From NCBI GenBank assembly GCA_019637955.1, contig JAHBUS010000002.1:310001-374000 (forward strand): DNA of 64,000 nt, given 5' to 3'. Under the pieces are notes generated by a model. The model was not told the DNA's origin. It saw only the letters and a list, made by a program, of their open reading frames with translations, and searched no databases. This DNA is from Pseudobdellovibrionaceae bacterium. GTDB taxonomy: Bacteria > Bdellovibrionota > Bdellovibrionia > Bdellovibrionales > Bdellovibrionaceae. Position numbers and translations under genes: made by a program. Positions within the stretch are counted from its first letter, which is position 1. Each line of letters starts with the position of its first letter. Below, one piece after another: positions 1 through 64,000 of the stretch.

Positions 1-750
1 ATCGTACATCTCCTGCATGAGGGCCCGGATATTTTCGGCTTCGGCCTGGAGCTGCGAGCGGCGCTCGGCTTCGGAGCCCGAGAGGTCCGACTCGTAAAGC
101 GCGGGCGTATACAGATGCAGCTTCATGTGAAAGTGCGGGATTTTCTTGAGAAGAATCGGCAGGTTCAGCGATCCCGCTTCCATCAGTCCCTGGCCAAAGA
201 AGCGGCTAAAGGGCATTAAAAAAGCGCCCCACTCGCGCGGCAGCGCCAGTTCGAGGTTCCAGGTTTCGCTCCCGCGGTGAACGGCCAAAAGGATGGGAGC
301 TTGGGCCCGGATTGCGAGCTCGATAAAGCGGGGCGAGCGGAAGGGCTGAATCTGAGTCAGGTCGCCAAAGAACGTGCGGGCGCCTTCGGGAAAGATCACC
401 AAGTCCCGGCGCTCACTGCCCAGAAAGTGTTTCAAAAGCTCTTCAAACCCCAAAGGCCGATCGGATTGGGTGACGTACTCGGCCACCGGCTTGGTCAGCG
501 GGTTTGAATAGAAGAACTTATCGACGACGCCCATCGCGATACGGTCGTCTCCACCGGCCTCGGCGGCCGCCGGGGCAAGAAGCGAGATCGCGGGCACCCA
601 GCTGATGGGCGTGGCGTGGTTGAGTGCGACCATCAGGCGTGGTTGCTTCATGATTTGTTCAAGTGGAAGATCGGTTTCAAGCTGGCTGGATTCGCAGATC
701 GACTGGTGCAGGGCTTTTAAGAAGGGGTCAAAGTCCTTCAAAGTTCTCAT
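1..750 (-). CDS. PlsC-like 1-acyl-glycerophosphate acyltransferase family protein (3' end beyond window)
   Basis: 250 codons are open from ATG at 750 to the window edge, so the C-terminus is missing. The start overlaps the livF stop (TGATG), implying translational coupling to the liv operon. The family transfers acyl chains onto glycerophospholipids at the inner membrane. Seen: an acyltransferase block-III-like VIFPEGART and a block-I-like region NHATPISW, in which the Asp of the usual NHx4D is Ser, so catalysis may be altered. There is no obvious N-terminal membrane helix. An acyltransferase behind an amino-acid importer is unexpected. The fold assignment is moderately sure; the substrate is unknown. 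Confidence 0.6.
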   Translation of the reverse strand, partial: MRTLKDFDPFLKALHQSICESSQLETDLPLEQIMKQPRLMVALNHATPISWVPAISLLAPAAAEAGGDDRIAMGVVDKFFYSNPLTKPVAEYVTQSDRPLGFEELLKHFLGSERRDLVIFPEGARTFFGDLTQIQPFRSPRFIELAIRAQAPILLAVHRGSETWNLELALPREWGAFLMPFSRFFGQGLMEAGSLNLPILLKKIPHFHMKLHLYTPALYESDLSGSEAERRSQLQAEAENIRALMQEMYD

Positions 751-1457
751 CAGATCCCCAGGTAACTGCGGCGAACGTCGTCGTTATTCAAAAGTTCCGC
801 GCCCGACCCCTCGAGCGAAATCAGACCGGTCTCAAGCACATATGCCCGGTGCGAGATTTTGAGAGCCATGCGCGCATTCTGCTCCACCAAGAGAACGGTC
901 ATGCCCTCTTGATTGACTTTCTGCACGATTTCAAAGATCTGCGCGACCACGCGGGGCGCGAGTCCCAGCGAAGGCTCATCGAGCAGCAAGACTTCGGGGC
1001 GTCCCATCAGCGCGCGCGAGATCGCGACCATCTGCTGTTCGCCTCCCGAAAGCGTGCCCGCCAGTTGCGAGCGGCGCTCGGCGAGGCGCGGAAAGAGCCC
1101 GTAACATTTTTCGATGTCTTTTTTGATCTCGGCTTTGTCCGAACGGAAGTAAGCCCCCATCTCGAGGTTTTCAAAAACGCTCATCAGCGGAAACACGCCA
1201 CGGCCTTCGGGCGATTGGCACAGACCCATGGGCGCGCGCTGGTGCGCGGGCACGCGGGTCAAATCTTGGCCTTTGAGCGTGATCATGCCGGTCGACGGAA
1301 TCACGCCCGAGAGCGCCTTGAGCGTGGTCGTTTTGCCCGCGCCATTGGCGCCGATCAGCGAAACGACCTCGCCTTTGTCCACTTTGAACGAGATGCCCTT
1401 GATCGCGTGGCAGGAGTCGTAACTGACATTGAGGTTTTTAACGTCGAGAATGCTCAT
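750..1457 (-). CDS. livF: Branched-chain amino acid ABC transporter ATPase LivF
   Basis: 235 residues, normal LivF length. The cytoplasmic ATPase energises import with LivG on the LivH/LivM permeases. Walker A is GANGAGKTT, the ABC signature is LSGGEQQ, and Walker B with the catalytic Glu is VLLLDEP. The C-terminus ends in LGI, as is common in LivF. It overlaps livG by 4 nt and the acyltransferase start by 1 nt, at the end of livKHMGF. The substrate class (branched-chain amino acids, or amides/urea in related systems) cannot be decided from the ATPase. Confidence 0.93.
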   Translation of the reverse strand: MSILDVKNLNVSYDSCHAIKGISFKVDKGEVVSLIGANGAGKTTTLKALSGVIPSTGMITLKGQDLTRVPAHQRAPMGLCQSPEGRGVFPLMSVFENLEMGAYFRSDKAEIKKDIEKCYGLFPRLAERRSQLAGTLSGGEQQMVAISRALMGRPEVLLLDEPSLGLAPRVVAQIFEIVQKVNQEGMTVLLVEQNARMALKISHRAYVLETGLISLEGSGAELLNNDDVRRSYLGI

Positions 1458-2227
1458 GCCTCATCCACTCCCAAATAGGCCTCGATGACTTTCGGTGAAG
1501 ATTGCACGACTTGCGGCGTTCCTTGTTCGATCTTCACGCCGTGATCCAAGACCACGATGCGTTCACAGATGCCCATGACGAGCTTCATGTCGTGTTCGAT
1601 CAAAAGAACGGTCAGCGAGAACTCTTGGCGGATTTTCGCGATGAGTTCCATCAGATTGTGGGTTTCTTTGTGGTTCATGCCGGCCGCGGGCTCATCGAGG
1701 CAGATCATCTTGGGCCCCGTCGCCAGCGCGCGCACGATTTCGAGTTTGCGCTGTTCGCCGTAAGGCAGAGTGCCCGAGGACCAGTCTTTCTTGCCTTCGA
1801 GACCGAAAATATCCAAGAGGTGGCGGGCGCGTTCGTATTGTTCGGACTCGAGCTGACGGAAGTTTTTGGTTTCAAATACGGGCGCCATCAAACCGTAGCG
1901 GGCCAGGTGGCTGCCGGCGACGAGCACGTTTTCAATCACCGAGAGATCGCGGAAGAGGCGGATATTCTGAAAGGTGCGGGTCAATCCCTGACGTGCGATC
2001 TGGTACGGTTTCAGGCCACGAATGGGGTTGCCCTCGAAGACCACTTCGCCGGTCGTGGGTTGGTAAACGCCCGTCAGCATGTTGAAGACGGTGGTCTTTC
2101 CGGCGCCGTTGGGGCCGATGAGGCCCATGAGTTCACCGCGGTTCACGAAGAAATCGAGTTCGTTGACGGCTTTCAAGCCGCCGAATTGCATGGTGAGCGT
2201 GCGGGCTTCAAGAAGTTTTTCGGACAT
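1454..2227 (-). CDS. livG: Branched-chain amino acid ABC transporter ATPase LivG
   Basis: 257 residues, the second ATPase of the importer. Walker A is GPNGAGKTT, the signature is degenerate (LPYGEQRK) as is normal for LivG, Walker B is MICLDEPAAG, and the switch is LLIEHDM. The C-terminal tail EAYLG matches the LivG extension. The start lies inside the 3' end of livM (20 nt overlap) and the end overlaps livF by 4 nt, so translation is coupled. Confidence 0.93.
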   Translation of the reverse strand: MSEKLLEARTLTMQFGGLKAVNELDFFVNRGELMGLIGPNGAGKTTVFNMLTGVYQPTTGEVVFEGNPIRGLKPYQIARQGLTRTFQNIRLFRDLSVIENVLVAGSHLARYGLMAPVFETKNFRQLESEQYERARHLLDIFGLEGKKDWSSGTLPYGEQRKLEIVRALATGPKMICLDEPAAGMNHKETHNLMELIAKIRQEFSLTVLLIEHDMKLVMGICERIVVLDHGVKIEQGTPQVVQSSPKVIEAYLGVDEA

Positions 2228-3200
2228 ACTTCCTCACCAGTTCGAAAACTTCTTTGCTGCCGAAGAGACCTTTGGGTCGCAGAATCATCAGCAAAATCAA
2301 GCAGAGCGAGTAAACCACCATGCGCACGTCGACGCCGACGAGCTCTTGCAAGGGGCGTAGCAATTCGGGCATCAAGGTCACGAAGACCGCCGCGACGAGA
2401 GAGCCGGTCAGGCTTCCCATGCCGCCCAAAACTACGATGATCACGGCGTCGATCGATCGGTTGAAGCCAAACGAAGCCGGATTCAGGTAATTCGCGTAGT
2501 GCGCGAAGATCGAGCCCGCGATGCCGGCAAAGAAGCTCGACAGGACGAAAGCGCGCACCTTGGCCTTGGTGGTGTCCACGCCCATGGCCTCGGCGGCGAT
2601 TTCATCTTCGCGAACAGAAAGGAAGGCCCGTCCATGGGCACTTCGCACAACCCGCCAAATGACAAAGAAACAAGCCACCACCCAGAACATCGCCTGGGCG
2701 TAGCCGATCAAAAATTTGCTGATGACGAATCCGCCAAGATCCCAGTCGGTGGGGCCGGGGATGCCGTAAAACCCCCGCGCACCGCCAACGGCGGGCATGT
2801 TGAGCAAGGTCACGCGGATGATCTCGCCAAAGCCCAAGGTCACGATCGCGAGGTAGTCCCCGCGAAGACGCAAACTGGGGAGGCCCACAAGGTAGCCCGC
2901 GAACGCCGCGGCCAGGCCCCCGAGCAGCGCCAACACCGGAAACGTCACGAGGCCCATGCCGCCGGTGAGGTCCGGAAAGAGCGTCGACAGGTAGGCCGAC
3001 ACGTAAGCACCGACGGCCATGAAGCCGGCATGTCCTAGAGAGAATTGACCCGTGAAGCCGTTAACGAGGTTGAGCGACATGCCGAGAATCATATTGATCA
3101 AAACGTAGATCAACATGAGCTGAACGAACGAATCCAGCGTGAACTCAGCGATCACGCCCAAAATCATCAGTCCTAAAAAAGTCAGCATCGGAACGCGCAT
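2208..3200 (-). CDS. livM: Branched-chain amino acid ABC transporter permease LivM
   Basis: 330 residues with about eight to ten hydrophobic segments. It shows the LivM hallmarks: a GLSLNLVNGFTGQFSLGHAGF-like stretch (about residues 43-62), the loop SLRLRGDYLAIVTLGFGEI, and a C-terminal GGMGSLTG before the last helices. It forms the inner-membrane channel with LivH. It abuts livH (the start base is shared with the livH stop region) and overlaps livG. Confidence 0.92.
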   Translation of the reverse strand: MRVPMLTFLGLMILGVIAEFTLDSFVQLMLIYVLINMILGMSLNLVNGFTGQFSLGHAGFMAVGAYVSAYLSTLFPDLTGGMGLVTFPVLALLGGLAAAFAGYLVGLPSLRLRGDYLAIVTLGFGEIIRVTLLNMPAVGGARGFYGIPGPTDWDLGGFVISKFLIGYAQAMFWVVACFFVIWRVVRSAHGRAFLSVREDEIAAEAMGVDTTKAKVRAFVLSSFFAGIAGSIFAHYANYLNPASFGFNRSIDAVIIVVLGGMGSLTGSLVAAVFVTLMPELLRPLQELVGVDVRMVVYSLCLILLMILRPKGLFGSKEVFELVRKYVRKTS

Positions 3201-4102
3201 TAGACTTTCTCAACTCCCTTTTTGCCGAGCAAACCGCTCGGGCGGAAGATCAAGATGATGATTAAAAGGCCGAAAGCCAAAGCATCACGGTAAGTCGATG
3301 AAAGGTAAGCGACGACCATCTCTTCAGAGAGACCCATCAAAAGACCGCCCAGGACGGCCCCGGGAAGGCTGCCGATACCGCCCAAAACAGCGGCGACGAA
3401 GCCTTTGATCCCGATGAAAGTCCCCATCAAGGGATCGATTTTGGGATATTTCATTCCGACGAGAACCGCACCGACACCCGCCAGCGAGGACCCCACCACG
3501 AAGGTGAATGAGATCACGCGGTCGACATTCACGCCCATCATCGAGGCGACGGTCATGTTCTGGCTGACCGCGCGCATGGCTTTGCCGATTTTGGTTTTGA
3601 AGATCAAGAAGTTCAGCGCGAGCATCATGATCACGGTCACGATCAAGACCGCGACATCCAAGGACTTCAGCTGAACCGCGCCAAAATCAATCAGCACCGA
3701 GTCTTCCAAAACCTTCGGGAAGACTTTGGGATCGGCACCAAAAATGATTTGTGCTGAGTATTGTAAAAGAAGGCTGACGCCGATCGCGGTGATCAAGATG
3801 TTCAGTTTGGGAGCTTTGCGCAAAGGGCGGTAGGCGAAGCGCTCGATGGCCAAGCCTAAAAGACTGCAGCCAATCATCGCGGCGGCCAGCAGGCTCGCCA
3901 AAGTCGCGACGCCCGGGGAGTTTTGCAGACCCATGAACATGGCCAAGTAATAGGCGGAGAACGCGCCCATCATGTAAACGTCAGAGTGGGCGAAGTTGAT
4001 CAGTTGCAGGATTCCGTAGACCATCGTGTATCCCAGCGCGATGAGGGCGTAGATGCTCCCGAGGCTGGTTCCGTTGATCAGGTGCTGAACAAAATCCTGC
4101 AT
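3200..4102 (-). CDS. livH: Branched-chain amino acid ABC transporter permease LivH
   Basis: 300 residues, very hydrophobic. N-terminal NGTSLGSIYALIALGYTMVYG and C-terminal VLGGIGSLPGAVLGG are LivH signatures, and the E-R-FAYRPLR segment is present. It is the first gene after the binding protein livK, separated by about 50 nt holding a strong GC hairpin. It forms the heterodimeric permease with LivM. Confidence 0.92.
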   Translation of the reverse strand: MQDFVQHLINGTSLGSIYALIALGYTMVYGILQLINFAHSDVYMMGAFSAYYLAMFMGLQNSPGVATLASLLAAAMIGCSLLGLAIERFAYRPLRKAPKLNILITAIGVSLLLQYSAQIIFGADPKVFPKVLEDSVLIDFGAVQLKSLDVAVLIVTVIMMLALNFLIFKTKIGKAMRAVSQNMTVASMMGVNVDRVISFTFVVGSSLAGVGAVLVGMKYPKIDPLMGTFIGIKGFVAAVLGGIGSLPGAVLGGLLMGLSEEMVVAYLSSTYRDALAFGLLIIILIFRPSGLLGKKGVEKV

Positions 4103-4116
4103 GAATAAAATCCCCG

Positions 4117-4134
4117 GCGCGCAGCGATGCGCGC
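4117..4134 (-). other. Intercistronic GC hairpin between livK and livH
   Basis: A perfect 6-bp stem (GCGCGC/GCGCGC) with a six-base loop (agcgat) lies between the livK stop and the livH start, with no T-run after it. This looks like an RNA-stabilising or attenuating element that keeps binding-protein mRNA in excess over permease mRNA. The excess is known for binding-protein operons and is inferred here. Confidence 0.45.
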
Positions 4135-4151
4135 ACGTCTCTCATTTCACA

Positions 4152-5276
4152 TCACGGATTGATGGTTGTCACATATTTGTTCACGGCACCTTGAACTTGA
4201 ACCACAACGGCGTTCTTCGATGCGTTGCGCTTCTCGTCGATGGTGATCTTGCCGGTGGCGGCTTGGAAGTCTTTGATCTTCGCGAGTTCGTCACGGATCG
4301 CCTTGGGCGTGATCTCTTTGGCATTTTTCATCGCGTGGATCAGCACGAGCGCGGCATCGTAACCCATGGCCGACAGGCCGTCGGGAGTCTTGTTGTAGCG
4401 GGCTTTGAACTTGTTCATGAAATCAACCGCCGCGGGGTCGGTCGACTCGCTCGAGTAGTGATTCGAAAAGTACGAACCGTTCACCGCGTCCTGACCGATC
4501 TCCGAGAGCTTCGACGAATCCCAGCCGTCGCCGCCCATCATGATCGCTTTGATGCCCAATTCGCGCACTTGGCGCGCAATGAGTCCCACTTCGGTGTAGT
4601 AGCCCGGGATGTAGAGGCCGTCGGGGTTTTTGGATTTGATCTGTGTGAGTTGCGCTTTGAAATCGACATCGCCCGATTGGTAGGTTTGCTCGGCCACGAT
4701 GGTGCCGCCAAGCTCGACGTACTTTTGCTTGAAGAAATCGGCCAGACCAACCGAGTAGTCCGACTTCATGTCGCGAAGAATCGCCACTTTCTTCAGCTTA
4801 AGATTTTCGGTCGCGAACTTCGCCATGACCGTTCCTTGAAACGGGTCGATGAAGCACACGCGAAAGACATAATCGCCGACTTCCGTCACCTTGGGGTTGG
4901 TCGACGAGGGGGTGATCATCGGGATCTTGCGGCCTTGGGCGATGGGCGCCGCCGCGAGTGAGCGGGAGCTCGCCACTTCACCAAGGAGCGCGACGATTTT
5001 TTCTTGTTCGATCAAGCGGGTCACGACCGCGGCTGCTTCTTCTGCCTTGCCCTGATTGTCCATCGTCACGAGTTTGATTTTTTTGCCGTTGATGCCGCCC
5101 GCCGCATTCGCTTCATCGATCGCGAGCTTCACGCCTTCGTCGGTCGAGATGCCGAAGGTGGCTTCGGAGCCCGTCATCGAACCGAATTGACCGACGACGA
5201 TTTCGTTGGCGTTTTTCTTGGTGCAGGCAGCGAGCGACAAAAAGGCGGTCAGACACAAAGGCAAAAGCGAACGCAT
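4152..5276 (-). CDS. livK: Substrate-binding lipoprotein of the branched-chain amino acid importer (LivK-like)
   Basis: 374 residues, periplasmic-binding-protein type I fold. The N-terminus is a lipoprotein signal ending LSLAAC, with Cys18 followed by Thr, so the protein is probably lipidated rather than free in the periplasm as in enterics. Seen: an IVVGQFGSMTG first strand, the DNQGKAEEAAAVVTRLI region, and ALLGEVASSRSLAAAPIAQ for ligand binding. It is the first gene of livKHMGF; an AGAGGAG-like ribosome site is present just upstream. The ligand is not certain: the family also covers amides, urea and other amino acids. Confidence 0.88.
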   Translation of the reverse strand: MRSLLPLCLTAFLSLAACTKKNANEIVVGQFGSMTGSEATFGISTDEGVKLAIDEANAAGGINGKKIKLVTMDNQGKAEEAAAVVTRLIEQEKIVALLGEVASSRSLAAAPIAQGRKIPMITPSSTNPKVTEVGDYVFRVCFIDPFQGTVMAKFATENLKLKKVAILRDMKSDYSVGLADFFKQKYVELGGTIVAEQTYQSGDVDFKAQLTQIKSKNPDGLYIPGYYTEVGLIARQVRELGIKAIMMGGDGWDSSKLSEIGQDAVNGSYFSNHYSSESTDPAAVDFMNKFKARYNKTPDGLSAMGYDAALVLIHAMKNAKEITPKAIRDELAKIKDFQAATGKITIDEKRNASKNAVVVQVQGAVNKYVTTINP

Positions 5277-5288
5277 AGGGTCTCCTCT

Positions 5289-5337
5289 AAAACGCGCACC
5301 TTTGGTGCGACCTCAAGGGGCGCCGGTTTCGCGGCGC
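5289..5337 (-). terminator. Two tandem hairpins between pfkA and livK
   Basis: Reading minus, a GCGCCG/CGGCGC hairpin (5320-5337) is followed by CGCACC-AAA-GGTGCG (5295-5309) and then CGTTTTAG. The short T-run makes the second a weak intrinsic terminator of pfkA, or a leader structure of livK, since it ends about 15 nt before the livK start. The rest of the 106-nt gap shows nothing else. Confidence 0.35.
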
Positions 5338-5382
5338 TGTTTTGAATTCAGTTTGAAAGCGTAGATTCCTCGAGGAAAGCGG

Positions 5383-6369
5383 TCAAGTCGCAAGACTTCC
5401 CGCGAGCTGCAGAATGTCTTGGGGCGTGTGCTTCTCTTTGGTGAAGGCCTCTTCCAGAGGAATCGCGACGACTTTGCCGCCCTGAACGCCCACCGCGAGA
5501 TCGCATTCGCCGCGCAAAAGGAGCTGCACGGCTCCCGCACCTAAGCGGGAAGCCAGAATGCGGTCGTTGGCCGTGGGAGCACCGCCGCGCTGCTGGTGGC
5601 CCAAGATGCAAACTTTGGCATCCAGTCCCGAGCGTTTGCGGAGTTGTTCGGCCAGGTCGTAAGCGCGGCCGGGCTTTTGCCCTTCGGCCGTGATCAGAAT
5701 CGAGCTGCGTTTGCCTTTGGCTTGTCCCGCTTTGATCTTTTCGATCACTTTTTCGAGCGGAACCGGAAAGTCGGGTGCGAAAATCTCCTCCGCTCCGCCC
5801 GCCAGGCCCACGGCTGCGGCGATAAAGCCCGAATCGCGCCCCATCACCTCGACGATGAAGAGCCGGTCGTGGCTGTCGGCGGTGTCGCGGATTTTATCGA
5901 TCGCTTCGAGCGCCGTGTTCACCGCGGTGTCGAAGCCGATGGTCTCATCGGTGCCGTAGATGTCATTGTCGATGGTGCCCGGAACGCCGATGACGGGGAT
6001 TTGGTGTTCCGTCCAGAGCGCGTGCGCGCCCGTGTAGGAGCCGTCGCCACCGATGCAAACCGCGGCGTCGATGCCGGCGGCTTGCAGGTTGCGTGCGGCC
6101 TGCGCGCGCACCTCAGGCTTCTGAAACTCAGGGCAGCGCCCTGTTTTGAGGATGGTGCCGCCGCGTTGGATGATGTTGGCCATCGTGCGGAGCTGCAGCG
6201 TTTGAAATTGTGACTCCAGCATGCCGCTGTAGCCGCCGAGGACGCCGACAACTTCGAGACCGGAGTTGATGCCGATGCGGGTCACCGCACGGATGGCGGC
6301 GTTCATACCGGGCGCGTCGCCGCCGCTCGTGTAAACCGCGATTTTCTTGAGCTGTTGATTGAATTTCAC
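5383..6369 (-). CDS. pfkA: ATP-dependent 6-phosphofructokinase
   Basis: 328 residues. It phosphorylates fructose 6-phosphate to the 1,6-bisphosphate in cytosolic glycolysis. Seen: the N-terminal AVYTSGGDAPGMNAAIRAV nucleotide site, GGDGSYTGA (Gly rather than Asp, as in ATP-using enzymes), PGTIDNDIYGTDETIGF with the catalytic Asp (Gly, not Lys, before TIDND, again the ATP type), and the MGRDSGFIA substrate loop. I chose GTG at 6369 because GGAG lies 5 nt upstream; the longer GTG at 6396 lies inside the hup terminator. Its own promoter must lie in the short hup-pfkA gap, or it depends on read-through. Confidence 0.94.
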   Translation of the reverse strand: MKFNQQLKKIAVYTSGGDAPGMNAAIRAVTRIGINSGLEVVGVLGGYSGMLESQFQTLQLRTMANIIQRGGTILKTGRCPEFQKPEVRAQAARNLQAAGIDAAVCIGGDGSYTGAHALWTEHQIPVIGVPGTIDNDIYGTDETIGFDTAVNTALEAIDKIRDTADSHDRLFIVEVMGRDSGFIAAAVGLAGGAEEIFAPDFPVPLEKVIEKIKAGQAKGKRSSILITAEGQKPGRAYDLAEQLRKRSGLDAKVCILGHQQRGGAPTANDRILASRLGAGAVQLLLRGECDLAVGVQGGKVVAIPLEEAFTKEKHTPQDILQLAGSLAT

Positions 6370-6383
6370 GGAAGCTCCAAATG

Positions 6384-6411
6384 AAAAAAGGCCCACTTTT
6401 CAGTGAGCCTT
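6384..6411 (-). terminator. Rho-independent terminator of hup
   Basis: The stem AAGGCtCACT/AGTGgGCCTT (one mismatch pair, loop about four bases) is followed on the minus strand by six T. A second GC hairpin without a T-run (GGGCTGG/CCAGCCC, 6427-6443) sits between the hup stop and this terminator. Confidence 0.75.
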
Positions 6412-6468
6412 GTCCTCAGTCTCACGGGGCTGGTGGCCAGCCCTGCAAGATCTTATAGCAAGCTTAGA

Positions 6469-6741
6469 TTATTTCACCAAAGCTTTAAATTCAGCGCCAG
6501 CGCGGAATTTGGGTGCCCAAGCAGCGGGGATTTTGATCGCTTTGCCAGTCTGGGGGTTGCGGCCAGTGCGGGCTTTGCGTTTTGCTTTTGTGAAAGTGCC
6601 GAAACCAACGAGTTTCACATCGTCGCCTTTTTTAACGGCTTTTTTGATGTTCTCGAAAGCGCAGTTGAGAAGGTTCTCAGTTTGTGCTTTCGACATGTTT
6701 GTTTCCGAAGCAATTTTCTCAATCAATTGTTGTTTGTTCAT
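6469..6741 (-). CDS. hup: HU-family DNA-binding protein
   Basis: 90 residues, exact HU size. It bends and compacts DNA as a dimer in the nucleoid. Seen: [11 protein letters not shown] start, [20 protein letters not shown] forming the beta-arm with the intercalating Pro region, and the [10 protein letters not shown] ending variant. ATG at 6741 is chosen because GGGAG stands 6-7 nt upstream; a longer frame to 6804 has no ribosome site. It is monocistronic, with its own promoter and terminator. HU versus IHF: no IHF-specific features seen. Confidence 0.93.
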
Positions 6742-6792
6742 CTCGAACTCCCTTGTTCGTTGTTGATCTTTGTTTTCGTCCCGATACACGAG

Positions 6793-6821
6793 ATGAAATG
6801 GCATTTTCTCAAGATCGTCAA
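6793..6821 (-). promoter_or_regulatory. Sigma-70-type promoter of hup
   Basis: On the minus strand TTGACG and TTTCAT are spaced by 17 nt, 50 nt upstream of the hup ribosome site, in an A/T-rich tract. Four of six -10 bases match consensus. The remaining gap up to yacG (to 6939) shows nothing else. Confidence 0.5.
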
Positions 6822-6939
6822 AAGCTTTTTTCGCGTTTTTCGCATTTCACCACAAGAAATAGACGAGGCTGCGTCAGCGATCGCGGGGTGAATTGTTAAG
6901 AATTGAGGATGCTTGCACAAAGGCGTGTCAGTTGGGCGC

Positions 6940-7161
6940 TCAGTTCAGATCTTCGTCAGAAGGCCGCTGCGCTTGATCTTCGCTCACGTCCGTGTGTTCC
7001 GCAGGGATGCGGAAGCTCTCGTCGGCCCACTGGCCGAGATCGATCAGCTTGCAACGTTCGGAGCAAAAAGGACGGAAGGGATTTTCGGGAGAAAACGAAG
7101 CCCGCGTTCCACAACGCGGGCATTTGACGAGTCGTTCTGCGTTCGGCTTTTCAGCGCTCAT
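6940..7161 (-). CDS. yacG: DNA gyrase inhibitor YacG (zinc-binding)
   Basis: 73 residues. A small zinc protein that in E. coli binds GyrB and inhibits gyrase. Seen: CPRCG near residue 15 and [14 protein letters not shown], the exact DUF329/YacG pattern with four zinc Cys. The acidic tail ([13 protein letters not shown]) is typical. It lies just upstream of hup on the same strand and about 15 nt after the lipoprotein gene at 7177-7971. Confidence 0.88.
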
Positions 7162-7176
7162 ATTCGAAGTTCTAGC

Positions 7177-7971
7177 TCAGTATCCGTAGCCGGTGAAGTA
7201 AGAACTGTCCATGCCGCAGTATTGCGATTGGCAGATGGCGCCGCGGCCATCGGCGGCCAATTGACCGTTGAAGTACAGTTGGTAGTCCCAGCTGGGATCT
7301 TCAAGTTTTCCGTTCGCCACTTGCAGTTGGAACAGTTTGTTCCAGGCATAGCTATTGCGGGGGCCATTGGCGCGAACTTCGAAACCTTTGCTGTCGTTGA
7401 TGGGCCAGATCGTCGCGTCGAGAACCATCGGGTCGAAGACGCCGGCGGGCGACGAGAGATTGTAGCCGAACAGGCCGAGGATGAACTGTTTGAAGTTGGG
7501 AAGGCTGTAGGAGTAGTAACCGTAGCCGCCCATTTGGATGTTCGGCGTCGAGCGGATGATGAGCTTGACGGTTTGCGCCTGCGAAGCGTCTTGACCGTTC
7601 AAGTAGATCACCATGTCGTGTGCGCCGCTGTACCATGTCTGACAACCGGCCAGGCCGCCCGAAACGTAAGAGCGGTCACAAACGCCCATCGCGTCTTTCA
7701 AGACTTGGTACAAGCCTTGGCGGGGGTTGAAGGTGCTGGCGTTGTTCACGTAGCCGGGAGTTTGGAGGTTGGCGGTTTGGGCGTAAGCGCCGGCCTTGTA
7801 GTTGATCGGCAAACCGTACGTGCAGCCCGAAGCCGTACACGTGGTCACGATTCCGGTCGCGCTGGTCGATGTGGTCGAGTTGCTCGATCCGCACGCGGTC
7901 AGAAGGCCACCCAACACGAAGACCGAGATCATGGTCATCAGAGTCGAAAGTTTGTATTGTTTCTTTTCCAT
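7177..7971 (-). CDS. Lipoprotein of unknown function
   Basis: 264 residues. The signal peptide ends LGGLLTAC, giving lipidated Cys27, followed by a Ser/Thr linker. The mature part is rich in Tyr, Gly, Asn and Gln, with several Cys (CTASGC, QSQYCG), and a C-terminal domain with aromatic clusters (WDYQLYFNGQ) that looks beta-rich. No family recognised. Possible start ribosome site: AGGTGACTT before ATG. It is first of a short minus-strand pair with yacG. The divergent gap (7972-8191) to the next plus gene probably holds both promoters, but no clear box was found. Confidence 0.8.
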   Translation of the reverse strand: MEKKQYKLSTLMTMISVFVLGGLLTACGSSNSTTSTSATGIVTTCTASGCTYGLPINYKAGAYAQTANLQTPGYVNNASTFNPRQGLYQVLKDAMGVCDRSYVSGGLAGCQTWYSGAHDMVIYLNGQDASQAQTVKLIIRSTPNIQMGGYGYYSYSLPNFKQFILGLFGYNLSSPAGVFDPMVLDATIWPINDSKGFEVRANGPRNSYAWNKLFQLQVANGKLEDPSWDYQLYFNGQLAADGRGAICQSQYCGMDSSYFTGYGY

Positions 7972-8191
7972 AAGTCACCTCACACCGATGAGAGATCACG
8001 GAATGTGCCAGAGGCGGCGGCACGGTAAAGGGCTCCAGCTTCGAAAAAACAGGGGCTCGTGGGTGTTCAACTTTTAGTCGCTTGCGCAAGTGACGTTTTT
8101 GGTTCTGCAACGAGGGGCACCGTCCCAGAATGAGACGCGCTTCTGGACCTCATTTTCTAAGCTGAGAGACGGCGATTTCCGATACCGAGAG

Positions 8192-9040
8192 ATGCGTTTT
8201 TATGGGGGCCTTGTCATTTTCACCGCTCTTGTCAGCCTTTCGGCGCCCGCTCAGCAGCGCCGGGCGCCCCCGCGTGCGCCCGCGACGAGCGACCGCACCC
8301 TCGAGAATTTGATCCAAGACACGGTTGTGCGTGCCTGCGACCGGCTCAACACCAAGCGCAGCGCCTGCGGACAAACCCGGGCCGAAGCGCCCCGCGCCGC
8401 CCCGCTGCCCACTCCCGAGGCTCTGAAGCGCTGCGATCCCAAGCGCCAAGACCAGCCCCCCGCGCAGGCCGTGAGCAACTCCGAGAACCGTCCTTTCGAC
8501 GTGAGCGTGGTTTCGATCGAAGAGGCGAAGCAGGTGTTCGATTTTATCCGACCGCAAAAATCGCGGTACGCATTGACCGGCGCGGGCGTCGCCAATCGAG
8601 TCTGCGCTCAGCGCGCGCAGATGGTGGCCTTCGATCTTTTGGATCAATGCAAAATGAAATCGGCCAAAATTTTTGTGCAACCCTCGCGCAGCCGTTTGGC
8701 CTTGGGTCTCTGGCGCAACAGTTTAGACGTCGAAGTGAATGGTCAGTCCTATTCTTGGGACAAGTACCACGTGGCCAATGTGATCTACGTGCGCCAGGCC
8801 GATGGTCGCACCGAACCTTACGTGATCGACCCGCTCTTGCTTCAAGAAGCGGTTCCTCTCGCCACGTGGGAGAATCTCTTGAAAAAGACCGATCCTCGCG
8901 CCAGTTCTTATCTCACGAGTCCTTCGACCTACACGGCCAGCGGCATTTCGGAAGACGACCCTTCAAAGCCCATCCGAACCGGCCAAGCCGAAAGCGACTT
9001 GGCGCTGGCCCGCCGGCAGGCCCGCGAGGTTCAGCGGTAG
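8192..9040 (+). CDS. Secreted protein-glutaminase-like (Cys-His-Asp) protein
   Basis: 282 residues from ATG at 8192. The signal peptide is about residues 1-20 (hydrophobic, ending SAPAQQ), followed by a Pro/Arg/Ala-rich linker of about 80 residues. The C-terminal half shows the order Cys138 (NRVCAQRAQM), His193 (DKYHVANVIYV), Asp213 (EPYVIDPLLL). This matches the catalytic Cys-His-Asp layout and flanking text of bacterial protein-glutamine glutaminases (C-x2-RA-x-M, YHVA, IDPSL), which deamidate protein Gln side chains outside the cytoplasm. The match is from memory of the family, so the fold is probable and the substrate unknown. The longer frame (to 8090) would bury the signal peptide. Confidence 0.6.
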   Translation: MRFYGGLVIFTALVSLSAPAQQRRAPPRAPATSDRTLENLIQDTVVRACDRLNTKRSACGQTRAEAPRAAPLPTPEALKRCDPKRQDQPPAQAVSNSENRPFDVSVVSIEEAKQVFDFIRPQKSRYALTGAGVANRVCAQRAQMVAFDLLDQCKMKSAKIFVQPSRSRLALGLWRNSLDVEVNGQSYSWDKYHVANVIYVRQADGRTEPYVIDPLLLQEAVPLATWENLLKKTDPRASSYLTSPSTYTASGISEDDPSKPIRTGQAESDLALARRQAREVQR

Positions 9041-9053
9041 CGGGACTTCAAAT

Positions 9054-9746
9054 TTAAGAGCGGCGTTTGATCGGCGTCAGGCCGATGTACAAAGCGAACC
9101 CGATCGATAAGATCACCAGGCTGATCCACGATGAAACCGAGAGGCCGCCGAATTGGGCGCCGCGGAAATCGGCGCGGTAAAACTCCATCACCATACGGCC
9201 GACGCCATGCCAGATCAGCCAGAGCGAGAAAATCTTGCCCGCGGGCGGATGGGATTTTTCTTTTTTAATCAAATACAAGAATAAGAGGCCTTCGGTGATG
9301 AAGGCATAGACTTGCGTGGGGTGACGGTTCTGAATGGCCCAAGGGGCATCGCAAAAGTTGCCGTAACAGCAGCCCGCGATCAAGCACCCCAAGCGGCCAA
9401 AGGCGTACCCCAGCGCGATGATGGGTGCGAAGAAGTCGGCCCATCTCAAGAAGGGTTCGTGCTTCCAAAAAATGTAACCGGCAAAGCCCGCCATCGCCAC
9501 GAGGAAGCCGCCAAAGAAAACGAAGCCGCCCTCCCAGAACCGCAGGATTTGCATCGGATGCTCGAGGTAAAGCGACGGGTATTCGTAAACGACGTGGAAG
9601 AGCCGTCCGCCGATGAATCCACCGACCATGATGATCAGCACCAGGTTCCAGGCGGTCTTAAAGTCGACCTCATGTCGATCGATGCGAAAGTAAGCGTAAA
9701 TCACCAAAGCCGTGTAGAGCAGGCTTTGGTAAATCAGGTAGGTCAC
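9054..9746 (-). CDS. lgt: Prolipoprotein diacylglyceryl transferase
   Basis: 230 residues, a multi-pass inner-membrane enzyme that puts diacylglycerol on the lipobox Cys, the first step of lipoprotein maturation. Seen: GGRLFHVVYEYP, GGFVFFGGFL, GYAFGRLGCLIAGCCYG (the Lgt signature Arg and Gly) and RHPTQVYAF. It is somewhat shorter than typical Lgt (about 260-290) at the N-terminus. It overlaps lspA by 4 nt, so the two lipoprotein-processing enzymes are co-translated. Many genes in this window encode its substrates. Confidence 0.9.
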   Translation of the reverse strand: MTYLIYQSLLYTALVIYAYFRIDRHEVDFKTAWNLVLIIMVGGFIGGRLFHVVYEYPSLYLEHPMQILRFWEGGFVFFGGFLVAMAGFAGYIFWKHEPFLRWADFFAPIIALGYAFGRLGCLIAGCCYGNFCDAPWAIQNRHPTQVYAFITEGLLFLYLIKKEKSHPPAGKIFSLWLIWHGVGRMVMEFYRADFRGAQFGGLSVSSWISLVILSIGFALYIGLTPIKRRS

Positions 9747-10261
9747 GACCCGGCTTCCGCCGAGGGTGTTTTGTTCGACTCGCGGCGGCCCTCGATGAAC
9801 ATCAAGATCAACAGCACGATCACGCCGCCCACGATCGCCATGTCGGCGATGTTAAAGGCGGGCCAGGTGTACTGTTCTTTCCAGTGAAAATCCAAGAAGT
9901 CGATCACGTAACGAAAGCGCAGGCGGTCGATGTAGTTACCGATCGCGCCGCCAAAGACCGAAGACAAGGCGGCCACCTGCCAAGTGTCTCGGTCGTCCAC
10001 GCCGCGCAAAATAATCAAGATGATCAAAAGCGCGATGGGCGGCATGGCCAAAAAGAAAATCTCGCGGAACGCGGGATGAGTCTGCGCCAAAAACCCGAAC
10101 GCCGCACCGAAGTTGCGCACGTACGTGAGGTTGAAAAGTCCGGGGATGATCGGGGTGCTCTCGCCCAGTTGGTAGCTCATGTGAACGTACATTTTGGTCA
10201 ACTGGTCGATCGCGACGATCAAAAACGAGAACGCGAAGAGAATCAGGTAACGTTTTCTCAT
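9743..10261 (-). CDS. lspA: Lipoprotein signal peptidase (signal peptidase II)
   Basis: 172 residues with four membrane segments. An aspartyl protease that cleaves the signal peptide of diacylglyceryl-prolipoproteins. Catalytic Asp motifs: GNYIDRLRFRYVIDFLDFHW and FNIADMAIVGG. RNFGAAFG is the conserved substrate-side loop. It lies 10 nt after ileS, the classical ileS-lspA order, and overlaps lgt. Confidence 0.93.
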   Translation of the reverse strand: MRKRYLILFAFSFLIVAIDQLTKMYVHMSYQLGESTPIIPGLFNLTYVRNFGAAFGFLAQTHPAFREIFFLAMPPIALLIILIILRGVDDRDTWQVAALSSVFGGAIGNYIDRLRFRYVIDFLDFHWKEQYTWPAFNIADMAIVGGVIVLLILMFIEGRRESNKTPSAEAGS

Positions 10262-10271
10262 GCGAACACCC

Positions 10272-13061
10272 CTACGCTAAAGCCGCCACACATTTCGGGC
10301 AGATTCCGGGGAACCGAGCATCGGTCCCGATCTTGTCCGAATACGTCCAACAACGGACGCACTTTTCTCCTGCGGCTTTTTCAGCATGAACGCTCAAGGG
10401 TCCTTTGTCCAGTCTCACTTCCGACACGATCAGGAATTCGCGCAGGCCCTGGTAGTTTTTAAGAAGGTTGATGACCTCGTCATCGCCCTTGATGGTTACG
10501 CAGGCTTCCAGGCTCGCGCCGATGATTTTTTGTGCGCGCAGTTCTTCCAATTGCTTCTGGGCCAATGAACGGACCTCGAGCAATTTGTCGAAACGATCAT
10601 TCAGCGCTTTGTTCTTCCACAAAGCGGGGGCCTTCGGAAAGTCGAGCAGAAAGACGCTTTCGGCCTTGGGGCCTTTGGCGTACGAGTACACCTCTTCGGC
10701 CAAGAACGAGAGCACGGGCGCCATCATGCGCACGAGATAATCGGTCATCAAGAACAGCACGGTCTGACTCGATCGGCGCTCAATGCCGTCGGCTTTCCAG
10801 GTGTACAGGCGGTCTTTCAAGACATCCAGGTAGGTCGCCGAAAGATCGACCGTAAAGAACTGATTGAGCGCGTGATAAACTTTGTAGAACGAGTACTCGT
10901 CGTACGCGGCCGTGACATTGTCGGTGAGGGCGGCCAAGCGGCCGAGAGCCCATTGATCGATCTCGGTCATTTTTTCGTAAGGAACCTGGTCTTTCGCGGG
11001 ATCGAAATCGTTCGTCGCGCCCAGCAAGAAGCGCATCGTGTTGCGGATGCGGCGGTAGGTTTCGGTGACGCGGTCCAAGAGGTCGGGGCCGCAAGTCAGG
11101 TCCTGTCCATAATCTTCGTAGATGCACCACAGGCGCAGGATTTCGGCGCCCGATTTGTTCGACACGTCGGCCGGCTCGACCGAGTTGCCTTTAGACTTGG
11201 ACATCTTCAAGCCTTGAGCGTCGTTGACGAAGCCGTGCGTGAGCAGCGCCTTGAAAGGCGGCGCTTCGTTGGTCGCCATCGACGACAGCAGCGAGGTGTT
11301 GAACCAGCCGCGGTGTTGATCCGAGCCTTCGAGGTAAATGTCGGCCGGAACGCTCATGCCTTCGCGTTTACGCTGAACCGCCGCGTGGCACACGCCCGAG
11401 TCGAACCAAACGTCCAAGATGTCTTGTCCGTGACGGAAGCCTTCGCTGCCGAAATCGCCCTGAGGCGTGAACGCCCCGATGAAGAATTCGGGATCATGCT
11501 TGTAGTAAGCGTCGATGCCGCCTTCTTTTTCCATCACGTCCGCCACTTTCATCATGATGTCGAGGCGGGCGAGCGGCTGGCCGGTTTTTTTGCAATAAAA
11601 GATCGGAATCGGAACGCCCCAGGTGCGTTGACGGCTCAAACACCAGTCGGGACGGCCTTCCATCATCGAACGCAGACGCGCCTCGCCCCAGGCCGGGAAG
11701 AACTTGATGTCGTCCAGCGCCTTGAGCGTTTTTTGCCGGATCTGACTCTTTTCCATGTCCAGACCCAGGAACCATTGCGGGGTCGCCCGGAAGATGAGCG
11801 GTGTCTTCGAGCGCCAGCAGTGCGGGTAGCTGTGTTCGAACTCTTTGAACGAAAGCAAACGGTGGTCGCTCTTCAAACGCTCGATGATGATCGGGTTCGC
11901 TTTGAAGATGTTCACGCCTTGGTATTCGGGGACTTCGTCAGTGTACGCGCCGTTGGGCCCGACGGGGCTCAAGATCGGCAGGCCGTACTTCAAACCCACG
12001 CGGTAGTCGTCCGCGCCGTGCCCGGGAGCGGTGTGCACGCAGCCCGTACCGGCCTCGAGCGAAACGTGATCGCCAAGCATGATGAGCGAGTCGCGGTCAT
12101 AGAACGGATGGCGGGCTTTGCCCAGATCCAGGTCCGCACCTTTGAACGTCGAAACTGGCGTGAGAGTTAGGCCGGTTTCTTTTTCGACGGCCTCTTTGAG
12201 CTTGGCCGCGACGACGACGTACTCTTTGCCGCCCTCGTTTGAAGCCGTCTCGAAAACGCCGTACTCGAAGTCCGCGTTCAAGCAGACGCCCAAGTTCGCG
12301 GGCAACGTCCAAGGGGTCGTGGTCCAAATCACCATCGAAAGCGGAGCCTGGTCCGAGACCGACGCTGAGATTTTTTTGCGAGTGGCGGCATCGGTGACCG
12401 GGAACTTCACGTAGATCGAAGGACTGCGGTGCTGATGGTACTCGACTTCGGCGTCGGCCAGGGCGGTTTGCAGCGTCCAGTTCCAGTAAACGGGTTTGGT
12501 CCCCAAGTACACGACGCCCTTTTCAAACGCGCGTGCGAACTCACGCACCTCTTCGGCCTCGTAGTCGGCCGACATGGTCACGTAAGGATGGTCCCAATCC
12601 GCCAATACGCCCAAGCGCTTGAACTGCTCGCGCTGGGTGTTGATCCACTTCTGGGCCTCGAGGCGGCAGAGCATGCGGATCTCTTGATTGGTTTTTTCTT
12701 TGGCCTCTTTGCCGAGATTTTTCATCACGGCGTGTTCGATCGGAAGACCGTGACAGTCCCAACCCGGGATGAAGGGCGCGTGAAAGCCGCTCATGCTTTT
12801 ATACTTGAGGATGATGTCTTTGAGCGTTTTGTTCAGCGCGTGGCCGATGTGGATGTTGCCGTTGGCGTAAGGGGGTCCATCGGGCATGACAAAGCTTTGG
12901 CGGCCTTGGTTGCGTTTGAGCATCTTTTGGTAGATGCCGCCTTCCAACCACTTCTTGATAATTTCGGGTTCGCGAACGGGAAGGTTGCCCTTCATCGGAA
13001 AATCGGTGGTGGGGAGGCGGACGGTGCTCTTGTAATCCGGGGGTGTGCTTGTCATAGACAA
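10272..13061 (-). CDS. ileS: Isoleucyl-tRNA synthetase
   Basis: 929 residues, normal bacterial (type 1) length. Charges tRNA-Ile. Seen: PYANGNIHIGHALNKTLKD (HIGH), the editing domain with TTPWTLPANLGV, LEGSDQHRGWF, the KMSKSKGNSVEP loop, and a C-terminal zinc finger CVRCW...CPKC. It begins a minus-strand run ileS-lspA-lgt; the Pro-rich gene lies 52 nt upstream on the same strand. Either of two nearby Met codons (residue 1 or 3) could be the start. Confidence 0.97.
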   Translation of the reverse strand: MSMTSTPPDYKSTVRLPTTDFPMKGNLPVREPEIIKKWLEGGIYQKMLKRNQGRQSFVMPDGPPYANGNIHIGHALNKTLKDIILKYKSMSGFHAPFIPGWDCHGLPIEHAVMKNLGKEAKEKTNQEIRMLCRLEAQKWINTQREQFKRLGVLADWDHPYVTMSADYEAEEVREFARAFEKGVVYLGTKPVYWNWTLQTALADAEVEYHQHRSPSIYVKFPVTDAATRKKISASVSDQAPLSMVIWTTTPWTLPANLGVCLNADFEYGVFETASNEGGKEYVVVAAKLKEAVEKETGLTLTPVSTFKGADLDLGKARHPFYDRDSLIMLGDHVSLEAGTGCVHTAPGHGADDYRVGLKYGLPILSPVGPNGAYTDEVPEYQGVNIFKANPIIIERLKSDHRLLSFKEFEHSYPHCWRSKTPLIFRATPQWFLGLDMEKSQIRQKTLKALDDIKFFPAWGEARLRSMMEGRPDWCLSRQRTWGVPIPIFYCKKTGQPLARLDIMMKVADVMEKEGGIDAYYKHDPEFFIGAFTPQGDFGSEGFRHGQDILDVWFDSGVCHAAVQRKREGMSVPADIYLEGSDQHRGWFNTSLLSSMATNEAPPFKALLTHGFVNDAQGLKMSKSKGNSVEPADVSNKSGAEILRLWCIYEDYGQDLTCGPDLLDRVTETYRRIRNTMRFLLGATNDFDPAKDQVPYEKMTEIDQWALGRLAALTDNVTAAYDEYSFYKVYHALNQFFTVDLSATYLDVLKDRLYTWKADGIERRSSQTVLFLMTDYLVRMMAPVLSFLAEEVYSYAKGPKAESVFLLDFPKAPALWKNKALNDRFDKLLEVRSLAQKQLEELRAQKIIGASLEACVTIKGDDEVINLLKNYQGLREFLIVSEVRLDKGPLSVHAEKAAGEKCVRCWTYSDKIGTDARFPGICPKCVAALA

Positions 13062-13113
13062 ATAGGTGTACCCAAGCGGGATCTATTTGAAAAGGTCCAG
13101 TCCGATCAATTCT

Positions 13114-13698
13114 TTATTTATCGGCCATAAGAGATTTCAGCTTCGTATGACCGACCGAAATCAAGAGGCGCAGCGCTTCGAGTTCGCTGCTGAGATTCAT
13201 TTGATTTTTGACTTCCTGAATCATCAGCCAAGAGCGCGTGTCCAGCTCCGGAAAGAGCTGACGGCTGGCCGTGTTCGGAAGCGCAGCTTCGGTTGAGAGC
13301 GGCGTGCTCGGCGTGGGGGCGGTGTGCATACGCGTCCCGCCAGGAATGGCGGTGGAGGTGGGCGGCGGCGGCATGACAACCGTCTGCGGCTGGGGCGGCG
13401 GCGACGGAGGGGTTGCCGCTTGTGTGCGGGTGAGTGTGGGGAGAACCATGTCCATCTCGGCGCCTTCAAATTCACCGATCATGCCCGCGAGATTTTTGAG
13501 TTCCTTTTTGAAGTTCTGAATGCTCGGCCGTTCGAGAGCGCTGTCACCCTGCAGTTTCGCTTTCAAGAAAAGGCTCACGAGAATATCGGGATTGGTGGCG
13601 ATCTCTTTGATGCTTCCGTTTTGGTGCTGCAGCCACTGGTAAGCTTTGACCAGCGTCTCTTTCGTGTATGCCTGAGGGGGAAGCGGATTCATCGTCAT
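13114..13698 (-). CDS. Pro-rich protein of unknown function upstream of ileS
   Basis: 194 residues. The N-terminal 100 residues are mixed alpha (YTKETLVKAYQWLQ, LVSLFLKAKLQGD), followed by a Pro/Thr-rich linker of about 55 residues (PPSPPPQPQ, MPPPPTST) and a C-terminal alpha segment of about 45 residues (SWLMIQEVKNQMNLSSELEALRLLIS) resembling a short DNA- or protein-binding helix pair. No signal or membrane segment, so cytoplasmic. No family recognised. It probably leads the ileS-lspA-lgt transcript. Confidence 0.75.
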   Translation of the reverse strand: MTMNPLPPQAYTKETLVKAYQWLQHQNGSIKEIATNPDILVSLFLKAKLQGDSALERPSIQNFKKELKNLAGMIGEFEGAEMDMVLPTLTRTQAATPPSPPPQPQTVVMPPPPTSTAIPGGTRMHTAPTPSTPLSTEAALPNTASRQLFPELDTRSWLMIQEVKNQMNLSSELEALRLLISVGHTKLKSLMADK

Positions 13699-13765
13699 GT
13701 GAGGGGTGAAAAATTATCGACCCCCCGATGGGGTTTCAAGACAAATTCCGGAATGAACAAGCGCA

Positions 13766-13805
13766 CAAAAAAGAAGCAGGCCAAGATTCCTCTTGACCTG
13801 CTTTT
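13766..13805 (-). terminator. Intrinsic terminator after the sigma-54 activator gene
   Basis: On the minus strand AAGCAGGtCAAGA pairs with TCTTGgCCTGCTT, followed by CTTTTTTG. It ends the maturase-peptide-kinase-activator transcript about 65 nt after the activator stop and insulates the Pro-rich gene downstream. The rest of the gap 13699-13868 shows nothing else clear. Confidence 0.75.
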
Positions 13806-13868
13806 GAGTTGTACAAAAAGCGGGCAGTTCGTCGATGAGACGGGCGTGCGTCGCCGCGCGCCGGGGGA

Positions 13869-15401
13869 TTATTGTTGCGAAAAGTCTTTTGCTACAATCC
13901 CGTATTTCTCGATTTTGCGTAAGAGCGTCTTCTTCGGGATGTTCGCGTGCAGCGCCGTCTGGTTGATGCGGCCTTTGAACATCTTCAAAGCTTTCATGAT
14001 GAACTCTTTCTCGAAGGCTTCTTTCTGCGCATTGAAATCCAGCGCGCCGCCACCGAGTCCCGGCTCCATCGTTTCGGCGTCACCGAGATCATCATCGTCG
14101 GTCACGGCGTCGTCCATCTCGTCATCCATCAGCGCCCGGACCGGCAGCATGGTTGTGGCCGGAATGGAGGGACCGCCGACCGGCAGCGCGGGCGCACCGG
14201 AGAGGATTTCGGGAAGAGTCGTGCCGGTCGCGTTCAAAACCACCTCGGGGAGCGAGCTGATAGTCAGCACGTTCGAGGCTTCCATGACGAACGAATGCTC
14301 GATCACGTTTTCGAGTTCGCGGATATTGCCCGGCCAGTCGTACTTTTTCAGCACGGCCATGGCGTCGGCGCTCACCGCGGTGATGCGCTTGCCATGGCTC
14401 TGGTTGAACTTGCGGATGAACATGTTGATCAGATGATCGACGTCATCCTTGCGGTCCACCAGCGAAGGCAAGAAGATCGGAATCACGTTCAAACGGTAGA
14501 ACAAGTCTTCACGGAACGTGCCGGCTTTCATCATGTCTTCGAGCGGGCGGTTGGTCGCCGCGATGATGCGAACGTTGGTCGAAATCTCGCGGTTCGCGCC
14601 CACGGGAACAAACATCTTCTCTTGGAGCACCCGCAGCAGTTTGACCTGCATCAAAACGGGCATGTCGCCCACTTCGTCCAAGAACAGCGTGCCGCCCTCG
14701 GCGTACTGGAATTTACCGATCTTGCGTTGATCGGCGCCCGTGAACGAGCCTTTCTCGTGACCGAACAATTCGGACTCGAAAAGGTTCTCGGGAATCGCCG
14801 AGCAGTTGATCGCGACGAACTTGCCGTCTTTGCGGGCCGAGTTGAAGTGGATCGCGCGGGCGACCAGCTCTTTACCGGTCCCCGAAGCCCCGCGAATGAG
14901 CACCGGCGTGTCGACTTTCGACAAGCGGTGGATCACGTTGAACACCTTTTTCATTTGGGTGTTCTGGCCGATGAACTTGCGTCCCTCTTCCATCAGAACC
15001 GGTGCGCTGAACGCGACGTTCGAGATCAGAGTTTGCGCGGCCACTGCGCGGTCGACCAAGGCGATCAAGTCGTCGCCGTTCACGGGTTTCGAGAGGTAGT
15101 TGTAAGCGCCGTCTTTGACGGCCTGAACCGCGTGGTCGATCGAGGCGAAAGCCGTCATCATGATGACGACCGCGCCGGGATTGAATTCTTTGATTTGTTT
15201 CAAGGCTTCAAGGCCGTTCATTCGAGGCATGTCGACGTCCAAGATGGCGACGTCGAAGGCGGCCCCTTCGGCTTTGATCTTTTCAAGAGCGTTGATGCCG
15301 TCAAAAGCCTCTTCGACTTGGTAACGGCCGGTCGACGTGAGCGCGGATTTCACCGAAAGGCGCAAACCCTGATCATCATCGGCCACGAGGATACGAATCA
15401 T
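13869..15401 (-). CDS. Sigma-54-dependent response regulator (NtrC/DctD type) of the peptide operon
   Basis: 510 residues. REC domain 1-120 with acidic pocket ADDD and phospho-acceptor Asp55 (ILDVDMP); AAA+ domain about 150-385 with Walker A GASGTGKE, sigma-54-contacting loop GSFTGA (Ser in place of the second Ala of GAFTGA) and Walker B GGTLFLDEVGDM; then an acidic/Pro linker and a C-terminal Fis-type helix-turn-helix (NQTALHANIPKKTLLRKI). It activates sigma-54 promoters when phosphorylated, most likely by the CHASE2 kinase just upstream. Start chosen at ATG 15401 with GGAGG 9 nt before. Targets are unknown; a perfect inverted repeat 20 nt upstream may be its operator. Confidence 0.93.
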   Translation of the reverse strand: MIRILVADDDQGLRLSVKSALTSTGRYQVEEAFDGINALEKIKAEGAAFDVAILDVDMPRMNGLEALKQIKEFNPGAVVIMMTAFASIDHAVQAVKDGAYNYLSKPVNGDDLIALVDRAVAAQTLISNVAFSAPVLMEEGRKFIGQNTQMKKVFNVIHRLSKVDTPVLIRGASGTGKELVARAIHFNSARKDGKFVAINCSAIPENLFESELFGHEKGSFTGADQRKIGKFQYAEGGTLFLDEVGDMPVLMQVKLLRVLQEKMFVPVGANREISTNVRIIAATNRPLEDMMKAGTFREDLFYRLNVIPIFLPSLVDRKDDVDHLINMFIRKFNQSHGKRITAVSADAMAVLKKYDWPGNIRELENVIEHSFVMEASNVLTISSLPEVVLNATGTTLPEILSGAPALPVGGPSIPATTMLPVRALMDDEMDDAVTDDDDLGDAETMEPGLGGGALDFNAQKEAFEKEFIMKALKMFKGRINQTALHANIPKKTLLRKIEKYGIVAKDFSQQ

Positions 15402-15421
15402 GTGAGAACCTCCACCCATGG

Positions 15422-15442
15422 ATCGACACTAAAAATGTCGAT
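15422..15442. repeat. Perfect inverted repeat upstream of the activator gene
   Basis: ATCGACA-ctaaaaa-TGTCGAT: 7-bp arms, 7-nt A-rich centre, between the kinase stop (15489) and the activator start (15401). It could be an operator bound by the activator's dimeric helix-turn-helix (autoregulation), or an mRNA hairpin changing the kinase:regulator ratio. No T-run follows, so it is not a normal terminator. Confidence 0.4.
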
Positions 15443-15488
15443 ACCCCGCGTCATGTATCCCATATCTCTGGGAAATTCACAAGCGGGC

Positions 15489-17378
15489 TCAAACTTGCTG
15501 AAGGGGGAGATCGACGGTGAAGGTGGAGCCCTGGCCGGCCGAAGACTCCACTAAAATCGAGCCCTTATGAAGCTCGATGAAGTACTTGGCGAGATAAAGT
15601 CCAAGCCCCGAGCCTTTAATTGGTGACGATTTCGCGGCGGAGGAGCGAAAAAATTTCATGAAAATATGGGGAAGATCTTCGGCGGGAATGCCCGCGCCTT
15701 GATCGGAGACCTGAACCCGGACGAACCCGTTCATTTCTTCGGAGGTGATCAAAACCTTCGAATCCTCGGGGCTGTACTTGATCGCGTTTTCCACCAAATT
15801 CGAGAACACCTGACGGATCAGATCAGGGTCGACCTGGATCGGGAACAGGGGCTCGATCTCGGTGATGAGCTGAATGCGTTTCACCTTGGCGAGGAACTCG
15901 TGTTTGCGCACGACCTCTTCAAGAATCTCGTTGATGTCGCGGGCCTGGCAGTGCAGCTCCACGCCTTGGCTCTCGATCCGCGCGTAATTGAGAATCGAAT
16001 TGATGAAGCGCAAAAGGTCTTCGTTGCTCGAACGGATGTGATCCAGGGCTTCGCGCTGGCCATGGCTCAAGGTGACCGGGTCTTTCATGATGACTTCGGT
16101 CATGCCCTGGATGCGCGCGATCGGCGTTTTCAGGTCGTGGCTCATCATCGAGATGAAGTTGGTCTTGAGCTCTTCGACTTGACTGAGCAATCGGTTTTTT
16201 TGTTGGTACTCCCAGCTGCGGCGGTTCTCGACGATCAGGCGGTAGGGAATAAAGAAGTAGTAGCACAGAAAAATGGCCAGGTACGGATGCGCCATCGGCA
16301 GGATGATCTTGAGCGGCCAGAAGGCCACGAAACCCACCACCGTCAGGATTCCGGCCGCGATCATCAAGAGCCCCATGCCTTTGAGCGGGCGGAGCGTGAG
16401 CACGACGTGCACGGTGAAAATCGAGATGATTCCGGTGAGCAAGAGGTTCACCCAGCCCGGCGCCTCATGCGGCGCCGAATTGCGAATGAACGTGTCGAAC
16501 ATGTTCGCCTGCATCTCGGTGAGGGTCATCGCCGAGGGGTCGCGCGAGAAGGGCGTGCGCACATAGCTCTTCAGCGATTTGCCCAGATCGTCGCCGATCA
16601 GAACGAGTTTGCCTTCGAAGCGCTTGGGGTCCACGGACTGACGGATGAAGTCTTCGAATTTGGTCGTCGCGAACGAGCCATTGCGCTGAAAATCGATGAA
16701 GAGCTGATTGGTCTCGTAAACCTCGAATTTGCCCTTGAGGTTTCCAAGATCTTTGATGTCGGGATTGAACTCGGCCGCCATCTGCGCGTGTCCCAAGGGC
16801 TCGCCTTGATAATCCACCAGCACGCGCCGGGTGACGCCGTCTTTGGCGAACAAATTCAGGTCCGCGGTCTTAGGACCCGCGAGCAGCGGAACGCGGTCGA
16901 AGGGTGCCGGCAGTTTGTTCTGGCCGCTCTCGCCTTTCAAAAAAAGACGGTCGGTCATCTGGTAGCCGCGGTTTGAGTCCGCCAGCAACTGCGCCAGCTC
17001 GCGGCCCTGCTCCACGGTGCCTGACGGTGCGGCGAGGGCGCGGCCCTCCTCCTCTTCGGAGTCGCCGGCTTTGATCAATGGCGTAACGTAGATCACGGCC
17101 TTCGGGTTGTGGGCCAAGAGCGTTCGCACGACGGCGGCGTGGTCGTCGTATCCCGGAATGCGCTTAAAATGTTCGACGGTTTTTTGATCGACCATCACGA
17201 TTTCGACATCGCCCGAAACGGTCGCAAAGGGACGCAGGCGGAAGCGAAGATCGTAGAGGTAGGAGTCGAGAAAATCCAACTTGAGTTGGACGAGCAGAAA
17301 GCTAAAGGCCAGGGCGAAGGCGGCCCTGAAAATCAGGGTCGCCCAGGTTCGAGTTTTGTTCTCGGGCCCGTCGCTCAT
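15489..17378 (-). CDS. CHASE2-domain sensor histidine kinase
   Basis: 629 residues. One N-terminal membrane helix (about 13-35), a CHASE2-like extracytoplasmic sensor (about 40-305, starting SYLYDLRFRLRP and EIVMVDQKTVEHF), three more helices (about 308-390), a short coiled linker, HisKA with MMSHDLKTP (phospho-His near 415) and HATPase with NLVENAIKYS, DQGAGIPAEDL and GSGLGLYLAKYF. CHASE2 reads signals outside the inner membrane; ligands of the family are mostly unknown. Its ATG (17378) overlaps the stop of the 44-residue peptide (ATGA), so kinase synthesis depends on peptide translation. It probably phosphorylates the activator encoded next. Confidence 0.92.
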   Translation of the reverse strand: MSDGPENKTRTWATLIFRAAFALAFSFLLVQLKLDFLDSYLYDLRFRLRPFATVSGDVEIVMVDQKTVEHFKRIPGYDDHAAVVRTLLAHNPKAVIYVTPLIKAGDSEEEEGRALAAPSGTVEQGRELAQLLADSNRGYQMTDRLFLKGESGQNKLPAPFDRVPLLAGPKTADLNLFAKDGVTRRVLVDYQGEPLGHAQMAAEFNPDIKDLGNLKGKFEVYETNQLFIDFQRNGSFATTKFEDFIRQSVDPKRFEGKLVLIGDDLGKSLKSYVRTPFSRDPSAMTLTEMQANMFDTFIRNSAPHEAPGWVNLLLTGIISIFTVHVVLTLRPLKGMGLLMIAAGILTVVGFVAFWPLKIILPMAHPYLAIFLCYYFFIPYRLIVENRRSWEYQQKNRLLSQVEELKTNFISMMSHDLKTPIARIQGMTEVIMKDPVTLSHGQREALDHIRSSNEDLLRFINSILNYARIESQGVELHCQARDINEILEEVVRKHEFLAKVKRIQLITEIEPLFPIQVDPDLIRQVFSNLVENAIKYSPEDSKVLITSEEMNGFVRVQVSDQGAGIPAEDLPHIFMKFFRSSAAKSSPIKGSGLGLYLAKYFIELHKGSILVESSAGQGSTFTVDLPLQQV

Positions 17379-17509
17379 TGCACGCCGGTGGGGCGGCAGC
17401 CCACACCGGGAGAAGTCAGCGATTTCACTGGCTTCACCAACGTGACGTGAGCTTTTTTCGATTGTTTTTTAACGTCCGCGTTCGCGGTTTTCACTTGAAC
17501 TTCAGACAT
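17375..17509 (-). CDS. Putative RiPP precursor peptide (44 residues, single Cys)
   Basis: A short gene overlapping both neighbours: its ATG (17509) lies inside the last codons of the radical SAM gene and its TGA overlaps the kinase ATG. AAGGTGA stands 6 nt upstream, an adequate ribosome site. The peptide has a Lys/Val/Ala-rich leader-like part (SEVQVKTANADVKKQSKKAH, residues 2-21) and a C-terminal part SLTSPGVGCRPTGVQ (30-44) with the only Cys, Cys38, in a Gly-Val-Gly-Cys-Arg-Pro-Thr-Gly context. No aromatic residue, no signal peptide. Placement directly after a SPASM maturase is the pattern of modified-peptide precursors. An in-frame ATG at 17527 would add six residues. I know no family with this core; the role is inferred. 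Confidence 0.65.
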   Translation of the reverse strand: MSEVQVKTANADVKKQSKKAHVTLVKPVKSLTSPGVGCRPTGVQ

Positions 17510-18827
17510 GGCTTTCACCTTTTTCATAACCCCTCGTTTGTTCATAGTACAAAAGTGTTTGTTCGATCAAGAAGCGGGTGCGATCGCAGTAATTTTGATC
17601 CACCCGGTGTTTATCTCCGGTTGCCTGGCGGTGAATGTACATGCAGCCGCCGCCGCACAAGAAGCGGGCCCAGCAGTCCTGGCAGCCGTTTTTTTCGATC
17701 AGGGGAGCCTCGTAGGCTTTGAGCTTGTCTCCCCAGACTTTTCCACCATGGCCGACGACTTCCTTGGGCTCGTTGACGACCCAAGGGCAGGTGTACAGAT
17801 TTTGGCGGGCGTCCATCATCAAGAACGATTTGCCCGCGCCGCAGTAGTTTTCGGTCTGCTGTTGGTTGTCCAAGGCGATGAAGTAACGGTCAAACGTGTG
17901 AATGCGGCGCAGGCCCGCTTCGCCTTCGCTTTCAAAGGCATGGCGCGCGACCTTGCCGATTTCGAGCATGAACGCACGGTTGATCTCCGCCGTCGACTCA
18001 TGGTGGTCGTAGGTGAAATCGAACCAATCGACGTCGAATTGGCGGTAGAAATTGTACGCCGCCATCAGATCGAGGTTTCCTTTGCCGAAAACCCCCGAGA
18101 GCATGACGGTGCCTAAGGCCGATTTTTGCGGCAGCAAACGACGAAGACCTTCAATCACCTGCTCGGTGACACCGCGTCCGCCCTTGGTGGGGCGGCGGGC
18201 ATCGTTAACCTCGGCCGGGCCGTCGATGCTGACGGTGACGTCCATCTTGAAGCGTGCCAGCAAGTCGATATTTTTTTGCGAGAAGAGCGTGCCGTTGGTC
18301 ACGACCGTGAAATCGACTTTCACGCCGCCCGCTTGACCTAAGCGCGACGCCTCCTCGGCGAGGAGCTCGATGCCTTCGGGGTACAGCAAAGGTTCGCCGC
18401 CCAAGAAGGTGAGTCGGAAAGACTCGCCCGCCGGCACTTTGCCGATCAGCTCCGCCAAAGCGGGGAGGGTGTCGGCGACCACGATTTTTTTGATGGGATC
18501 GCCGAAGCTCCCATCGCCACCGGCCGCGCAGTATTTGCAGTGAAGGTTGCAGACTTGAGTGACGTTGATCGTGAGCGCGCGCACGCCCGTCTCGCGCTTT
18601 TCGCGTTGAACGGTTTCGCTCGTGCTGCCGTCCCAATCGAGCAATGCCTGAAGGGCTTCGTCTTGATGGTCGGACGACATCCAAGGCCGCTGAGCCGCGC
18701 GGTTCAAAACATCCCAAGCTTCCGAAGACAAACGAGCCACTTGCAGATTGCGGGCGTGAAAGGCCACGACGTCGCCGTTCGGTCGGCGCAGCACGTGCAG
18801 GTCTTTCAGTTGTTTGGCTTCGTTCAT
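17502..18827 (-). CDS. Radical SAM/SPASM peptide maturase
   Basis: 441 residues. The N-terminal 80 residues resemble a PqqD-type peptide-recognition element (HVLRRPNGDVVAFHARNLQV, then LSSEAWDVLNRA). Radical SAM core: Cys93, Cys97, Cys100 (CNLHCKYC) bind the SAM 4Fe-4S cluster; LTFLGGEPLLYP and VTNGT follow. C-terminal SPASM: NYCGAG, YTCPW, then CX2CX5CX3C (CQDCWARFLCGGGC) and a last NYC, enough for two auxiliary clusters. Such enzymes crosslink or rearrange residues in ribosomal peptides (thioether, C-C) or mature enzymes such as sulfatases; the adjacent peptide favours the former. ATG 18827 used; a GTG at 18833 has GGAG 5 nt upstream and is equally possible. Confidence 0.88.
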   Translation of the reverse strand: MNEAKQLKDLHVLRRPNGDVVAFHARNLQVARLSSEAWDVLNRAAQRPWMSSDHQDEALQALLDWDGSTSETVQREKRETGVRALTINVTQVCNLHCKYCAAGGDGSFGDPIKKIVVADTLPALAELIGKVPAGESFRLTFLGGEPLLYPEGIELLAEEASRLGQAGGVKVDFTVVTNGTLFSQKNIDLLARFKMDVTVSIDGPAEVNDARRPTKGGRGVTEQVIEGLRRLLPQKSALGTVMLSGVFGKGNLDLMAAYNFYRQFDVDWFDFTYDHHESTAEINRAFMLEIGKVARHAFESEGEAGLRRIHTFDRYFIALDNQQQTENYCGAGKSFLMMDARQNLYTCPWVVNEPKEVVGHGGKVWGDKLKAYEAPLIEKNGCQDCWARFLCGGGCMYIHRQATGDKHRVDQNYCDRTRFLIEQTLLYYEQTRGYEKGESHV

Positions 18828-18866
18828 GAGTGTCACCGTGACTCCAATTCTCCAACCTCCCTCAGA

Positions 18867-18883
18867 GTGCAAAAAAAACGCCT
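18867..18883 (-). promoter_or_regulatory. Weak sigma-54-like promoter before the maturase gene
   Basis: Minus strand: AGGCG-T8-GCA, giving GG-N10-GC spacing with a good TTGCA -12 element and a poor -24 element. The T-tract is shared with the terminator hairpin below, so this match may be incidental. If real, the transcript would start about 25-30 nt before the maturase. Confidence 0.25.
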
Positions 18884-18903
18884 GGTGCGTTTTGCACCAG
18901 GCG
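18871..18903 (-). terminator. Strong intrinsic terminator/attenuator in the leader of the maturase operon
   Basis: A perfect 10-bp stem (CGCCTGGTGC/GCACCAGGCG, 5-nt loop) is followed on the minus strand by eight T. No minus-strand gene lies upstream for about 750 nt (the two genes there are on the plus strand), so it would stop a transcript begun in the 19.0 kb region before it enters the maturase gene: either an attenuator or the end of an unannotated small RNA. Confidence 0.6.
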
Positions 18904-18921
18904 CGTCAAATCGCATATAAT
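18892..18921 (+). promoter_or_regulatory. Sigma-70 promoter toward the 19.06 kb genes
   Basis: TTGCAC-N18-TATAAT: perfect -10, four of six at -35. The -35 lies inside the terminator hairpin of the opposite strand. The predicted start near 18928 gives a leader of about 130 nt before the gene at 19059; GGGAGG precedes that gene. Nothing else was recognised in 18922-19058. Confidence 0.6.
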
Positions 18922-19058
18922 TGGTTTCCACACCGTGAAGAGGTGGTTTGATAGAGGCGAGCGCGTGTTTTGAGCCGCGCATTTGGAAAGAACTTTAAGA
19001 CTGCACAGCGCTATGACAGTTCTCGACAAGAGGTGACGCGCTGTCTTGGGAGGCCACG

Positions 19059-19376
19059 ATGACAACAGCCGCGTTGATTTTCACCCTTCTCTCCACGGCG
19101 TCATGGGCGCGCGTTTGCCCGAACAACGACTTCAAAGCCTGCCTGGCGGCTCTGAACAAGAGCTACAAAATGGATCAAGGAAAAAACTTTCGCGCCGTTT
19201 ACGACGATATCTGCGCCACCAATTCGAAGTTTCGTTGCACGAAGATCACCGTCATGGGTGATCCCCAGCAAACGATGACCGAAATTCGCGCCGACAAGCC
19301 GAAGTCGAATCTTTTCTTGGTCACGCACGACGACGGCAAATACATTTATTTCTTCGACGCTAAAGCCGGAAAATGA
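19059..19376 (+). CDS. Small secreted protein of unknown function
   Basis: 105 residues. Short signal peptide (ALIFTLLSTASWA), mature part about 88 residues with four Cys (VCPNND, KACLAAL, DICATN, RCTKI), probably disulfide-bonded outside the cytoplasm. Ends TDHDDGKYIYFFD-like. GGGAGG lies 5 nt before ATG. Overlaps the ferredoxin gene by 4 nt. No family recognised. Pairing a secreted protein with a ferredoxin is odd. Confidence 0.7.
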   Translation: MTTAALIFTLLSTASWARVCPNNDFKACLAALNKSYKMDQGKNFRAVYDDICATNSKFRCTKITVMGDPQQTMTEIRADKPKSNLFLVTHDDGKYIYFFDAKAGK

Positions 19377-19645
19377 AACCCGCCCGCATCGAGTACCGAA
19401 TTGCCGGAAAGTCTTACGAGGTGATCGCGGGTGAGCACGAAACGGTCTTGGACTGCGCGCTGAGAAATTCGATTCCGGCGCCGTACTCGTGCATGGAGGG
19501 CGTGTGCTCCTCTTGCACCGCTTTGGTCCTTGAGGGTGAAGTCGAAGACTTCGTCGGGCACGCTCCGATCGAAGCGCGCGTGCAAACTTGTCAGATGCGG
19601 ATCAAGCCCGGATGCCCGAAACTCATTCTTGATTATGAACGTTGA
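19373..19645 (+). CDS. 2Fe-2S plant-type ferredoxin
   Basis: 90 residues. A one-electron carrier in the cytosol. Cluster ligands: SCMEGVCSSC (Cys-x5-Cys-x2-Cys) and a fourth Cys about 30 residues later (VQTCQMR), the fer2 pattern. ATG overlaps the previous stop, so the two are co-translated. It ends directly against the convergent stop of the HD-GYP gene with no gap. The partner enzyme is not in this window unless it serves the radical SAM maturase (speculative). Confidence 0.88.
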   Translation: MKPARIEYRIAGKSYEVIAGEHETVLDCALRNSIPAPYSCMEGVCSSCTALVLEGEVEDFVGHAPIEARVQTCQMRIKPGCPKLILDYER

Positions 19646-20995
19646 TTAAGCGGCTTCCGAGGTGGAGGCGGCCGCGTTGGCGGCGATTTCGAAAGCCAAG
19701 TAGATGGCCTTGAAATGGCCGTTCGTGTACACGCTCTTGCGGCTCTCGAGGAACATTTGCAAATTCGGTTTTCCGAGCGACGCGATGAAAAAGTCCGAAA
19801 GATCTTCGGCAAAGATAAACACCGAGGACAAAAAGCTCAGGTCCGCGGCCGTGCGACCGAACGGAAAGCCTCGTCCATCGGGGCGTTCGTGGTGGTACAG
19901 GATGATTTGATCGACCTCGGGCGGGCAGAAGTCCCACTTGGCACAGAGCTCGGACGCGCGCACGGTGTGTTCGAACACGACTTGCGTTTCGCGGCTGTTT
20001 TTATCCACCGCCAGAATGCGTTTGATGAGCTTGGGTTTTTGCTCGTAGATCTGATCGGTGACGCTCATGTCGTGCAGAACCGAGGCGAAGGTCATCTTGG
20101 CCAAGCTCATCTCGTCTTGGTACCCCATCGCGCGCAGGAGGCCGCACGACACCATCAACGTCAGCGTGCAATGATCCGCGAAACCGTAGCGTTCGATTTT
20201 GTGAAATTGCTGGAACACCGACTGCAAGGTCGGGTGGTTCTTCGCCAAGCAGAGCGCCTTTTGAATTGAATCCTTGGCAAGTTCGACGACTTTGTCTTCC
20301 CACCCCAGCAGGTTTTTCAAATTTTTGAGCAGCTCGGTGTTGAGCGAAACCAGGTCGTGATCGCCCGGCTTCACCTCGTTCCACGCATCCAGCGAAAGCA
20401 CTTTTTTGCGGTAGGCCGCGATGAACTCGTCGGCCGAACCGGACTCGATGTACAAGTAGCGTAGACCGCGGCCTTGATACTTTTCGAACTCGTCCTGGTT
20501 GAAAACCGTGGCCCCATTGGTCAGGCGGACATACTTTTCGTTGTTGATGCGGATGAAGAGCGGAATCTCGATTTGGCCGATGTGCTTCAAGAGCGAAATC
20601 GAAACTGGAACATAAGAATCGCTCGGCAGTTCGAACTGATCTTTGAGCTTCGCGACGCGCGCGATGATGTTCGAGATGTCGAAGGGCTTGGCGATCCACT
20701 CGACGGTCGGCCCTCTGAGAGCCGGGTGCTGTTCCGGCTTGTCTCCCGAGAGCACCATGAAGGGGCAATTCAGATTCATCTCTTGATAGGCTTTAAACAG
20801 GTCGAGACCGGAACCGTCAGGCATGTTCAAGTCCGTAAAGATCAGATCGAACGATGAGTCGCGCTTGAGCGTTTCGATGGCGGCATTGCCCGAATCGACG
20901 GTCACGGTGCGAAATCCCATTTCGCCGGCGAACACGAACTCCAAAAGCTCGCGCATGTCTTCAAAATCGTCGGCGATGAGAACTCGATAGCTCAA
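19646..20995 (-). CDS. Response regulator with degenerate HD-GYP-type output domain
   Basis: 449 residues. N-terminal REC with ADD pocket and Asp55 (IFTDLNMP), a middle region of about 110 residues (CheY-to-HD spacer with FIRINNEKYVRL), and a C-terminal HD domain: ADHCTL, VLHDM (the HD pair), EHTVRAS and HHERPDGRGFP in place of HHExxDGxGYP. HD-GYP proteins hydrolyse cyclic di-GMP; Phe for Tyr is tolerated in some. TTG at 20995 is preferred because GGAGGGG stands 3 nt before it; a GTG at 21007 has no ribosome site. Confidence 0.82.
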   Translation of the reverse strand: MSYRVLIADDFEDMRELLEFVFAGEMGFRTVTVDSGNAAIETLKRDSSFDLIFTDLNMPDGSGLDLFKAYQEMNLNCPFMVLSGDKPEQHPALRGPTVEWIAKPFDISNIIARVAKLKDQFELPSDSYVPVSISLLKHIGQIEIPLFIRINNEKYVRLTNGATVFNQDEFEKYQGRGLRYLYIESGSADEFIAAYRKKVLSLDAWNEVKPGDHDLVSLNTELLKNLKNLLGWEDKVVELAKDSIQKALCLAKNHPTLQSVFQQFHKIERYGFADHCTLTLMVSCGLLRAMGYQDEMSLAKMTFASVLHDMSVTDQIYEQKPKLIKRILAVDKNSRETQVVFEHTVRASELCAKWDFCPPEVDQIILYHHERPDGRGFPFGRTAADLSFLSSVFIFAEDLSDFFIASLGKPNLQMFLESRKSVYTNGHFKAIYLAFEIAANAAASTSEAA

Positions 20996-21012
20996 AGACC
21001 CCTCCACGGCAT

Positions 21013-21020
21013 TTATCGGC
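21013..21020 (-). promoter_or_regulatory. Perfect sigma-28 -10 box (GCCGATAA) before the HD-GYP regulator
   Basis: Minus-strand GCCGATAA is the exact FliA -10 consensus; the predicted start falls just upstream of the GGAGG that serves the TTG start. The -35 at 15 nt (CCAG) does not match TAAA, so this is only half a promoter. The gap 21008-21158 otherwise holds a TATAAG near 21136 that may serve the plus-strand gene. Confidence 0.35.
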
Positions 21021-21158
21021 TCGTCCGCGGTTCAACTGGAGTTTGTTTTTAAGGTCAAATTCGCATTGGTCAAGACGATGGTCGTGGGTCTCGACTTCGT
21101 AAGGGGTCCAATCAAACCCATTGCCTATAAGATTGCGCTCGGACATTCTAAGGAGACT

Positions 21159-22148
21159 ATGTCTTTGACTCTCAAATATTGGGGGGTCCGAGGATCCTTG
21201 CCAAGCTCTCCCACACCCGAGCAGTGGGCGAAGGATTTTGAGGAACTCATCCACGGTTTTTTCAAAGCTGGATTCTCGCGTGCAGACCAGGTTCGCGAGT
21301 ATTTGGCGACGATGTCCACCACGCAGCTTGGCGGCTTTGGAACCGCCACGACGAGCGTACAGGTCAAGTCCGCGAAGTCACAAATTATCATCGATGGCGG
21401 CAGCGGGATCCGCAACATCGGCGACTCGCTCATGCCGGGACCGGCGAGCAAAGGCAAAGCGAACATTCATATTTTTCTGACGCATTTTCATTGGGACCAC
21501 ATCTTGGGCCTTCCGTTCTTCGTGCCGCTGTTCATCGGCGGTAACCGGGTGAACTTCTATGCGGTTCAGCCCGAACTTGAAGAGATGGTTCGCGGCGTGT
21601 TCCGGCGTCCTTATTTTCCGGTGGCCTTCGACTCGCTCGCGTCCGACATTCGTTTTCACGCGCTCGAACCTCGCAAGCCCGTCGAAATCGACGACATGCT
21701 CGTGACGCCGTACCAGCTTGACCATCCAGATCCTTGCTGGGGATTTCGCATTGAATCCGGCGGCACCGCCTACGCTCACTGCGTGGACACCGAAGGCACC
21801 CGGTCCACGCGCGAGGCGCTGGGTCCCGATCTTCCACTCTATCAAAACGTGGATTTGATGTACTTCGATGCTCAGTACACACTGCCCGAATTGGCCGAAA
21901 AGGCGAATTGGGGCCATTCGGCTTCGCAGATTGGCTTGGACATCGCGTTCCGCGAAAACATCCGTTACGTCATCTTCGCGCACCACGATCCCGGCGCGAC
22001 GACCCAGGCCTTGAACGAACTCAAACGTCAAACACGTGAATATTACGACTGGCGCATGAAAACGGCCGAGACCAACCGCGTATCCCTTCCGCAGGTCAAG
22101 TGGCGCTTCGCGCACGAGGGCCTTGAAATCGACCTCTCCAAATTGTAA
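21159..22148 (+). CDS. Metallo-beta-lactamase-fold hydrolase
   Basis: 329 residues. The THFHWDHILG motif (HxHxDH) and later VDTEG and FAHHDPG give the metal ligands of the fold; IIIDGGSGIRNIG precedes them. This YWGVRGSLPSS start is the hallmark of the MBL subgroup annotated as cyclic-phosphodiesterase/beta-lactamase-like. The substrate is unknown; relatives act on cyclic nucleotides or RNA ends. ATG at 21159 has AAGGAG 5 nt upstream. Being divergent from an HD-GYP gene hints at nucleotide signalling, but weakly. Confidence 0.82.
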   Translation: MSLTLKYWGVRGSLPSSPTPEQWAKDFEELIHGFFKAGFSRADQVREYLATMSTTQLGGFGTATTSVQVKSAKSQIIIDGGSGIRNIGDSLMPGPASKGKANIHIFLTHFHWDHILGLPFFVPLFIGGNRVNFYAVQPELEEMVRGVFRRPYFPVAFDSLASDIRFHALEPRKPVEIDDMLVTPYQLDHPDPCWGFRIESGGTAYAHCVDTEGTRSTREALGPDLPLYQNVDLMYFDAQYTLPELAEKANWGHSASQIGLDIAFRENIRYVIFAHHDPGATTQALNELKRQTREYYDWRMKTAETNRVSLPQVKWRFAHEGLEIDLSKL

Positions 22149-24407
22149 TTAGTTTTTCAAAATCAATTCGATCTCGGACGGCTCGAGCGGCGGTTGCACG
22201 TGTTCGATCCGTGTGCCCTCGGGCCAAGCGAAGTCGGTGCGGGCGTCATGCTCGGCCGCCTTTTTCATGAACTCGATCCAAATCGGCACGGTGCCCGAGC
22301 CACCGGTCAAGTTGTGCGAAGCATTTTGATCGTAGCCGATCCACGCGAGCGTCAACCTTTGAGCGGTGAAGCCGGCGAACCAAGTGTCGCGCGAGTCCGA
22401 GGTGGTTCCGGTTTTACCCGCGGCCGGAAGGTCAAAGCCGCTGAGCTTGACCGCCGCGGCGGTTCCCGACTGCACGGTCTGTTTCATCATGCCGACCACT
22501 TGCGCGGTGATCACCGGGTCTAAAACTTCCGAGGACTCCGTCGACGGTGTGAACACGGTTTCGCCTTGTGGATAGCGCGCCGAGCGCACCCAGACGGGTT
22601 CCGTGCGCCGGCCCATATGCGCGAGTGTCGAGTACATGCGAAGCACTTCGGTGGGGTAGAGCTCAAAGGCGCCGAGCGTGAGTGACGGCAGCGCTTTCAG
22701 CGCGCTCTGACTGCCCGCACGTTCGGCGACGTCCTTGAGGCGCGGGAGCCCCGCGGCGATTCCGGCCTGCGCGGTCGCGGCGTTCAAACTTTTCTTCAGG
22801 GCGTAGTACATGGGGACTTCGCCTTCGTACTTCTTGCCGTAGTTTTCGGGCGACCATGTTTGCCCTTCGTATTTGTACGAGAATTTCGCGTCCTGTAAGG
22901 GCGTCAGGGCGTTGAGATTGGGGTCGTTCTCAAGGGCCGAGTAGAAGACGAAGGGTTTCATCAAGCTGCCGATTTGGCGGTGGCCATCCAAAATCCGGTT
23001 GTACTGAGTTTTGCGGTACGAGCGTCCACCGACGGCCGCCGTGATCCAATTGTTCTTGAGGTCCATCGAGAGCATCAAGCCTTCGAGCGGAATTCCTTTA
23101 GCCGCGATCGCTTTGATTTTGGGGTTTTCTTTTTCGAGCCGGTCGATCTGCCCTTGCACGGCTTTTTGCGCGACCTCTTGGTGCGAGGTCTTGAGGCCCG
23201 TAAAAATTTGCAAGCCTTCCGAGGACAGGCCTTTTTGCGAAAGCGTGAAGAGTGCGGCCTGAATGTAGTACGGCGCCGTTTCCCAGACGGCCGGTCGTTG
23301 CACTTTTGGGAGCGGCTCTTGTTCGGCCGCCGTGGCCTCATCGCTCGAGATCATTTTGAGTTCGGTCATGCGCTCAAGCACGCGGGCGCGGCGCTTGAGC
23401 GCATTCTCGGGTTTGCGGCTCGGATCGAAGCTGCCGGGCGAGTTCAGGATCGCGGCCAGCAGGCTGCACTGGGGCAGACTCAGCTGCGGCAGATCCTGAT
23501 TAAAGTAGTGACGGGCGGCCGCGCCGAAACCGCGAACTTCGAAGGGACCCGATTGGCCCATGTAGATGATGTTCAGGTAAGTTTCGAAAATGTCGTCTTT
23601 TTTGGCGTGCGCCTCGAGCAGCATCGACATGACGATCTCGGTCGCTTTGCGCTTGAGCGTGCGCTCCGACGTGAGAAAAAAGTTCTTCACCATCTGCTGC
23701 GTGATCGTCGATCCGCCTTGGGCCACGCGGCCGCGCAAGAGATTTTTGACCGCCGCGCGCGCGATCCCCAAGAAGCTGACGCCGCCGTGCTCGAGAAACT
23801 GCGAGTCTTCAATGGCGAGAACCGCGTTCAAGCAGGCCGAAGGCGTGTCGCCCAAATTGGTCCACGTTTGCAAGACCGGCGTGGAACCTAAATATTGCGC
23901 GAAGACTTCGGGCTCCAGCCAGGTCTGCGCCGCCAACTGCAGCGGATTTCCTTGCAGGGCCATGGCGATCACCGAAGGGTCGCTGCCGGCCCAAGCGAGC
24001 GCCTGCAATTTGAGTTCGGGCTTTTCAAACTCGGGATCGGGCGTTTCGTTGGGACTGTAGATCAGGCACGTCGGTTCTTGAACGTCGGCGAGCGGGGAGA
24101 TCGAAGCCGTGCAGGCGCCACCCTCCAAGCTCCAGAACTGACCGGCGGAGAGGGGCCGGTCGGCGGGATTCTCGCGGTAGCCGCGGCGGAGCAGTTCGGC
24201 GCGCACTTCGTCGCGCGTCCATCGGTCGTCTTTGCCGTACGCTTGCGGGGAGGTGAAAAATTCGGTCGGAGGCAGGAAGCGCCGGTTCTTGAGCTTGTCC
24301 TCGATTTCGGAATTCAGACTCCAAACCCAAGCGCCCAAAGCGATCAGAACAACCGTCAACAACGCAGCTGCAGCAAGGAGGCCCCGCTTGAGAGTCAATT
24401 TCACCAT
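22149..24407 (-). CDS. mrcB: Class A penicillin-binding protein (PBP1b-like)
   Basis: 752 residues. One N-terminal membrane helix (about 7-27), a UB2H-like region, glycosyltransferase 51 (EDSQFLEHGGVSFLG, QGGSTITQQMVKNFFL, KATEIVMSMLLE), then transpeptidase with SLMK (acyl-Ser), SLNAATA and KTGTT. It polymerises and crosslinks peptidoglycan at the inner membrane. ATG at 24407 puts the helix at the N-terminus; the frame is open further to 24677 but that part is antisense to a DUF507 gene. It meets the MBL gene tail to tail with no gap. Confidence 0.9.
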   Translation of the reverse strand: MVKLTLKRGLLAAAALLTVVLIALGAWVWSLNSEIEDKLKNRRFLPPTEFFTSPQAYGKDDRWTRDEVRAELLRRGYRENPADRPLSAGQFWSLEGGACTASISPLADVQEPTCLIYSPNETPDPEFEKPELKLQALAWAGSDPSVIAMALQGNPLQLAAQTWLEPEVFAQYLGSTPVLQTWTNLGDTPSACLNAVLAIEDSQFLEHGGVSFLGIARAAVKNLLRGRVAQGGSTITQQMVKNFFLTSERTLKRKATEIVMSMLLEAHAKKDDIFETYLNIIYMGQSGPFEVRGFGAAARHYFNQDLPQLSLPQCSLLAAILNSPGSFDPSRKPENALKRRARVLERMTELKMISSDEATAAEQEPLPKVQRPAVWETAPYYIQAALFTLSQKGLSSEGLQIFTGLKTSHQEVAQKAVQGQIDRLEKENPKIKAIAAKGIPLEGLMLSMDLKNNWITAAVGGRSYRKTQYNRILDGHRQIGSLMKPFVFYSALENDPNLNALTPLQDAKFSYKYEGQTWSPENYGKKYEGEVPMYYALKKSLNAATAQAGIAAGLPRLKDVAERAGSQSALKALPSLTLGAFELYPTEVLRMYSTLAHMGRRTEPVWVRSARYPQGETVFTPSTESSEVLDPVITAQVVGMMKQTVQSGTAAAVKLSGFDLPAAGKTGTTSDSRDTWFAGFTAQRLTLAWIGYDQNASHNLTGGSGTVPIWIEFMKKAAEHDARTDFAWPEGTRIEHVQPPLEPSEIELILKN

Positions 24408-24411
24408 GCGC

Positions 24412-24440
24412 TTGACATTAGAAGGGCCCACTTCAATAGT
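24412..24440 (+). promoter_or_regulatory. Sigma-70 promoter of the DUF507/GroES-like operon
   Basis: TTGACA-N17-AATAGT (perfect -35; four of six at -10), starting a transcript about 30 nt before the first DUF507 gene, which has GTAAGGAG upstream of its ATG. Confidence 0.55.
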
Positions 24441-24476
24441 CAAAGTCGTACCTGAAACAAACGTAAGGAGCGTCGG

Positions 24477-24755
24477 ATGAAACTGACTCCTCTCCAGATC
24501 CAGAAGCTGGCCGAAAAGGTTCTCGCAACCTGGAAGTCGCACAACCTCGTCGAATTCAAAGCGGATGAAAAGCAAGTGCTCGAGCGGATGATCGCCGCCG
24601 TGCGCGAGGACTATGACCGCGAGGCCCTTCTTGAAAAAGACGTCAATAAGATGCTTGAAGACCTCGAGCGCAGCCATGGCGGGCAGTTCGAGCGCTACAA
24701 GATGTACCCGCTCTTGAAACAGAAACTCGCGAAGGAAAGGAAGATCATTCTATGA
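24477..24755 (+). CDS. DUF507 family protein (first of a tandem pair)
   Basis: 92 residues, all-alpha and highly charged, no signal. The pattern LTPLQIQKLAEKVL, LVEFKADEKQVLERM and MLEDLERSHGGQFERYKM is DUF507, known mostly from former Deltaproteobacteria and unassigned in function. It overlaps the second copy by 4 nt (ATGA). Confidence 0.85.
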   Translation: MKLTPLQIQKLAEKVLATWKSHNLVEFKADEKQVLERMIAAVREDYDREALLEKDVNKMLEDLERSHGGQFERYKMYPLLKQKLAKERKIIL

Positions 24756-25027
24756 TCATTTCCGAAGACCGCCAGGGTCATCTGGCCTTGCTCATGAACG
24801 ATGCCGTTTATAACGACGATCTTGTCGATTTCACCGATGAGGATATGGCGCTTCGCGTGTCGAAAAAAGCGATCTCCGACTTCGTCAAAGAAGATGCTGA
24901 CATCGATCAGAAAGCGCGCGAAAAGGTGGCCTCTCTGAAACGCAATGTCCTCGAGGGCACGCCCGAGTGGGACATTCTGTATCGCAAGTATTACGAAGAG
25001 GAGCGCAGTCGTCGTGGCCAAGGCTAA
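24752..25027 (+). CDS. DUF507 family protein (second of a tandem pair)
   Basis: 91 residues, related to its neighbour in length and shape (DRQGHLALLMNDAVYND, DEDMALRVSKKAISDFVK, EWDILYRKYYEEERSRR). The tandem arrangement suggests a heterodimer. Its 3' end overlaps the GTG start of the GroES-like gene by 14 nt, so all three are one translation unit. Confidence 0.85.
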   Translation: MIISEDRQGHLALLMNDAVYNDDLVDFTDEDMALRVSKKAISDFVKEDADIDQKAREKVASLKRNVLEGTPEWDILYRKYYEEERSRRGQG

Positions 25028-25556
25028 AAAGAAAACCCTGAAAAAAACTGTTTCCAAAACTAAAAAGACGGTGAAGGCAGCGCCTAAAAAAAAGGCGAAG
25101 CCGGCGAAAAAAGCGGCGCCCACCAAAAAGGCGGCCAAAAGAGCTGCGGCGAAGCCGATGCCGAAAGCAAAGCTTAAAGTAAAGCCTAAAGCCAATAGAG
25201 GGGCCGCCGCTCCGAAAACAAAAGCAAGTGCCGCAAAAACTGTCAAACAACCGTTTTCTTCGGGACTTCTTCAGCCTCTCGACAATCGCATCGTGATCGC
25301 GCCTGTCGAGGCCGAGAAAACAACACTCAGTGGATTGATTTTGCCGGATGCTGCTGACGACTCGGGCAATCTCAAGGGCCGAGTGATCGCCGTGGGCCGT
25401 GGACATCAAAATAAAAAAGGCCGTATTCAGCCGATCGAGTTGAAAGTCGGCGATGAAGTTCTCTACAGCCGTTACGCGGGCTCGAAGATCTCTTGGAACG
25501 GCCAAGATCTGCTCGTGGTGCGGGAGAACGAGATTCTTGGAATCGTTGAAACATAA
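25014..25556 (+). CDS. GroES-like protein with a long Lys/Ala-rich N-terminal tail
   Basis: 180 residues from GTG 25014 (GAGGAG 10 nt upstream). Residues 1-80 are almost only Lys, Ala, Pro, Thr and Ser (KKKTLKKT, AAPKKKAKPAKKAAP), like the tails of histone-H1-like or AlgP-type proteins. Residues 84-180 match GroES: LLQPLDNRIVIAPVEAEK, then SGLILPD, KGRVIAVGRG, VGDEVLYSRYAG and NEILGIVET. GroES caps the GroEL chamber; the tail would protrude or bind nucleic acid. There is no groEL next to it, so this is probably a second, specialised co-chaperonin. The mobile loop region reads KTTLSGLILPD. Confidence 0.8.
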   Translation: MAKAKKKTLKKTVSKTKKTVKAAPKKKAKPAKKAAPTKKAAKRAAAKPMPKAKLKVKPKANRGAAAPKTKASAAKTVKQPFSSGLLQPLDNRIVIAPVEAEKTTLSGLILPDAADDSGNLKGRVIAVGRGHQNKKGRIQPIELKVGDEVLYSRYAGSKISWNGQDLLVVRENEILGIVET

Positions 25557-25600
25557 ATTTTAAAGTTGTCTTTTTCAGAATCCGTGTTTGAATGAGGGCT

Positions 25601-27052
25601 ATGAAAAAGCAACTTCTCCTTCTTGGATGGTCTTTGTCTTTTGCACAGGCGGCCTCCGCCATGGCCGTAGACTGGGCTGGAACTTACCGCTTCGAATACA
25701 CCGAAATCGATAAAACGACGCTCGCACCCGGTGGTGGCCGTAAAGCCTATGCGCTGAGCCACCTCAATCTGTCGCCGAAGATCATCGCGGCCGATGGCGT
25801 GAACATCGTCGCGAATTTCGAAGTTCTCGGAAACGCGAACTACCCGAATTCGCAAGTCGGTCAGCAGTTTGGTTCGGGCGTGAACGCCGGAACCGCCACG
25901 GGAATGAGCGGCAATTCTTCGAACGTGGCGTCGCAAAATCAAGGCGCGAGCAACCTGCAGGTCCGCGAACTCTACGCGAACTTCAATCAAGAGTACGGCT
26001 CGATCGTGGTCGGTCGTGCGCCGTTGCAGTTTGGTCTCGGCATGACTTACAACGCCGGTAAAGGCGCTTTCGACCACTGGGGCGATGTCTCAGATATGGT
26101 CGGCTACAAATTCCTGATCGGAAATTTGTCGTTCATGCCCATGATCGGCAAACCCTACGACTACTCGCCGGCTCAAGGCCGCGATGTCACCGACACCATG
26201 TTCAATGTGGAGTACAACAATCCCGAGACCGAATCGGTCTTTGGCTTGTTCTACCGCACGCGCACGTCGTCGCTCACCTCGAACGATGCGTTCAACGTCT
26301 ACGATGCCACCGTGAATCCCGCCTACACCAACACCACGGCGGCCAGCGGTTGGTCGACCAATCATACCAACATCACTTTGATGCGCGGTTGGGAGTCGTT
26401 CAAATTCCGCATGGAAGCCGGTTTCGATTCGGGCACCACGGGGATCAACACGGCGGCCAACAATGAAATCAAAATCAACGGCTACGGGATCGCGGTCGAA
26501 CTCGAGTTCCCCAAAACCGATTGGAAATGGCTCGTGAAAGCCGGGATGGCCAGTGGTGACAATCCGACCACCGACAACTACGAAGGCTACAGCTTTGACC
26601 GGAACTACGATGTCGCCTTCATGATGTTCAACCACCCCATGGGCGGCTACGACGTCTTGACCACAAATGCTCAGCGCAACCGCTCGACGGCTTGTACGAC
26701 GGCGCCTTGCCCGTTGTACGCCAACGAAGAGGCCTTGGACGAAGACGCGATCGGCAACACCGTGTTTCTCTCACCCCGCTTCACGATCAGCTTCGGTGAC
26801 AAACTCGACTGGCGCAACACGCTCACGTACGCACAGATTCAAACCAACTCGTCACGCGTTGTCGGCAACGACACGGCCAAGGATCTCGGATTTGAGTGGG
26901 ACACCGCTCTGATCTACCGTCCTTACGAGCGCGTGCAGTGGGTGAACGAAATCGGTTTCTTCGCTCCCGGCTCGGCCTACAAAGAAGGCTCGGTGGGACG
27001 TGATGCCGGATTTAACTATGGATTTCAAAGCAAAGCCGCGATCTCTTTTTAA
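25601..27052 (+). CDS. Outer-membrane porin-like beta-barrel protein
   Basis: 483 residues. Signal peptide about 1-20 (LLLLGWSLSFAQAASA), then alternating hydrophobic/polar strands rich in Tyr, Trp, Gly and Asn (RELYANFNQEYGSIVVGR, KFRMEAGFDSG, WKWLVKAGM) and a C-terminal FQSKAAISF ending in Phe, the outer-membrane insertion signal. Likely 14-18 strands. Ligand unknown. ATG 25601 with GAGGG upstream; own strong terminator. Confidence 0.75.
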   Translation: MKKQLLLLGWSLSFAQAASAMAVDWAGTYRFEYTEIDKTTLAPGGGRKAYALSHLNLSPKIIAADGVNIVANFEVLGNANYPNSQVGQQFGSGVNAGTATGMSGNSSNVASQNQGASNLQVRELYANFNQEYGSIVVGRAPLQFGLGMTYNAGKGAFDHWGDVSDMVGYKFLIGNLSFMPMIGKPYDYSPAQGRDVTDTMFNVEYNNPETESVFGLFYRTRTSSLTSNDAFNVYDATVNPAYTNTTAASGWSTNHTNITLMRGWESFKFRMEAGFDSGTTGINTAANNEIKINGYGIAVELEFPKTDWKWLVKAGMASGDNPTTDNYEGYSFDRNYDVAFMMFNHPMGGYDVLTTNAQRNRSTACTTAPCPLYANEEALDEDAIGNTVFLSPRFTISFGDKLDWRNTLTYAQIQTNSSRVVGNDTAKDLGFEWDTALIYRPYERVQWVNEIGFFAPGSAYKEGSVGRDAGFNYGFQSKAAISF

Positions 27053-27104
27053 TCGCATCTTGATTTGCAGCTCGAACACAGCTCGATGATGGCGGTCAGC
27101 AGGG

Positions 27105-27136
27105 CCCGGGGTCGCAAGACCCCGGGATTTTTTTTT
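27105..27136 (+). terminator. Strong intrinsic terminator of the porin-like gene
   Basis: CCCGGGGTC-gcaa-GACCCCGGG followed by A and nine T. One of the clearest terminators in the window. Confidence 0.9.
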
Positions 27137-27151
27137 GCCTCAATTTTAAAA

Positions 27152-27179
27152 TAAAAAAGGCGCTCGGATGAGCGCCTTC
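27152..27179 (-). terminator. Intrinsic terminator of the Gln/Asn-rich protein gene
   Basis: Minus strand: AAGGCGCTC-atcc-GAGCGCCTT then TTTTT. It faces the plus-strand terminator just beside it, isolating the convergent genes. Confidence 0.85.
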
Positions 27180-27227
27180 AAAAAACTTCCAGGCCCGATC
27201 CTTGGGCCCGTGGAGGACTCACAGAGA

Positions 27228-28775
27228 TTACTGGCGAACGCGAAGTCCGGTGGGAGCCGTGGGCGACGCGTACGACTGTTGAGTCGGCACGGTCGACTGG
27301 CCCACGGGGCGGTAGCCCGGCTGACCCATCGGAGTTCCATTGCCCACGGGGTTGCCGAAGGCTTGGGGAAGCTGAGGACCATTGCCGCGCTGACCTTGGG
27401 TGCGGGCATCGTAAGTGCCGGGATTCACGGGGCCGGTCGACTGCAGGCCGGGAATTTGTCCATTTTGCAGGCCGGGAGTGACCATCATCGCTTGCGACCA
27501 GTTGATGCCGTTCTGCGAGTTCTGGTTCCACACGTTCATGAGCGGGTTGTGGAAAGTGGACATGTACATCTGTTGCAGCGACATCGTATCGCCATCACCC
27601 GAGTTGATCAGCGCATTGCGGAGCTGAGGACCGGTGGTGAATTGCAGTTCGTTGACCAACAATGACTTGGCTTGGTTGGCCGCGTAGCTCGCGCAGTTGA
27701 CGGGCTGATTGTTCTGGAACTGTTGTTGCGGGAAACCACCGTTATTGAACTGACCGGGGAGCGAAGGTCCACCGTTAAAGCCAGGCTGCTGCATCATCGG
27801 CTGTTGTTGGAACTGTTGCTGAGGCATTTGTTGATTGTTTCCGCCCATCATCATCTGACACTGCGATTGAACCAAGTTGTTGTAAGTCATCGCGCGGTTC
27901 AGAACGCCTTGAGTGGTCATGGCGGACAGAACTTGTTTGATGCTGTCATCGTAGCGTGAAGGGAGATCCTCGAGGAGCTCATCACGCGATTCTTTGGCTT
28001 CGATATAAAGGTCCGAGTTGAGCTGGGCGTTCAGACCTTTTTGCAGGCTCTTCTGCAAGTGTTTGCGGAAGAAGGTCTCGACGCGGCGGAAGCAGGCGCT
28101 CTTCTCTTGCGCGGTGACTTTCGAAGGCAAGTTGTTGCACTTCTCCATCAGCGCTTTGAGCTCGGATGTTTGGCACGCGATCAGACCGTCTTTGAGGTCT
28201 TGCGTGCAGTTGGTCTCAACGTCATTGGCGTTGGGACGGGGTCCACCCGCAGGGCCGGGACGGCTGGGGTTGGTTTCGCGAAGACGGGCGATGGCGTGAT
28301 CCGCGATCACGCGGTTAAGCTTCGTGAGATCGCTCAAATCGCCCACCGAAACGGTCGTGGTTTGCACGCCGATACAGTCGGTGCAGACACCGACGCCTTC
28401 GATGCGATAAACGATTTTGTCGTTATTGCGGGCATAGCGAACGCGGGTGCCGACATTCTGAGTGTCGACTTCGCCGAGATCGATTTCGCCAAAGCGCACG
28501 GATTGCTCAGGGCGTGCCTGAGAGCCGGGGGCTTGAGCGGGCGCCGCCGTGCTCGGAGGCGGAGGCACGGGAGCCTGAGCCGTTGAGCCGGGCGCGGCCG
28601 GGGGAGCAGCGGGACGGCCGGCCGTCTCCGCTTCGGCGGGAGTGGTTTCGGATGCGAATTCCCAAGACTGCGCGATCTTCTCGATGCGGGCGAGTTGGGT
28701 GATCTCTGGATTCCAGCTGAGGGTGGAGCCCAGGGCGACCAGAAGGCCTGGTACCAAGAAAAGTTTCGAATTCAT
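27228..28775 (-). CDS. Secreted Gln/Asn-rich protein of unknown function
   Basis: 515 residues from ATG 28775 (TAGGAGG 6 nt upstream). Signal or anchor helix (KLFLVPGLLVALGSTLSW), a Pro/Ala-rich linker (PAAPPAAPGSTAQAPVPPPP), a central domain with paired Cys (GVCTDCIG, ETNCTQD, IACQTS, EKCNNLP, SACFRR), then a Gln/Asn/Met-rich low-complexity tract (QQMPQQQFQQQPMMQQPG, FPQQQFQNNQPVN) and a disordered Pro/Gly/Gln tail. The tract has prion-like composition. No family recognised; envelope or surface location inferred from the signal. Confidence 0.8.
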   Translation of the reverse strand: MNSKLFLVPGLLVALGSTLSWNPEITQLARIEKIAQSWEFASETTPAEAETAGRPAAPPAAPGSTAQAPVPPPPSTAAPAQAPGSQARPEQSVRFGEIDLGEVDTQNVGTRVRYARNNDKIVYRIEGVGVCTDCIGVQTTTVSVGDLSDLTKLNRVIADHAIARLRETNPSRPGPAGGPRPNANDVETNCTQDLKDGLIACQTSELKALMEKCNNLPSKVTAQEKSACFRRVETFFRKHLQKSLQKGLNAQLNSDLYIEAKESRDELLEDLPSRYDDSIKQVLSAMTTQGVLNRAMTYNNLVQSQCQMMMGGNNQQMPQQQFQQQPMMQQPGFNGGPSLPGQFNNGGFPQQQFQNNQPVNCASYAANQAKSLLVNELQFTTGPQLRNALINSGDGDTMSLQQMYMSTFHNPLMNVWNQNSQNGINWSQAMMVTPGLQNGQIPGLQSTGPVNPGTYDARTQGQRGNGPQLPQAFGNPVGNGTPMGQPGYRPVGQSTVPTQQSYASPTAPTGLRVRQ

Positions 28776-28970
28776 AAGTCCTCCTACAAAAGGGCTCCGA
28801 GCCCATATTCTTTGCGACAAGCCTAGGTAGTCCAAAAAGCGGGCCACCGGCACTGAGTCAGCTTGAGATGGCTTCTCGAACGTGTTGGAGCCTTGGCACG
28901 CAAAGCGCATTTGCCGAGGGGAGGGTGCCAGAGATCCTTAAGCACCTGTCCAAACCTTAGCCACCCCCGC

Positions 28971-28999
28971 TTGACCCTCTTGAGAGGACGAGCTAACTC
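28971..28999 (+). promoter_or_regulatory. Candidate promoter just before kamA
   Basis: TTGACC-N17-TAACTC. The predicted start would be about 29006, leaving the kamA ATG (29009) almost leaderless. An alternative further upstream is TGGCACG at 28894 with GC 10 nt later (sigma-54 spacing, but GCGC instead of TTGC). The rest of 28776-28970 shows nothing recognisable. Confidence 0.3.
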
Positions 29000-29008
29000 C
29001 TCGGGTGG

Positions 29009-30196
29009 ATGAAGCTGCAGTTCAAAAGCGCACCGCGCCCCGAAGACATGGCGTCTCAAGATTGGACCGACTGGTCTTGGCAGCTGCGCCGTTCATTGAA
29101 GACCGCCGAGGAGTTTCAAGAGGCTTTTGAGCTCACCGAGGCCGAACGTGAAGCTTTGCAAAAGGGCCGCGATCTTTTTCGCTTCCGCACGACGCCCTAT
29201 TACCAGAGCCTGCTCACGCCTGATCCCGAAGATCCGCTCCGCCGCATTCTCGTCCCGCATCGAGACGAACTCACACCGGGCGCGCAGGCGCTCCTCGATC
29301 CCTTGGGTGAGCGTCGCAACAACCCCGCGCCGCGGATCATCCATCGCTATCCCGACCGCGCGCTTTTTTTGGTGACGGATTTTTGCAGCGTCTACTGCCG
29401 CTACTGTACGCGCAAACACTTCACGGGTCAGGAACAGGCTTTTCCCAAAGAGGACGATTACCAGCAGGCGCTCGCTTACTTGCGTTCCAAGCCGGGTCTG
29501 CGCGAAGTGATTCTTTCAGGCGGAGATCCTCTCACGCTCGCGGACACGCAGCTGGACCGCGTGCTCGGCGATTTGCGCCGGATTGAGCACATTGAGATCA
29601 TTCGCATCGGTTCGCGCATGCCCGTGGTGTGCCCGATGCGCATGACCGATCCGCTCGTGAAAATTCTCAAAAAACACAAGCCCGTCTTTTTGATGACCCA
29701 CTTCAATCACCCGCGCGAGGTGACGAGCGAGGCGGCCGAAGCGCTCGAACGATGCGTGGACAATGGGGTTCCGGTTTTCAATCAGATGGTGCTGCTCAAC
29801 GGCGTCAACAATCACCCGGCAGTCGTACAGGCACTTTCACGCCGGCTTCTGTTCCTGCGCGTGAAACCTTACTACATGTTTCAGTGCGATCCCTCTGAAG
29901 GCACCGATCACTTGCGCACGTCGGTCGAGGAGTCAATGCAGATTCAGCGCGAACTCTGGGGCACGCTCTCGGGCCTGGCGATGCCGCAGCTCTCGCTCGA
30001 CATTCCCGATGGCGGCGGAAAAGCGTCGTTGGTTCCGGAGTTTGAAGTTTCGCGCGGCGAAGGCGTGCGGGTCTATGAGGGCTGGGATGGCGTGCGCGCC
30101 GAGTATCGAAACCCGGCGGCCGAACAGCGGCGTCTCCCGAGGGACTGGGAGTCTTACCAGGCCGAGTGGGATTTTACCAAGCAAGCGAAAAATTGA
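29009..30196 (+). CDS. kamA: Lysine 2,3-aminomutase family radical SAM enzyme
   Basis: 395 residues. Uses SAM, a 4Fe-4S cluster and PLP to convert L-lysine to L-beta-lysine. Seen: FCSVYCRYCTRKHF (CxxxCxxC cluster motif), VILSGGDPLTL, the MRMTDPLVKILK segment and a C-terminal QLSLDIPDGGGKASLVP containing the PLP-binding Lys. The length fits KamA/YodO better than the shorter EpmB, which modifies EF-P; no efp or epmA is nearby. The product could serve as an osmolyte or in lysine catabolism. It overlaps the convergent 190-residue gene by 23 nt. Confidence 0.88.
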   Translation: MKLQFKSAPRPEDMASQDWTDWSWQLRRSLKTAEEFQEAFELTEAEREALQKGRDLFRFRTTPYYQSLLTPDPEDPLRRILVPHRDELTPGAQALLDPLGERRNNPAPRIIHRYPDRALFLVTDFCSVYCRYCTRKHFTGQEQAFPKEDDYQQALAYLRSKPGLREVILSGGDPLTLADTQLDRVLGDLRRIEHIEIIRIGSRMPVVCPMRMTDPLVKILKKHKPVFLMTHFNHPREVTSEAAEALERCVDNGVPVFNQMVLLNGVNNHPAVVQALSRRLLFLRVKPYYMFQCDPSEGTDHLRTSVEESMQIQRELWGTLSGLAMPQLSLDIPDGGGKASLVPEFEVSRGEGVRVYEGWDGVRAEYRNPAAEQRRLPRDWESYQAEWDFTKQAKN

Positions 30197-30746
30197 TCAG
30201 CTTCGCGAACAAGATGGCGTCGTTGTCGCCGACTTTGCGTCCGCCGAGTTCGGGCATGTAGTGCACGTGCTCAAAGAGTTTGAAGCGCTTGCCGACGGAC
30301 ACGCTAAAGGCGGTCTTCTTCGCCGAATCTTTAAGGCCGCAGTTCTCGTCGGCCATACCGAGCGCGCCGGTGGAGTAGAGCGAATCCGAAATGTTCCAAG
30401 CCTCCGAAAAATTGTAGGTCAGCGTACCGAAAGCATTCATGCATGAGTAGGTCGTGTTGCCGCCGCTCACGCTCTGAAAACCGAGCTGGAGGCCAGCCTG
30501 TACGGCCTTAAAGACCTGATAGCGGTAATCGGCATCCAGAGAAATGCGCGAGATCTTTTCGGTGGAGGCTTTGGTCTCTTGCCCGTTGGTGAATTCGGCT
30601 TGAGTGCCCGAAAGCACGATCTCGTGATAGTAAGCGCCCGCGTAGATGTAGGGAATTTTTTCGACCGGTGGGGCGGCCGTGCGCTTTTGTTGAGCCGAGG
30701 CAAAACCACCGATGAGCATCAGAGCGAGCAGGATGAAGAGGCGCAT
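30174..30746 (-). CDS. Small predicted outer-membrane or periplasmic protein
   Basis: 190 residues. Signal peptide LFILLALMLIGGFASA, mature protein of alternating strands (YIYAGAYYHEIVLSGTQAEF, YRYQVFKAVQAGLQLGFQSVSGG, TYSCMNAFGTLTYNFSEAWN) ending LFAKLINFSLAW, compatible with an 8-strand barrel. GAGGAG before ATG. Follows the helicase gene by 12 nt on the same strand, so probably co-transcribed. No family recognised. Confidence 0.7.
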   Translation of the reverse strand: MRLFILLALMLIGGFASAQQKRTAAPPVEKIPYIYAGAYYHEIVLSGTQAEFTNGQETKASTEKISRISLDADYRYQVFKAVQAGLQLGFQSVSGGNTTYSCMNAFGTLTYNFSEAWNISDSLYSTGALGMADENCGLKDSAKKTAFSVSVGKRFKLFEHVHYMPELGGRKVGDNDAILFAKLINFSLAW

Positions 30747-30758
30747 AAAAATCTCCTC

Positions 30759-33044
30759 TCAAGACATTCGCTCAAGACGGGCGTACTTGGCGACAAATTT
30801 TTTGATGGTTTGGTCCGAAAAGAGAACGCTGACCTTTTGCTGATCGCCCGAGCCTTCGGTTTCGAAGACCGTGCCAACGCCAAATGTCGGGTGGCGCACT
30901 TTCATGCCTTTGCCTAGGCCCGCACTTCCGGGTTCGTCATAATCGGGGAACGACTGCGAATCGAAATCGGAGGCCTCGGAACGTTTGCGGTCGTTAAACC
31001 CTTTGCTCTCCCATGACGAGGCGCTCGCGTCCGCGTACCGTGAAGACATGCGCGAAACGAACCCGGGAGCTTCGAGCGCGGTCGACATCTGCAAGAACTC
31101 GGCGGGGATCTCTTTCAAGAAACGTGAGGGCGGATTGAATTGCTCTTGGCCCCAGACTTTGCGCGAACGCGCATAAGTGAGGTGCAGCTTCTTGCGGGCG
31201 CGGGTCATTCCCACGTAGCAAAGACGCCGCTCCTCCTCGACCGAGTGGCCGTCGTCCTCTTCGTCCGAACGGAACGACGGAAACAGGTTCTCTTCGAGGC
31301 CGACCACGAACACGTAGGGATATTCGAGACCTTTGGAGACGTGCAGGGTCATCAGCGTCACCGAATTTTGATCTTCATCGAGACTGTCCACGTCCGAGAC
31401 CAGGGCCATCTCCTCGAGAAAATTCTGCAGCGAGGCCTCGGTCCGTTCTTTCATGAACTGCGACATCGCATTGCTGAACTCTTCCAAGTTCTCGATGCGG
31501 GCGGCCGCCTCGGGCGTTTCTTCGACTTTCAGACGCGTGACGTACTCGGTGCGTTCAAGAACGACCTGGTAAAAGTCCAAAAGGTTCAGATCGGCGGCCT
31601 GCTCGCGCAGAGACTCCATCAAGAGCAAGAAGTTGCGCACCTTGCTGGTGGTTCCTGAGTTGAAGGCGCGGTTGTCGCAGGCGATCTGCGCCGCTTGCAT
31701 CATCGAGATTTTTTGCTCCATCGAGAGCTGCTCGATCTTTTCGACCGTCGTTTTGCCGATACCGCGCGCGGGCGTGTTGATCACGCGTTTAAAAGCCATA
31801 TCGTCGGTGGGATTGATCGAGAGCTTGAGATATCCCAAAACGTCTTTGATCTCCATGCGCTCGTAGAACCGCACGCCGCCGACGATTTTATACGGAAGCC
31901 CATGCGTGCGCAGCTGCTCTTCGATCACCCGCGACTGGGCATTGGTGCGGTAGAAAATGGCGTAGTCCGAATAAGAACCTTCACCCTCGGCCATGAGCTG
32001 TTCGATCCGGCGCACGACCCAGCGGGCCTCATCGTACTCGGACTTTTCTTCGCGCACGAGGATCTTGTCGCCCGGCTCGTTGCTCGTGAACAGGGTCTTG
32101 TCTTTGCGCTCGGTATTGTTTTGAATGACCTTGGTCGCCGCATTCACGATGGTTTGGGTCGAACGGTAATTCTCTTCGAGCTTAATGACGGTCGCGTCTT
32201 TGAACTCTTTCTCGAAGTCCAGGATGTTCGAGATGTCGGCTCCGCGCCAGCTGTAGATCGATTGGTCCTCGTCGCCGACCACGCAAAGATTCCGGTGGCC
32301 GCGCGCGAGCTCTTGCACCAGCAGGTACTGGATGTGATTCGTGTCTTGGTACTCGTCGATCATGATGTAGCGGAATTTGTCTTGATACGCCGACAAAATA
32401 TCAGGGTACATGCGAAAGAGCTCGTACGTTTTGTAGAGCAGATCGCCGAAGTCCAGCGCATTGGCCTTCTTCATCTCCTGCTCGTACATGCGGTAGACCT
32501 CGATGGTCTTTTGATCCAAGAACAGCTTCGACGATTTTTCGACCTCGTCGGGCGAGAGGGCGAGCATCTTGGCGTGGTTGATACGGCCCTTGAAGGTCTT
32601 GGCCGGAAAGAGCTTGTCGTTGATGTTGAGGGCCGACATCACCTTTTTGATTTGGCTCAGCTGATCGGAATCGTCATAAATGCCGAAGAACGGTTTGTAG
32701 TCGAGCAGGGTGATGTGGTTGCGCAAAACGCGCACGCAAAAGCTGTGAAAGGTCGAAACCCATAGCGGTTCGTAAATGGGCATATTGAGATCAGCCAGGA
32801 TTTTAAAAATCCGCGACTCCATCTCGCGCGCCGCCTTGTTCGTAAAGGTCACCGCGAGGATCTGATCGGGCGCGGCCTTGCCTTGAAGAATCAGGTTCGC
32901 CATCCGGTGCGTGAGCACGCGGGTTTTGCCGGAACCAGCGCCGGCCAAGATCAAAAGAGGCCCGTCCAAACTTTCCACGGCTTGGCGCTGGGGAGGATTG
33001 AGGCCTTTCAGGATCATCTGCAGGGCGGTGCCTTTTTCCGTCAC
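30759..33044 (-). CDS. pcrA: UvrD/PcrA-type superfamily 1 DNA helicase
   Basis: 761 residues. ATP-driven 3'-5' unwinding in nucleotide excision repair and replication-fork clearing. Motifs: LAGAGSGKTRVL (I), FTNKAAREM (Ia), DEYQDTN (II), GDEDQSIYSWRGA (III), LEENYRS (IV), TLHVSKGLEYPYVFV (V) and VGMTRARKKLHL (VI). C-terminal KVRHPTFGVGTVFETEGSGD is the PcrA Tudor-like domain that contacts RNA polymerase. GTG 33044 is chosen (GAGGA 7 nt upstream); ATG at 33065 or 33017 is possible. Confidence 0.95.
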   Translation of the reverse strand: MTEKGTALQMILKGLNPPQRQAVESLDGPLLILAGAGSGKTRVLTHRMANLILQGKAAPDQILAVTFTNKAAREMESRIFKILADLNMPIYEPLWVSTFHSFCVRVLRNHITLLDYKPFFGIYDDSDQLSQIKKVMSALNINDKLFPAKTFKGRINHAKMLALSPDEVEKSSKLFLDQKTIEVYRMYEQEMKKANALDFGDLLYKTYELFRMYPDILSAYQDKFRYIMIDEYQDTNHIQYLLVQELARGHRNLCVVGDEDQSIYSWRGADISNILDFEKEFKDATVIKLEENYRSTQTIVNAATKVIQNNTERKDKTLFTSNEPGDKILVREEKSEYDEARWVVRRIEQLMAEGEGSYSDYAIFYRTNAQSRVIEEQLRTHGLPYKIVGGVRFYERMEIKDVLGYLKLSINPTDDMAFKRVINTPARGIGKTTVEKIEQLSMEQKISMMQAAQIACDNRAFNSGTTSKVRNFLLLMESLREQAADLNLLDFYQVVLERTEYVTRLKVEETPEAAARIENLEEFSNAMSQFMKERTEASLQNFLEEMALVSDVDSLDEDQNSVTLMTLHVSKGLEYPYVFVVGLEENLFPSFRSDEEDDGHSVEEERRLCYVGMTRARKKLHLTYARSRKVWGQEQFNPPSRFLKEIPAEFLQMSTALEAPGFVSRMSSRYADASASSWESKGFNDRKRSEASDFDSQSFPDYDEPGSAGLGKGMKVRHPTFGVGTVFETEGSGDQQKVSVLFSDQTIKKFVAKYARLERMS

Positions 33045-33100
33045 TCTTGGGTCCTCTGGACACATTAGGTCCGTTTAAATGCGATGAAATCAGGCTCGCA

Positions 33101-33116
33101 TGGCAGGAGCTTTGCT
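33101..33116 (+). promoter_or_regulatory. Sigma-54-type promoter of the HExxH lipoprotein gene
   Basis: TGGCAG-gagct-TTGCT with exact GG-N10-GC spacing; start expected near 33127, about 35 nt before the GTG at 33161. Confidence 0.5.
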
Positions 33117-33160
33117 GATTTCTAGGAGATTGATCAGGTTTATTGCAAGGGGCCTTTTTT

Positions 33161-34432
33161 GTGAAGCTGAAGTCATTGCGCGCAAGGTCAGTTCTCCTCT
33201 CCGCTGTTTGCGGAATCGCGCTCGCATGCCTTCCGGCTTGCCAGGACACAAATCCACATCAAAAGCCTGAGGGCACCGTCACCGTCAAGGTTCCTGTCCT
33301 GCGCGAGGGGACTTACAAAATGGGCCTCGTGGAACTCACGACGCTCGAAAATCTTTTGACCCTACGCGGGGCAGCCGCCCAGTTCTTTTTCTCTCCCGGG
33401 ATCCAGGGCAATCAGCTTTATGGGGTGGAGCCCCGCATCCGCACCATGCGCACCTCGGACGGAACGTTTGTGGCCACCGATGCGCTGAGTTTGCAGATGC
33501 TGTCTCTCTACTCAAATCTCGAAAATTTGATGAAGCTCGATGAGAAAATCGGCATCAAAAATCTGAACACCTGGCCGCGCAGCGTAGCGGTGAACGCGCG
33601 TCTCGTCGATGCCCGCGGACAACAGCGGGACAACGCGCTTTACAGCGGCCAGATCGACGCGTTTCTTTTTGTGCCCTACACCAAGTCGGACCTGCCGCTC
33701 TCAATGAACGCGGGCGTGATCGGGCACGAACACTTTCATTCGTTCTTCTACAAGCTCGTCCTCAAGCCTTTGGGCGGCGTTTTCTCGCAAGCGTCCAATG
33801 CCGACGCCCATCCCGATCATGAGCTTGCCGATTTCGCGGCGAACATCGACCGTTTTAAGACTGACCGCGGTCAGTCGATGAGCGAACGCGAAATGTACCA
33901 CGTGACTCTGCTGCGCGGAATGAACGAAGGCCTCGCCGATATCTGGGGCTACCTGTACTCGGGCGACACGAGTTTCGTGTCGCGCTCGCTGCGCTCCGAA
34001 AAAGCCCGCGATCTCGAGCAGCAAGGCGAAGCGATCCCAACTTCAACACAATGGGCGGAGCGCATCCGGATGTACTCCCGGGTTGGTGAATCGCTCGGGG
34101 AGTCGTACGCGCTTGGAAGCGCGTACGCCAAAGTCCTGCGCGTCGCCGTTCGCGGTGCCATGGGGCGAGAGGGTCAAAGCCAGGGCCTTCGCATCCAAGA
34201 TCAGGCCCGCATCGAGATCGCGCAAGCGCTGATCCGTTCGTTGGTGAAGCTCGAAGAAAAAATCAAATCTCTGAAGGATGACGAGAACCTCAAGCCCAGC
34301 TCGATTCTCGAAATCCTCTCGCACGAAATTCCCGCTCTCGGAGATGAGGGCTGTGCCCTGATCCGCGAAAAGGTGGAGTCGGGCACCGACGTTTGCGGAA
34401 CTCCCGCCGTCAGAACTCCGGAGGCGCGATGA
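33161..34432 (+). CDS. Lipoprotein with a zinc-metallopeptidase-like HExxH motif
   Basis: 423 residues. Lipobox LPAC at Cys27. The mid-domain contains GHEHFHSFF, giving H189-E190-x2-H193 (HExxH), and 63 residues later NEGLADIWGY with Glu256, the pattern of gluzincin-type zinc proteases (third ligand Glu, then Asp). No known family recognised beyond this. Predicted to face the periplasm or outer surface. GTG 33161 is chosen, AAGGGG 8 nt upstream; TTG at 33143 is an alternative. Ends overlapping the next gene by 4 nt, so the two are co-translated. Confidence 0.72.
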   Translation: MKLKSLRARSVLLSAVCGIALACLPACQDTNPHQKPEGTVTVKVPVLREGTYKMGLVELTTLENLLTLRGAAAQFFFSPGIQGNQLYGVEPRIRTMRTSDGTFVATDALSLQMLSLYSNLENLMKLDEKIGIKNLNTWPRSVAVNARLVDARGQQRDNALYSGQIDAFLFVPYTKSDLPLSMNAGVIGHEHFHSFFYKLVLKPLGGVFSQASNADAHPDHELADFAANIDRFKTDRGQSMSEREMYHVTLLRGMNEGLADIWGYLYSGDTSFVSRSLRSEKARDLEQQGEAIPTSTQWAERIRMYSRVGESLGESYALGSAYAKVLRVAVRGAMGREGQSQGLRIQDQARIEIAQALIRSLVKLEEKIKSLKDDENLKPSSILEILSHEIPALGDEGCALIREKVESGTDVCGTPAVRTPEAR

Positions 34433-35052
34433 AACTCGCTTTCTTCGCCTTCGTTTTCGTTCTTTGTTCTTTCGCGCAAGCGGGCGGCGTCAAGTCCGCG
34501 CCGACTCGCAAAGCCGCCGTTGGCCGATCGGACTTACAGCGACCGAAGGTCGGGAGCAAGGCCGAGTTCAGCCGCAAAGGCGCGGTCTTTATGCTTGGTT
34601 ACGACGTGCGTTTCGAACGCAATCAAGAACAAGAAATCCGCCAACGACCGATGATGAACATTGCCGGTGGGATGGAGTGGAGCCCTTGGATGGGGCTTCT
34701 CGAGTACACGAGCTTCAAAGAAGCCACCGCCGATGGTTCGGTGAGCATTGACCGCAAAGTCGAGACTCTTTACGCGTGGGCCTACTGGCAACCGACCGAG
34801 TTTAACTTGATCACGCCTTTTTTGGGTGGCGGCGTGGGCGCGATGAAGACGCAGGTCACCACCAACTTGGGCGGTGCGAGCGATGAGGATAGCAGTCCTT
34901 GGCAGATGGGATTGGGCGCTTCACTGGGCGTGCGTTTTTGGCCGCGCTCGCACCTCTGGCTCTCGGCCGAGGGCCGCGTTTACAAGAGCCAGCAGCTGGA
35001 TCCCGATCCGATGCTGGGCGGTCTCGTGCGGTTGGGCTTCGTCATCTGGTGA
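34429..35052 (+). CDS. Predicted outer-membrane beta-barrel protein coupled to the lipoprotein protease
   Basis: 207 residues. Signal peptide FFAFVFVLCSFAQAGG, then alternating strands (GAVFMLGYDVRFERNQ, MNIAGGMEWSPWMGLLEYTSF, LYAWAYWQPTEFN, LGASLGVRFWPRSHLWLSAEGRVY) ending GLVRLGFVIW, compatible with an 8-10-strand barrel. ATG overlaps the protease stop; GGAGG upstream. The two proteins may work together in the envelope (inferred from coupling). An intrinsic terminator follows. Confidence 0.72.
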   Translation: MKLAFFAFVFVLCSFAQAGGVKSAPTRKAAVGRSDLQRPKVGSKAEFSRKGAVFMLGYDVRFERNQEQEIRQRPMMNIAGGMEWSPWMGLLEYTSFKEATADGSVSIDRKVETLYAWAYWQPTEFNLITPFLGGGVGAMKTQVTTNLGGASDEDSSPWQMGLGASLGVRFWPRSHLWLSAEGRVYKSQQLDPDPMLGGLVRLGFVIW

Positions 35053-35061
35053 TTCCGCATA

Positions 35062-35088
35062 AAAAAACGCGCCCTGAGGCGCGTTTTT
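35062..35088. terminator. Bidirectional intrinsic terminator
   Basis: AAACGCGCC-ctga-GGCGCGTTT with an A-run on one side and a T-run on the other; works for the plus-strand barrel gene and the minus-strand SPOR gene. Confidence 0.85.
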
Positions 35089-35134
35089 CAAATTTCAAAT
35101 TCAGAAAATCGTCAACTGAACGTCGAGATTAAAC

Positions 35135-36016
35135 TTACTCGGTGATTTTCTGAACGATCGCCGAGCTCACTTTCGAGCGGCTGAGCAGATCCTGTTTGTA
35201 AGCTTCGGCTTCTTTTTGAGTCGTGAACAAACCGACACTCACGCGGTACCAAGTCTTTTCGGCCGCGGCCTTCTTGTCTTTGACTTTCGCCGACACGTAG
35301 AACGAGCTGAAACCTTTGGCTTTCAAATCGGTCGCCATTTTCTGCGCTTCGGTTTCGTCGGGGTACGACGCGACTTGCACGGTGTATTTGCCGATCGCCG
35401 ATCCCGCGATCTCTTTCGGCAAAGCGGTGGGAATGCGGTCCTGAGCGGTTTTCTTCACGGCGGGTTTTTCCCAGGCCGAGGGATTTTCGTTTTTCGAAAC
35501 TTTCTCGGCGGCTTTTGAAGGAGCTTCGCCATGGCCACCGGCCGCGCGCTCGTCTTTTGCGGCACCGTGTGCAGACTCACCGTGAGTATTGGTCACCGAT
35601 TGAGCCGTGCGCTTGGGCGCGGGAGCGGGATGCTCTTCGCCGTGACCGCCAGCGTTCGCCTCTTTGACGAGTTCGTCGTGCTTATCTGTCGTGGGCTTGT
35701 GCTCGTCTTCACCGTGGCCACCAAGCGTGGGGACGCCGTTTTTATCTTCGGCGATGAACTCCTCGGCCAATTTCGCGACTTCGTCATCCGTCAAAGCCTC
35801 GCCAGGTTTGACTTCGCCGGCTTCAGGGGACACCGATGCCACTTCGCGTTCTTGAGTTTCGGGTTCGAATTTCGCGATTTTGTGCTGGCTGTCACTGAAC
35901 TTCTTGCCGACAAACGTGCCGATCGAAAATGACAACAAGCAGACAAAGAAAACCAAGACGAGCTTCACGACCGCGTCCGTTTTCGTTGCATTTTTATCCC
36001 CTGCCATAGAATCCAT
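35135..36016 (-). CDS. SPOR-domain membrane protein with a His-rich linker
   Basis: 293 residues. Short cytoplasmic N-terminus, one membrane helix (VVKLVLVFFVCLLSFSIGTFVG), a periplasmic charged linker with repeated GGHGE / HGEE / THGESAHG motifs, then a C-terminal SPOR domain of about 75 residues (YTVQVASYPDETEAQKMA, WYRVSVGLFTTQKEAEAY). SPOR domains bind denuded peptidoglycan glycan at division sites. Start at 36016 (ATGGATTCT) or 36007; the longer frame to 36340 is antisense to suhB. The His-rich linker may bind metal (inferred). Confidence 0.85.
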   Translation of the reverse strand: MDSMAGDKNATKTDAVVKLVLVFFVCLLSFSIGTFVGKKFSDSQHKIAKFEPETQEREVASVSPEAGEVKPGEALTDDEVAKLAEEFIAEDKNGVPTLGGHGEDEHKPTTDKHDELVKEANAGGHGEEHPAPAPKRTAQSVTNTHGESAHGAAKDERAAGGHGEAPSKAAEKVSKNENPSAWEKPAVKKTAQDRIPTALPKEIAGSAIGKYTVQVASYPDETEAQKMATDLKAKGFSSFYVSAKVKDKKAAAEKTWYRVSVGLFTTQKEAEAYKQDLLSRSKVSSAIVQKITE

Positions 36017-36081
36017 CCTGTCCTGATATTTGTTAAAGAAATCGGTCCATCGACTTCTCCTTTTATGGTAGCTTGGCGCCC

Positions 36082-36918
36082 ATGAACTTTCAATCCGTCG
36101 GACCTGTTGAACGCAAAGAACTTTTACGCTGCGCCTTAAAAGCCGCGCGCCTGGGGCGTGAGGTCCTGATCCACTACTTTGGTCGGCTCGAACATATCGA
36201 AGAAAAGTTTCAAGCAGGTTTGGTGAGCGAAGCGGACAAAGAATCCGAGCGCGTGATCCGTGACTATTTGAGCAAACAGTATCCCGACTTTGAGTTCGTC
36301 GGGGAAGAATCGACCCTGGACCTTCGTGCGGTCCAGTCAAAATCCGCGCGCCCGCGCTGGATCCTCGATCCCCTTGATGGGACCACGAACTACATCCACC
36401 GTTTCCCGGCGTTCGCGGTCAGCTTGGGTTTGCAGGTCGGCGACGATCTTGAAGTCGGCGTTGTCGACGTGCCGATGATGGGTGAAGTGTACTCCGCCGT
36501 TCGCGGAGGTGGCGCCTTTGTTAACGGACGCAAGATTTCGGTGAGCGGGACGAGCGAACTCAAAGACGCGTTTCTCGCGACGGGATTTATCTCGGAAATC
36601 GAAGAGAATCTCGAGGAGCAGCTGCGCGTGTTTTCGAACATGGTTCGCAAGGCGCGCGCCATTCGGCGCGCGGGAGCTGCGGCCTACGATTTGTGTCTTG
36701 TCGCTCGCGGCGTCTTCGACGGCTATTGGGAAAAAGGCATTAAGCCCTGGGACGCGGCCGCGGGAGTTCTTCTAGTGCGCGAAGCCGGTGGATGCGTGCA
36801 AACCTACCGGGGCAAAGAGTACGGCGTGTTCGACAACTCGATCGTCGCCGGAACAAAGCCCGTCGTAAAACAGGTCCAGGCCGAACTCGCTCCTTACATT
36901 CTGGCGTCAACGAACTGA
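36082..36918 (+). CDS. suhB: Inositol monophosphatase family protein
   Basis: 278 residues. Mg-dependent phosphomonoesterase. Metal site motifs: GEES, ILDPLDGTTNYIH (the family signature) and KPWDAAAGVLLVREAG. ATG 36082 chosen over an upstream Met three codons earlier. The substrate may be inositol phosphate, 3'(2'),5'-bisphosphate or a sugar phosphate; SuhB-type also assists ribosome assembly. Monocistronic, followed by a 188-nt gap with the flagellar promoter. Confidence 0.87.
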   Translation: MNFQSVGPVERKELLRCALKAARLGREVLIHYFGRLEHIEEKFQAGLVSEADKESERVIRDYLSKQYPDFEFVGEESTLDLRAVQSKSARPRWILDPLDGTTNYIHRFPAFAVSLGLQVGDDLEVGVVDVPMMGEVYSAVRGGGAFVNGRKISVSGTSELKDAFLATGFISEIEENLEEQLRVFSNMVRKARAIRRAGAAAYDLCLVARGVFDGYWEKGIKPWDAAAGVLLVREAGGCVQTYRGKEYGVFDNSIVAGTKPVVKQVQAELAPYILASTN

Positions 36919-37014
36919 CGCTGACTCGGCAGTTTTGACCTCGCTCCAAGGTCGAGGTCCTGACTAAAAACCAATAGACTTCTTATGACCGTACAAACAC
37001 GACTCACGTCTTGT

Positions 37015-37030
37015 TGGCACCCGTGTTGCT
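37015..37030 (+). promoter_or_regulatory. Sigma-54 promoter of the flagellar export operon
   Basis: TGGCAC-ccgtg-TTGCT: full consensus at both -24 and -12, GG-N10-GC spacing exact. Start expected near 37041, about 65 nt before the fliL GTG. Upstream 36919-37014 contains an inverted repeat (GACCTCG...CGAGGTC, about 36942-36961) where an activator might bind. Confidence 0.8.
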
Positions 37031-37106
37031 CTTTTGAAGAAATGAACAGATCCAAATAGACGAGCGCGCAAAAGTGCGCCGGGGTTCATAGCTCAGGAGT
37101 AGTCGA

Positions 37107-37649
37107 GTGGCTGAAGAGAATGCAGCGGCAAAAGAAGTGGCGGCACCGGCCGCAAGTCCTAGTGGCGGCGGTAAACAGAACATTTTGATCCTGGCCTTGG
37201 CCGTGATCAACATGGTCGTCGTCGGCGCCGTCGGGTTCATGCTTTACAAAGGCCGCCAAGCCGAAAAAGCCAAACCCACGATCGATCACGCCATCCAGGG
37301 CGAAGTCGAAACCCAACACGAAGAAAAGAAAGAAACCAAGGCGATCAAGAAGCCCGTCGTGCCTCTCGAGACCTTCTTGGTGAATTTGGCTGGGAGCAAA
37401 GGCCGCCGCATTGCCAAGGTCAATATCGAACTCGAAGTCTCGAAATCCGACGTGCAAAAAGAGATCGACCAACGTCAAGCCCAGGTTCGCGACATCATTA
37501 TCATGATCCTCTCGAGCAAAACCTACGAGTACGTGTCTTCGAAAGAAGGCAAGAACCAGCTGCGTGAAGAAATCAAAGACACCGTCAACGCCTTCCTTTC
37601 GACCGGCAAAATCGAAAGCGTGTTCTTCACCGAGTTTATCTACAACTAA
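37107..37649 (+). CDS. fliL: Flagellar basal body protein FliL
   Basis: 180 residues. Ala/Lys-rich cytoplasmic start, one membrane helix (ILALAVINMVVVGAVGFMLY), a periplasmic domain with PLETFLVNLAGSKGRR and DTVNAFLSTGKIESVFFTEFIYN, the FliL ending. It rings the stator and supports torque. GTG start with AGGAG 7 nt before. First gene of fliL-M-N-O-P-Q-R-flhB-A-F-G-fliA. Confidence 0.9.
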   Translation: MAEENAAAKEVAAPAASPSGGGKQNILILALAVINMVVVGAVGFMLYKGRQAEKAKPTIDHAIQGEVETQHEEKKETKAIKKPVVPLETFLVNLAGSKGRRIAKVNIELEVSKSDVQKEIDQRQAQVRDIIIMILSSKTYEYVSSKEGKNQLREEIKDTVNAFLSTGKIESVFFTEFIYN

Positions 37650-37661
37650 GGGAGTCATCGC

Positions 37662-38690
37662 GTGAATCAGGTCTTATCCCAAAGTGAAGTTGATGCGCTG
37701 TTAGCGGCGGTCTCTGAGGGAGACTCCGGCGGCGCACCCGCGGGCGGCGGTGGCGGCGACAGCAAAGCCGCATCGAGCGGCGGCGGAAAACCCGTCCAAG
37801 AAGAAAAAGTCGTCGTCACTTACGATCTGACCAGTCAGGATCGCATCATCCGCGGCCGTCTGCCTCAGCTCGAAGTGATTTATGAAAAATTTATGCGCTC
37901 GTTCCGCGTCTCGCTGTCGTCGGCTCTGCGTAAAATCGCGTCGCTGACCTTGGCAAGCACGGACTTTCTGAAATTCGGCGAGTTTATCAACACTTTGCCC
38001 ATGCCCACCTGCATGAGCGTTCTGCGCTTTCAGAATCTTCGTGGTTCGGCCCTGCTCGTGATCGAGAGCAAGCTCGCCTACGCGCTCGTCGACAGCTTCT
38101 TTGGCGGCGCCGACCGTCCTTATACAAAAATCGAGGGGAAAGACTTCACCCAAATCGAGCTCTCGATTGTCCGTAAAGTAGTGGATCTGGCGATTGAAGA
38201 TATGGAAGTGGCTTGGGAGTCGGTCGAAAAGATCGGCTGTTCGTTCGTGCGAACCGAGGTGAATCCCCAGTTCGTCGGGATCGTGCCTCCCACGGACGTC
38301 GTGATCGCGTCGACCTTCGACGTCGAGCTCGAGAACGCCAACGGAACGATCACCATCGTGATTCCGTATTCGACCATCGAGCCGATCAAGCAAAAGCTTT
38401 CGAGCGGTTTCCAAATCGAATCCGATCAGACCGACAAAAAACTCTGGACCACGATCATCCGCGATCAGCTGATGGAGACCGACCTCAACGTGAAGGTCGA
38501 TCTCGGCGAGTCGGCGATCTCGCTTTCGGATTTGATGGGTCTAAAAATCGGGGACGTGATTCCCCTGAACCAAGATTCGACCGGCGAGTTCGACATCCAG
38601 GTCGAAGGCGTGCGCAAATTCAAAGGTTACTACGGCATTCACCACGGCTCGGTCGCTATGCAAGTGACCCGCCCCATTGAGAAACCCTAA
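37662..38690 (+). CDS. fliM: Flagellar motor switch protein FliM
   Basis: 342 residues. N-terminal LSQSEVDALLAAV is the CheY-P-binding peptide; a Gly/Ser linker, the FliM middle domain (LEVIYEKFMRSFRVSLSSAL) and C-terminal SpoA/FliN-like domain follow. Forms the C-ring that sets rotation direction. GTG start with AAGGGAG upstream. Confidence 0.96.
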   Translation: MNQVLSQSEVDALLAAVSEGDSGGAPAGGGGGDSKAASSGGGKPVQEEKVVVTYDLTSQDRIIRGRLPQLEVIYEKFMRSFRVSLSSALRKIASLTLASTDFLKFGEFINTLPMPTCMSVLRFQNLRGSALLVIESKLAYALVDSFFGGADRPYTKIEGKDFTQIELSIVRKVVDLAIEDMEVAWESVEKIGCSFVRTEVNPQFVGIVPPTDVVIASTFDVELENANGTITIVIPYSTIEPIKQKLSSGFQIESDQTDKKLWTTIIRDQLMETDLNVKVDLGESAISLSDLMGLKIGDVIPLNQDSTGEFDIQVEGVRKFKGYYGIHHGSVAMQVTRPIEKP

Positions 38691-38706
38691 GGGAGAGATA
38701 CAGCAA

Positions 38707-39093
38707 ATGGCAGACAACTTAGAAAACCTAGCGGATCAATTGGCGGCGGAAGCCGAAGGTGCGTCGGGCGGCGCGGGTGATGGCGGCGGTTCGGGCTCAA
38801 GCTCGGCGGCCGACGTCTTGGATCCCACCAAGGATCGCAATTTACAAATGATCATGGACATTCCTTTGCGCGTCACCGTCGAACTCGGCCGCACGAAAAT
38901 GCCCGTGAGCGAACTGCTCAACCTCGGACAAGGTTCGGTCATCGAGCTGGCGAAATTGGCCGGTGAGCCCATGGAAGTGTTCGTGAATGACAAGCTCATC
39001 GCGCGCGGCGAGGCCGTGGTGGTGAACGAAAAATTCGGCGTACGCTTGACCGACATCATCTCGACCAAAGAACGCGTGGAGCAATTGAAGTGA
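38707..39093 (+). CDS. fliN: Flagellar motor switch protein FliN
   Basis: 128 residues. Acidic/Gly-Ser N-terminal 45 residues, then the SpoA domain (MDIPLRVTVELGRTKMPVSE, GSVIELAKLAGEPMEVFVN, FGVRLTDIIS). C-ring with FliM/FliG. ATG 38707 with GGGAG upstream; the stop overlaps the fliO start. Confidence 0.95.
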   Translation: MADNLENLADQLAAEAEGASGGAGDGGGSGSSSAADVLDPTKDRNLQMIMDIPLRVTVELGRTKMPVSELLNLGQGSVIELAKLAGEPMEVFVNDKLIARGEAVVVNEKFGVRLTDIISTKERVEQLK

Positions 39094-39785
39094 TGAAAAA
39101 TCTGGTTCTTTCGATCGCAATCCTCTTCGGCACCTCTTTCGCGCTCGCCGCGAAAACGGCTCCGGCCACCGACGAGCTCAAAGTCGAAACTCCCTCGGCT
39201 TTGGCGGCGGACGTCGGCTCGTTGAACGAGAACAATATCGAATCGGCGCTGATGGCGCGCGAGGCGCAAGCCGGTGCGGTTCAAGCCGAAGCCAAACCCG
39301 TGAGCGCGTTGAAAGAGTCCGAGATCCCTTTGCGACTCGAAACCAAAAAGGGCGATTCGGCCGAAGGCAGCCCTCTGACCAAAATGCTGATGGGCCTCGT
39401 CGTTATCGGCGGTCTCTCGATGGCCGGTTGGCTCGCGCTCAAGAAATACAAACTTTCGAATCGCACCGCGAACCCCGCGACGCAAATGAAAATCCTGGCG
39501 CAGCACCATTTGGGACCCAAAAAATCCTTGGCGATCGTGCGCGTGGCTGGGGAGTCGGTGCTTGTCGGAATCACCGACCACCACATTTCGCTGATCAAAT
39601 CGCTGGCCTTGTTGGATGAAGACGTTCCCGAAGAGTCGCCCGTGAATTTCGACCAGGTGATGGTCAAAAACAACCGGTCGCTTCAGGCGCGCCAAGACGG
39701 CGACGGCGAAGCCGATGAGTTCTCGATCTCGGGCATCAAGGACGTCGTGTCTTCGCGCCTGAAAAACATGAGGTCTTTCGAGTGA
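39093..39785 (+). CDS. fliO: Flagellar biosynthesis protein FliO
   Basis: 230 residues. Signal-like N-terminus ([16 protein letters not shown]), about 75 periplasmic residues of low complexity, one helix ([21 protein letters not shown]) and a cytoplasmic FliO domain ([34 protein letters not shown]). Assists FliP assembly of the export gate. The long periplasmic part is more than E. coli FliO has. GTG at 39090 is an alternative start. Confidence 0.85.
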
Positions 39786-40534
39786 AAAAAGCCTGGGCGT
39801 TGCTCCTTCTTTTTACCGGCGTGACCCTGGCGGGTGCTTTCGCTCACGCGCAAGTGACGCTGCCTTCGGTCAATTTGGGTTTCAAAACGACGCAGAATCC
39901 GACCGAAGTTGTCTCGGCCATCAAAATCGTTTTGATGCTGACGGTTCTGACCCTGGCGCCCGCGATCCTGATCATGATGACCAGCTTCACCCGCTTGATC
40001 ATCGTGTTCTCGTTCTTGCGTCAAGCGATGGGCGTGCAGCAAATGCCGCCGAATCAGGTTTTGGTGGGACTCGCGCTCTTTCTGACATTTTTCGTGATGG
40101 GGCCCGCCTTTACCGAGATCAACACCAAAGGCGTGCAGCCTTACCTGAACAATCAAATCTCCCAGGAGCAGGCGCTCGAGGCGACCTTGGCTCCGCTGCG
40201 CAAATTCATGCTCGCCCAGACCCGTCCCGCGGACTTGGCCCTTTTCGTGCGCATGTCCAAACTTGAAAAACCCAAAACCCTGGCCGACGTTCCCACGATG
40301 GTCTTGGTTCCGGCCTTTCTCATCTCGGAATTGAAAACCGCGTTTCAGATCGGCTTCATCATCTTCTTGCCCTTTCTCATTATCGACATGGTCGCCGCCT
40401 CCGTTCTCATGGCGATGGGGATGATGATGCTTCCGCCGGTCGTGATTTCGCTCCCGCTTAAAATCATGTTGTTCGTATTGGTCGACGGTTGGGCCCTGCT
40501 CGTGGGTTCGATGGTCAACAGCTTCGGAGGCTAA
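39782..40534 (+). CDS. fliP: Flagellar export gate protein FliP
   Basis: 250 residues. Cleaved signal peptide ([17 protein letters not shown]), four helices; [21 protein letters not shown] and [20 protein letters not shown] are the FliP signatures. With FliQ and FliR it forms the export channel. GTG start overlapping the fliO stop. Confidence 0.96.
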
Positions 40535-40537
40535 GAC

Positions 40538-40810
40538 GTGACTGAGGAACTGATCGTCAAATTGGGACAAGACGCCCTCAAAGTGACCGCGATGCTCTCG
40601 GCGCCGATTCTCCTCTCGACGCTGGTGATCGGCCTGGTGGTCAGCGTTTTCCAAGCGCTGACCCAGATCAACGAAGCGACGCTGACATTCATTCCCAAGA
40701 TGATCGTCGTCGCCGCCGTCGTCGTGCTCGCCGGACCTTGGATGATGGATGTCATGAGCGCGTACACCGTGAATTTATTCGAATCGATCGCCACCGTGGT
40801 GAGGGAATAA
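40538..40810 (+). CDS. fliQ: Flagellar export gate protein FliQ
   Basis: 90 residues, two membrane helices, FliQ-sized. LVVSVFQALTQINEATLTFI is the conserved loop. GTG start 3 nt after the fliP stop. Confidence 0.95.
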   Translation: MTEELIVKLGQDALKVTAMLSAPILLSTLVIGLVVSVFQALTQINEATLTFIPKMIVVAAVVVLAGPWMMDVMSAYTVNLFESIATVVRE

Positions 40811-40815
40811 ACTCG

Positions 40816-41598
40816 ATGCTGCCGATTTTCTCGCAGTTTCCCGAAGGTCAGATCATCGCATTTGCACTTGTGCTCTTGCGCATTCTGTCTTTCGTGGTCG
40901 CGATGCCCGTGATCGGCACCCACAACGTTCCTGTTCAAGTCAAAGTTCTGCTCTCGCTCGTGCTTTCGATGGTTCTGTTTCCGATTCTCAAGTTTCAACA
41001 AGCCGAATTGATCAAAATTTCGGACGCCGTGGTTTTTCTCGCGGTGCGCGAAATTTTTATCGGTCTGTTTCTGGGCTACTTGATGCGCCTGTTCTTCTTC
41101 GCGATCAGCATCGCGGGGGAGATCATCGGGATCTCTTCGGGTTTGGCGTCGGCCCAGCTTTTCAACCCCGCGATGGGCACGTCGAGCAGCGTGCTCGAGC
41201 AATTTTACACGATCCTGGCGACGCTCTTCTTCTTCGGTCTCAACGGCCACCATCTGTTCCTGCTCGGTCTCGGCAAAAGCTTCGAAATCGTTCCGTTGGC
41301 CGATGTCGCAATCAAGACCGCAGGCTTCACGTCGATCGTCGTGGGGTTTCAGGCCGTTTTGCTGATCGGGATCAAGATGGCCGCGCCGGTGATGATCTCG
41401 ATCCTTTTGACCAACCTGGCGATGGGTGTTTTGGGACGCGCGGTTCCGCAAATGAACGTTTTCGTCACCAGCCTGCAGGTCACGTTTTTGGTGACGATGT
41501 TTGTTTTGATCATCACGGTCCCGTTCTTTGTTGAAGAGATGGAAGTTTTACTTCGAGGCATGAGCGATCAGTTCATGTCCGCAATGAGGGTGCTGTAA
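40816..41598 (+). CDS. fliR: Flagellar export gate protein FliR
   Basis: 260 residues, six to seven helices. VAMPVIGTHNVPVQVKVLLS and IGVSSG-like ISSGLASAQLFNPAMGTSSS are FliR features. ATG 40816; ends directly at flhB. Confidence 0.94.
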   Translation: MLPIFSQFPEGQIIAFALVLLRILSFVVAMPVIGTHNVPVQVKVLLSLVLSMVLFPILKFQQAELIKISDAVVFLAVREIFIGLFLGYLMRLFFFAISIAGEIIGISSGLASAQLFNPAMGTSSSVLEQFYTILATLFFFGLNGHHLFLLGLGKSFEIVPLADVAIKTAGFTSIVVGFQAVLLIGIKMAAPVMISILLTNLAMGVLGRAVPQMNVFVTSLQVTFLVTMFVLIITVPFFVEEMEVLLRGMSDQFMSAMRVL

Positions 41599-42669
41599 GT
41601 GGCTGAAGAGAACGACGAAAAGACGGAAGAGGCGACGCAGACGCGGCGGGATGAGTTCCGCAAGCGTGGCCAAGTTCCGCAAACCAAAGAGTTTGCGAGC
41701 GCCTTCTTTTTGCTCGCGCTGGCCGGGGTCCTCGGCGGGCTTTCGCGCTATTTCTTCCAAGAGCTTCACGAGCTCTTTACCTACAGTTACGGCGGGCAAC
41801 TGGTGGCCATGATCCGCCAGGACACCTACCTGGAGGCGGCACGCTTCGCGGGTTTGAAATTCGTGACGTTGATCGCGCCTTTTTTGGGGATGTCGTTTGT
41901 CATCGGTGTCGGCTCGAGCGTTTTGCAAACGGGCTTTCTCCAGGTTGAAGATGCCCTCACCCCGAAATTTGAAAAGATCGACCCCTTGCAAGGCTTCAAA
42001 CGGATGTTCAGCTTGCGGGCGCTCTCCGAGGGCGTGAAGGCCCTGCTAAAAATGGGACTGATCGCCGCCGTCGTTTATTTCTTGCTCCGCAAAGAAGTCG
42101 GGCAAATGCCTCTTTTGATCAATTACTCCACGGCCCAGCTCGCGGCTTATGTCGGAATGGTCTCGATCAAGCTCTTTGCCGGTATCGGCGCGGCCATGAT
42201 CGTCTTGGGCGCGGCCGATTTCTTTTTCCAACGCTGGGACATCGAGAAAAAGATGATGATGACCAAGCAAGAGGTCAAAGAAGAAATGAAGAACCGCGAG
42301 CTTGATCCCATGATCAAGGCGCGCATCCGACGCGTCCAGCGCGAAATGGCCAATAAACGCATGATGCAGAAGGTCCCCACGGCCGACGTCATCATCACCA
42401 ATCCCACGCACATCGCGGTCGCAATCAAGTACGGCGCGGATCTCCCGGCGCCGCAGCTGATCGCCAAGGGCGGGGACCTGGTGGCCGAGAAGATCAAAGA
42501 AATCGCCCGTGAGCATAAAATTCCGATCGTTGAGAACAAACCCCTGGCGCGCACGATTTTCAAAACCATGAAGATCGGGCAGGTGATCCCCCGCGAATTG
42601 TACGTGGCCGTGGCCGAGGTTCTCTCGTTCGTTTACCGTTTGCGACGTAAAATGAAGGGCCGTATCTGA
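41599..42669 (+). CDS. flhB: Flagellar export switch protein FlhB
   Basis: 356 residues. N-terminal EKTEEATQTRRDEFRKRGQV, four helices, and the autocleaved NPTH site (IITNPTHIAVAIKY) that switches secretion from rod-hook to filament substrates. GTG start; overlaps flhA by one base. Confidence 0.97.
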   Translation: MAEENDEKTEEATQTRRDEFRKRGQVPQTKEFASAFFLLALAGVLGGLSRYFFQELHELFTYSYGGQLVAMIRQDTYLEAARFAGLKFVTLIAPFLGMSFVIGVGSSVLQTGFLQVEDALTPKFEKIDPLQGFKRMFSLRALSEGVKALLKMGLIAAVVYFLLRKEVGQMPLLINYSTAQLAAYVGMVSIKLFAGIGAAMIVLGAADFFFQRWDIEKKMMMTKQEVKEEMKNRELDPMIKARIRRVQREMANKRMMQKVPTADVIITNPTHIAVAIKYGADLPAPQLIAKGGDLVAEKIKEIAREHKIPIVENKPLARTIFKTMKIGQVIPRELYVAVAEVLSFVYRLRRKMKGRI

Positions 42670-44768
42670 TGGATGGCATTTTTCAGTTTCTGAGACGTTT
42701 TGAAAAATACACGCGCAACACCGACCTGTTGATGGCCGGAGGCCTGCTCGCGATTTTGTCGGTCATGATCATCCCGCTTCCGGCCGTTCTTCTCGATATC
42801 ACGCTGGCTTTCTCGCTGGCCTTGTCTGTTTTGATTTTGCTCGTCGCGATTTACACGCAAAAGGCTCTTGAATTCTCGGTTTTCCCGTCCTTGCTTTTGA
42901 TCACCACGTTGTACCGTCTGGCCTTGAACGTGGCGACGACACGCCTGATCCTCACGCACGGACACGAGGGACCCAAAGCCGCCGGTGAAGTGATCCAGGC
43001 GTTCGGGAACTTCGTCATCGGGAACAACTACGTCATCGGTTTCATCGTCTTCGTGATCTTGGTCGTCATCAATTTCGTGGTCATCACCAAAGGTGCCGGC
43101 CGCGTCGCCGAGGTCTCGGCCCGGTTCACGTTGGACGCCATGCCCGGTAAACAGATGGCCATCGACGCCGATCTCAACTCCGGCCTCATCACCGAAGCCG
43201 ATGCCAAACGCCGCCGATCCGAAATCGAGCAAGAAGCGAACTTCTACGGGGCCATGGATGGTGCCAGCAAGTTCGTTCGCGGTGACGCGATCGCGGGGAT
43301 CATCATCACCGCGGTCAACATTCTCGGTGGCTTGGCGATCGGCGTGATGCAAAAAGGCCTCGACATCTCGACGGCCGCTAAATACTACACAATGCTCTCG
43401 ATCGGTGACGGTTTGATGGCGCAAATTCCGGCGCTGATCATCTCGACCGCGGCCGGCTTGGTCGTCACTCGCAGCACGGGCAACGACAAGAACATGGGAA
43501 CCGAAATGGTCGGCCAGTTGTTCGTCAACCCGCGTGCGATCGGCACCTCTGGCGGCGTGATCTGCCTTCTCGGTCTGGTGCCGGGATTGCCGACGATTCC
43601 GTTTTTGCTCATGGGCGGGATGATGGGCGCCATCGCCTGGTTCATCAAGAAAACGGGCGAAGAGCAAAAAGCGCAAGAGCGCCGTCAGGCCGAAGAGACG
43701 GCCGCCAGCCCGGCCAAAGAAAACATCGAAACGCTGCTTCCCTTGGACATGGTCGAACTCGAAGTGGGTTACGGTCTGATCAATGTGGTCGAGAGCGAAA
43801 ACTCAGGCGACCTGCTCGAACGCATCGCCAGCATTCGAAAGCAATTCGCCTTGGATCTTGGTATCGTGGTTCCGAGCATCCACATCCGCGACAATTTGCA
43901 GCTCGCTTCGGGCGAGTACCGATTGCTCATCAAAGGCAATCGCGTGGGTGGCGGCGTGCTGCGTCCCGATGCGCTCCTGGCCATGGATCCCGGAAACGTT
44001 TCGGATCCCGTGGACGGAATCCCCACCAAGGAGCCCGCGTTTGGTCTCGATGCGCTGTGGATCTCACCTCCCAACAAAGAACAGGCCGAGCTTTCGGGCT
44101 ACACCGTGGTGGATCTGCCCACGGTCATGGCGACCCATTTGACCGAGATCATCCGCTCGCATGCGCATGAACTCTTGGGCCGTCAAGAGGCCTCGAGCCT
44201 GATCGAAAATTTCAAGAAAACGCATCCCAAGGTGGTCGAAGATCTGATTCCCGAACAGCTTTCGCTGGGTGCGGTGGTCCGCGTCCTGCAAGCTTTGCTG
44301 AAAGAGCAGGTTTCGATCCGCGATTTGCGCACGATCTTCGAAACGCTTTCGGATGAAGCGACGAAAACCAAAGACATCGAGTCTTTGACCGAATCCGTGC
44401 GCAAGGCGATGGCCCGCACGATCACGGCCAAATTTGCGACCGATTCGAACACGGTGCCCGTAATGACCTTGCACCCCAATATCGAAGAGTTGATCGCGAA
44501 CAGCCTGCTGCAAACCGAGCAGGGCGTTCAGCTCGTGATGGATCCGCACACGGCGCAAGGTTTGATCACCGAAATCGCCCGCACCGTCGAAGGCCATCCC
44601 GAGATCGCCGGTCAGCCCATCTTGCTGACGAGCCCGACCTCGCGCCGCCACCTGTACAAACTCACCAGCCGCTTCATTCCGCAGTTGGTGGTTTTGTCCC
44701 ACACCGAATTGACGCCCGATACGAATGTTAAATCCGTTGGAGTCGTGGAGCTGAGCCATGCAGGTTAA
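42669..44768 (+). CDS. flhA: Flagellar export apparatus protein FlhA
   Basis: 699 residues. Eight N-terminal helices, FHIPEP-type conserved loop (RVAEVSARFTLDAMPGKQMA), and a large cytoplasmic domain that docks export substrates. Overlaps flhF by 11 nt. Confidence 0.97.
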   Translation: MDGIFQFLRRFEKYTRNTDLLMAGGLLAILSVMIIPLPAVLLDITLAFSLALSVLILLVAIYTQKALEFSVFPSLLLITTLYRLALNVATTRLILTHGHEGPKAAGEVIQAFGNFVIGNNYVIGFIVFVILVVINFVVITKGAGRVAEVSARFTLDAMPGKQMAIDADLNSGLITEADAKRRRSEIEQEANFYGAMDGASKFVRGDAIAGIIITAVNILGGLAIGVMQKGLDISTAAKYYTMLSIGDGLMAQIPALIISTAAGLVVTRSTGNDKNMGTEMVGQLFVNPRAIGTSGGVICLLGLVPGLPTIPFLLMGGMMGAIAWFIKKTGEEQKAQERRQAEETAASPAKENIETLLPLDMVELEVGYGLINVVESENSGDLLERIASIRKQFALDLGIVVPSIHIRDNLQLASGEYRLLIKGNRVGGGVLRPDALLAMDPGNVSDPVDGIPTKEPAFGLDALWISPPNKEQAELSGYTVVDLPTVMATHLTEIIRSHAHELLGRQEASSLIENFKKTHPKVVEDLIPEQLSLGAVVRVLQALLKEQVSIRDLRTIFETLSDEATKTKDIESLTESVRKAMARTITAKFATDSNTVPVMTLHPNIEELIANSLLQTEQGVQLVMDPHTAQGLITEIARTVEGHPEIAGQPILLTSPTSRRHLYKLTSRFIPQLVVLSHTELTPDTNVKSVGVVELSHAG

Positions 44769-46284
44769 GAAATTTGAAGCGCGTACGATGAAAGAGGCCC
44801 TCGAGATGGTCAAGAAACACCTTGGCCCCGAGGCCATCATTCTTGGCGCCCGCGACAACCGCAAGAGCTTCGGCTTGGTCGGAGAGGGCAGCGTGGAAAT
44901 CACCGCGGCGATCTCCGAAGAGGTGCTTCAGAAAAAGCGCTACACCGAATCCAAGATGCGCCCTCAGGACCGCGAGCGTTTCCAAGCGTCTCCGGCCCGC
45001 GTGCAAAAACAGGTCATGGAAAATTTCGTGAATAAGTACATGGAAGACAACAAGCCCAAAAGTCCCGTGACCCGCACGCGCTACATCGACATCGATGATC
45101 AGCAAGAAGAGATTGGCCAAGCCGACTCCGCCGCGCAAACGCGGATCAAGTCGGCCGCGCAGCGTGCCTGGAATGCCATGCACGCGCACGGGGACTCGCC
45201 GGCCGCGGCGTTCTTCGAGGCCGATGGCGGCGGAGGAGGACAACGCGCGCCTCAGGCTTCGGCCCCTGCGCCCAACTCCCTCAAAGCCCGCATTGAAGCC
45301 TTTCAATCTCGCGGAGCGGCTCCCGCCGCTGCGGTCAAGACCGCCGCGATGCCGAGCCAAGATCAGTCCGAACTGACGGCGCTTCGCTCAGAACTCGCCG
45401 GATTGAAGCACGCCCTCGCCCAATTTCAAAAGGTTCCGCAGACGGTGGTCGGCGCCCATCCGGGTTCGGACTACGGTTTGTCCTACGAATTCAGCCCCAC
45501 GTTTGAAAAGCTCACCGCCGCGGGCCTTTTGCCCGAGATCGCGGCCGAAATCTTAAACGTCGCGCAGTCGCAAATGCCTCCCGTGCGCTTTAAAAACAAA
45601 GCTCTGGTCGACGCGTGGACCGCGCGCTACCTGCTCGACAGCACCCAGATCGTGGGCGATCGCGCTCCCGCCAAAGTGCAAATCTTCGTGGGACCTTCGG
45701 GTTCGGGCAAGACGTCGGCGATGGTCAAATTGGCCGCTCACGCCGCCGTGAAGGATCAGAAAAAAGTGGTTCTGCTCACCACCGACACCTATAAAGTCGG
45801 CGCCGCGGACCAGATGCGCATTTACGCGCAAATTTTGAACGTGCCCTTCGCGGTCGTGCGCAAGCAGAGCGATTGGACGTATCTGATGAACCAGCTGGCG
45901 GGGTACGATTTGATTCTCTGCGATTTCCCCGGCATGAGCCTCAAAAGCGTCGAAGAGATCTCGCTCCTGCGCGGTTTGCTGCCTCCCGACTCGATCCAAT
46001 CCGATATTCACTTGGTTCTCCCCACGACGGCGAAGAACGAAGATTTGTACGAGGCGGGACGTCGCTTCAAGGTCACGCACTTTAAAGACGTGATCTTCAC
46101 GGGGCTGGATCAGTCGACCCAGCACGGGAACATCTACAACTTCATGAAACACTTTGGCGTCCCGCTCCACTCGTTCGGCATCGGCACCCGCGTGCCCGAA
46201 GACATCGAGATGGCGACGCGCGAACGCGTCCTGGATTTGATTTTCAAACTCTCGAAAATGAAAAAAGCGGAGGACGAAGCGTGA
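44758..46284 (+). CDS. flhF: Flagellar SRP-type GTPase FlhF
   Basis: 508 residues. N-terminal basic domain (MQVKKFEARTMKEALEMVKK), Ala-rich linker, then SRP GTPase: GPSGSGKTSAMVKLAAHA (G1), TDTYKVGAADQM (G2), DFPGMS (G3) and TGLDQSTQHG (G4/5). It sets flagellar number and polar location with FlhG. Confidence 0.93.
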   Translation: MQVKKFEARTMKEALEMVKKHLGPEAIILGARDNRKSFGLVGEGSVEITAAISEEVLQKKRYTESKMRPQDRERFQASPARVQKQVMENFVNKYMEDNKPKSPVTRTRYIDIDDQQEEIGQADSAAQTRIKSAAQRAWNAMHAHGDSPAAAFFEADGGGGGQRAPQASAPAPNSLKARIEAFQSRGAAPAAAVKTAAMPSQDQSELTALRSELAGLKHALAQFQKVPQTVVGAHPGSDYGLSYEFSPTFEKLTAAGLLPEIAAEILNVAQSQMPPVRFKNKALVDAWTARYLLDSTQIVGDRAPAKVQIFVGPSGSGKTSAMVKLAAHAAVKDQKKVVLLTTDTYKVGAADQMRIYAQILNVPFAVVRKQSDWTYLMNQLAGYDLILCDFPGMSLKSVEEISLLRGLLPPDSIQSDIHLVLPTTAKNEDLYEAGRRFKVTHFKDVIFTGLDQSTQHGNIYNFMKHFGVPLHSFGIGTRVPEDIEMATRERVLDLIFKLSKMKKAEDEA

Positions 46285-47117
46285 CTTCTCAACGCAGCTC
46301 TCAACGTGGACCCCAGCGCACACGCACGGTGAGCGTGACTTCGGGCAAAGGCGGCGTCGGTAAAACGACCCTCACGTGCAATCTGGCTTGGTCGCTCGCG
46401 CAACAAGGCCGCCGCGTTCTGATTCTGGACGGCGATCTGGGCATGGCGAATGTCGACCTGTTCTTCGGCGCCAAGGCGCGCGGTCATCTTTTGGAAATCT
46501 TGCAAGGGGAGAAGACGGTTGAGGAGATTCTCACGCCGCTGGCGCCCCGAATCGATTTGATTTCGGGCGGCTCCGGATTTGTCGAGATGAACCGCTTAAG
46601 TGGCTTCGAACGCCGCTCCCTCGTGGAGGCGGTGATGGGTCTTGAGTACCGCTATGACGATATCGTCATCGACACCGCTCCCGGGATTTCGGACAACGTT
46701 CTTTACCTCAATGCGGCCGCCGATCATATCACGGTGGTGATCACGCCCGATCCCGCGAGCCTCACGGACTCGTACGCGCTGATCAAGGTTTTGTACCAAG
46801 TGCACAAAGAAACGCGCTTCTCGATCGTTTGCAATCAAGTGCGCGATGAAATCGAGGGGATGGGACTCTACTCTCGCTTCTCGGATGCGGTGAACCGCTT
46901 TCTTTCGGTGGGCCTCGATTACTGGGGTTCGATTCCGCAGGATTCTCTCCTCAGAAAGTCGACCCAGATGCAGCGTCTCATTTTGAGACAGGATCCAACC
47001 AATAATGCCTCGCGGGCTTTGCAAGCGATTTCTCAGAATTTGCAACAGGCCCAGGCGAAAAACACGACCTTGGAAGGCTCGCCCCTGTTCTGGGAGCAAG
47101 TCATGGGCGTGGCCTAA
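46281..47117 (+). CDS. flhG: MinD-like flagellar number regulator FlhG
   Basis: 278 residues. Deviant Walker A SGKGGVGKTTLTCNLA, DGDLGMANVDLFFG, and the IDTAPGIS switch II. Activates FlhF GTPase. The short basic N-terminus (QRSSQRGPQRTR) lacks a clear DQAxxLR activator helix. Overlaps flhF by 4 nt. Confidence 0.93.
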   Translation: MTSQRSSQRGPQRTRTVSVTSGKGGVGKTTLTCNLAWSLAQQGRRVLILDGDLGMANVDLFFGAKARGHLLEILQGEKTVEEILTPLAPRIDLISGGSGFVEMNRLSGFERRSLVEAVMGLEYRYDDIVIDTAPGISDNVLYLNAAADHITVVITPDPASLTDSYALIKVLYQVHKETRFSIVCNQVRDEIEGMGLYSRFSDAVNRFLSVGLDYWGSIPQDSLLRKSTQMQRLILRQDPTNNASRALQAISQNLQQAQAKNTTLEGSPLFWEQVMGVA

Positions 47118-47210
47118 TCCAGAAGGCCAGCTCGGCAGGGCTGGCACCAAGAGATTTGGACTTTTGAAAGAAGCAGCTTTTGTTACACTAGTGAGACGGG
47201 CAGGGGATGA

Positions 47211-47999
47211 ATGGCGAAAAATACCGCAGCATTAAAGAAGTATAAAGACGAGCCGCAAAGGCTCACGCAAGAACAAAAAGACAAGTTGATCACCGAATAT
47301 GCTCCCCTGATCAAATTCATCGCGCAAAAAATCGCCGTGCGTTTGCCCTCGAATATCGAGCTTGATGACTTGATCTCGGCCGGCGTGATCGGGCTCATGG
47401 ACGCCATCGACAAGTGGGATCCGAGCCGCGACAATAAATTCAAAACTTACGCCGAATTCCGCATCCGTGGCGCAATTCTCGATGAACTTCGCGCTCAGGA
47501 CTGGGTTCCCCGTTCGATTCGTGACAAGGCCAAGCTGCTCGACAAGACGATTCAGAATCTTGAATCGGATCTGGGCCGCACCGCCACCGAGGACGAGATC
47601 GCCAAGGCCATGAATATTTCGATGGACGAGTTCCACGATTTGCTCAATCAAGTTCGCCCGGTGTCGCTGCTCTCGATTGACGAAGCTCAGTCGTTCAGCA
47701 ACGTCGACAAAAAATCGATTTTGAATATCCTTGAAGGAACGAAGCTGAACAATCCCTACGTCCAGCTCAATATCAAAACCGTCAAGGATGTGGTCACGCA
47801 AGCGATTGAGGAGTTGCCCGAGCGTCAACGCCTGGTCCTGTCCCTCTATTATTACGAAGACCTCAACTTGAAAGAGATCGGCAAGGTCCTGCGCGTGACG
47901 GAGAGTCGCGTGTCTCAGCTCCATGCTCAGGCGGTTTCGCGCCTACGCAACAAGCTGACTCAAGTCTTGGGTACCGAAGAGATCGACGCGGCCTCTTGA
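47211..47999 (+). CDS. fliA: Flagellar sigma factor FliA (sigma-28)
   Basis: 262 residues. Region 2 (DLISAGVIGLMDAIDKWDP, FKTYAEFRIRGAILDELR, DWVPRSIR), region 3 and region 4 (ELPERQRLVLSLYYYEDLNL, TESRVSQLHAQA). Directs late flagellar and chemotaxis genes at TAAA-N15-GCCGATAA. ATG 47211 after AGGGGA; 93-nt gap after flhG with a weak hairpin only. Confidence 0.96.
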   Translation: MAKNTAALKKYKDEPQRLTQEQKDKLITEYAPLIKFIAQKIAVRLPSNIELDDLISAGVIGLMDAIDKWDPSRDNKFKTYAEFRIRGAILDELRAQDWVPRSIRDKAKLLDKTIQNLESDLGRTATEDEIAKAMNISMDEFHDLLNQVRPVSLLSIDEAQSFSNVDKKSILNILEGTKLNNPYVQLNIKTVKDVVTQAIEELPERQRLVLSLYYYEDLNLKEIGKVLRVTESRVSQLHAQAVSRLRNKLTQVLGTEEIDAAS

Positions 48000-48031
48000 C
48001 TCCCGGCCGCGCCCGCTTGAACCTTAAAAAT

Positions 48032-48481
48032 ATGAAAACAGCACTCCTGACCGCAATCATGGGTTTATCCCTGGCCTTTTCACTTCCGGCTCGCGCGAGC
48101 GACGAGCAGGTCAAAGCCATTCGCGAAATGTTTCAAGCCATGGAAATCGAGAAGACGGTCAACGAAACTCTGGGGGCGACCGCGGCCATGCTGGCGGCGC
48201 AGACGGAGAATCCTGTCAAGGCCAAGCCCCTGATGGAGAAGTTCATTCAAGAAACGATCGGCTTCAAGGCGGTCGAAGCCGACATGATCAAGCTCTACCA
48301 AACCAACTTCAGTCTAGCTGAAGTTCAGGAGATCACCAAATTTTACAAAACTCCTGCCGGCAAAAAGCTGGCGGGTAAACAGAGCGAACTCTTTAAAGAG
48401 GGCGCCGAGATCGGTCAAGCCAAGCTCCTCGCCAAGCAGGAGGAGCTCCAAAAAATCATCGAACAGGTCAATAAGAAGTAG
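48032..48481 (+). CDS. Secreted DUF2059-like protein
   Basis: 149 residues. Signal peptide (LLTAIMGLSLAFSLPARA), then an all-alpha domain (REMFQAMEIEKTVNETL, YQTNFSLAEVQEITKFYKTPAGKKL) matching DUF2059, periplasmic, function unknown. Follows fliA by 32 nt and may be co-transcribed. Overlaps the convergent single-REC gene by 14 nt. Confidence 0.8.
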   Translation: MKTALLTAIMGLSLAFSLPARASDEQVKAIREMFQAMEIEKTVNETLGATAAMLAAQTENPVKAKPLMEKFIQETIGFKAVEADMIKLYQTNFSLAEVQEITKFYKTPAGKKLAGKQSELFKEGAEIGQAKLLAKQEELQKIIEQVNKK

Positions 48482-48959
48482 CGGTCTGCTCGGGCATTTC
48501 GGTGTCTCGCACGACGCTTAAGTGACGTGGACGCTCGCTCTTCTGAAGTTCTTCGGCAAACAGAGCCTGGACCTCCGAGAGAATTTGCGTCGCGTTTTGG
48601 CGCTTCGAAACGTAGCCAATTTGGTGGAAGAATTCGGTTTCAATTTTCTTCACGCGCGAGGGCGACTCGGCCGAGAGGACGATCACCGGGATCTTCTCTT
48701 TGAACCACTTCGAAGGAATGAAAGACGATTCCATCCATAAACGCTCGAAGTTCTTCAAGGCCGCGTCTCCGCGGAGAGAAGGCATGCGCCAGTCGAGAAG
48801 AATCAGGTCGAAACGGCGTTCGGTCATGCGCTCGATCGCCTCATAAGGATGGCTTACGCAGGTGATCTTCGTGTTCAGAGCGTTCGCCAAGTGCGAAGCC
48901 ATCAAACTTTGAAACTCAACGTCGTCGTCCACGAACAGAACTTTCTTTTGATTTGTCAT
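48468..48959 (-). CDS. Single-domain response regulator
   Basis: 163 residues. REC only: FVDDDVEFQSL, phospho-acceptor Asp56 (LILLDWRMPS), Ser/Thr switch VLSAES and conserved Lys (YVSKRQ). A longer-than-CheY insertion (about residues 70-90) and a 25-residue tail. No output domain, so it acts by docking or as a phosphate relay. Near the NtrC/HPt/hybrid-kinase genes. Confidence 0.88.
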   Translation of the reverse strand: MTNQKKVLFVDDDVEFQSLMASHLANALNTKITCVSHPYEAIERMTERRFDLILLDWRMPSLRGDAALKNFERLWMESSFIPSKWFKEKIPVIVLSAESPSRVKKIETEFFHQIGYVSKRQNATQILSEVQALFAEELQKSERPRHLSVVRDTEMPEQTATSY

Positions 48960-49159
48960 GTGTCCCTCACACCTGTGTAGATTTCTTGACCCCAGAATGC
49001 CCCTGAAATCACTTATACTTCTTCCAAAGGCAATTCAGCGGCCCGGCGCGAACGCGAATATACAAGGTTTCTAAAGTTGACCTCGGGATTTTTGCCGCGT
49101 TAGTAAAGAGGGCGCGGCGGAAATAAGCCCCGCAAGAAAAAGAGCACGAGGAGTTGATC
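48960..49159. promoter_or_regulatory. Divergent intergenic region of the phosphorelay genes
   Basis: Contains TATACT (49014-49019) as a possible plus-strand -10, and on the minus strand a weak sigma-54-like GGGCCG-ctgaa-TTGCC (49030-49044, GG-N10-GC) facing the single-REC gene. GAGGAG precedes the ATG at 49160. No terminator seen. Confidence 0.35.
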
Positions 49160-50560
49160 ATGGCTGAAATTCTTTTGATTGAAGACGATTTTGACTTGGC
49201 AGAAATGATTCAAGCATTTCTCAAACAAAAAGGACATCACTGCGTTCACTCCGAGGACCCGGTGACCGCGCTTCAACACATTCAGTCCGAGAAGCTCAAA
49301 CCCGAATTGATCCTAACGGATCTCAAAATGCCCAGGATGAGCGGCATCGAGATTTTGCAGCAACTCAAAAAGAATCAAATCAATATTCCCGTCATCGTGA
49401 TCACCTCGAACCGCTCAATGGAGACTGCGGTCGAGGCGATTCACGAGGGCGCTTTCGATTACGTGGTGAAGCCGCTGAACTTGGCGCAAATTTTGATCAC
49501 GCTCGAACGGGCACTGTATTTGTCGCGCTTGCAAGGCGAGAATCAGACGCTCAAGACGGCGTTGCAAATCAAAGAAGGCACCAATCTTCCCGACGTTAAA
49601 GGCAAGAGCCCTCAGTTCTTGAAAGTTCTCGAGCTGGCCAAACGTGTGGCAAGCAGCACGGCGCACATCCTGGTCACCGGTGAAAGCGGAACGGGCAAAG
49701 AAGTGATCGCCCGCACGATTCACAAGCTCAGCGCGCGCGCGAAGAAGCCCTTCGTCGCGATCAACTGCTCGGCGATTCCCGAACAGCTGCTCGAGTCTGA
49801 ACTCTTCGGTCACGCTAAAGGTTCCTTTACCGGCGCCATTGATAAGAAAATCGGTCTCTTTGAAGAGGCTGAAGGTGGAACCCTGTTCCTCGATGAGATC
49901 GGCGATCTCAACCTTCAGTTGCAAGCCAAGCTCCTTCGCGTACTGCAAGAAAAGAAGTACCGACGCGTCGGTGAAAACCAGCAACGCGACGCCAACGTTC
50001 GCGTGATCTCGGCGACCCACAAAGATCTCGCCGAAGAAGTTAAAAAAGGAAACTTCCGTGAAGACTTGTTCTTCCGCTTGAACGTGATCCCCATCAAAAT
50101 CCCCACGCTGCGAGAACGGAAAGAGGACATCCTTCCTTTGGCGGACTTCTTCCTCAAAAAGTTCTCCAGCCTCAATGGCCGTGACAATTTGAGCTTCACG
50201 AAGGAAGCGGTTCAGTGGCTTCTTAGTCAGCACTGGAAGGGCAACGTCCGTGAACTCGAAAATACGATCGAACGTGCCGTTGTTCTTTGCCAAGGCAATC
50301 AGATTCCGGTCGAAGACCTTCGCGAGTTCGAGGCCATGGAGACGACAAAATCGCCTCTCGATTTCCTGGACACCGCCTCCGCCGACCCCACGGAGGTTCT
50401 GACGCTGGATCAGATCACGAAAAACTACATCAAGTTGGTCTTGAATAAAAACAATGGTGCTCGCGAGAAGACCGCCAAAGATCTCGCGATTGACCGTAAG
50501 ACCCTCTATCGCAAGATTCAAGAAATCGAGGCCGAAGGCCAGACCGTGGGTGCATTATGA
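49160..50560 (+). CDS. Sigma-54-dependent response regulator (NtrC/FlrC type)
   Basis: 466 residues. REC with Asp54 (LILTDLKMPRM); AAA+ with Walker A GESGTGKEV, loop GSFTGA (Ser variant of GAFTGA), GGTLFLDEIGDL, and R-finger region; Fis-type helix-turn-helix at the C-terminus (REKTAKDLAIDRKTLYRKI). Likely activates sigma-54 promoters such as those of the flagellar or stress genes in this window (inferred). Overlaps the HPt gene by 4 nt. Start ATG 49160 preferred to 49154. Confidence 0.94.
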   Translation: MAEILLIEDDFDLAEMIQAFLKQKGHHCVHSEDPVTALQHIQSEKLKPELILTDLKMPRMSGIEILQQLKKNQINIPVIVITSNRSMETAVEAIHEGAFDYVVKPLNLAQILITLERALYLSRLQGENQTLKTALQIKEGTNLPDVKGKSPQFLKVLELAKRVASSTAHILVTGESGTGKEVIARTIHKLSARAKKPFVAINCSAIPEQLLESELFGHAKGSFTGAIDKKIGLFEEAEGGTLFLDEIGDLNLQLQAKLLRVLQEKKYRRVGENQQRDANVRVISATHKDLAEEVKKGNFREDLFFRLNVIPIKIPTLRERKEDILPLADFFLKKFSSLNGRDNLSFTKEAVQWLLSQHWKGNVRELENTIERAVVLCQGNQIPVEDLREFEAMETTKSPLDFLDTASADPTEVLTLDQITKNYIKLVLNKNNGAREKTAKDLAIDRKTLYRKIQEIEAEGQTVGAL

Positions 50561-50829
50561 TCGATCAAGAAGTTCTTAAAAAGTACGTCACTCGTCGGCA
50601 GGAGGACTTTGAAAAGTGCCTCCTCGCGTTTGCGAAAAGAAACTACGCCGACATCGAGATGATCGGTCACAAGATGAAGGGCAATGGCACCACGTTCGGG
50701 TTTCCGGAGTTGTCAGAGCTCGGCGAGAGCCTCGAAAACGGCGCCGTCGCCAAAGACCATGATCTGCTCAAGCTGAAGCTCGATGAGTTCAAGGTTTGGC
50801 TGTCAGGCAAGTCGTCACTTGCGCACTAA
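50557..50829 (+). CDS. Histidine phosphotransfer (HPt) protein
   Basis: 90 residues, a single HPt four-helix unit. IGHKMKGNGTTFGFPELSEL carries phospho-His38. Passes phosphate from a hybrid kinase to a regulator; its coupled partner is the NtrC-type protein and its likely donor is the convergent hybrid kinase, with which it overlaps by 15 nt. Confidence 0.9.
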   Translation: MIDQEVLKKYVTRRQEDFEKCLLAFAKRNYADIEMIGHKMKGNGTTFGFPELSELGESLENGAVAKDHDLLKLKLDEFKVWLSGKSSLAH

Positions 50830-52332
50830 TTTTTCAACGGTTGTTTTTAAATCATTAAAACGCAGGGGCTTCGTCAAGAAGTCCGCTGCTTCGTAGGTCG
50901 TGGCGATCGAATCCAAATGGGTTTCGGCCGACAAGAACACGACCGGGATGCGCGCCTCGCTGAAACGAACGCGGATCAACTCGGCAATCTCTCCGCCCGT
51001 GGTATCGGGCAAACGGTAATCCAAAATCGCGACCGAGGGCTGAACGGGGTGATTGTCGAGATACTCGCGCACGCTTTTGCCGTCGGGGAACGCCGCGAGT
51101 TTATATCCGAGGCCCGAGAGGTTCATGACCAAGATCTCGCGCAAGTCGTCGTCATCCTCAACCAGGTAAATTGTGTGGTTCTTGTTCTTCGACTCGCCCG
51201 GATTCGAGAGTTCGCTCTTGATTTCCTCGGCGGGCAAGAAGAAGTGAAACTGAGTTCCATGGCCCGGATGGCTTTCAACCGAGATCGAGCCTCCCTGAGC
51301 GCGAAGCAGCTCGCTGACGATGGTCAGTCCCAAGCCCACGCCCAAGCGGCCTGAGCCTTGATTTTGAAAAAATTTGTCGAAAATCTTATCCAGGTGGTCG
51401 GGAGCGATGCCGGAGCCGGTGTCTTGCACGCAGGCGTGAAAGCCGAGCGCGTCGATTTTACAAGTGAGGGTGATCACGCCGCCGGGATTCGTGAACTTGA
51501 GCGAATTGCCGACCAGGTTCGAGAAAATTTGAAAAAGGCGTTCGAAATCGGCGTGGATCGAGGTGTCGGTGTTGTTCTGCTGAATTTTGAAGTCGATGCG
51601 CTTTTCTTGCGCGAGCGGGGCGAAGACCGAATAAACTTCGGTGAGGAAGTCTCGCACATTGCGGGTGCGGCGATGAATCTGAAAGGTCCCCGCGTCCAGG
51701 CGCACTTTATCCAAGATGTCCGAGATGAGACTTTTCATGCGAATCGAGGTGCGCACGATCGATCGCGCATTCTGAGCCGTGCGCTCGGACTCCGCGCTCG
51801 GGCCGTGATGGGCCATTTGGCGCTTCATTTCCCGAACGATGGCCTCACCATTCAATTGAATGGCCGCAAGGGGGTTGCGCAAGTCGTGAGACACGATCGC
51901 CAGCATCTCTTCGCGCGATCGAATCGCGTCTTCTTTGGCTCGTTGAGCTTCACGTTCGCGTTTTCTCGAATCAAACTCGTTGCGAACCCGTTTAAAAGCA
52001 TGAGGCAGGCGTCCAACATTGTGTTTGAGGACCACGTCGTGCACGCCGCTTTTCAGAAGCTCAATGACGTTCTCTTCGCCGATCGAACCGGCAAGAACGA
52101 TGAAAGGAACGTCGGGAGATTTTTCACGTGCGATGGCCATGGCTTGAACGGCGTCGATCCTTGCCGTTTGGTACTCCGAAATGATAAGATCCCAATCGCG
52201 ACCTTCCAGACGGTGGCGAAGTTCGTCATGGGACTGAACCTGCTCGACAAGTCTGGCCTTCATGTCGACGGATAAAATCCGTTCGATCAAGGCAAAATCC
52301 GAAGCGGAATCTTCAAGACATAATACTCTCAT
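50815..52332 (-). CDS. Hybrid histidine kinase REC-HisKA-HATPase-REC with Glu in the first REC
   Basis: 505 residues, no membrane segment. N-terminal REC-like domain has Glu53 (DLIISEYQ) where the phospho-acceptor Asp should be, so it cannot be phosphorylated normally and may be locked on. HisKA: IVSHDLRNPLAAI; HATPase: NLVGNSLKFT, DTGSGIAPDHL, GLGLTIVSELL. C-terminal REC is complete (LVEDDDDL, ILDYRLP, FLTKPL). Expected to send phosphate to its own C-terminal REC, then to the HPt protein and the NtrC-type activator. Confidence 0.92.
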   Translation of the reverse strand: MRVLCLEDSASDFALIERILSVDMKARLVEQVQSHDELRHRLEGRDWDLIISEYQTARIDAVQAMAIAREKSPDVPFIVLAGSIGEENVIELLKSGVHDVVLKHNVGRLPHAFKRVRNEFDSRKREREAQRAKEDAIRSREEMLAIVSHDLRNPLAAIQLNGEAIVREMKRQMAHHGPSAESERTAQNARSIVRTSIRMKSLISDILDKVRLDAGTFQIHRRTRNVRDFLTEVYSVFAPLAQEKRIDFKIQQNNTDTSIHADFERLFQIFSNLVGNSLKFTNPGGVITLTCKIDALGFHACVQDTGSGIAPDHLDKIFDKFFQNQGSGRLGVGLGLTIVSELLRAQGGSISVESHPGHGTQFHFFLPAEEIKSELSNPGESKNKNHTIYLVEDDDDLREILVMNLSGLGYKLAAFPDGKSVREYLDNHPVQPSVAILDYRLPDTTGGEIAELIRVRFSEARIPVVFLSAETHLDSIATTYEAADFLTKPLRFNDLKTTVEKLVRK

Positions 52333-52378
52333 AAGTCCGGGTCACAGGTAGATCAGCCCGCTCCTTTTGTCAAAGATT

Positions 52379-52407
52379 CGAGGGCTGACCGAAAAGGGCC
52401 GCCCTCG
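52379..52407 (-). terminator. Possible terminator of the 100-residue disordered protein gene
   Basis: CGAGGGC and GCCCTCG arms around a 13-15 nt loop, downstream of the minus-strand gene; no proper T-run. Weak. Nothing else seen in 52333-52439. Confidence 0.25.
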
Positions 52408-52439
52408 ATTGTTTTGCTCACGTCACTCACTTAATGTGA

Positions 52440-52742
52440 TCAGTGCGTGTTTTTCGGCTGATTCAATTCATAGGCTTGATCTGCGCGCTCCGGGCGGTCG
52501 CCAATCACCGTCTCCGTCTCGGTTTCGTCGCCTTGCGGGACCGGCTTGGGAGTGCCAGGGCCTGCTTGGAAAGAGCCCTCGGTCTGTGTCTGAGTGGCCT
52601 CGGGAAGAGTGTCTGTGGGGGGCTGGCGGCGCTCAGGAGCCGTTTCTTCGTACTCCGAAGGCTGACGCTGAGTTTGGTCGGTGGTCATCTTTTGGGGGGC
52701 GTGGGGCGTATCACGCTTTGTCGTTTCTGTTTGAGGTTTCAT
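52440..52742 (-). CDS. Short, disordered Gln/Thr/Glu/Pro-rich protein
   Basis: 100 residues from ATG 52742 (AAAGGAG upstream). Almost no hydrophobic residues; composition (QTETTKRDTP, TQRQPSEYEE, TQTQTEGS, GDETETETV) indicates an intrinsically disordered, hydrophilic, stress-type protein. No family recognised. A sigma-54-like promoter lies just upstream. Confidence 0.55.
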   Translation of the reverse strand: MKPQTETTKRDTPHAPQKMTTDQTQRQPSEYEETAPERRQPPTDTLPEATQTQTEGSFQAGPGTPKPVPQGDETETETVIGDRPERADQAYELNQPKNTH

Positions 52743-52774
52743 ATGAAACTCCTTTCCTCTAACAACGACATTGT

Positions 52775-52789
52775 GCAACCAAGAGGCCA
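52775..52789 (-). promoter_or_regulatory. Sigma-54-like promoter of the disordered protein gene
   Basis: Minus strand TGGCCT-cttgg-TTGCA: GG-N10-GC spacing, perfect -12, -24 matches TGGC only. Start expected near 52764. Confidence 0.4.
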
Positions 52790-52868
52790 TTCGAGAGCCT
52801 AACCACGTTGCATTTCATCAATGAAGAGAGACTTCTGCCCCTAAAGTCTGGGGTCAAATGCCGCAGAG

Positions 52869-53912
52869 TCAAACGGCCGCGCTGGGGGCCTCGGTGGGCT
52901 CCGTGTCTTCGTAGCCGCGCCAAATTTTAATCGCGACCTGCTCGATCACCGGCGCCATCAAAAGGCCCGGAAGACCAAAGAGGATCACCGCGCCAATGGC
53001 TGCCAGCAAGGATAAGAAGGCGTTGACGTTCGAAAGCCGCGAGAACAGATACGCTCGCAGGACGTTGTCGATCGTGCTGACGATGAGAAAGGTGACGATC
53101 ATGATGCCAGCGGCCCGCATATCCCCCTCAAGCGCCTGGCTGGCCGCGATCAAGAAAGGAACTGATCCCGCGCCGGCCACGGGTAAGAACGACATCAAGA
53201 GGGTGATGACGAAGATCCAACCCAGGTAACCGACGCCGGCAATGGAGCCGCCAATCACCACCAAAACGGCCTGCACGCAGCCGATCAAAAAAATCGATCC
53301 CAAGCCGTTGAACGAAATGATTTCCATGTCGGTCCACGACAAGGGCGAGTGCATCCCCAGTTGTTTGAGATGAAATTTCTCGGTGATGCGCCGGTGGTAA
53401 CCCAGCATAAAAATGACGACCACGGTAAAGAAAACGGCGGTGTTGAGAAGGATCATCGGAAGATCGGTCAAAAAGCTTTGCCCATAACCCATGAGCGAGG
53501 TGACCGCGGTGTGGGTGCCGTCGTCCCAAATGGCGGAGAGGCGGCGCTCAAGATTTTCAGACTCGCCAACGAAGCGGCCGATCAGCTCGAAGATGCGATC
53601 GCGGAATCCATTGATTTTACCCGTGATGGTCGCGGCGAGCTCGGCGCTGGGAGGGGAGGCCTTTAAAAATCGGGCGGTTCGTTCGATCACGGCGAGGAGC
53701 GCGATAAACATCAGGCCAAAAAGAACGTAAGGTCCGTAAATCTGGTAGCGTTTGGGCCGGTGTGTGACTTTGGAGAGGGCTTTGCCCTGCAGGTGCTTGA
53801 AGGCAAGTCCGATCAAGCAACCCGAAACGATGGCCTTCCAAAATGGAAGAAAGAGAACGAGATAAAGAGCGATCAGAAAGAAAGAGAGAGCGTGCTTCTG
53901 GAATTGTGCCAT
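52869..53912 (-). CDS. AI-2E family transporter
   Basis: 347 residues, eight helices arranged as in the AI-2E/UPF0118 family (FFLIALYLVLFLPFWKAIVSG, ITLLMSFLPVAGAGSVPFL, VILFGLPGLLMAPVIEQ). Members export diverse small molecules or act as Na+/H+ antiporters; substrate unknown. Last gene of the CsbD-led run, 21 nt after the two-TM protein. Confidence 0.8.
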   Translation of the reverse strand: MAQFQKHALSFFLIALYLVLFLPFWKAIVSGCLIGLAFKHLQGKALSKVTHRPKRYQIYGPYVLFGLMFIALLAVIERTARFLKASPPSAELAATITGKINGFRDRIFELIGRFVGESENLERRLSAIWDDGTHTAVTSLMGYGQSFLTDLPMILLNTAVFFTVVVIFMLGYHRRITEKFHLKQLGMHSPLSWTDMEIISFNGLGSIFLIGCVQAVLVVIGGSIAGVGYLGWIFVITLLMSFLPVAGAGSVPFLIAASQALEGDMRAAGIMIVTFLIVSTIDNVLRAYLFSRLSNVNAFLSLLAAIGAVILFGLPGLLMAPVIEQVAIKIWRGYEDTEPTEAPSAAV

Positions 53913-53933
53913 AGAGCACTCTCTCCCGTTCGA

Positions 53934-54473
53934 TTAATGCATGTCAACGGCGGACGGTTCAGTTCCCGGTGTCGTTTTTTTTTGAGCACCCGGTTGCGGC
54001 TCCGACGCGAAGGCCGAAGCCTGCGTGCGTGCCTGCGCATTCCGGTATTCACGGTCCGCGCGTCGTTCTTCGATGAAATCCAGGATCAAGGCGTTCACGG
54101 CGTCGGCAATCGGCGAAACGTGGTCGTGCGCCTCACGGGGAGGCGGCTCGACCGGCTTCGTCTGGATGCCCCACGATTCCTTGCGGAAACCGAAGGCGAA
54201 GGTCAGCAGCGACACTGCGAGCAGCGCGCCGCCAACGATCGAGACTTCCGTCAGACCAAGTTGGTTTTGGCTGGTGGACAGGTGAAAAAAGTCCGCCAAA
54301 ATCAATCCGAGGCTGAGCGTAAAAACGATCAAGCCGATCACTCCCACCATGAGCGCGAGAGCGACTTTGCGGATCTTATCCATCCCGATTTCGAAAATCG
54401 GCGACGGTTGATTCGGGAGCGAAATTTTCCCGGTTAAGTAACTGAACACCATCAGAAGCAACTTGGTCCACAT
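53934..54473 (-). CDS. Two-transmembrane protein of unknown function
   Basis: 179 residues. Two helices (VALALMVGVIGLIVFTLSLGLIL, VSIVGGALLAVSLLTFAFGF) resemble small holin-superfamily/YqjE-like proteins that partner DUF883 proteins; a long Ala/Arg/Glu-rich C-terminal tail follows. The DUF883 gene immediately upstream supports that reading. Confidence 0.6.
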   Translation of the reverse strand: MWTKLLLMVFSYLTGKISLPNQPSPIFEIGMDKIRKVALALMVGVIGLIVFTLSLGLILADFFHLSTSQNQLGLTEVSIVGGALLAVSLLTFAFGFRKESWGIQTKPVEPPPREAHDHVSPIADAVNALILDFIEERRADREYRNAQARTQASAFASEPQPGAQKKTTPGTEPSAVDMH

Positions 54474-54502
54474 ATGCTATATCCTTCTCTCAATTTGACC
54501 GC

Positions 54503-54811
54503 TTAGTTGCGGCGCGAACGACCCAAGAGGTATCCCAGAGCCAAGCCCGCAACGGCAGTTCCCGCCACGAAGTAGTAGGGATTTGCTTTCAGAACTTCGT
54601 CCGAACGTTTCCAAGCCGCTTGAGCTTGATCGCGAACGACCATGGCCGCGTCTTGGATCGATTTCAGGCCTTCTTCAGCGTAACCTTGAGCATCGGAAGC
54701 CAAAGACTTCGCTTCGCTCGAGGCGTCTTTCGCGAATGATTTTGCTTCGCGAGCCATGTGATTTGCTTTGGATTCAGCTTGGTCAGCCAGTCCGTTCATT
54801 GAATTTTTCAT
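54503..54811 (-). CDS. DUF883 (ElaB/YqjD-type) membrane-anchored stress protein
   Basis: 102 residues. Long amphipathic helix of Ala/Ser/Lys repeats (AREAKSFAKDASSEAKSLA) and a C-terminal helix with GTAVAGLALGYLLGRSRR, the DUF883 ending. Relatives in E. coli bind ribosomes and the inner membrane in stationary phase. Confidence 0.83.
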   Translation of the reverse strand: MKNSMNGLADQAESKANHMAREAKSFAKDASSEAKSLASDAQGYAEEGLKSIQDAAMVVRDQAQAAWKRSDEVLKANPYYFVAGTAVAGLALGYLLGRSRRN

Positions 54812-54847
54812 ATTGTCTCCTTACGTTTGTGTGTTGTGAGTTCTTGA

Positions 54848-55543
54848 TTAAAGTTCGATCGGGAAGCTCAAGCTGGCAGTCCAGCCTTTGTTTTCGAAGT
54901 CCACATCGGTCGAGCCGGGATTTGCGATCGGGCCGAACGATTGGATGTCGGTACGTCCGTAAGACATATCTTGGTACTCCACGTTCACGCTGACAGCGGC
55001 CACACGGAAGCCAAGGCCGGCGCGGTAACCGCGGGGCTCTTCGAATTTCACGTCAACGTCCGAGTTGCCGGCTTGAGGATCATAAGATCCCAGAGCCAAG
55101 GCGGTTCCCCAAACGCGCAGACCGAAAAACGGAGCTTGAACGCCCAAAGTCGGTCCCACCGACCAAGAGTCGCCTTCGGCCGTGCCGTACGACGAGTCCG
55201 CAATGCGAGTCTTGCGGTAACGTCCGTCAGCCGCGAGGAAGACCGCTTCGCCGATATGAAAGCCAAGGCGAGCACCGATACCAGCGCTCTCGGCTGTTCC
55301 GGACGTGTCGTCCGAAATGATCGGAAGCTGCGATGTTTTAATCGAAATGTCTTCGCGAGAAGCCAAAACGAAAGGCTCAACGAAGAGTCCGCCTTTGTTT
55401 TCTTTCTCGGTTTCGCGAGCGGGCTCGGTCGTCGTGGTTGTCTGCTCGGTCGTGGTCGACTCGTACTGGGTCGCTTCTTGAGCGAAGCCAATCGCGGGGA
55501 TCGCGCACAAGAGGAGGGCTGCCGTTTTCAATGTCGTTTTCAT
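54848..55543 (-). CDS. Outer-membrane beta-barrel protein of the stress cluster
   Basis: 231 residues. Signal peptide (LKTAALLLCAIPAIGFA), a Thr/Glu-rich linker, then an eight-strand-type barrel (GGLFVEPFVLASRED, IGARLGFHIGEAVFLAADGRYRKT, GVQAPFFGLRVWGTALALG) ending WTASLSFPIEL. GAGGTCTC upstream. Sits between csbD and DUF883 genes, one transcript. Confidence 0.75.
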   Translation of the reverse strand: MKTTLKTAALLLCAIPAIGFAQEATQYESTTTEQTTTTTEPARETEKENKGGLFVEPFVLASREDISIKTSQLPIISDDTSGTAESAGIGARLGFHIGEAVFLAADGRYRKTRIADSSYGTAEGDSWSVGPTLGVQAPFFGLRVWGTALALGSYDPQAGNSDVDVKFEEPRGYRAGLGFRVAAVSVNVEYQDMSYGRTDIQSFGPIANPGSTDVDFENKGWTASLSFPIEL

Positions 55544-55556
55544 CTGAGACCTCCAA

Positions 55557-55820
55557 TTAGTTTTTGCGATTCGACTCGCGCAGACTTTCTTTCACCTGCT
55601 CGGCCTTGTCCGAAACTTTGTCGCTGAAACGCTCGAAAATGCCGCTGAGCTTTTCCGAAACTTCTTCTTTTTTCGATCCATATTTCTGCTGGATCAGGCC
55701 CGAGATCGCAGTGGCATCACCTTTGGTTTTTTCGAGTTCATCACCAGTGAGGTTGCCCCATGCTTTTTGGATTTCGCCTTTGATTTCTGTCCATTTACCT
55801 TTGACGGTTTGTTCGTTCAT
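55557..55820 (-). CDS. CsbD-family stress protein
   Basis: 87 residues. TVKGKWTEIKGEIQKAWGNL and LTGDELEKTKGDATAISGLIQQKYG are the CsbD signature; the second half is an extended charged helix (SEKLSGIFERFSDKVSDKAE). A general stress protein, function unknown. First gene of the run CsbD-barrel-DUF883-2TM-AI-2E. Confidence 0.88.
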   Translation of the reverse strand: MNEQTVKGKWTEIKGEIQKAWGNLTGDELEKTKGDATAISGLIQQKYGSKKEEVSEKLSGIFERFSDKVSDKAEQVKESLRESNRKN

Positions 55821-55883
55821 AAAGTCTCCTTTGTTCGACTCCCGAAGGAAGTCAGTGGGGGGTTGGTTTCAATTCAGGGTCAA

Positions 55884-55899
55884 AGCAAGGGGGTGGCCA
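55884..55899 (-). promoter_or_regulatory. Sigma-54-type promoter of the CsbD-led operon
   Basis: Minus strand TGGCCA-ccccc-TTGCT, exact GG-N10-GC spacing and perfect -12 element. Start expected near 55873, about 50 nt before the CsbD ATG. Confidence 0.5.
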
Positions 55900-55985
55900 A
55901 CGGTCAGCGGCCATTAAATGGCAAAAGACAAAAGATGCGGGGCATTGTGCCCCGCGGCGGGGCAATGGCTTGACCCCGCTTTCGA

Positions 55986-57059
55986 CTATTTTCGCAGTTT
56001 TCGGTTCTCAAGGCCGGGTTTCACATCGGGCTCACCGACGCTGTTTTTCACGGCGGTCCAAATCGCGCCCCAGTAGTCGAGTTGAGGATCTGCCAGTGAA
56101 CCTTTGATCTCCAGCACCGTGCCGGCCGAGCGTGATTTCGAGTTCTTGAGAAGATACAGACCGACTCCGACAACGATTTCGGTCCCCGTCTGTTCGGCCT
56201 TCTCGTAGCGTTCTTTCAATTCGATCACGTTCAGATCCTTGATGATCGGTTTGACGTACCCTTTCAAATTTTTTCCATTGTTGGCCAGTTCAGCGTCGAT
56301 CGTGAGGGATCCCTTTTCGACGTCAAAGGGACCATAGGCTTTGAACAAAGGATTGAAGAGGGCCAGATTGACGCGTTCGAGTTTTGCGTCCACGTCGAAC
56401 GACTTGGCCAAATTAAAATGCCCCCGCGCCCAGAGTTTTGCCGAATCTTGAACGGTCGAGGTGAGGGTCAAATTGGCGTACAGGTCCTCGGCGTCGCGGG
56501 ACGTGTTTCGAATGTTGCGAATGTCCAGCTCCACATTGGACAGCCAGAGATGGACCGGCGCCTTGAGGCTGTCGCGATTCTCGAACTCGATCCGGCCGTT
56601 CACCACGCGAACCGATTCAATGTTGAACGGAATCAGCTGATTGAAAACCTCATCCCAGTTTTTATCTTCGGCGCCGACTTGCTTCTTACTCTCGTCTTTG
56701 CTGTCCGCGAAGACCACCACGGGGTCGTAGAAAATGGCGTCGGCAAGAATTTTTCCCTGAAAAAGGGCCCGCCACGAGACCGAAAGATCCGCCTCGCGAA
56801 GGGTGAGGATGGGCCGTTCATTGTTCGACTTCTTTTTCTCGATCACCAGGCCCTGAATTTGATAAGCACCCCGCCAAAGCGAGAGGTCAAAGTCTTCAAT
56901 ATGACCGGTGTAAGAGTCCATTTTATTGGCCAGGAACCAGTTGATTTTATTTTTAATAAAGACCGGCAGCGCCGCCCTGGCGGCGATCAGAAGCACGATC
57001 ACGGCTCCAATGAAAATCGTCGTTTTGCTTAAGCGGCGGCTTTTTTTGTATCGATCCAT
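55986..57059 (-). CDS. AsmA/DUF748-like envelope protein
   Basis: 357 residues. One N-terminal helix (TTIFIGAVIVLLIAARAAL), then a periplasmic beta-rich domain (FDLSLWRGAYQIQGLVIEKK, DAIFYDPVVVFADS, PFNIESVRVVNGRIEFENR) of the DUF748/AsmA type that bridges lipids or tunes outer-membrane assembly. Start ATG 57059; overlaps the YihY-like gene by 31 nt. Confidence 0.78.
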   Translation of the reverse strand: MDRYKKSRRLSKTTIFIGAVIVLLIAARAALPVFIKNKINWFLANKMDSYTGHIEDFDLSLWRGAYQIQGLVIEKKKSNNERPILTLREADLSVSWRALFQGKILADAIFYDPVVVFADSKDESKKQVGAEDKNWDEVFNQLIPFNIESVRVVNGRIEFENRDSLKAPVHLWLSNVELDIRNIRNTSRDAEDLYANLTLTSTVQDSAKLWARGHFNLAKSFDVDAKLERVNLALFNPLFKAYGPFDVEKGSLTIDAELANNGKNLKGYVKPIIKDLNVIELKERYEKAEQTGTEIVVGVGLYLLKNSKSRSAGTVLEIKGSLADPQLDYWGAIWTAVKNSVGEPDVKPGLENRKLRK

Positions 57060-57841
57060 GTTTTCACCAGTGCGGCTGAGAGGAAGACAATGAGGGCGGT
57101 GTAGTACATCCAAATCAAAAAGATCACGAAGGCTCCGGCGGCCCCGAAAGCCGAGCTGAACATCGAATTTCCGATGTAAAAACCGATGAGCCCCTTTCCG
57201 ATCACGAAAAGCAAGCTCGTGAGAAGGCTTCCCTTGAGGGCCATGCGGTTGCGCAAATAACGCCGCGGAACCACTTTAAAGACCATAAAAAAGATGAAGG
57301 TGTACAATACCAGGTTCGCGAAGAAGTCGACGACCTCGGGATAGAAGTACTTTTCAAGCTCCACCATCGCGAGCAAAGACGACAAAAGGAGTGAGCAGGC
57401 CGTGACAAAAATAAAGGCGATGACGATGCCGATCGAGAAAAACTTTTCGATGACATAGGTGCGAATGTAGCCGGCCTCGTCCTGAAGGTAAGAGCCCGTG
57501 AAAATCATCATCAGCACCTTCTTGAGCTGAGTAAAGACGGCGCTGGCCGAAATGAGCAGGGCTGCGAGACCCGCCAAACTCGTGCCGCGGACGAGCGCTT
57601 GCTCTGACCGCAGATTCGAAAGCAGAGAATCGATGGCTTTCGCGGCGTCTGGGCCGAGGAGCGAGTGGGATTGCATGATGAAAGCGCTTTCCATGCGAAC
57701 GCCAAGTAAAGACATGGCCGCAAAGAAAAGCAGAACCAAAGGCGCCATGGACAAAAGCGCGTAGAACGCCAATGCCGCCGCTTCCGACAGAAGGTCGATG
57801 CGCATAAAGAGACTAAAAAGATTGTCGCGGAAACGGGTCAT
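57029..57841 (-). CDS. YihY/BrkB-family inner-membrane protein
   Basis: 270 residues, six helices. EAAALAFYALLSMAPLVLLF (family start), the central KVVPRRYLRNRMALKGSL loop and GAAGAFVIFLIWMYYTALIVF are YihY/BrkB markers. Function unsettled; not a proven RNase. Confidence 0.85.
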   Translation of the reverse strand: MTRFRDNLFSLFMRIDLLSEAAALAFYALLSMAPLVLLFFAAMSLLGVRMESAFIMQSHSLLGPDAAKAIDSLLSNLRSEQALVRGTSLAGLAALLISASAVFTQLKKVLMMIFTGSYLQDEAGYIRTYVIEKFFSIGIVIAFIFVTACSLLLSSLLAMVELEKYFYPEVVDFFANLVLYTFIFFMVFKVVPRRYLRNRMALKGSLLTSLLFVIGKGLIGFYIGNSMFSSAFGAAGAFVIFLIWMYYTALIVFLSAALVKTWIDTKKAAA

Positions 57842-57854
57842 GAATGGCCTTTCG

Positions 57855-57887
57855 CCAGAAAGAAGACGGGGGCCATCGCCCCCGTCT
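57855..57887 (-). terminator. Hairpin terminator of the OmpA-like lipoprotein gene
   Basis: Minus strand GACGGGGGC-gatg-GCCCCCGTC then CTTCTTTC. The stem is very strong, the T-run interrupted. Confidence 0.55.
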
Positions 57888-57916
57888 CAAGATTCGATCG
57901 TTCTTCGATTCGGGGC

Positions 57917-58474
57917 TTATTCCATGATGACCATGACGGTCGCTTTGGACGTCTGGCCACTCAGGACGGCCGAGTTGTTGGCCAAACCCGAAGCTTCGAG
58001 CGCGTGTTTCACTTTGGCGTCCGAAGTGTTGAAAAAGTTTTCAGCCGCGTTGGGACGTTCAGCCATGTTGTAAACGGCAACGTCGTCCACGTTCAGATCT
58101 TTTTTCAAGATGTCTTTGATATGGTCTGCGCGGTCGGCAGCGAGATCGCGTTGACCTTTGCTCAATTTTTTCTTTTGATTCGAGGGGTAAGCTTCATCAG
58201 CCCATGCCGCCACGCGGACTTCGTCGATTTTTCCGTTGGCTTTTGCATTCATGATCATTTCACGGAGCTTCTCTGCCGACGCGGGAGTCACGGCTTTCGA
58301 GCCGCGGTCGAATTCGACGGTGCTCACAAAAGCCGCGTTGTTGCGGACGGCCGCGTCCACTTGCTCACGTTTGTATTGGGTGGTCTGCTTAATGTCCGAT
58401 GTTTTTGTCGAGCTCGAACACGCGGTCATCAGGGCCGCAGCGGCAAGTCCGGTCATCAGGGCGATTGCTTTCAT
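57917..58474 (-). CDS. OmpA-like lipoprotein
   Basis: 185 residues. Lipobox MTAC at Cys19. The mature part starts disordered, then VEFDRGSKAVTPASAEKLREMI and a QRDLAADRADHIKDIL segment like the OmpA C-terminal peptidoglycan-binding fold, but shortened and divergent. Envelope anchoring is probable, not certain. Confidence 0.65.
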   Translation of the reverse strand: MKAIALMTGLAAAALMTACSSSTKTSDIKQTTQYKREQVDAAVRNNAAFVSTVEFDRGSKAVTPASAEKLREMIMNAKANGKIDEVRVAAWADEAYPSNQKKKLSKGQRDLAADRADHIKDILKKDLNVDDVAVYNMAERPNAAENFFNTSDAKVKHALEASGLANNSAVLSGQTSKATVMVIME

Positions 58475-58507
58475 GGTTTCTCCTCAAGTTGATCCCGTAG
58501 GATGTTT

Positions 58508-58535
58508 AAAAAAAGAGGCCCCCACATTGGGAGCC
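58508..58535 (-). terminator. Intrinsic terminator of the DUF2383 gene
   Basis: Minus strand GGCtCCC-aatgt-GGGgGCC then CTC and seven T. Confidence 0.7.
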
Positions 58536-58558
58536 CGATTTATGTCAAAATTAAAAGG

Positions 58559-59074
58559 TTAAACAATGCTCTTCAAACTTTGGATGTGGGCGAACTGACG
58601 AGGAATCAGCGAGGTTTCAACCACATTCAGTTCGCGATCGGTGAGCGGAAACTCGATGAGCTCCTGATACTGCTTCAGACCGTGCTCTTCGCCTTCAATC
58701 AAAGTTTTCAGTGAAAGTTCAAGTGAAAGCGAGCTCGAGCCGGCGATCAAAGTTTGCACGAAGGTGCCCCAAACGCCCGAATCGCGATCGGCAATCTCGC
58801 CATTGGAATCCAAGAGCTGGCGGAGTGCATCGACCGAAGCACGGTGATGGTTTTGGATGACTCGTAACTGACCGACGTAAGGAGACGCGGGGTATTTTTC
58901 GACCACGCTTCCGTAAGCGGCCACCGCGCTCAATTCTCCGCGCAAGACTTTATGCATGAATTCAATCTTCGGCTCATAGCGGAGTTCGGCCGTGATCGAA
59001 TCGGGCATGGCGCGTGCGCTCGGATTGCCAACGATCGGATCGACAAGACTCGGCATCGGATAGAATTCTGTCAT
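58559..59074 (-). CDS. DUF2383 ferritin-like protein
   Basis: 171 residues, four long helices: EFMHKVLRGELSAVAAYGSV, LRVIQNHHRASVDALRQLL, LELSLKTLIEGEEHGLKQYQ with Glu/His (E, NHH, EGEEH) at helix positions typical of a ferritin-like di-metal fold. DUF2383 is often in stress regulons; activity unknown. AAAGGAGC precedes ATG. Confidence 0.8.
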   Translation of the reverse strand: MTEFYPMPSLVDPIVGNPSARAMPDSITAELRYEPKIEFMHKVLRGELSAVAAYGSVVEKYPASPYVGQLRVIQNHHRASVDALRQLLDSNGEIADRDSGVWGTFVQTLIAGSSSLSLELSLKTLIEGEEHGLKQYQELIEFPLTDRELNVVETSLIPRQFAHIQSLKSIV

Positions 59075-59120
59075 ACAAAGCTCCTTTCACGTCCGGACCC
59101 AAGGGTCCATCAGGAGCGAA

Positions 59121-59136
59121 TGCAGGTCAGGTGCCA
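59121..59136 (-). promoter_or_regulatory. Sigma-54 promoter of the DUF2383 gene
   Basis: Minus strand TGGCAC-ctgac-CTGCA: full -24 consensus, exact GG-N10-GC spacing, one mismatch at -12. Start expected near 59110. Confidence 0.55.
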
Positions 59137-59252
59137 TCAGGCCGCGATCGAGAGATCAAAACAAAAGGGCGTCGGGATCAAGGAAAGAGGAATCTTGCCC
59201 CAGGCTGATGGGGGGTCGTCCTTTTGTGCCCGGCCTGATTTGAGATGAGGTT

Positions 59253-60344
59253 TTAAGAGCTTTCGTCCTTGAAGCTCTTGCGAATTTTTTCCATTAAACG
59301 GGCCTCGAGCTGGCGGACGGCTTCACGTGTGATGCCGTACTTCTCGCCGATCTCTTGCAGCGTTAAGGGTTCATCCGAGAGCAGGCGTTCTTCAAGAACG
59401 ATTTTTTCACGTTCGTTGAGTTGGGGAGCCAGTTCCTTCAGGCGCTGGCGCAAGAGCAAAAGCTCCTCTTCATGGGCGAGAAGCTCGTCCGGATTCTGCG
59501 CGTCGGATTTTTGAAAATCGCCCAGGCTTGATTTCGACTCATCATCCAGAGGTTGGTTGAGACTGACGTCGCGGCCTTTCAACCGCAGCGCCATCTCCTG
59601 CACTTCATCCTCAGGAATGCCCAAGCGTGAGCCGATGAGCGCGACGGTCGGGTTTTCGCCCAAAGCATCGAGCGCTTCTTTCTCTTTTTGCAGGCGGTAG
59701 AAGAGCTTCTTTTGATTGTGGGTGGTGCCGATCTTCACCAGCGAGTACTGTTTCATCAGGTACTCTTGGATGTACCCGCGGATCCACCACACCGCATAGG
59801 TGATCAAGCGCACGCCCTTATAGGGGTTGAAATCTTTTACGGCGTGCATGAGGCCCATATTTCCTTCTTGCACGAGATCGATCAAACGAGCGCCGAATTT
59901 TGAGTACTCCGCGGCGACCTTCACGACAAACCGAAGATTGGCAGTGACCAAAGCCTGAGCCGCCTTGGGATCTTTGGTCTCATAGTAACGTTTGGCGAGC
60001 TCGAGCTCTTGCTCACGGGTCAGCACGGGGTACTTGCGAACTTCCTGGAGATAAGCGGTGATCGGATCGGTGGTCGAAAGAGATTTGGTGTCTGCGGCCG
60101 AAGCTCTTTTTTTCGCGGGCGCGGGAACCAGCGCGCTCTCGTCGATCTCAAAGTCCTCGTCTCGAGACTCGGTTTCACTGTCGAAACCAGCCAGTGGGGA
60201 GTCCTCTTGTTCGTCAGACCGCGGACCCTCGTGAGGTTCAACGATTTCGGCCTGAACCGCGCGGACGGCAGGCTTCTTCGCCTTTTTGGAGGCGGGAGCC
60301 TTGGCTTTCTTGGCGGTAGAGGGTTTGGCGGGCTTCTGAGCCAT
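59253..60344 (-). CDS. rpoH: RpoH-like sigma-70-family factor with a long Lys/Ala-rich N-terminus
   Basis: 363 residues; core from about residue 91. Regions: YLQEVRKYPVLTREQELELA, DLVQEGNMGLMHAVKDF, FITYAVWWIRGYI-like LITYAVWWIRGYIQEYLMKQ and C-terminal TLQEIGEKYGITREAVRQLE. This is sigma-32 rather than RpoD (no region 1.1 or long non-conserved insert). The first 90 residues are basic then acidic low complexity (TAKKAKAPASKKAKKPA, SDEQEDSP, EDFEIDES), absent from enteric RpoH. Expected to direct heat-shock genes. Confidence 0.85.
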   Translation of the reverse strand: MAQKPAKPSTAKKAKAPASKKAKKPAVRAVQAEIVEPHEGPRSDEQEDSPLAGFDSETESRDEDFEIDESALVPAPAKKRASAADTKSLSTTDPITAYLQEVRKYPVLTREQELELAKRYYETKDPKAAQALVTANLRFVVKVAAEYSKFGARLIDLVQEGNMGLMHAVKDFNPYKGVRLITYAVWWIRGYIQEYLMKQYSLVKIGTTHNQKKLFYRLQKEKEALDALGENPTVALIGSRLGIPEDEVQEMALRLKGRDVSLNQPLDDESKSSLGDFQKSDAQNPDELLAHEEELLLLRQRLKELAPQLNEREKIVLEERLLSDEPLTLQEIGEKYGITREAVRQLEARLMEKIRKSFKDESS

Positions 60345-60351
60345 GGTCCCC

Positions 60352-60657
60352 TTAGGCCAGGTATTTCTTCAGTTTTTTCTGAAGCATTTCTTCCACTTTA
60401 CCTTTAAACGGCGTCAGCATCAGCGGAAGGTCGATCATCACCTTCACGAGCGAGCCTTCAGCCTGAGGTTCGATGGCGAGTTCGGCCTTGAACTGGCTGC
60501 CCGTGACTTTGCCTTTGCCTGTCTTTTCATCAAAGGTGACTTGCAGCTTGGGATCCAGAGTTTTGAGGTCTTTGTCCGTTTCAAAAAACTCACGGATCTT
60601 GGCGCTTGCGTCAGGTGTTTGGAGCGATGAGTTGTGATTCACGTTAATTTTAGGCAT
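60352..60657 (-). CDS. Polyhydroxyalkanoate-granule-type small protein
   Basis: 101 residues. MPKINVNHNSSLQTPDASAK, DPKLQVTFDEKTGKGKVTG and VKVMIDLPLMLTPFKGKVEE follow the PHA-system protein pattern (PF09650), usually beside granule genes; no phaC here. ATG 60657 preferred. Ends 7 nt before rpoH, so probably co-transcribed with it. Confidence 0.65.
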   Translation of the reverse strand: MPKINVNHNSSLQTPDASAKIREFFETDKDLKTLDPKLQVTFDEKTGKGKVTGSQFKAELAIEPQAEGSLVKVMIDLPLMLTPFKGKVEEMLQKKLKKYLA

Positions 60658-60744
60658 GCGGCTTTTTACCATCATTTTGCTTAGCTGGCCCATAAAAAGA
60701 TGTTTTTTGACCCCCGGATGAACGATGTGTCAAACTGCTCCTCT

Positions 60745-62562
60745 ATGAAATTCGTCTCCCAATTAAAAAGAACACACTACTGCGGCCATGTGAACGAACA
60801 ACTTTCAGGACAGAAAGTTGTCCTCATGGGCTGGGTCAACTCCCGCCGCGATCACGGCAGCCTCGTGTTCATCGATTTGCGCGACCGTGAAGGCATTGTG
60901 CAAGTCGTGCTGGATCCCAAAAAATCCGAGACGTCGTCGGCGAAAGATTTGCGCGGGGAGTACGTTCTCGCGGTCGAGGGGATCGTCAAGATTCGCCCCG
61001 ACGGAATGAAAAACGCCAAGATCAAAACCGGCGGGATTGAGATCGAAGCCGTTCGCTGCGAAATTTTGAACGAAGCGGCGACGCCGCCGTTCCAAATCGA
61101 AGACGAGAATGTCGGCGAAATGCTGCGCTTGAAGTACCGTTATCTCGATCTGCGTTCGCCCCGTTTGCAGAAACATTTGATCACTCGTCACAAGGTCGCG
61201 CAGATCGTGCGCCGCTATTTGAGCGATCAAAATTTTATCGAAGTCGAAACGCCGATTCTCTTTAAGAGCACGCCTGAAGGCGCGCGCGATTACCTCGTGC
61301 CCTCACGCGTGAATCCCGGCATGTTCTACGCGCTTCCGCAAAGTCCCCAAATCTTGAAGCAGCTCTTGATGGTGGGCGGTTACGACCGCTACTTCCAAAT
61401 CGCCCGCTGCTTCCGCGACGAAGACTTGCGTGCGGACCGCCAACCCGAATTCAGCCAAATCGACATCGAGATGTCGTTTATCGACCAAGAAGACATCATG
61501 GCGTTGAACGAAGGCATGCTCCGCACGATCTGGAAAGAGATCAAGGGCGTCACCGTGGGCGACATCCCGCGCATGACCTACCAGCAGGCGATGGACCGCT
61601 ACGGCATCGACAAACCCGACACGCGTTTCGGGATGGAGATCAAAGATCTCAAAGGTCTCGTCACGGGTTCGGGCTTCAAAGTTTTTGACGATGTTCTGGC
61701 CCGGGGCGGAATCGTCCGTGGGATCGCCGTTCCCGGTGGCGGGACGCTTTCGCGCGGCCAAATTGACAAACTCACCGACATGGCGAAAAAAGCGGGCGCC
61801 AAGGGGTTGGTTTGGATCAAGTCCGAAGGTGCCGGCAAAATTTCTTCCGCGGTTTCCAAATTTTTTAACGATGAAAAACTCAATGAAATCCTTAAAGCCT
61901 GTGGCGGCAAAGAGGGCGATGCCGCTCTTGTTGTCGCTGATGATTTTGATACAGCTTGCGCTGCTCTTTCGACTCTTCGACTCCATTTCGGTCGCGAACT
62001 CAAGCTCATCGACACCAGCAAGGACAACTTCTTGTGGGTCGTTGATTTCCCTCTGTTCGAGTACTCGCCTGAAGAAAAGCGTTGGGTCGCAAGACACCAT
62101 CCCTTCACGTCGCCCCAAAACGAACACGCCGACATCCTCGTGAGCGGGGATGAGTCGCGCTACGGCCAGCTTTTGGCCAAGGCTTACGACTTGGTCTGCA
62201 ACGGCTACGAAATGGGCGGTGGCAGCATCCGGATTTATCGCAACGAAGTTCAGCAGGCGCTCTTCAAAACGCTGGGCATGAGCAAAGAAGAAACCGAGAC
62301 CAAATTCGGCTTCTTCCTCGAGGCGCTCAAATACGGAACGCCTCCTCACGGCGGGATCGCGTGGGGAATGGACCGCTTGGTCATGCTCCTGTGCGAAACG
62401 GACGCCATCCGCGAAGTGATCGCGTTCCCCAAGACGGCTAAGGCGACCTGCCTCATGTCGGATTGTCCGAGCGAAGTCACCCGCGACCAGATGGCGGAAG
62501 TCGGCATTAAGCTCTCGGCGGCCGCCGAAAAGTTTCTCGAAGAGGCGAACTCGAAGTCTTAA
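60745..62562 (+). CDS. aspS: Aspartyl-tRNA synthetase
   Basis: 605 residues, normal bacterial length. N-terminal OB fold (GWVNSRRDHGSLVFIDLRDR), class II motif 2 (RCFRDEDLRADRQPEFSQID), GAD insertion domain, motif 3 (GGIAWGMDRLVMLL). Charges tRNA-Asp; whether it is also tRNA-Asn-acting depends on genes outside the window. ATG 60745 is chosen. Confidence 0.97.
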   Translation: MKFVSQLKRTHYCGHVNEQLSGQKVVLMGWVNSRRDHGSLVFIDLRDREGIVQVVLDPKKSETSSAKDLRGEYVLAVEGIVKIRPDGMKNAKIKTGGIEIEAVRCEILNEAATPPFQIEDENVGEMLRLKYRYLDLRSPRLQKHLITRHKVAQIVRRYLSDQNFIEVETPILFKSTPEGARDYLVPSRVNPGMFYALPQSPQILKQLLMVGGYDRYFQIARCFRDEDLRADRQPEFSQIDIEMSFIDQEDIMALNEGMLRTIWKEIKGVTVGDIPRMTYQQAMDRYGIDKPDTRFGMEIKDLKGLVTGSGFKVFDDVLARGGIVRGIAVPGGGTLSRGQIDKLTDMAKKAGAKGLVWIKSEGAGKISSAVSKFFNDEKLNEILKACGGKEGDAALVVADDFDTACAALSTLRLHFGRELKLIDTSKDNFLWVVDFPLFEYSPEEKRWVARHHPFTSPQNEHADILVSGDESRYGQLLAKAYDLVCNGYEMGGGSIRIYRNEVQQALFKTLGMSKEETETKFGFFLEALKYGTPPHGGIAWGMDRLVMLLCETDAIREVIAFPKTAKATCLMSDCPSEVTRDQMAEVGIKLSAAAEKFLEEANSKS

Positions 62563-62585
62563 ATTTTTCGATACCATCAAAATAA

Positions 62586-62613
62586 AAAACCCAGCTCCGC
62601 GCTGGGTTTTTTA
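62586..62613 (+). terminator. Intrinsic terminator of aspS
   Basis: AACCCAGC-tccgc-GCTGGGTT followed by a T-run, 25 nt after the stop. Confidence 0.85.
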
Positions 62614-62668
62614 TTGCCGCAAACTCCGGCCCAAGGGCCAGGTTTGGCGAAGGCAGGAGCTTCTCGTC

Positions 62669-62695
62669 TCAAGTTGGGGCGGAATCTGCCGATCA
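62669..62695 (+). promoter_or_regulatory. Sigma-28-like promoter
   Basis: TCAA-N15-GCCGATCA: seven of eight at -10, three of four at -35, correct spacing. It precedes the gene at 62752 by about 50 nt. FliA is encoded in this window. Confidence 0.45.
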
Positions 62696-62751
62696 GTCCT
62701 AAGAGAATTCTCAGGATGAGGGTTCCTCAAGTCTCACATGGAGGTGAGGTC

Positions 62752-63183
62752 ATGGAAAAACTGAGTAGCATTCTGCCTTCGAGTCCGCGCATTAAAAATG
62801 TGGACTTGAGCGACGCTCAGCCTGTGCGCCCCGGTGTCGCCACTTACGGCCGGCCGGTGGGGGTCAATCCGATGAAGGACCGCTTTACGGTTTCTCAGCA
62901 GGCCAAGGACATCGCGTTCCGCGAGACCTTGGGCGCGGTGAATCCCAAAGAGGCCAAGTCGGTCAAAATCGTGGACGATCTTTCGAAGAAGTTCTTCGAA
63001 GGCAAGGTCGGCGAGGACATCAAAAAACGTCCCGCCAGCGAGGAAACCCAAGAGCGCACCACGGAAGCTGAAGACATGGTGCCGATGCAAGCCGCCCAGT
63101 TCTTTCCGCCCGCGGCCACTTCGACGCAGGCGCCTTCGCAAAAAGCCGCCGTCTCGGGCGATAATCTCGACGTTCAAGCTTAA
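62752..63183 (+). CDS. Hypothetical protein behind a sigma-28-like promoter
   Basis: 143 residues. GGAGGTGAGG before ATG 62752. Hydrophilic, no signal: Arg/Pro/Val-rich start (LSSILPSSPRIKNVDL, RPGVATYGRPVGVNP), a helical centre (SQQAKDIAFRETLG, VKIVDDLSKKFFEGKV), and a disordered tail. No family recognised. The promoter suggests a motility-linked role (inferred). Confidence 0.65.
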   Translation: MEKLSSILPSSPRIKNVDLSDAQPVRPGVATYGRPVGVNPMKDRFTVSQQAKDIAFRETLGAVNPKEAKSVKIVDDLSKKFFEGKVGEDIKKRPASEETQERTTEAEDMVPMQAAQFFPPAATSTQAPSQKAAVSGDNLDVQA

Positions 63184-63232
63184 AAATATCAGCGGTGGTG
63201 AGAGGTCATCGGAAACTCAAGTCCTCTCACCA

Positions 63233-64000
63233 TCACCTGATCTTTTCGAGTAAAAGTCCGTTCTCTTCCAAAGAGCTGACCCGATAAACGCCTTCAAGCA
63301 GCCGCTCGCCGCGCGCATTTCGGCCTATCACCACGATCGCCTGCAAGCTCATCTGAATCAGCCTTCGCACCGCCGACAAACTCCAATTCGGAGCCCCGAT
63401 CTGAACCAACATCTCGAGACGGATCAACGCCTGCGCCGCACTGGCCGCGTGGAGCGTGCCGAAGCTGCCCGCATGTCCCGTGGCGAGCGCCATCAAAAAA
63501 TCCTTGGCTTCATCGCCGCGAATCTCGCCCATCACCAAACGGTCGGGACGCAGCCTTAAGGCATTTCGTACGAGCTCGGTTTGATCCACTCGCTTCAGGA
63601 TCCCGTTGGGGTCTTCGCGGGTGAGCAGGCGCATCGAGGCCGCATTCGGCACTTTGAGTTCTAACGTGTCTTCGATCAACACCGCCCGCTCGTTTTCCGG
63701 AAGGCGCTGCAGGCACGCGTTCAGCACGCTGGTTTTTCCGGTGCCGGTTCCGCCCACCACCAAAAAATTCATGTGCGAGTCAACGATGCGCTGAATTTCT
63801 TGGATTTGCTCGCCGTGCCCCCAGCCGCTGGCGCCGAGTTTTTCAAAGGTCCAAGGGTTCTCGGGGTGGCGACGAAAGCTCAGGTGCACGTTCGAGCCCG
63901 TGAGTTCACCGCCGATCATGTGCAGACGGAACTGTCGCAGATGTCCGTGCGCCGTGGGATGCTCGGTGGTGAGCTGAACCCGCGCCTCCTCCATGAGACG
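63233..64000 (-). CDS. CpaF-type secretion/pilus ATPase (5' end beyond window)
   Basis: The frame stays open to the window edge, so the N-terminus is missing. Seen: Walker A GGTGTGKTSVLNACL, Asp box VLIEDTLEL, LVRNALRLRPDRLVMGEIRG (Walker B) and GHAGSFGTLHAASA (His box), the GspE/VirB11-family set closest to CpaF of the Tad pilus. Powers pilus assembly or secretion at the inner membrane. Its operon partners lie outside the window. A loose inverted repeat at 63194-63230 follows its stop. Confidence 0.88.
   Translation of the reverse strand, partial: RLMEEARVQLTTEHPTAHGHLRQFRLHMIGGELTGSNVHLSFRRHPENPWTFEKLGASGWGHGEQIQEIQRIVDSHMNFLVVGGTGTGKTSVLNACLQRLPENERAVLIEDTLELKVPNAASMRLLTREDPNGILKRVDQTELVRNALRLRPDRLVMGEIRGDEAKDFLMALATGHAGSFGTLHAASAAQALIRLEMLVQIGAPNWSLSAVRRLIQMSLQAIVVIGRNARGERLLEGVYRVSSLEENGLLLEKIR

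Follow-up and report, generated by a model that had tools for sequence, protein, structure and literature searches.

A RiPP-precursor-like peptide gene in a predicted maturase-peptide-kinase-regulator operon of Bdellovibrionales

The short open reading frame lying between two larger genes in the window (the whole stretch of 64,000 nucleotides that was analysed) almost certainly encodes a RiPP precursor. The main point beyond the earlier note on this DNA is that the gene upstream encodes a radical SAM maturase and that the peptide tracks this maturase, not the kinase downstream. Leaving aside any signalling step, the likely arrangement is an operon of maturase, peptide, kinase and regulator under sigma54 control, with the peptide as a RiPP precursor. 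This operon is agr-like and probably self-activating, and the sequences suggest that Bdellovibrio-type predators may produce a modified peptide coupled to a two-component system.

A short gene with overlaps at both ends

The peptide gene occupies positions 17375..17509 on the minus strand (44 aa, MSEVQVKTANADVKKQSKKAHVTLVKPVKSLTSPGVGCRPTGVQ) and was identified by reading of the frame, homologues, a hidden Markov model (HMM) and dN/dS in relatives. Its 44 codons run from an ATG at 17509..17507 to a TGA at 17377..17375. The stop codon of the upstream maturase gene (TGA, 17504-17502) falls within the frame, producing an 8-nt overlap; at the other end, a single ATGA (17378-17375) contains both the peptide stop and the kinase start, which overlap by 4 nt. 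The frame, overlaps of 8 nt and 3-4 nt and a ribosome site had been described in the earlier note, which gave no strand, and the sequence bears them out. A Shine-Dalgarno (SD) sequence, AGGTGA, is located at 17515..17520 (minus strand) within the 3' end of the maturase coding sequence, over its final codons and 5 nt ahead of the ATG at 17509; it pairs with the anti-SD at a duplex energy of -4.3, the random median being -1.7. Two alternative in-frame ATGs lie upstream, at 17524 (49 aa) and 17545 (56 aa); the former has a purine run at a spacing of just ~2 nt and the latter has no SD. Because the SDs of these alternatives are worse or missing, 17509 is the best candidate for the start, with other starts possible.

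Downstream sequence was read at the 64 maturase loci of the main set. A peptide gene followed the maturase at 63 of them, which are all of the loci with enough sequence, the exception (L079) ending 31 nt past the maturase. The peptides were located in part by an automatic pattern and in about 25 cases by eye or with a locus-specific motif; the simple pattern gave no match at one further named locus, L143. Among the 62 distinct peptides at the 63 loci, most share the sequence H[IV]KK[VI]KP near the N-terminus (the HxKKxKP leader), and a Gly-rich stretch is frequent. Cysteine is present in every distinct peptide (a single Cys in 61, two in one), a C-x-P motif with Pro at position +2 of the Cys is found near the C-terminus in 60 of the 62, and Gly occurs at -3 of the Cys in 40. 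The window peptide is a divergent member whose nearest relatives, at L034 and L035, likewise end in GCRPTG. Peptide alignment places its leader motif, HVTLVKPVK (family consensus HIKKVKPLK), at 17423..17449 and its putative core, GVGCRPTGVQ, at 17378..17407, both on the minus strand, with the single Cys codon of the C-x-P motif at 17398-17396. In family f4 and its relatives (L091, L093, L129, L137, L142 and L149) a C-P-E-x ending replaces C-x-P and may define a subclass of core. At another locus, L057 (G040:C37), two tandem precursor genes (TTGLSCIPIG and TTGLACIPSG) follow one maturase, at +17..+109 and +135..+251 from the maturase stop. The HMM of the peptide family had its sole match in the window's own genome at this locus (E 9e-7), and clear matches (E about 1e-4 or better) were obtained at maturase loci only. 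No Pfam or NCBIfam model matched the peptide, and membership in the known precursor families was rejected on this basis.

A frame of 44 aa is near the level expected of chance ORFs, many of which have such a size in this region, and the frame might be accidental or a mere device for handing ribosomes to the kinase. Against this, the motifs are kept in 62 distinct peptides, and dN/dS, for pairs close enough to measure, is mostly 0.06-0.26, far below 1, with one long divergent pair at 0.74. The peptide SDs are also strong, 83% of them at -5 kcal/mol or below compared with 10% of random sites, a figure that is not blind since starts were chosen partly by SD. On the substitution ratios, the peptide is under purifying selection. 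The reading frame is open across the family at the examined loci with enough sequence; no other member of the genus was found. Chance is excluded because homologous peptides recur at the same place in many genera with low dN/dS; unless all of the homologues were alignment artefacts, the accidental frame is refuted, and it is given practically no weight. That the frame is a real gene is as good as certain. The earlier note had judged chance very unlikely from the position and ribosome site of the frame, and this judgement stands on homology and low dN/dS, whereas the double overlap alone is weak evidence. At this length the gene may escape ordinary gene finders, and the earlier suggestion of a real gene missed by length cut-offs is strongly supported by the family homologues, the HMM and purifying selection.

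The upstream gene encodes a radical SAM maturase

The gene at 17502..18827 (minus strand, 441 aa) was assigned as a radical SAM/SPASM peptide maturase based upon Pfam PF04055, alignment and fold. A 24-row alignment of maturases contains an invariant CxxxCxxC motif and seven further invariant Cys residues of the SPASM type in the C-terminal region. The AlphaFold2 model (pLDDT 89) has an RRE-like domain of three strands and three helices (bbb-aaa) at its N-terminus. Its fold matches CteB over residues 7-432, the RRE region included, with a Z score of 36.2, and CteB was the top solved structure for the maturase by sequence as well as by fold. In CteB, a SCIFF thioether maturase, the corresponding N-terminal domain is the RRE that binds the leader (PMC8326336), and by analogy docking of the peptide's leader motif on the maturase RRE would be expected. 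The best NCBIfam models for the maturase were the nif11-type, PapB, QhpD and SCIFF models, all peptide or thioether maturases, and the protein fell under every NCBIfam cut-off. The best single score was for TIGR04064 (E 2e-47, 162 bits vs a cut-off of 519), and the models for the SCIFF/ranthipeptide class gave 121 vs 425 bits (TIGR03974) and 157 vs 340 bits (NF047865). The locus thus carries the traits of a RiPP of the radical SAM type, namely a short precursor gene beside a maturase that has the radical SAM motif, the SPASM cysteines and an RRE-like N-terminus.

Downstream of the peptide, and starting in the ATGA overlap, lies a sensor histidine kinase gene (15489..17378, minus strand) whose product has CHASE2 (24-315), HisKA and HATPase_c domains by domain search. 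It is followed by the gene for an NtrC-type response regulator (13869..15419, minus strand), in which the same kind of search identified a receiver, a sigma54-activating AAA+ domain and a Fis-type HTH. The order maturase, peptide, kinase, regulator is kept in about 60 genomes of many genera across Bdellovibrionales. Among the 64 loci, the kinase follows the maturase on the same strand within 3 kb at 61 and the regulator at 58, several of the exceptions being at contig ends. At E 1e-30 the maturase was detected in 81 of the 369 genomes of the phylum, among them most members of the family and representatives of some related families; the named records that bear it are Bdellovibrio, Pseudobdellovibrio and other Bdellovibrionales. 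The kinase and regulator are also present in relatives that lack the maturase, and no family peptide was found upstream of the kinase at the 19 maturase-less loci with sequence there; the genomes are related, so these counts of linkage and absence are not independent. Since neither these 19 loci nor the HMM searches yielded a clear peptide match away from the maturase, the peptide goes with the maturase rather than with the kinase, as would be expected if it were the substrate of that enzyme. There is a strong case that the peptide is the substrate of the upstream maturase.

The same evidence bears on the picture drawn in the earlier note, in which translational coupling fixes the dosage of peptide to kinase, and on its corollary that the unmodified peptide is a small regulator of the kinase dosed in this way. 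In this genome the kinase start overlaps the peptide stop and has no SD above random, and local coupling at the ATGA is plausible because the kinase start lacks an SD of its own. However, the peptide-kinase spacing is not conserved: it is -4 or -1 in a few loci, whereas most others have about 1-120 nt between the two genes. The peptide also follows the maturase in its distribution, and none was found in the 19 kinase-bearing genomes that lack a maturase. Coupling is not a conserved trait, because relatives mostly have gaps and a strong peptide SD. The local part of the earlier claim holds as plausible, and a fixed dosage as a general feature was rejected because the gaps vary. An unmodified regulator of the kinase is improbable.

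Several candidate origins and further loci were also considered. A mobile or phage origin was rejected, the viral collection holding distant radical SAM proteins only. A module in other phyla was likewise rejected: the radical SAM relatives found beyond this phylum, at 28-33% identity, had no similar kinase or regulator nearby. One record labelled as a 'Streptomyces griseus' metagenome-assembled genome (L103, CALQIT020000002.1) bears the Bdellovibrionales module, and its label looks wrong.

A predicted sigma54-type promoter upstream of the maturase

A sigma54-type -24/-12 site with a score of at least 12 was present within 260 nt upstream of the maturase at 86% of 63 loci. Of 2,824 control windows taken at these loci, 5.9% had such a site, as did 6% of the maturase-end windows. 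The scorer was built from the textbook consensus after the first few sites had been seen, so that the threshold was not blind; the controls were scored identically. The site in the window (AGGCGTTTTTTTTGCA, 18868..18883, minus strand) is weak, with a score of 12.1 of 15.6 that puts it at the weak end of the range, and most relatives have a stronger site at a similar place. In alignments of the largest genus the -24/-12 element, for example TGGAACGCTTATTGCA, stands out as a conserved block located 30-40 nt ahead of the maturase, and a second conserved block farther upstream, TGAAATAGTTTCCTTTTG, may be an activator site. A perfect 9-bp hairpin (GCCTGGTGC/GCACCAGGC, 18880..18902, minus strand) followed by U8 (to 18870) resembles a terminator and overlaps the -24/-12 site in the window. 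An attenuator ahead of the maturase was rejected, as the hairpin is not conserved in relatives. Eight genomes were searched with the conserved upstream block GAAATAGTTTCCTTTTG; near-exact copies were mostly confined to this locus and two-mismatch copies were no commoner than those of a reversed control, so no regulon was found.

Sigma54 is encoded in this genome. With a sigma54 activator among the products of the operon, the simplest interpretation is that the operon would activate itself. As to agr-like autoactivation, sigma54 sites are enriched upstream of the maturase, and the regulator is, by its domains, a sigma54 activator that may act on its own operon. For the family, the operon is likely to be sigma54-autoregulated, judging from the promoter motifs and domain content.

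Conserved neighbours

The conserved neighbours, which were clustered and annotated in part, included no prominent exporter or peptidase. CHASE2 is regarded as an extracytoplasmic sensor, so a route from the peptide to the sensor is missing among these genes. A conserved protein of ~200 aa and unknown function (13114-13698, minus strand) lies between the regulator and ileS. It is kept in 50 of the 64 loci and is also found beside the kinase and regulator in most maturase-less genomes. A divergent pair at 19059-19645 (plus strand) encodes a 105-aa protein of no known function and a 2Fe-2S ferredoxin, overlapping by 4 nt (ATGA). One member of the family, L208 (G007), has a kinase 57% identical to that of the window and lacks the maturase, the peptide and a clear sigma54 site, an apparent clean loss; a ferredoxin-like protein is encoded upstream of its kinase.

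Discussion

A mechanism can be proposed in which the sigma54 promoter before the maturase would drive a single transcription unit of the four genes, as the promoter footprint suggests (the site is weak here). The RRE of the maturase would bind the HxKKxKP leader in the form of a beta strand, as the fold match to CteB implies, and the maturase would then modify the core at the C-terminus, in the region of its one invariant Cys, most likely by forming a thioether. The most conserved candidates for the acceptor are the Gly at -3 and the Pro at +2 of the Cys. After cleavage and export by enzymes encoded outside the operon, the modified peptide may act on the adjacent CHASE2 kinase. The kinase would phosphorylate the NtrC-type regulator, which would activate the sigma54 promoter of its own operon and so complete a positive feedback loop arranged like that of agrBDCA. 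That the product of the peptide is the signal of the kinase is put forward tentatively.

The best rival to this reading is that the peptide is a RiPP whose product has another use, as a redox cofactor, a metal-binding compound or some other small product, and that the two-component system merely switches the operon on. In 19 genomes the kinase and regulator are retained although maturase and peptide are missing, which implies that the pair has a role independent of the peptide, and this persistence somewhat favours the rival; about half of the maturase-less genomes have a sigma54-type site upstream of the kinase. The near-universal conservation of the gene in the family and its slowly evolving core would also agree with a cofactor or another housekeeping product, and an exporter is not prominent among the conserved neighbours. 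On the other hand, the linkage of maturase and peptide to this kinase is very stable across deep divergence, and there are no prominent conserved tailoring or user enzymes, unlike what would be expected from pathways such as PQQ. A product that is not the ligand of the kinase is conceivable, if somewhat doubtful.

In its fullest form, the signalling reading is that these predators carry a core peptide-pheromone circuit, in which a single-Cys peptide modified by a radical SAM enzyme would act through a CHASE2 kinase and a sigma54 activator on its own operon, perhaps governing steps of the predatory cycle. This larger proposal is speculative and is offered with caution. No description of a maturase-peptide-kinase-regulator system was found in the full-text literature searched, in which most subscription papers are not covered, nor was any peptide signalling system of Bdellovibrio-type predators found there. 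The module is present in nearly all genomes of the Bdellovibrio family examined. The operon is a directly testable signalling candidate in predatory bacteria and offers a ready pair of substrate and enzyme in which to look for a radical SAM modification of a new kind, on a core with a single Cys in a C-x-P motif.

Comparison with known systems

In streptosactin (GggA/GggB), a small peptide has a Cys joined to a nearby Gly. A Cys-Gly linkage of this kind may occur here, given the frequent Gly at -3 of the Cys (40 of 62 peptides), but the maturase is only weakly similar to GggB (E 5e-16). The radical SAM maturase family of Nif11-like peptides (TIGR04064) gave the maturase its best single NCBIfam score (E 2e-47), yet the 162 bits obtained are far below the cut-off of 519, and for the peptide neither NCBIfam nor Pfam contains a matching model. 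The SCIFF or ranthipeptide systems (CteA/CteB and PapA/PapB) are alike in having a maturase with RRE, radical SAM and SPASM regions adjoining a short precursor; CteB is the closest solved structure, and the PapB, SCIFF and QhpD models are among the best NCBIfam matches of the maturase. A thioether to a beta or gamma carbon characterises the ranthipeptide class. A role in quorum sensing has been reported for SCIFF ranthipeptides (PMC8326336, PMC8102284). SCIFF peptides differ in having six Cys in about 45 residues, whereas the peptides described here have one (61 of 62 peptides; two in one). The maturase here also lies far below the cut-offs of these families, and the gene set is that of a two-component operon.

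The agrBDCA operon has the order processing enzyme, precursor, sensor kinase and response regulator, with autoactivation. Here, too, an enzyme, a precursor, a sensor kinase and a regulator are found in one predicted operon with short gaps or overlaps, and autoactivation is likely. The parts differ, in that the enzyme is a radical SAM maturase, the kinase is of the CHASE2 type and the regulator is a sigma54 activator, with no transporter or protease found; the resemblance is an analogy and implies no shared ancestry. If the pheromone circuit were true, it would represent an agr-like system assembled from unrelated parts, together with a new class of precursor and modification built on a C-x-P core.
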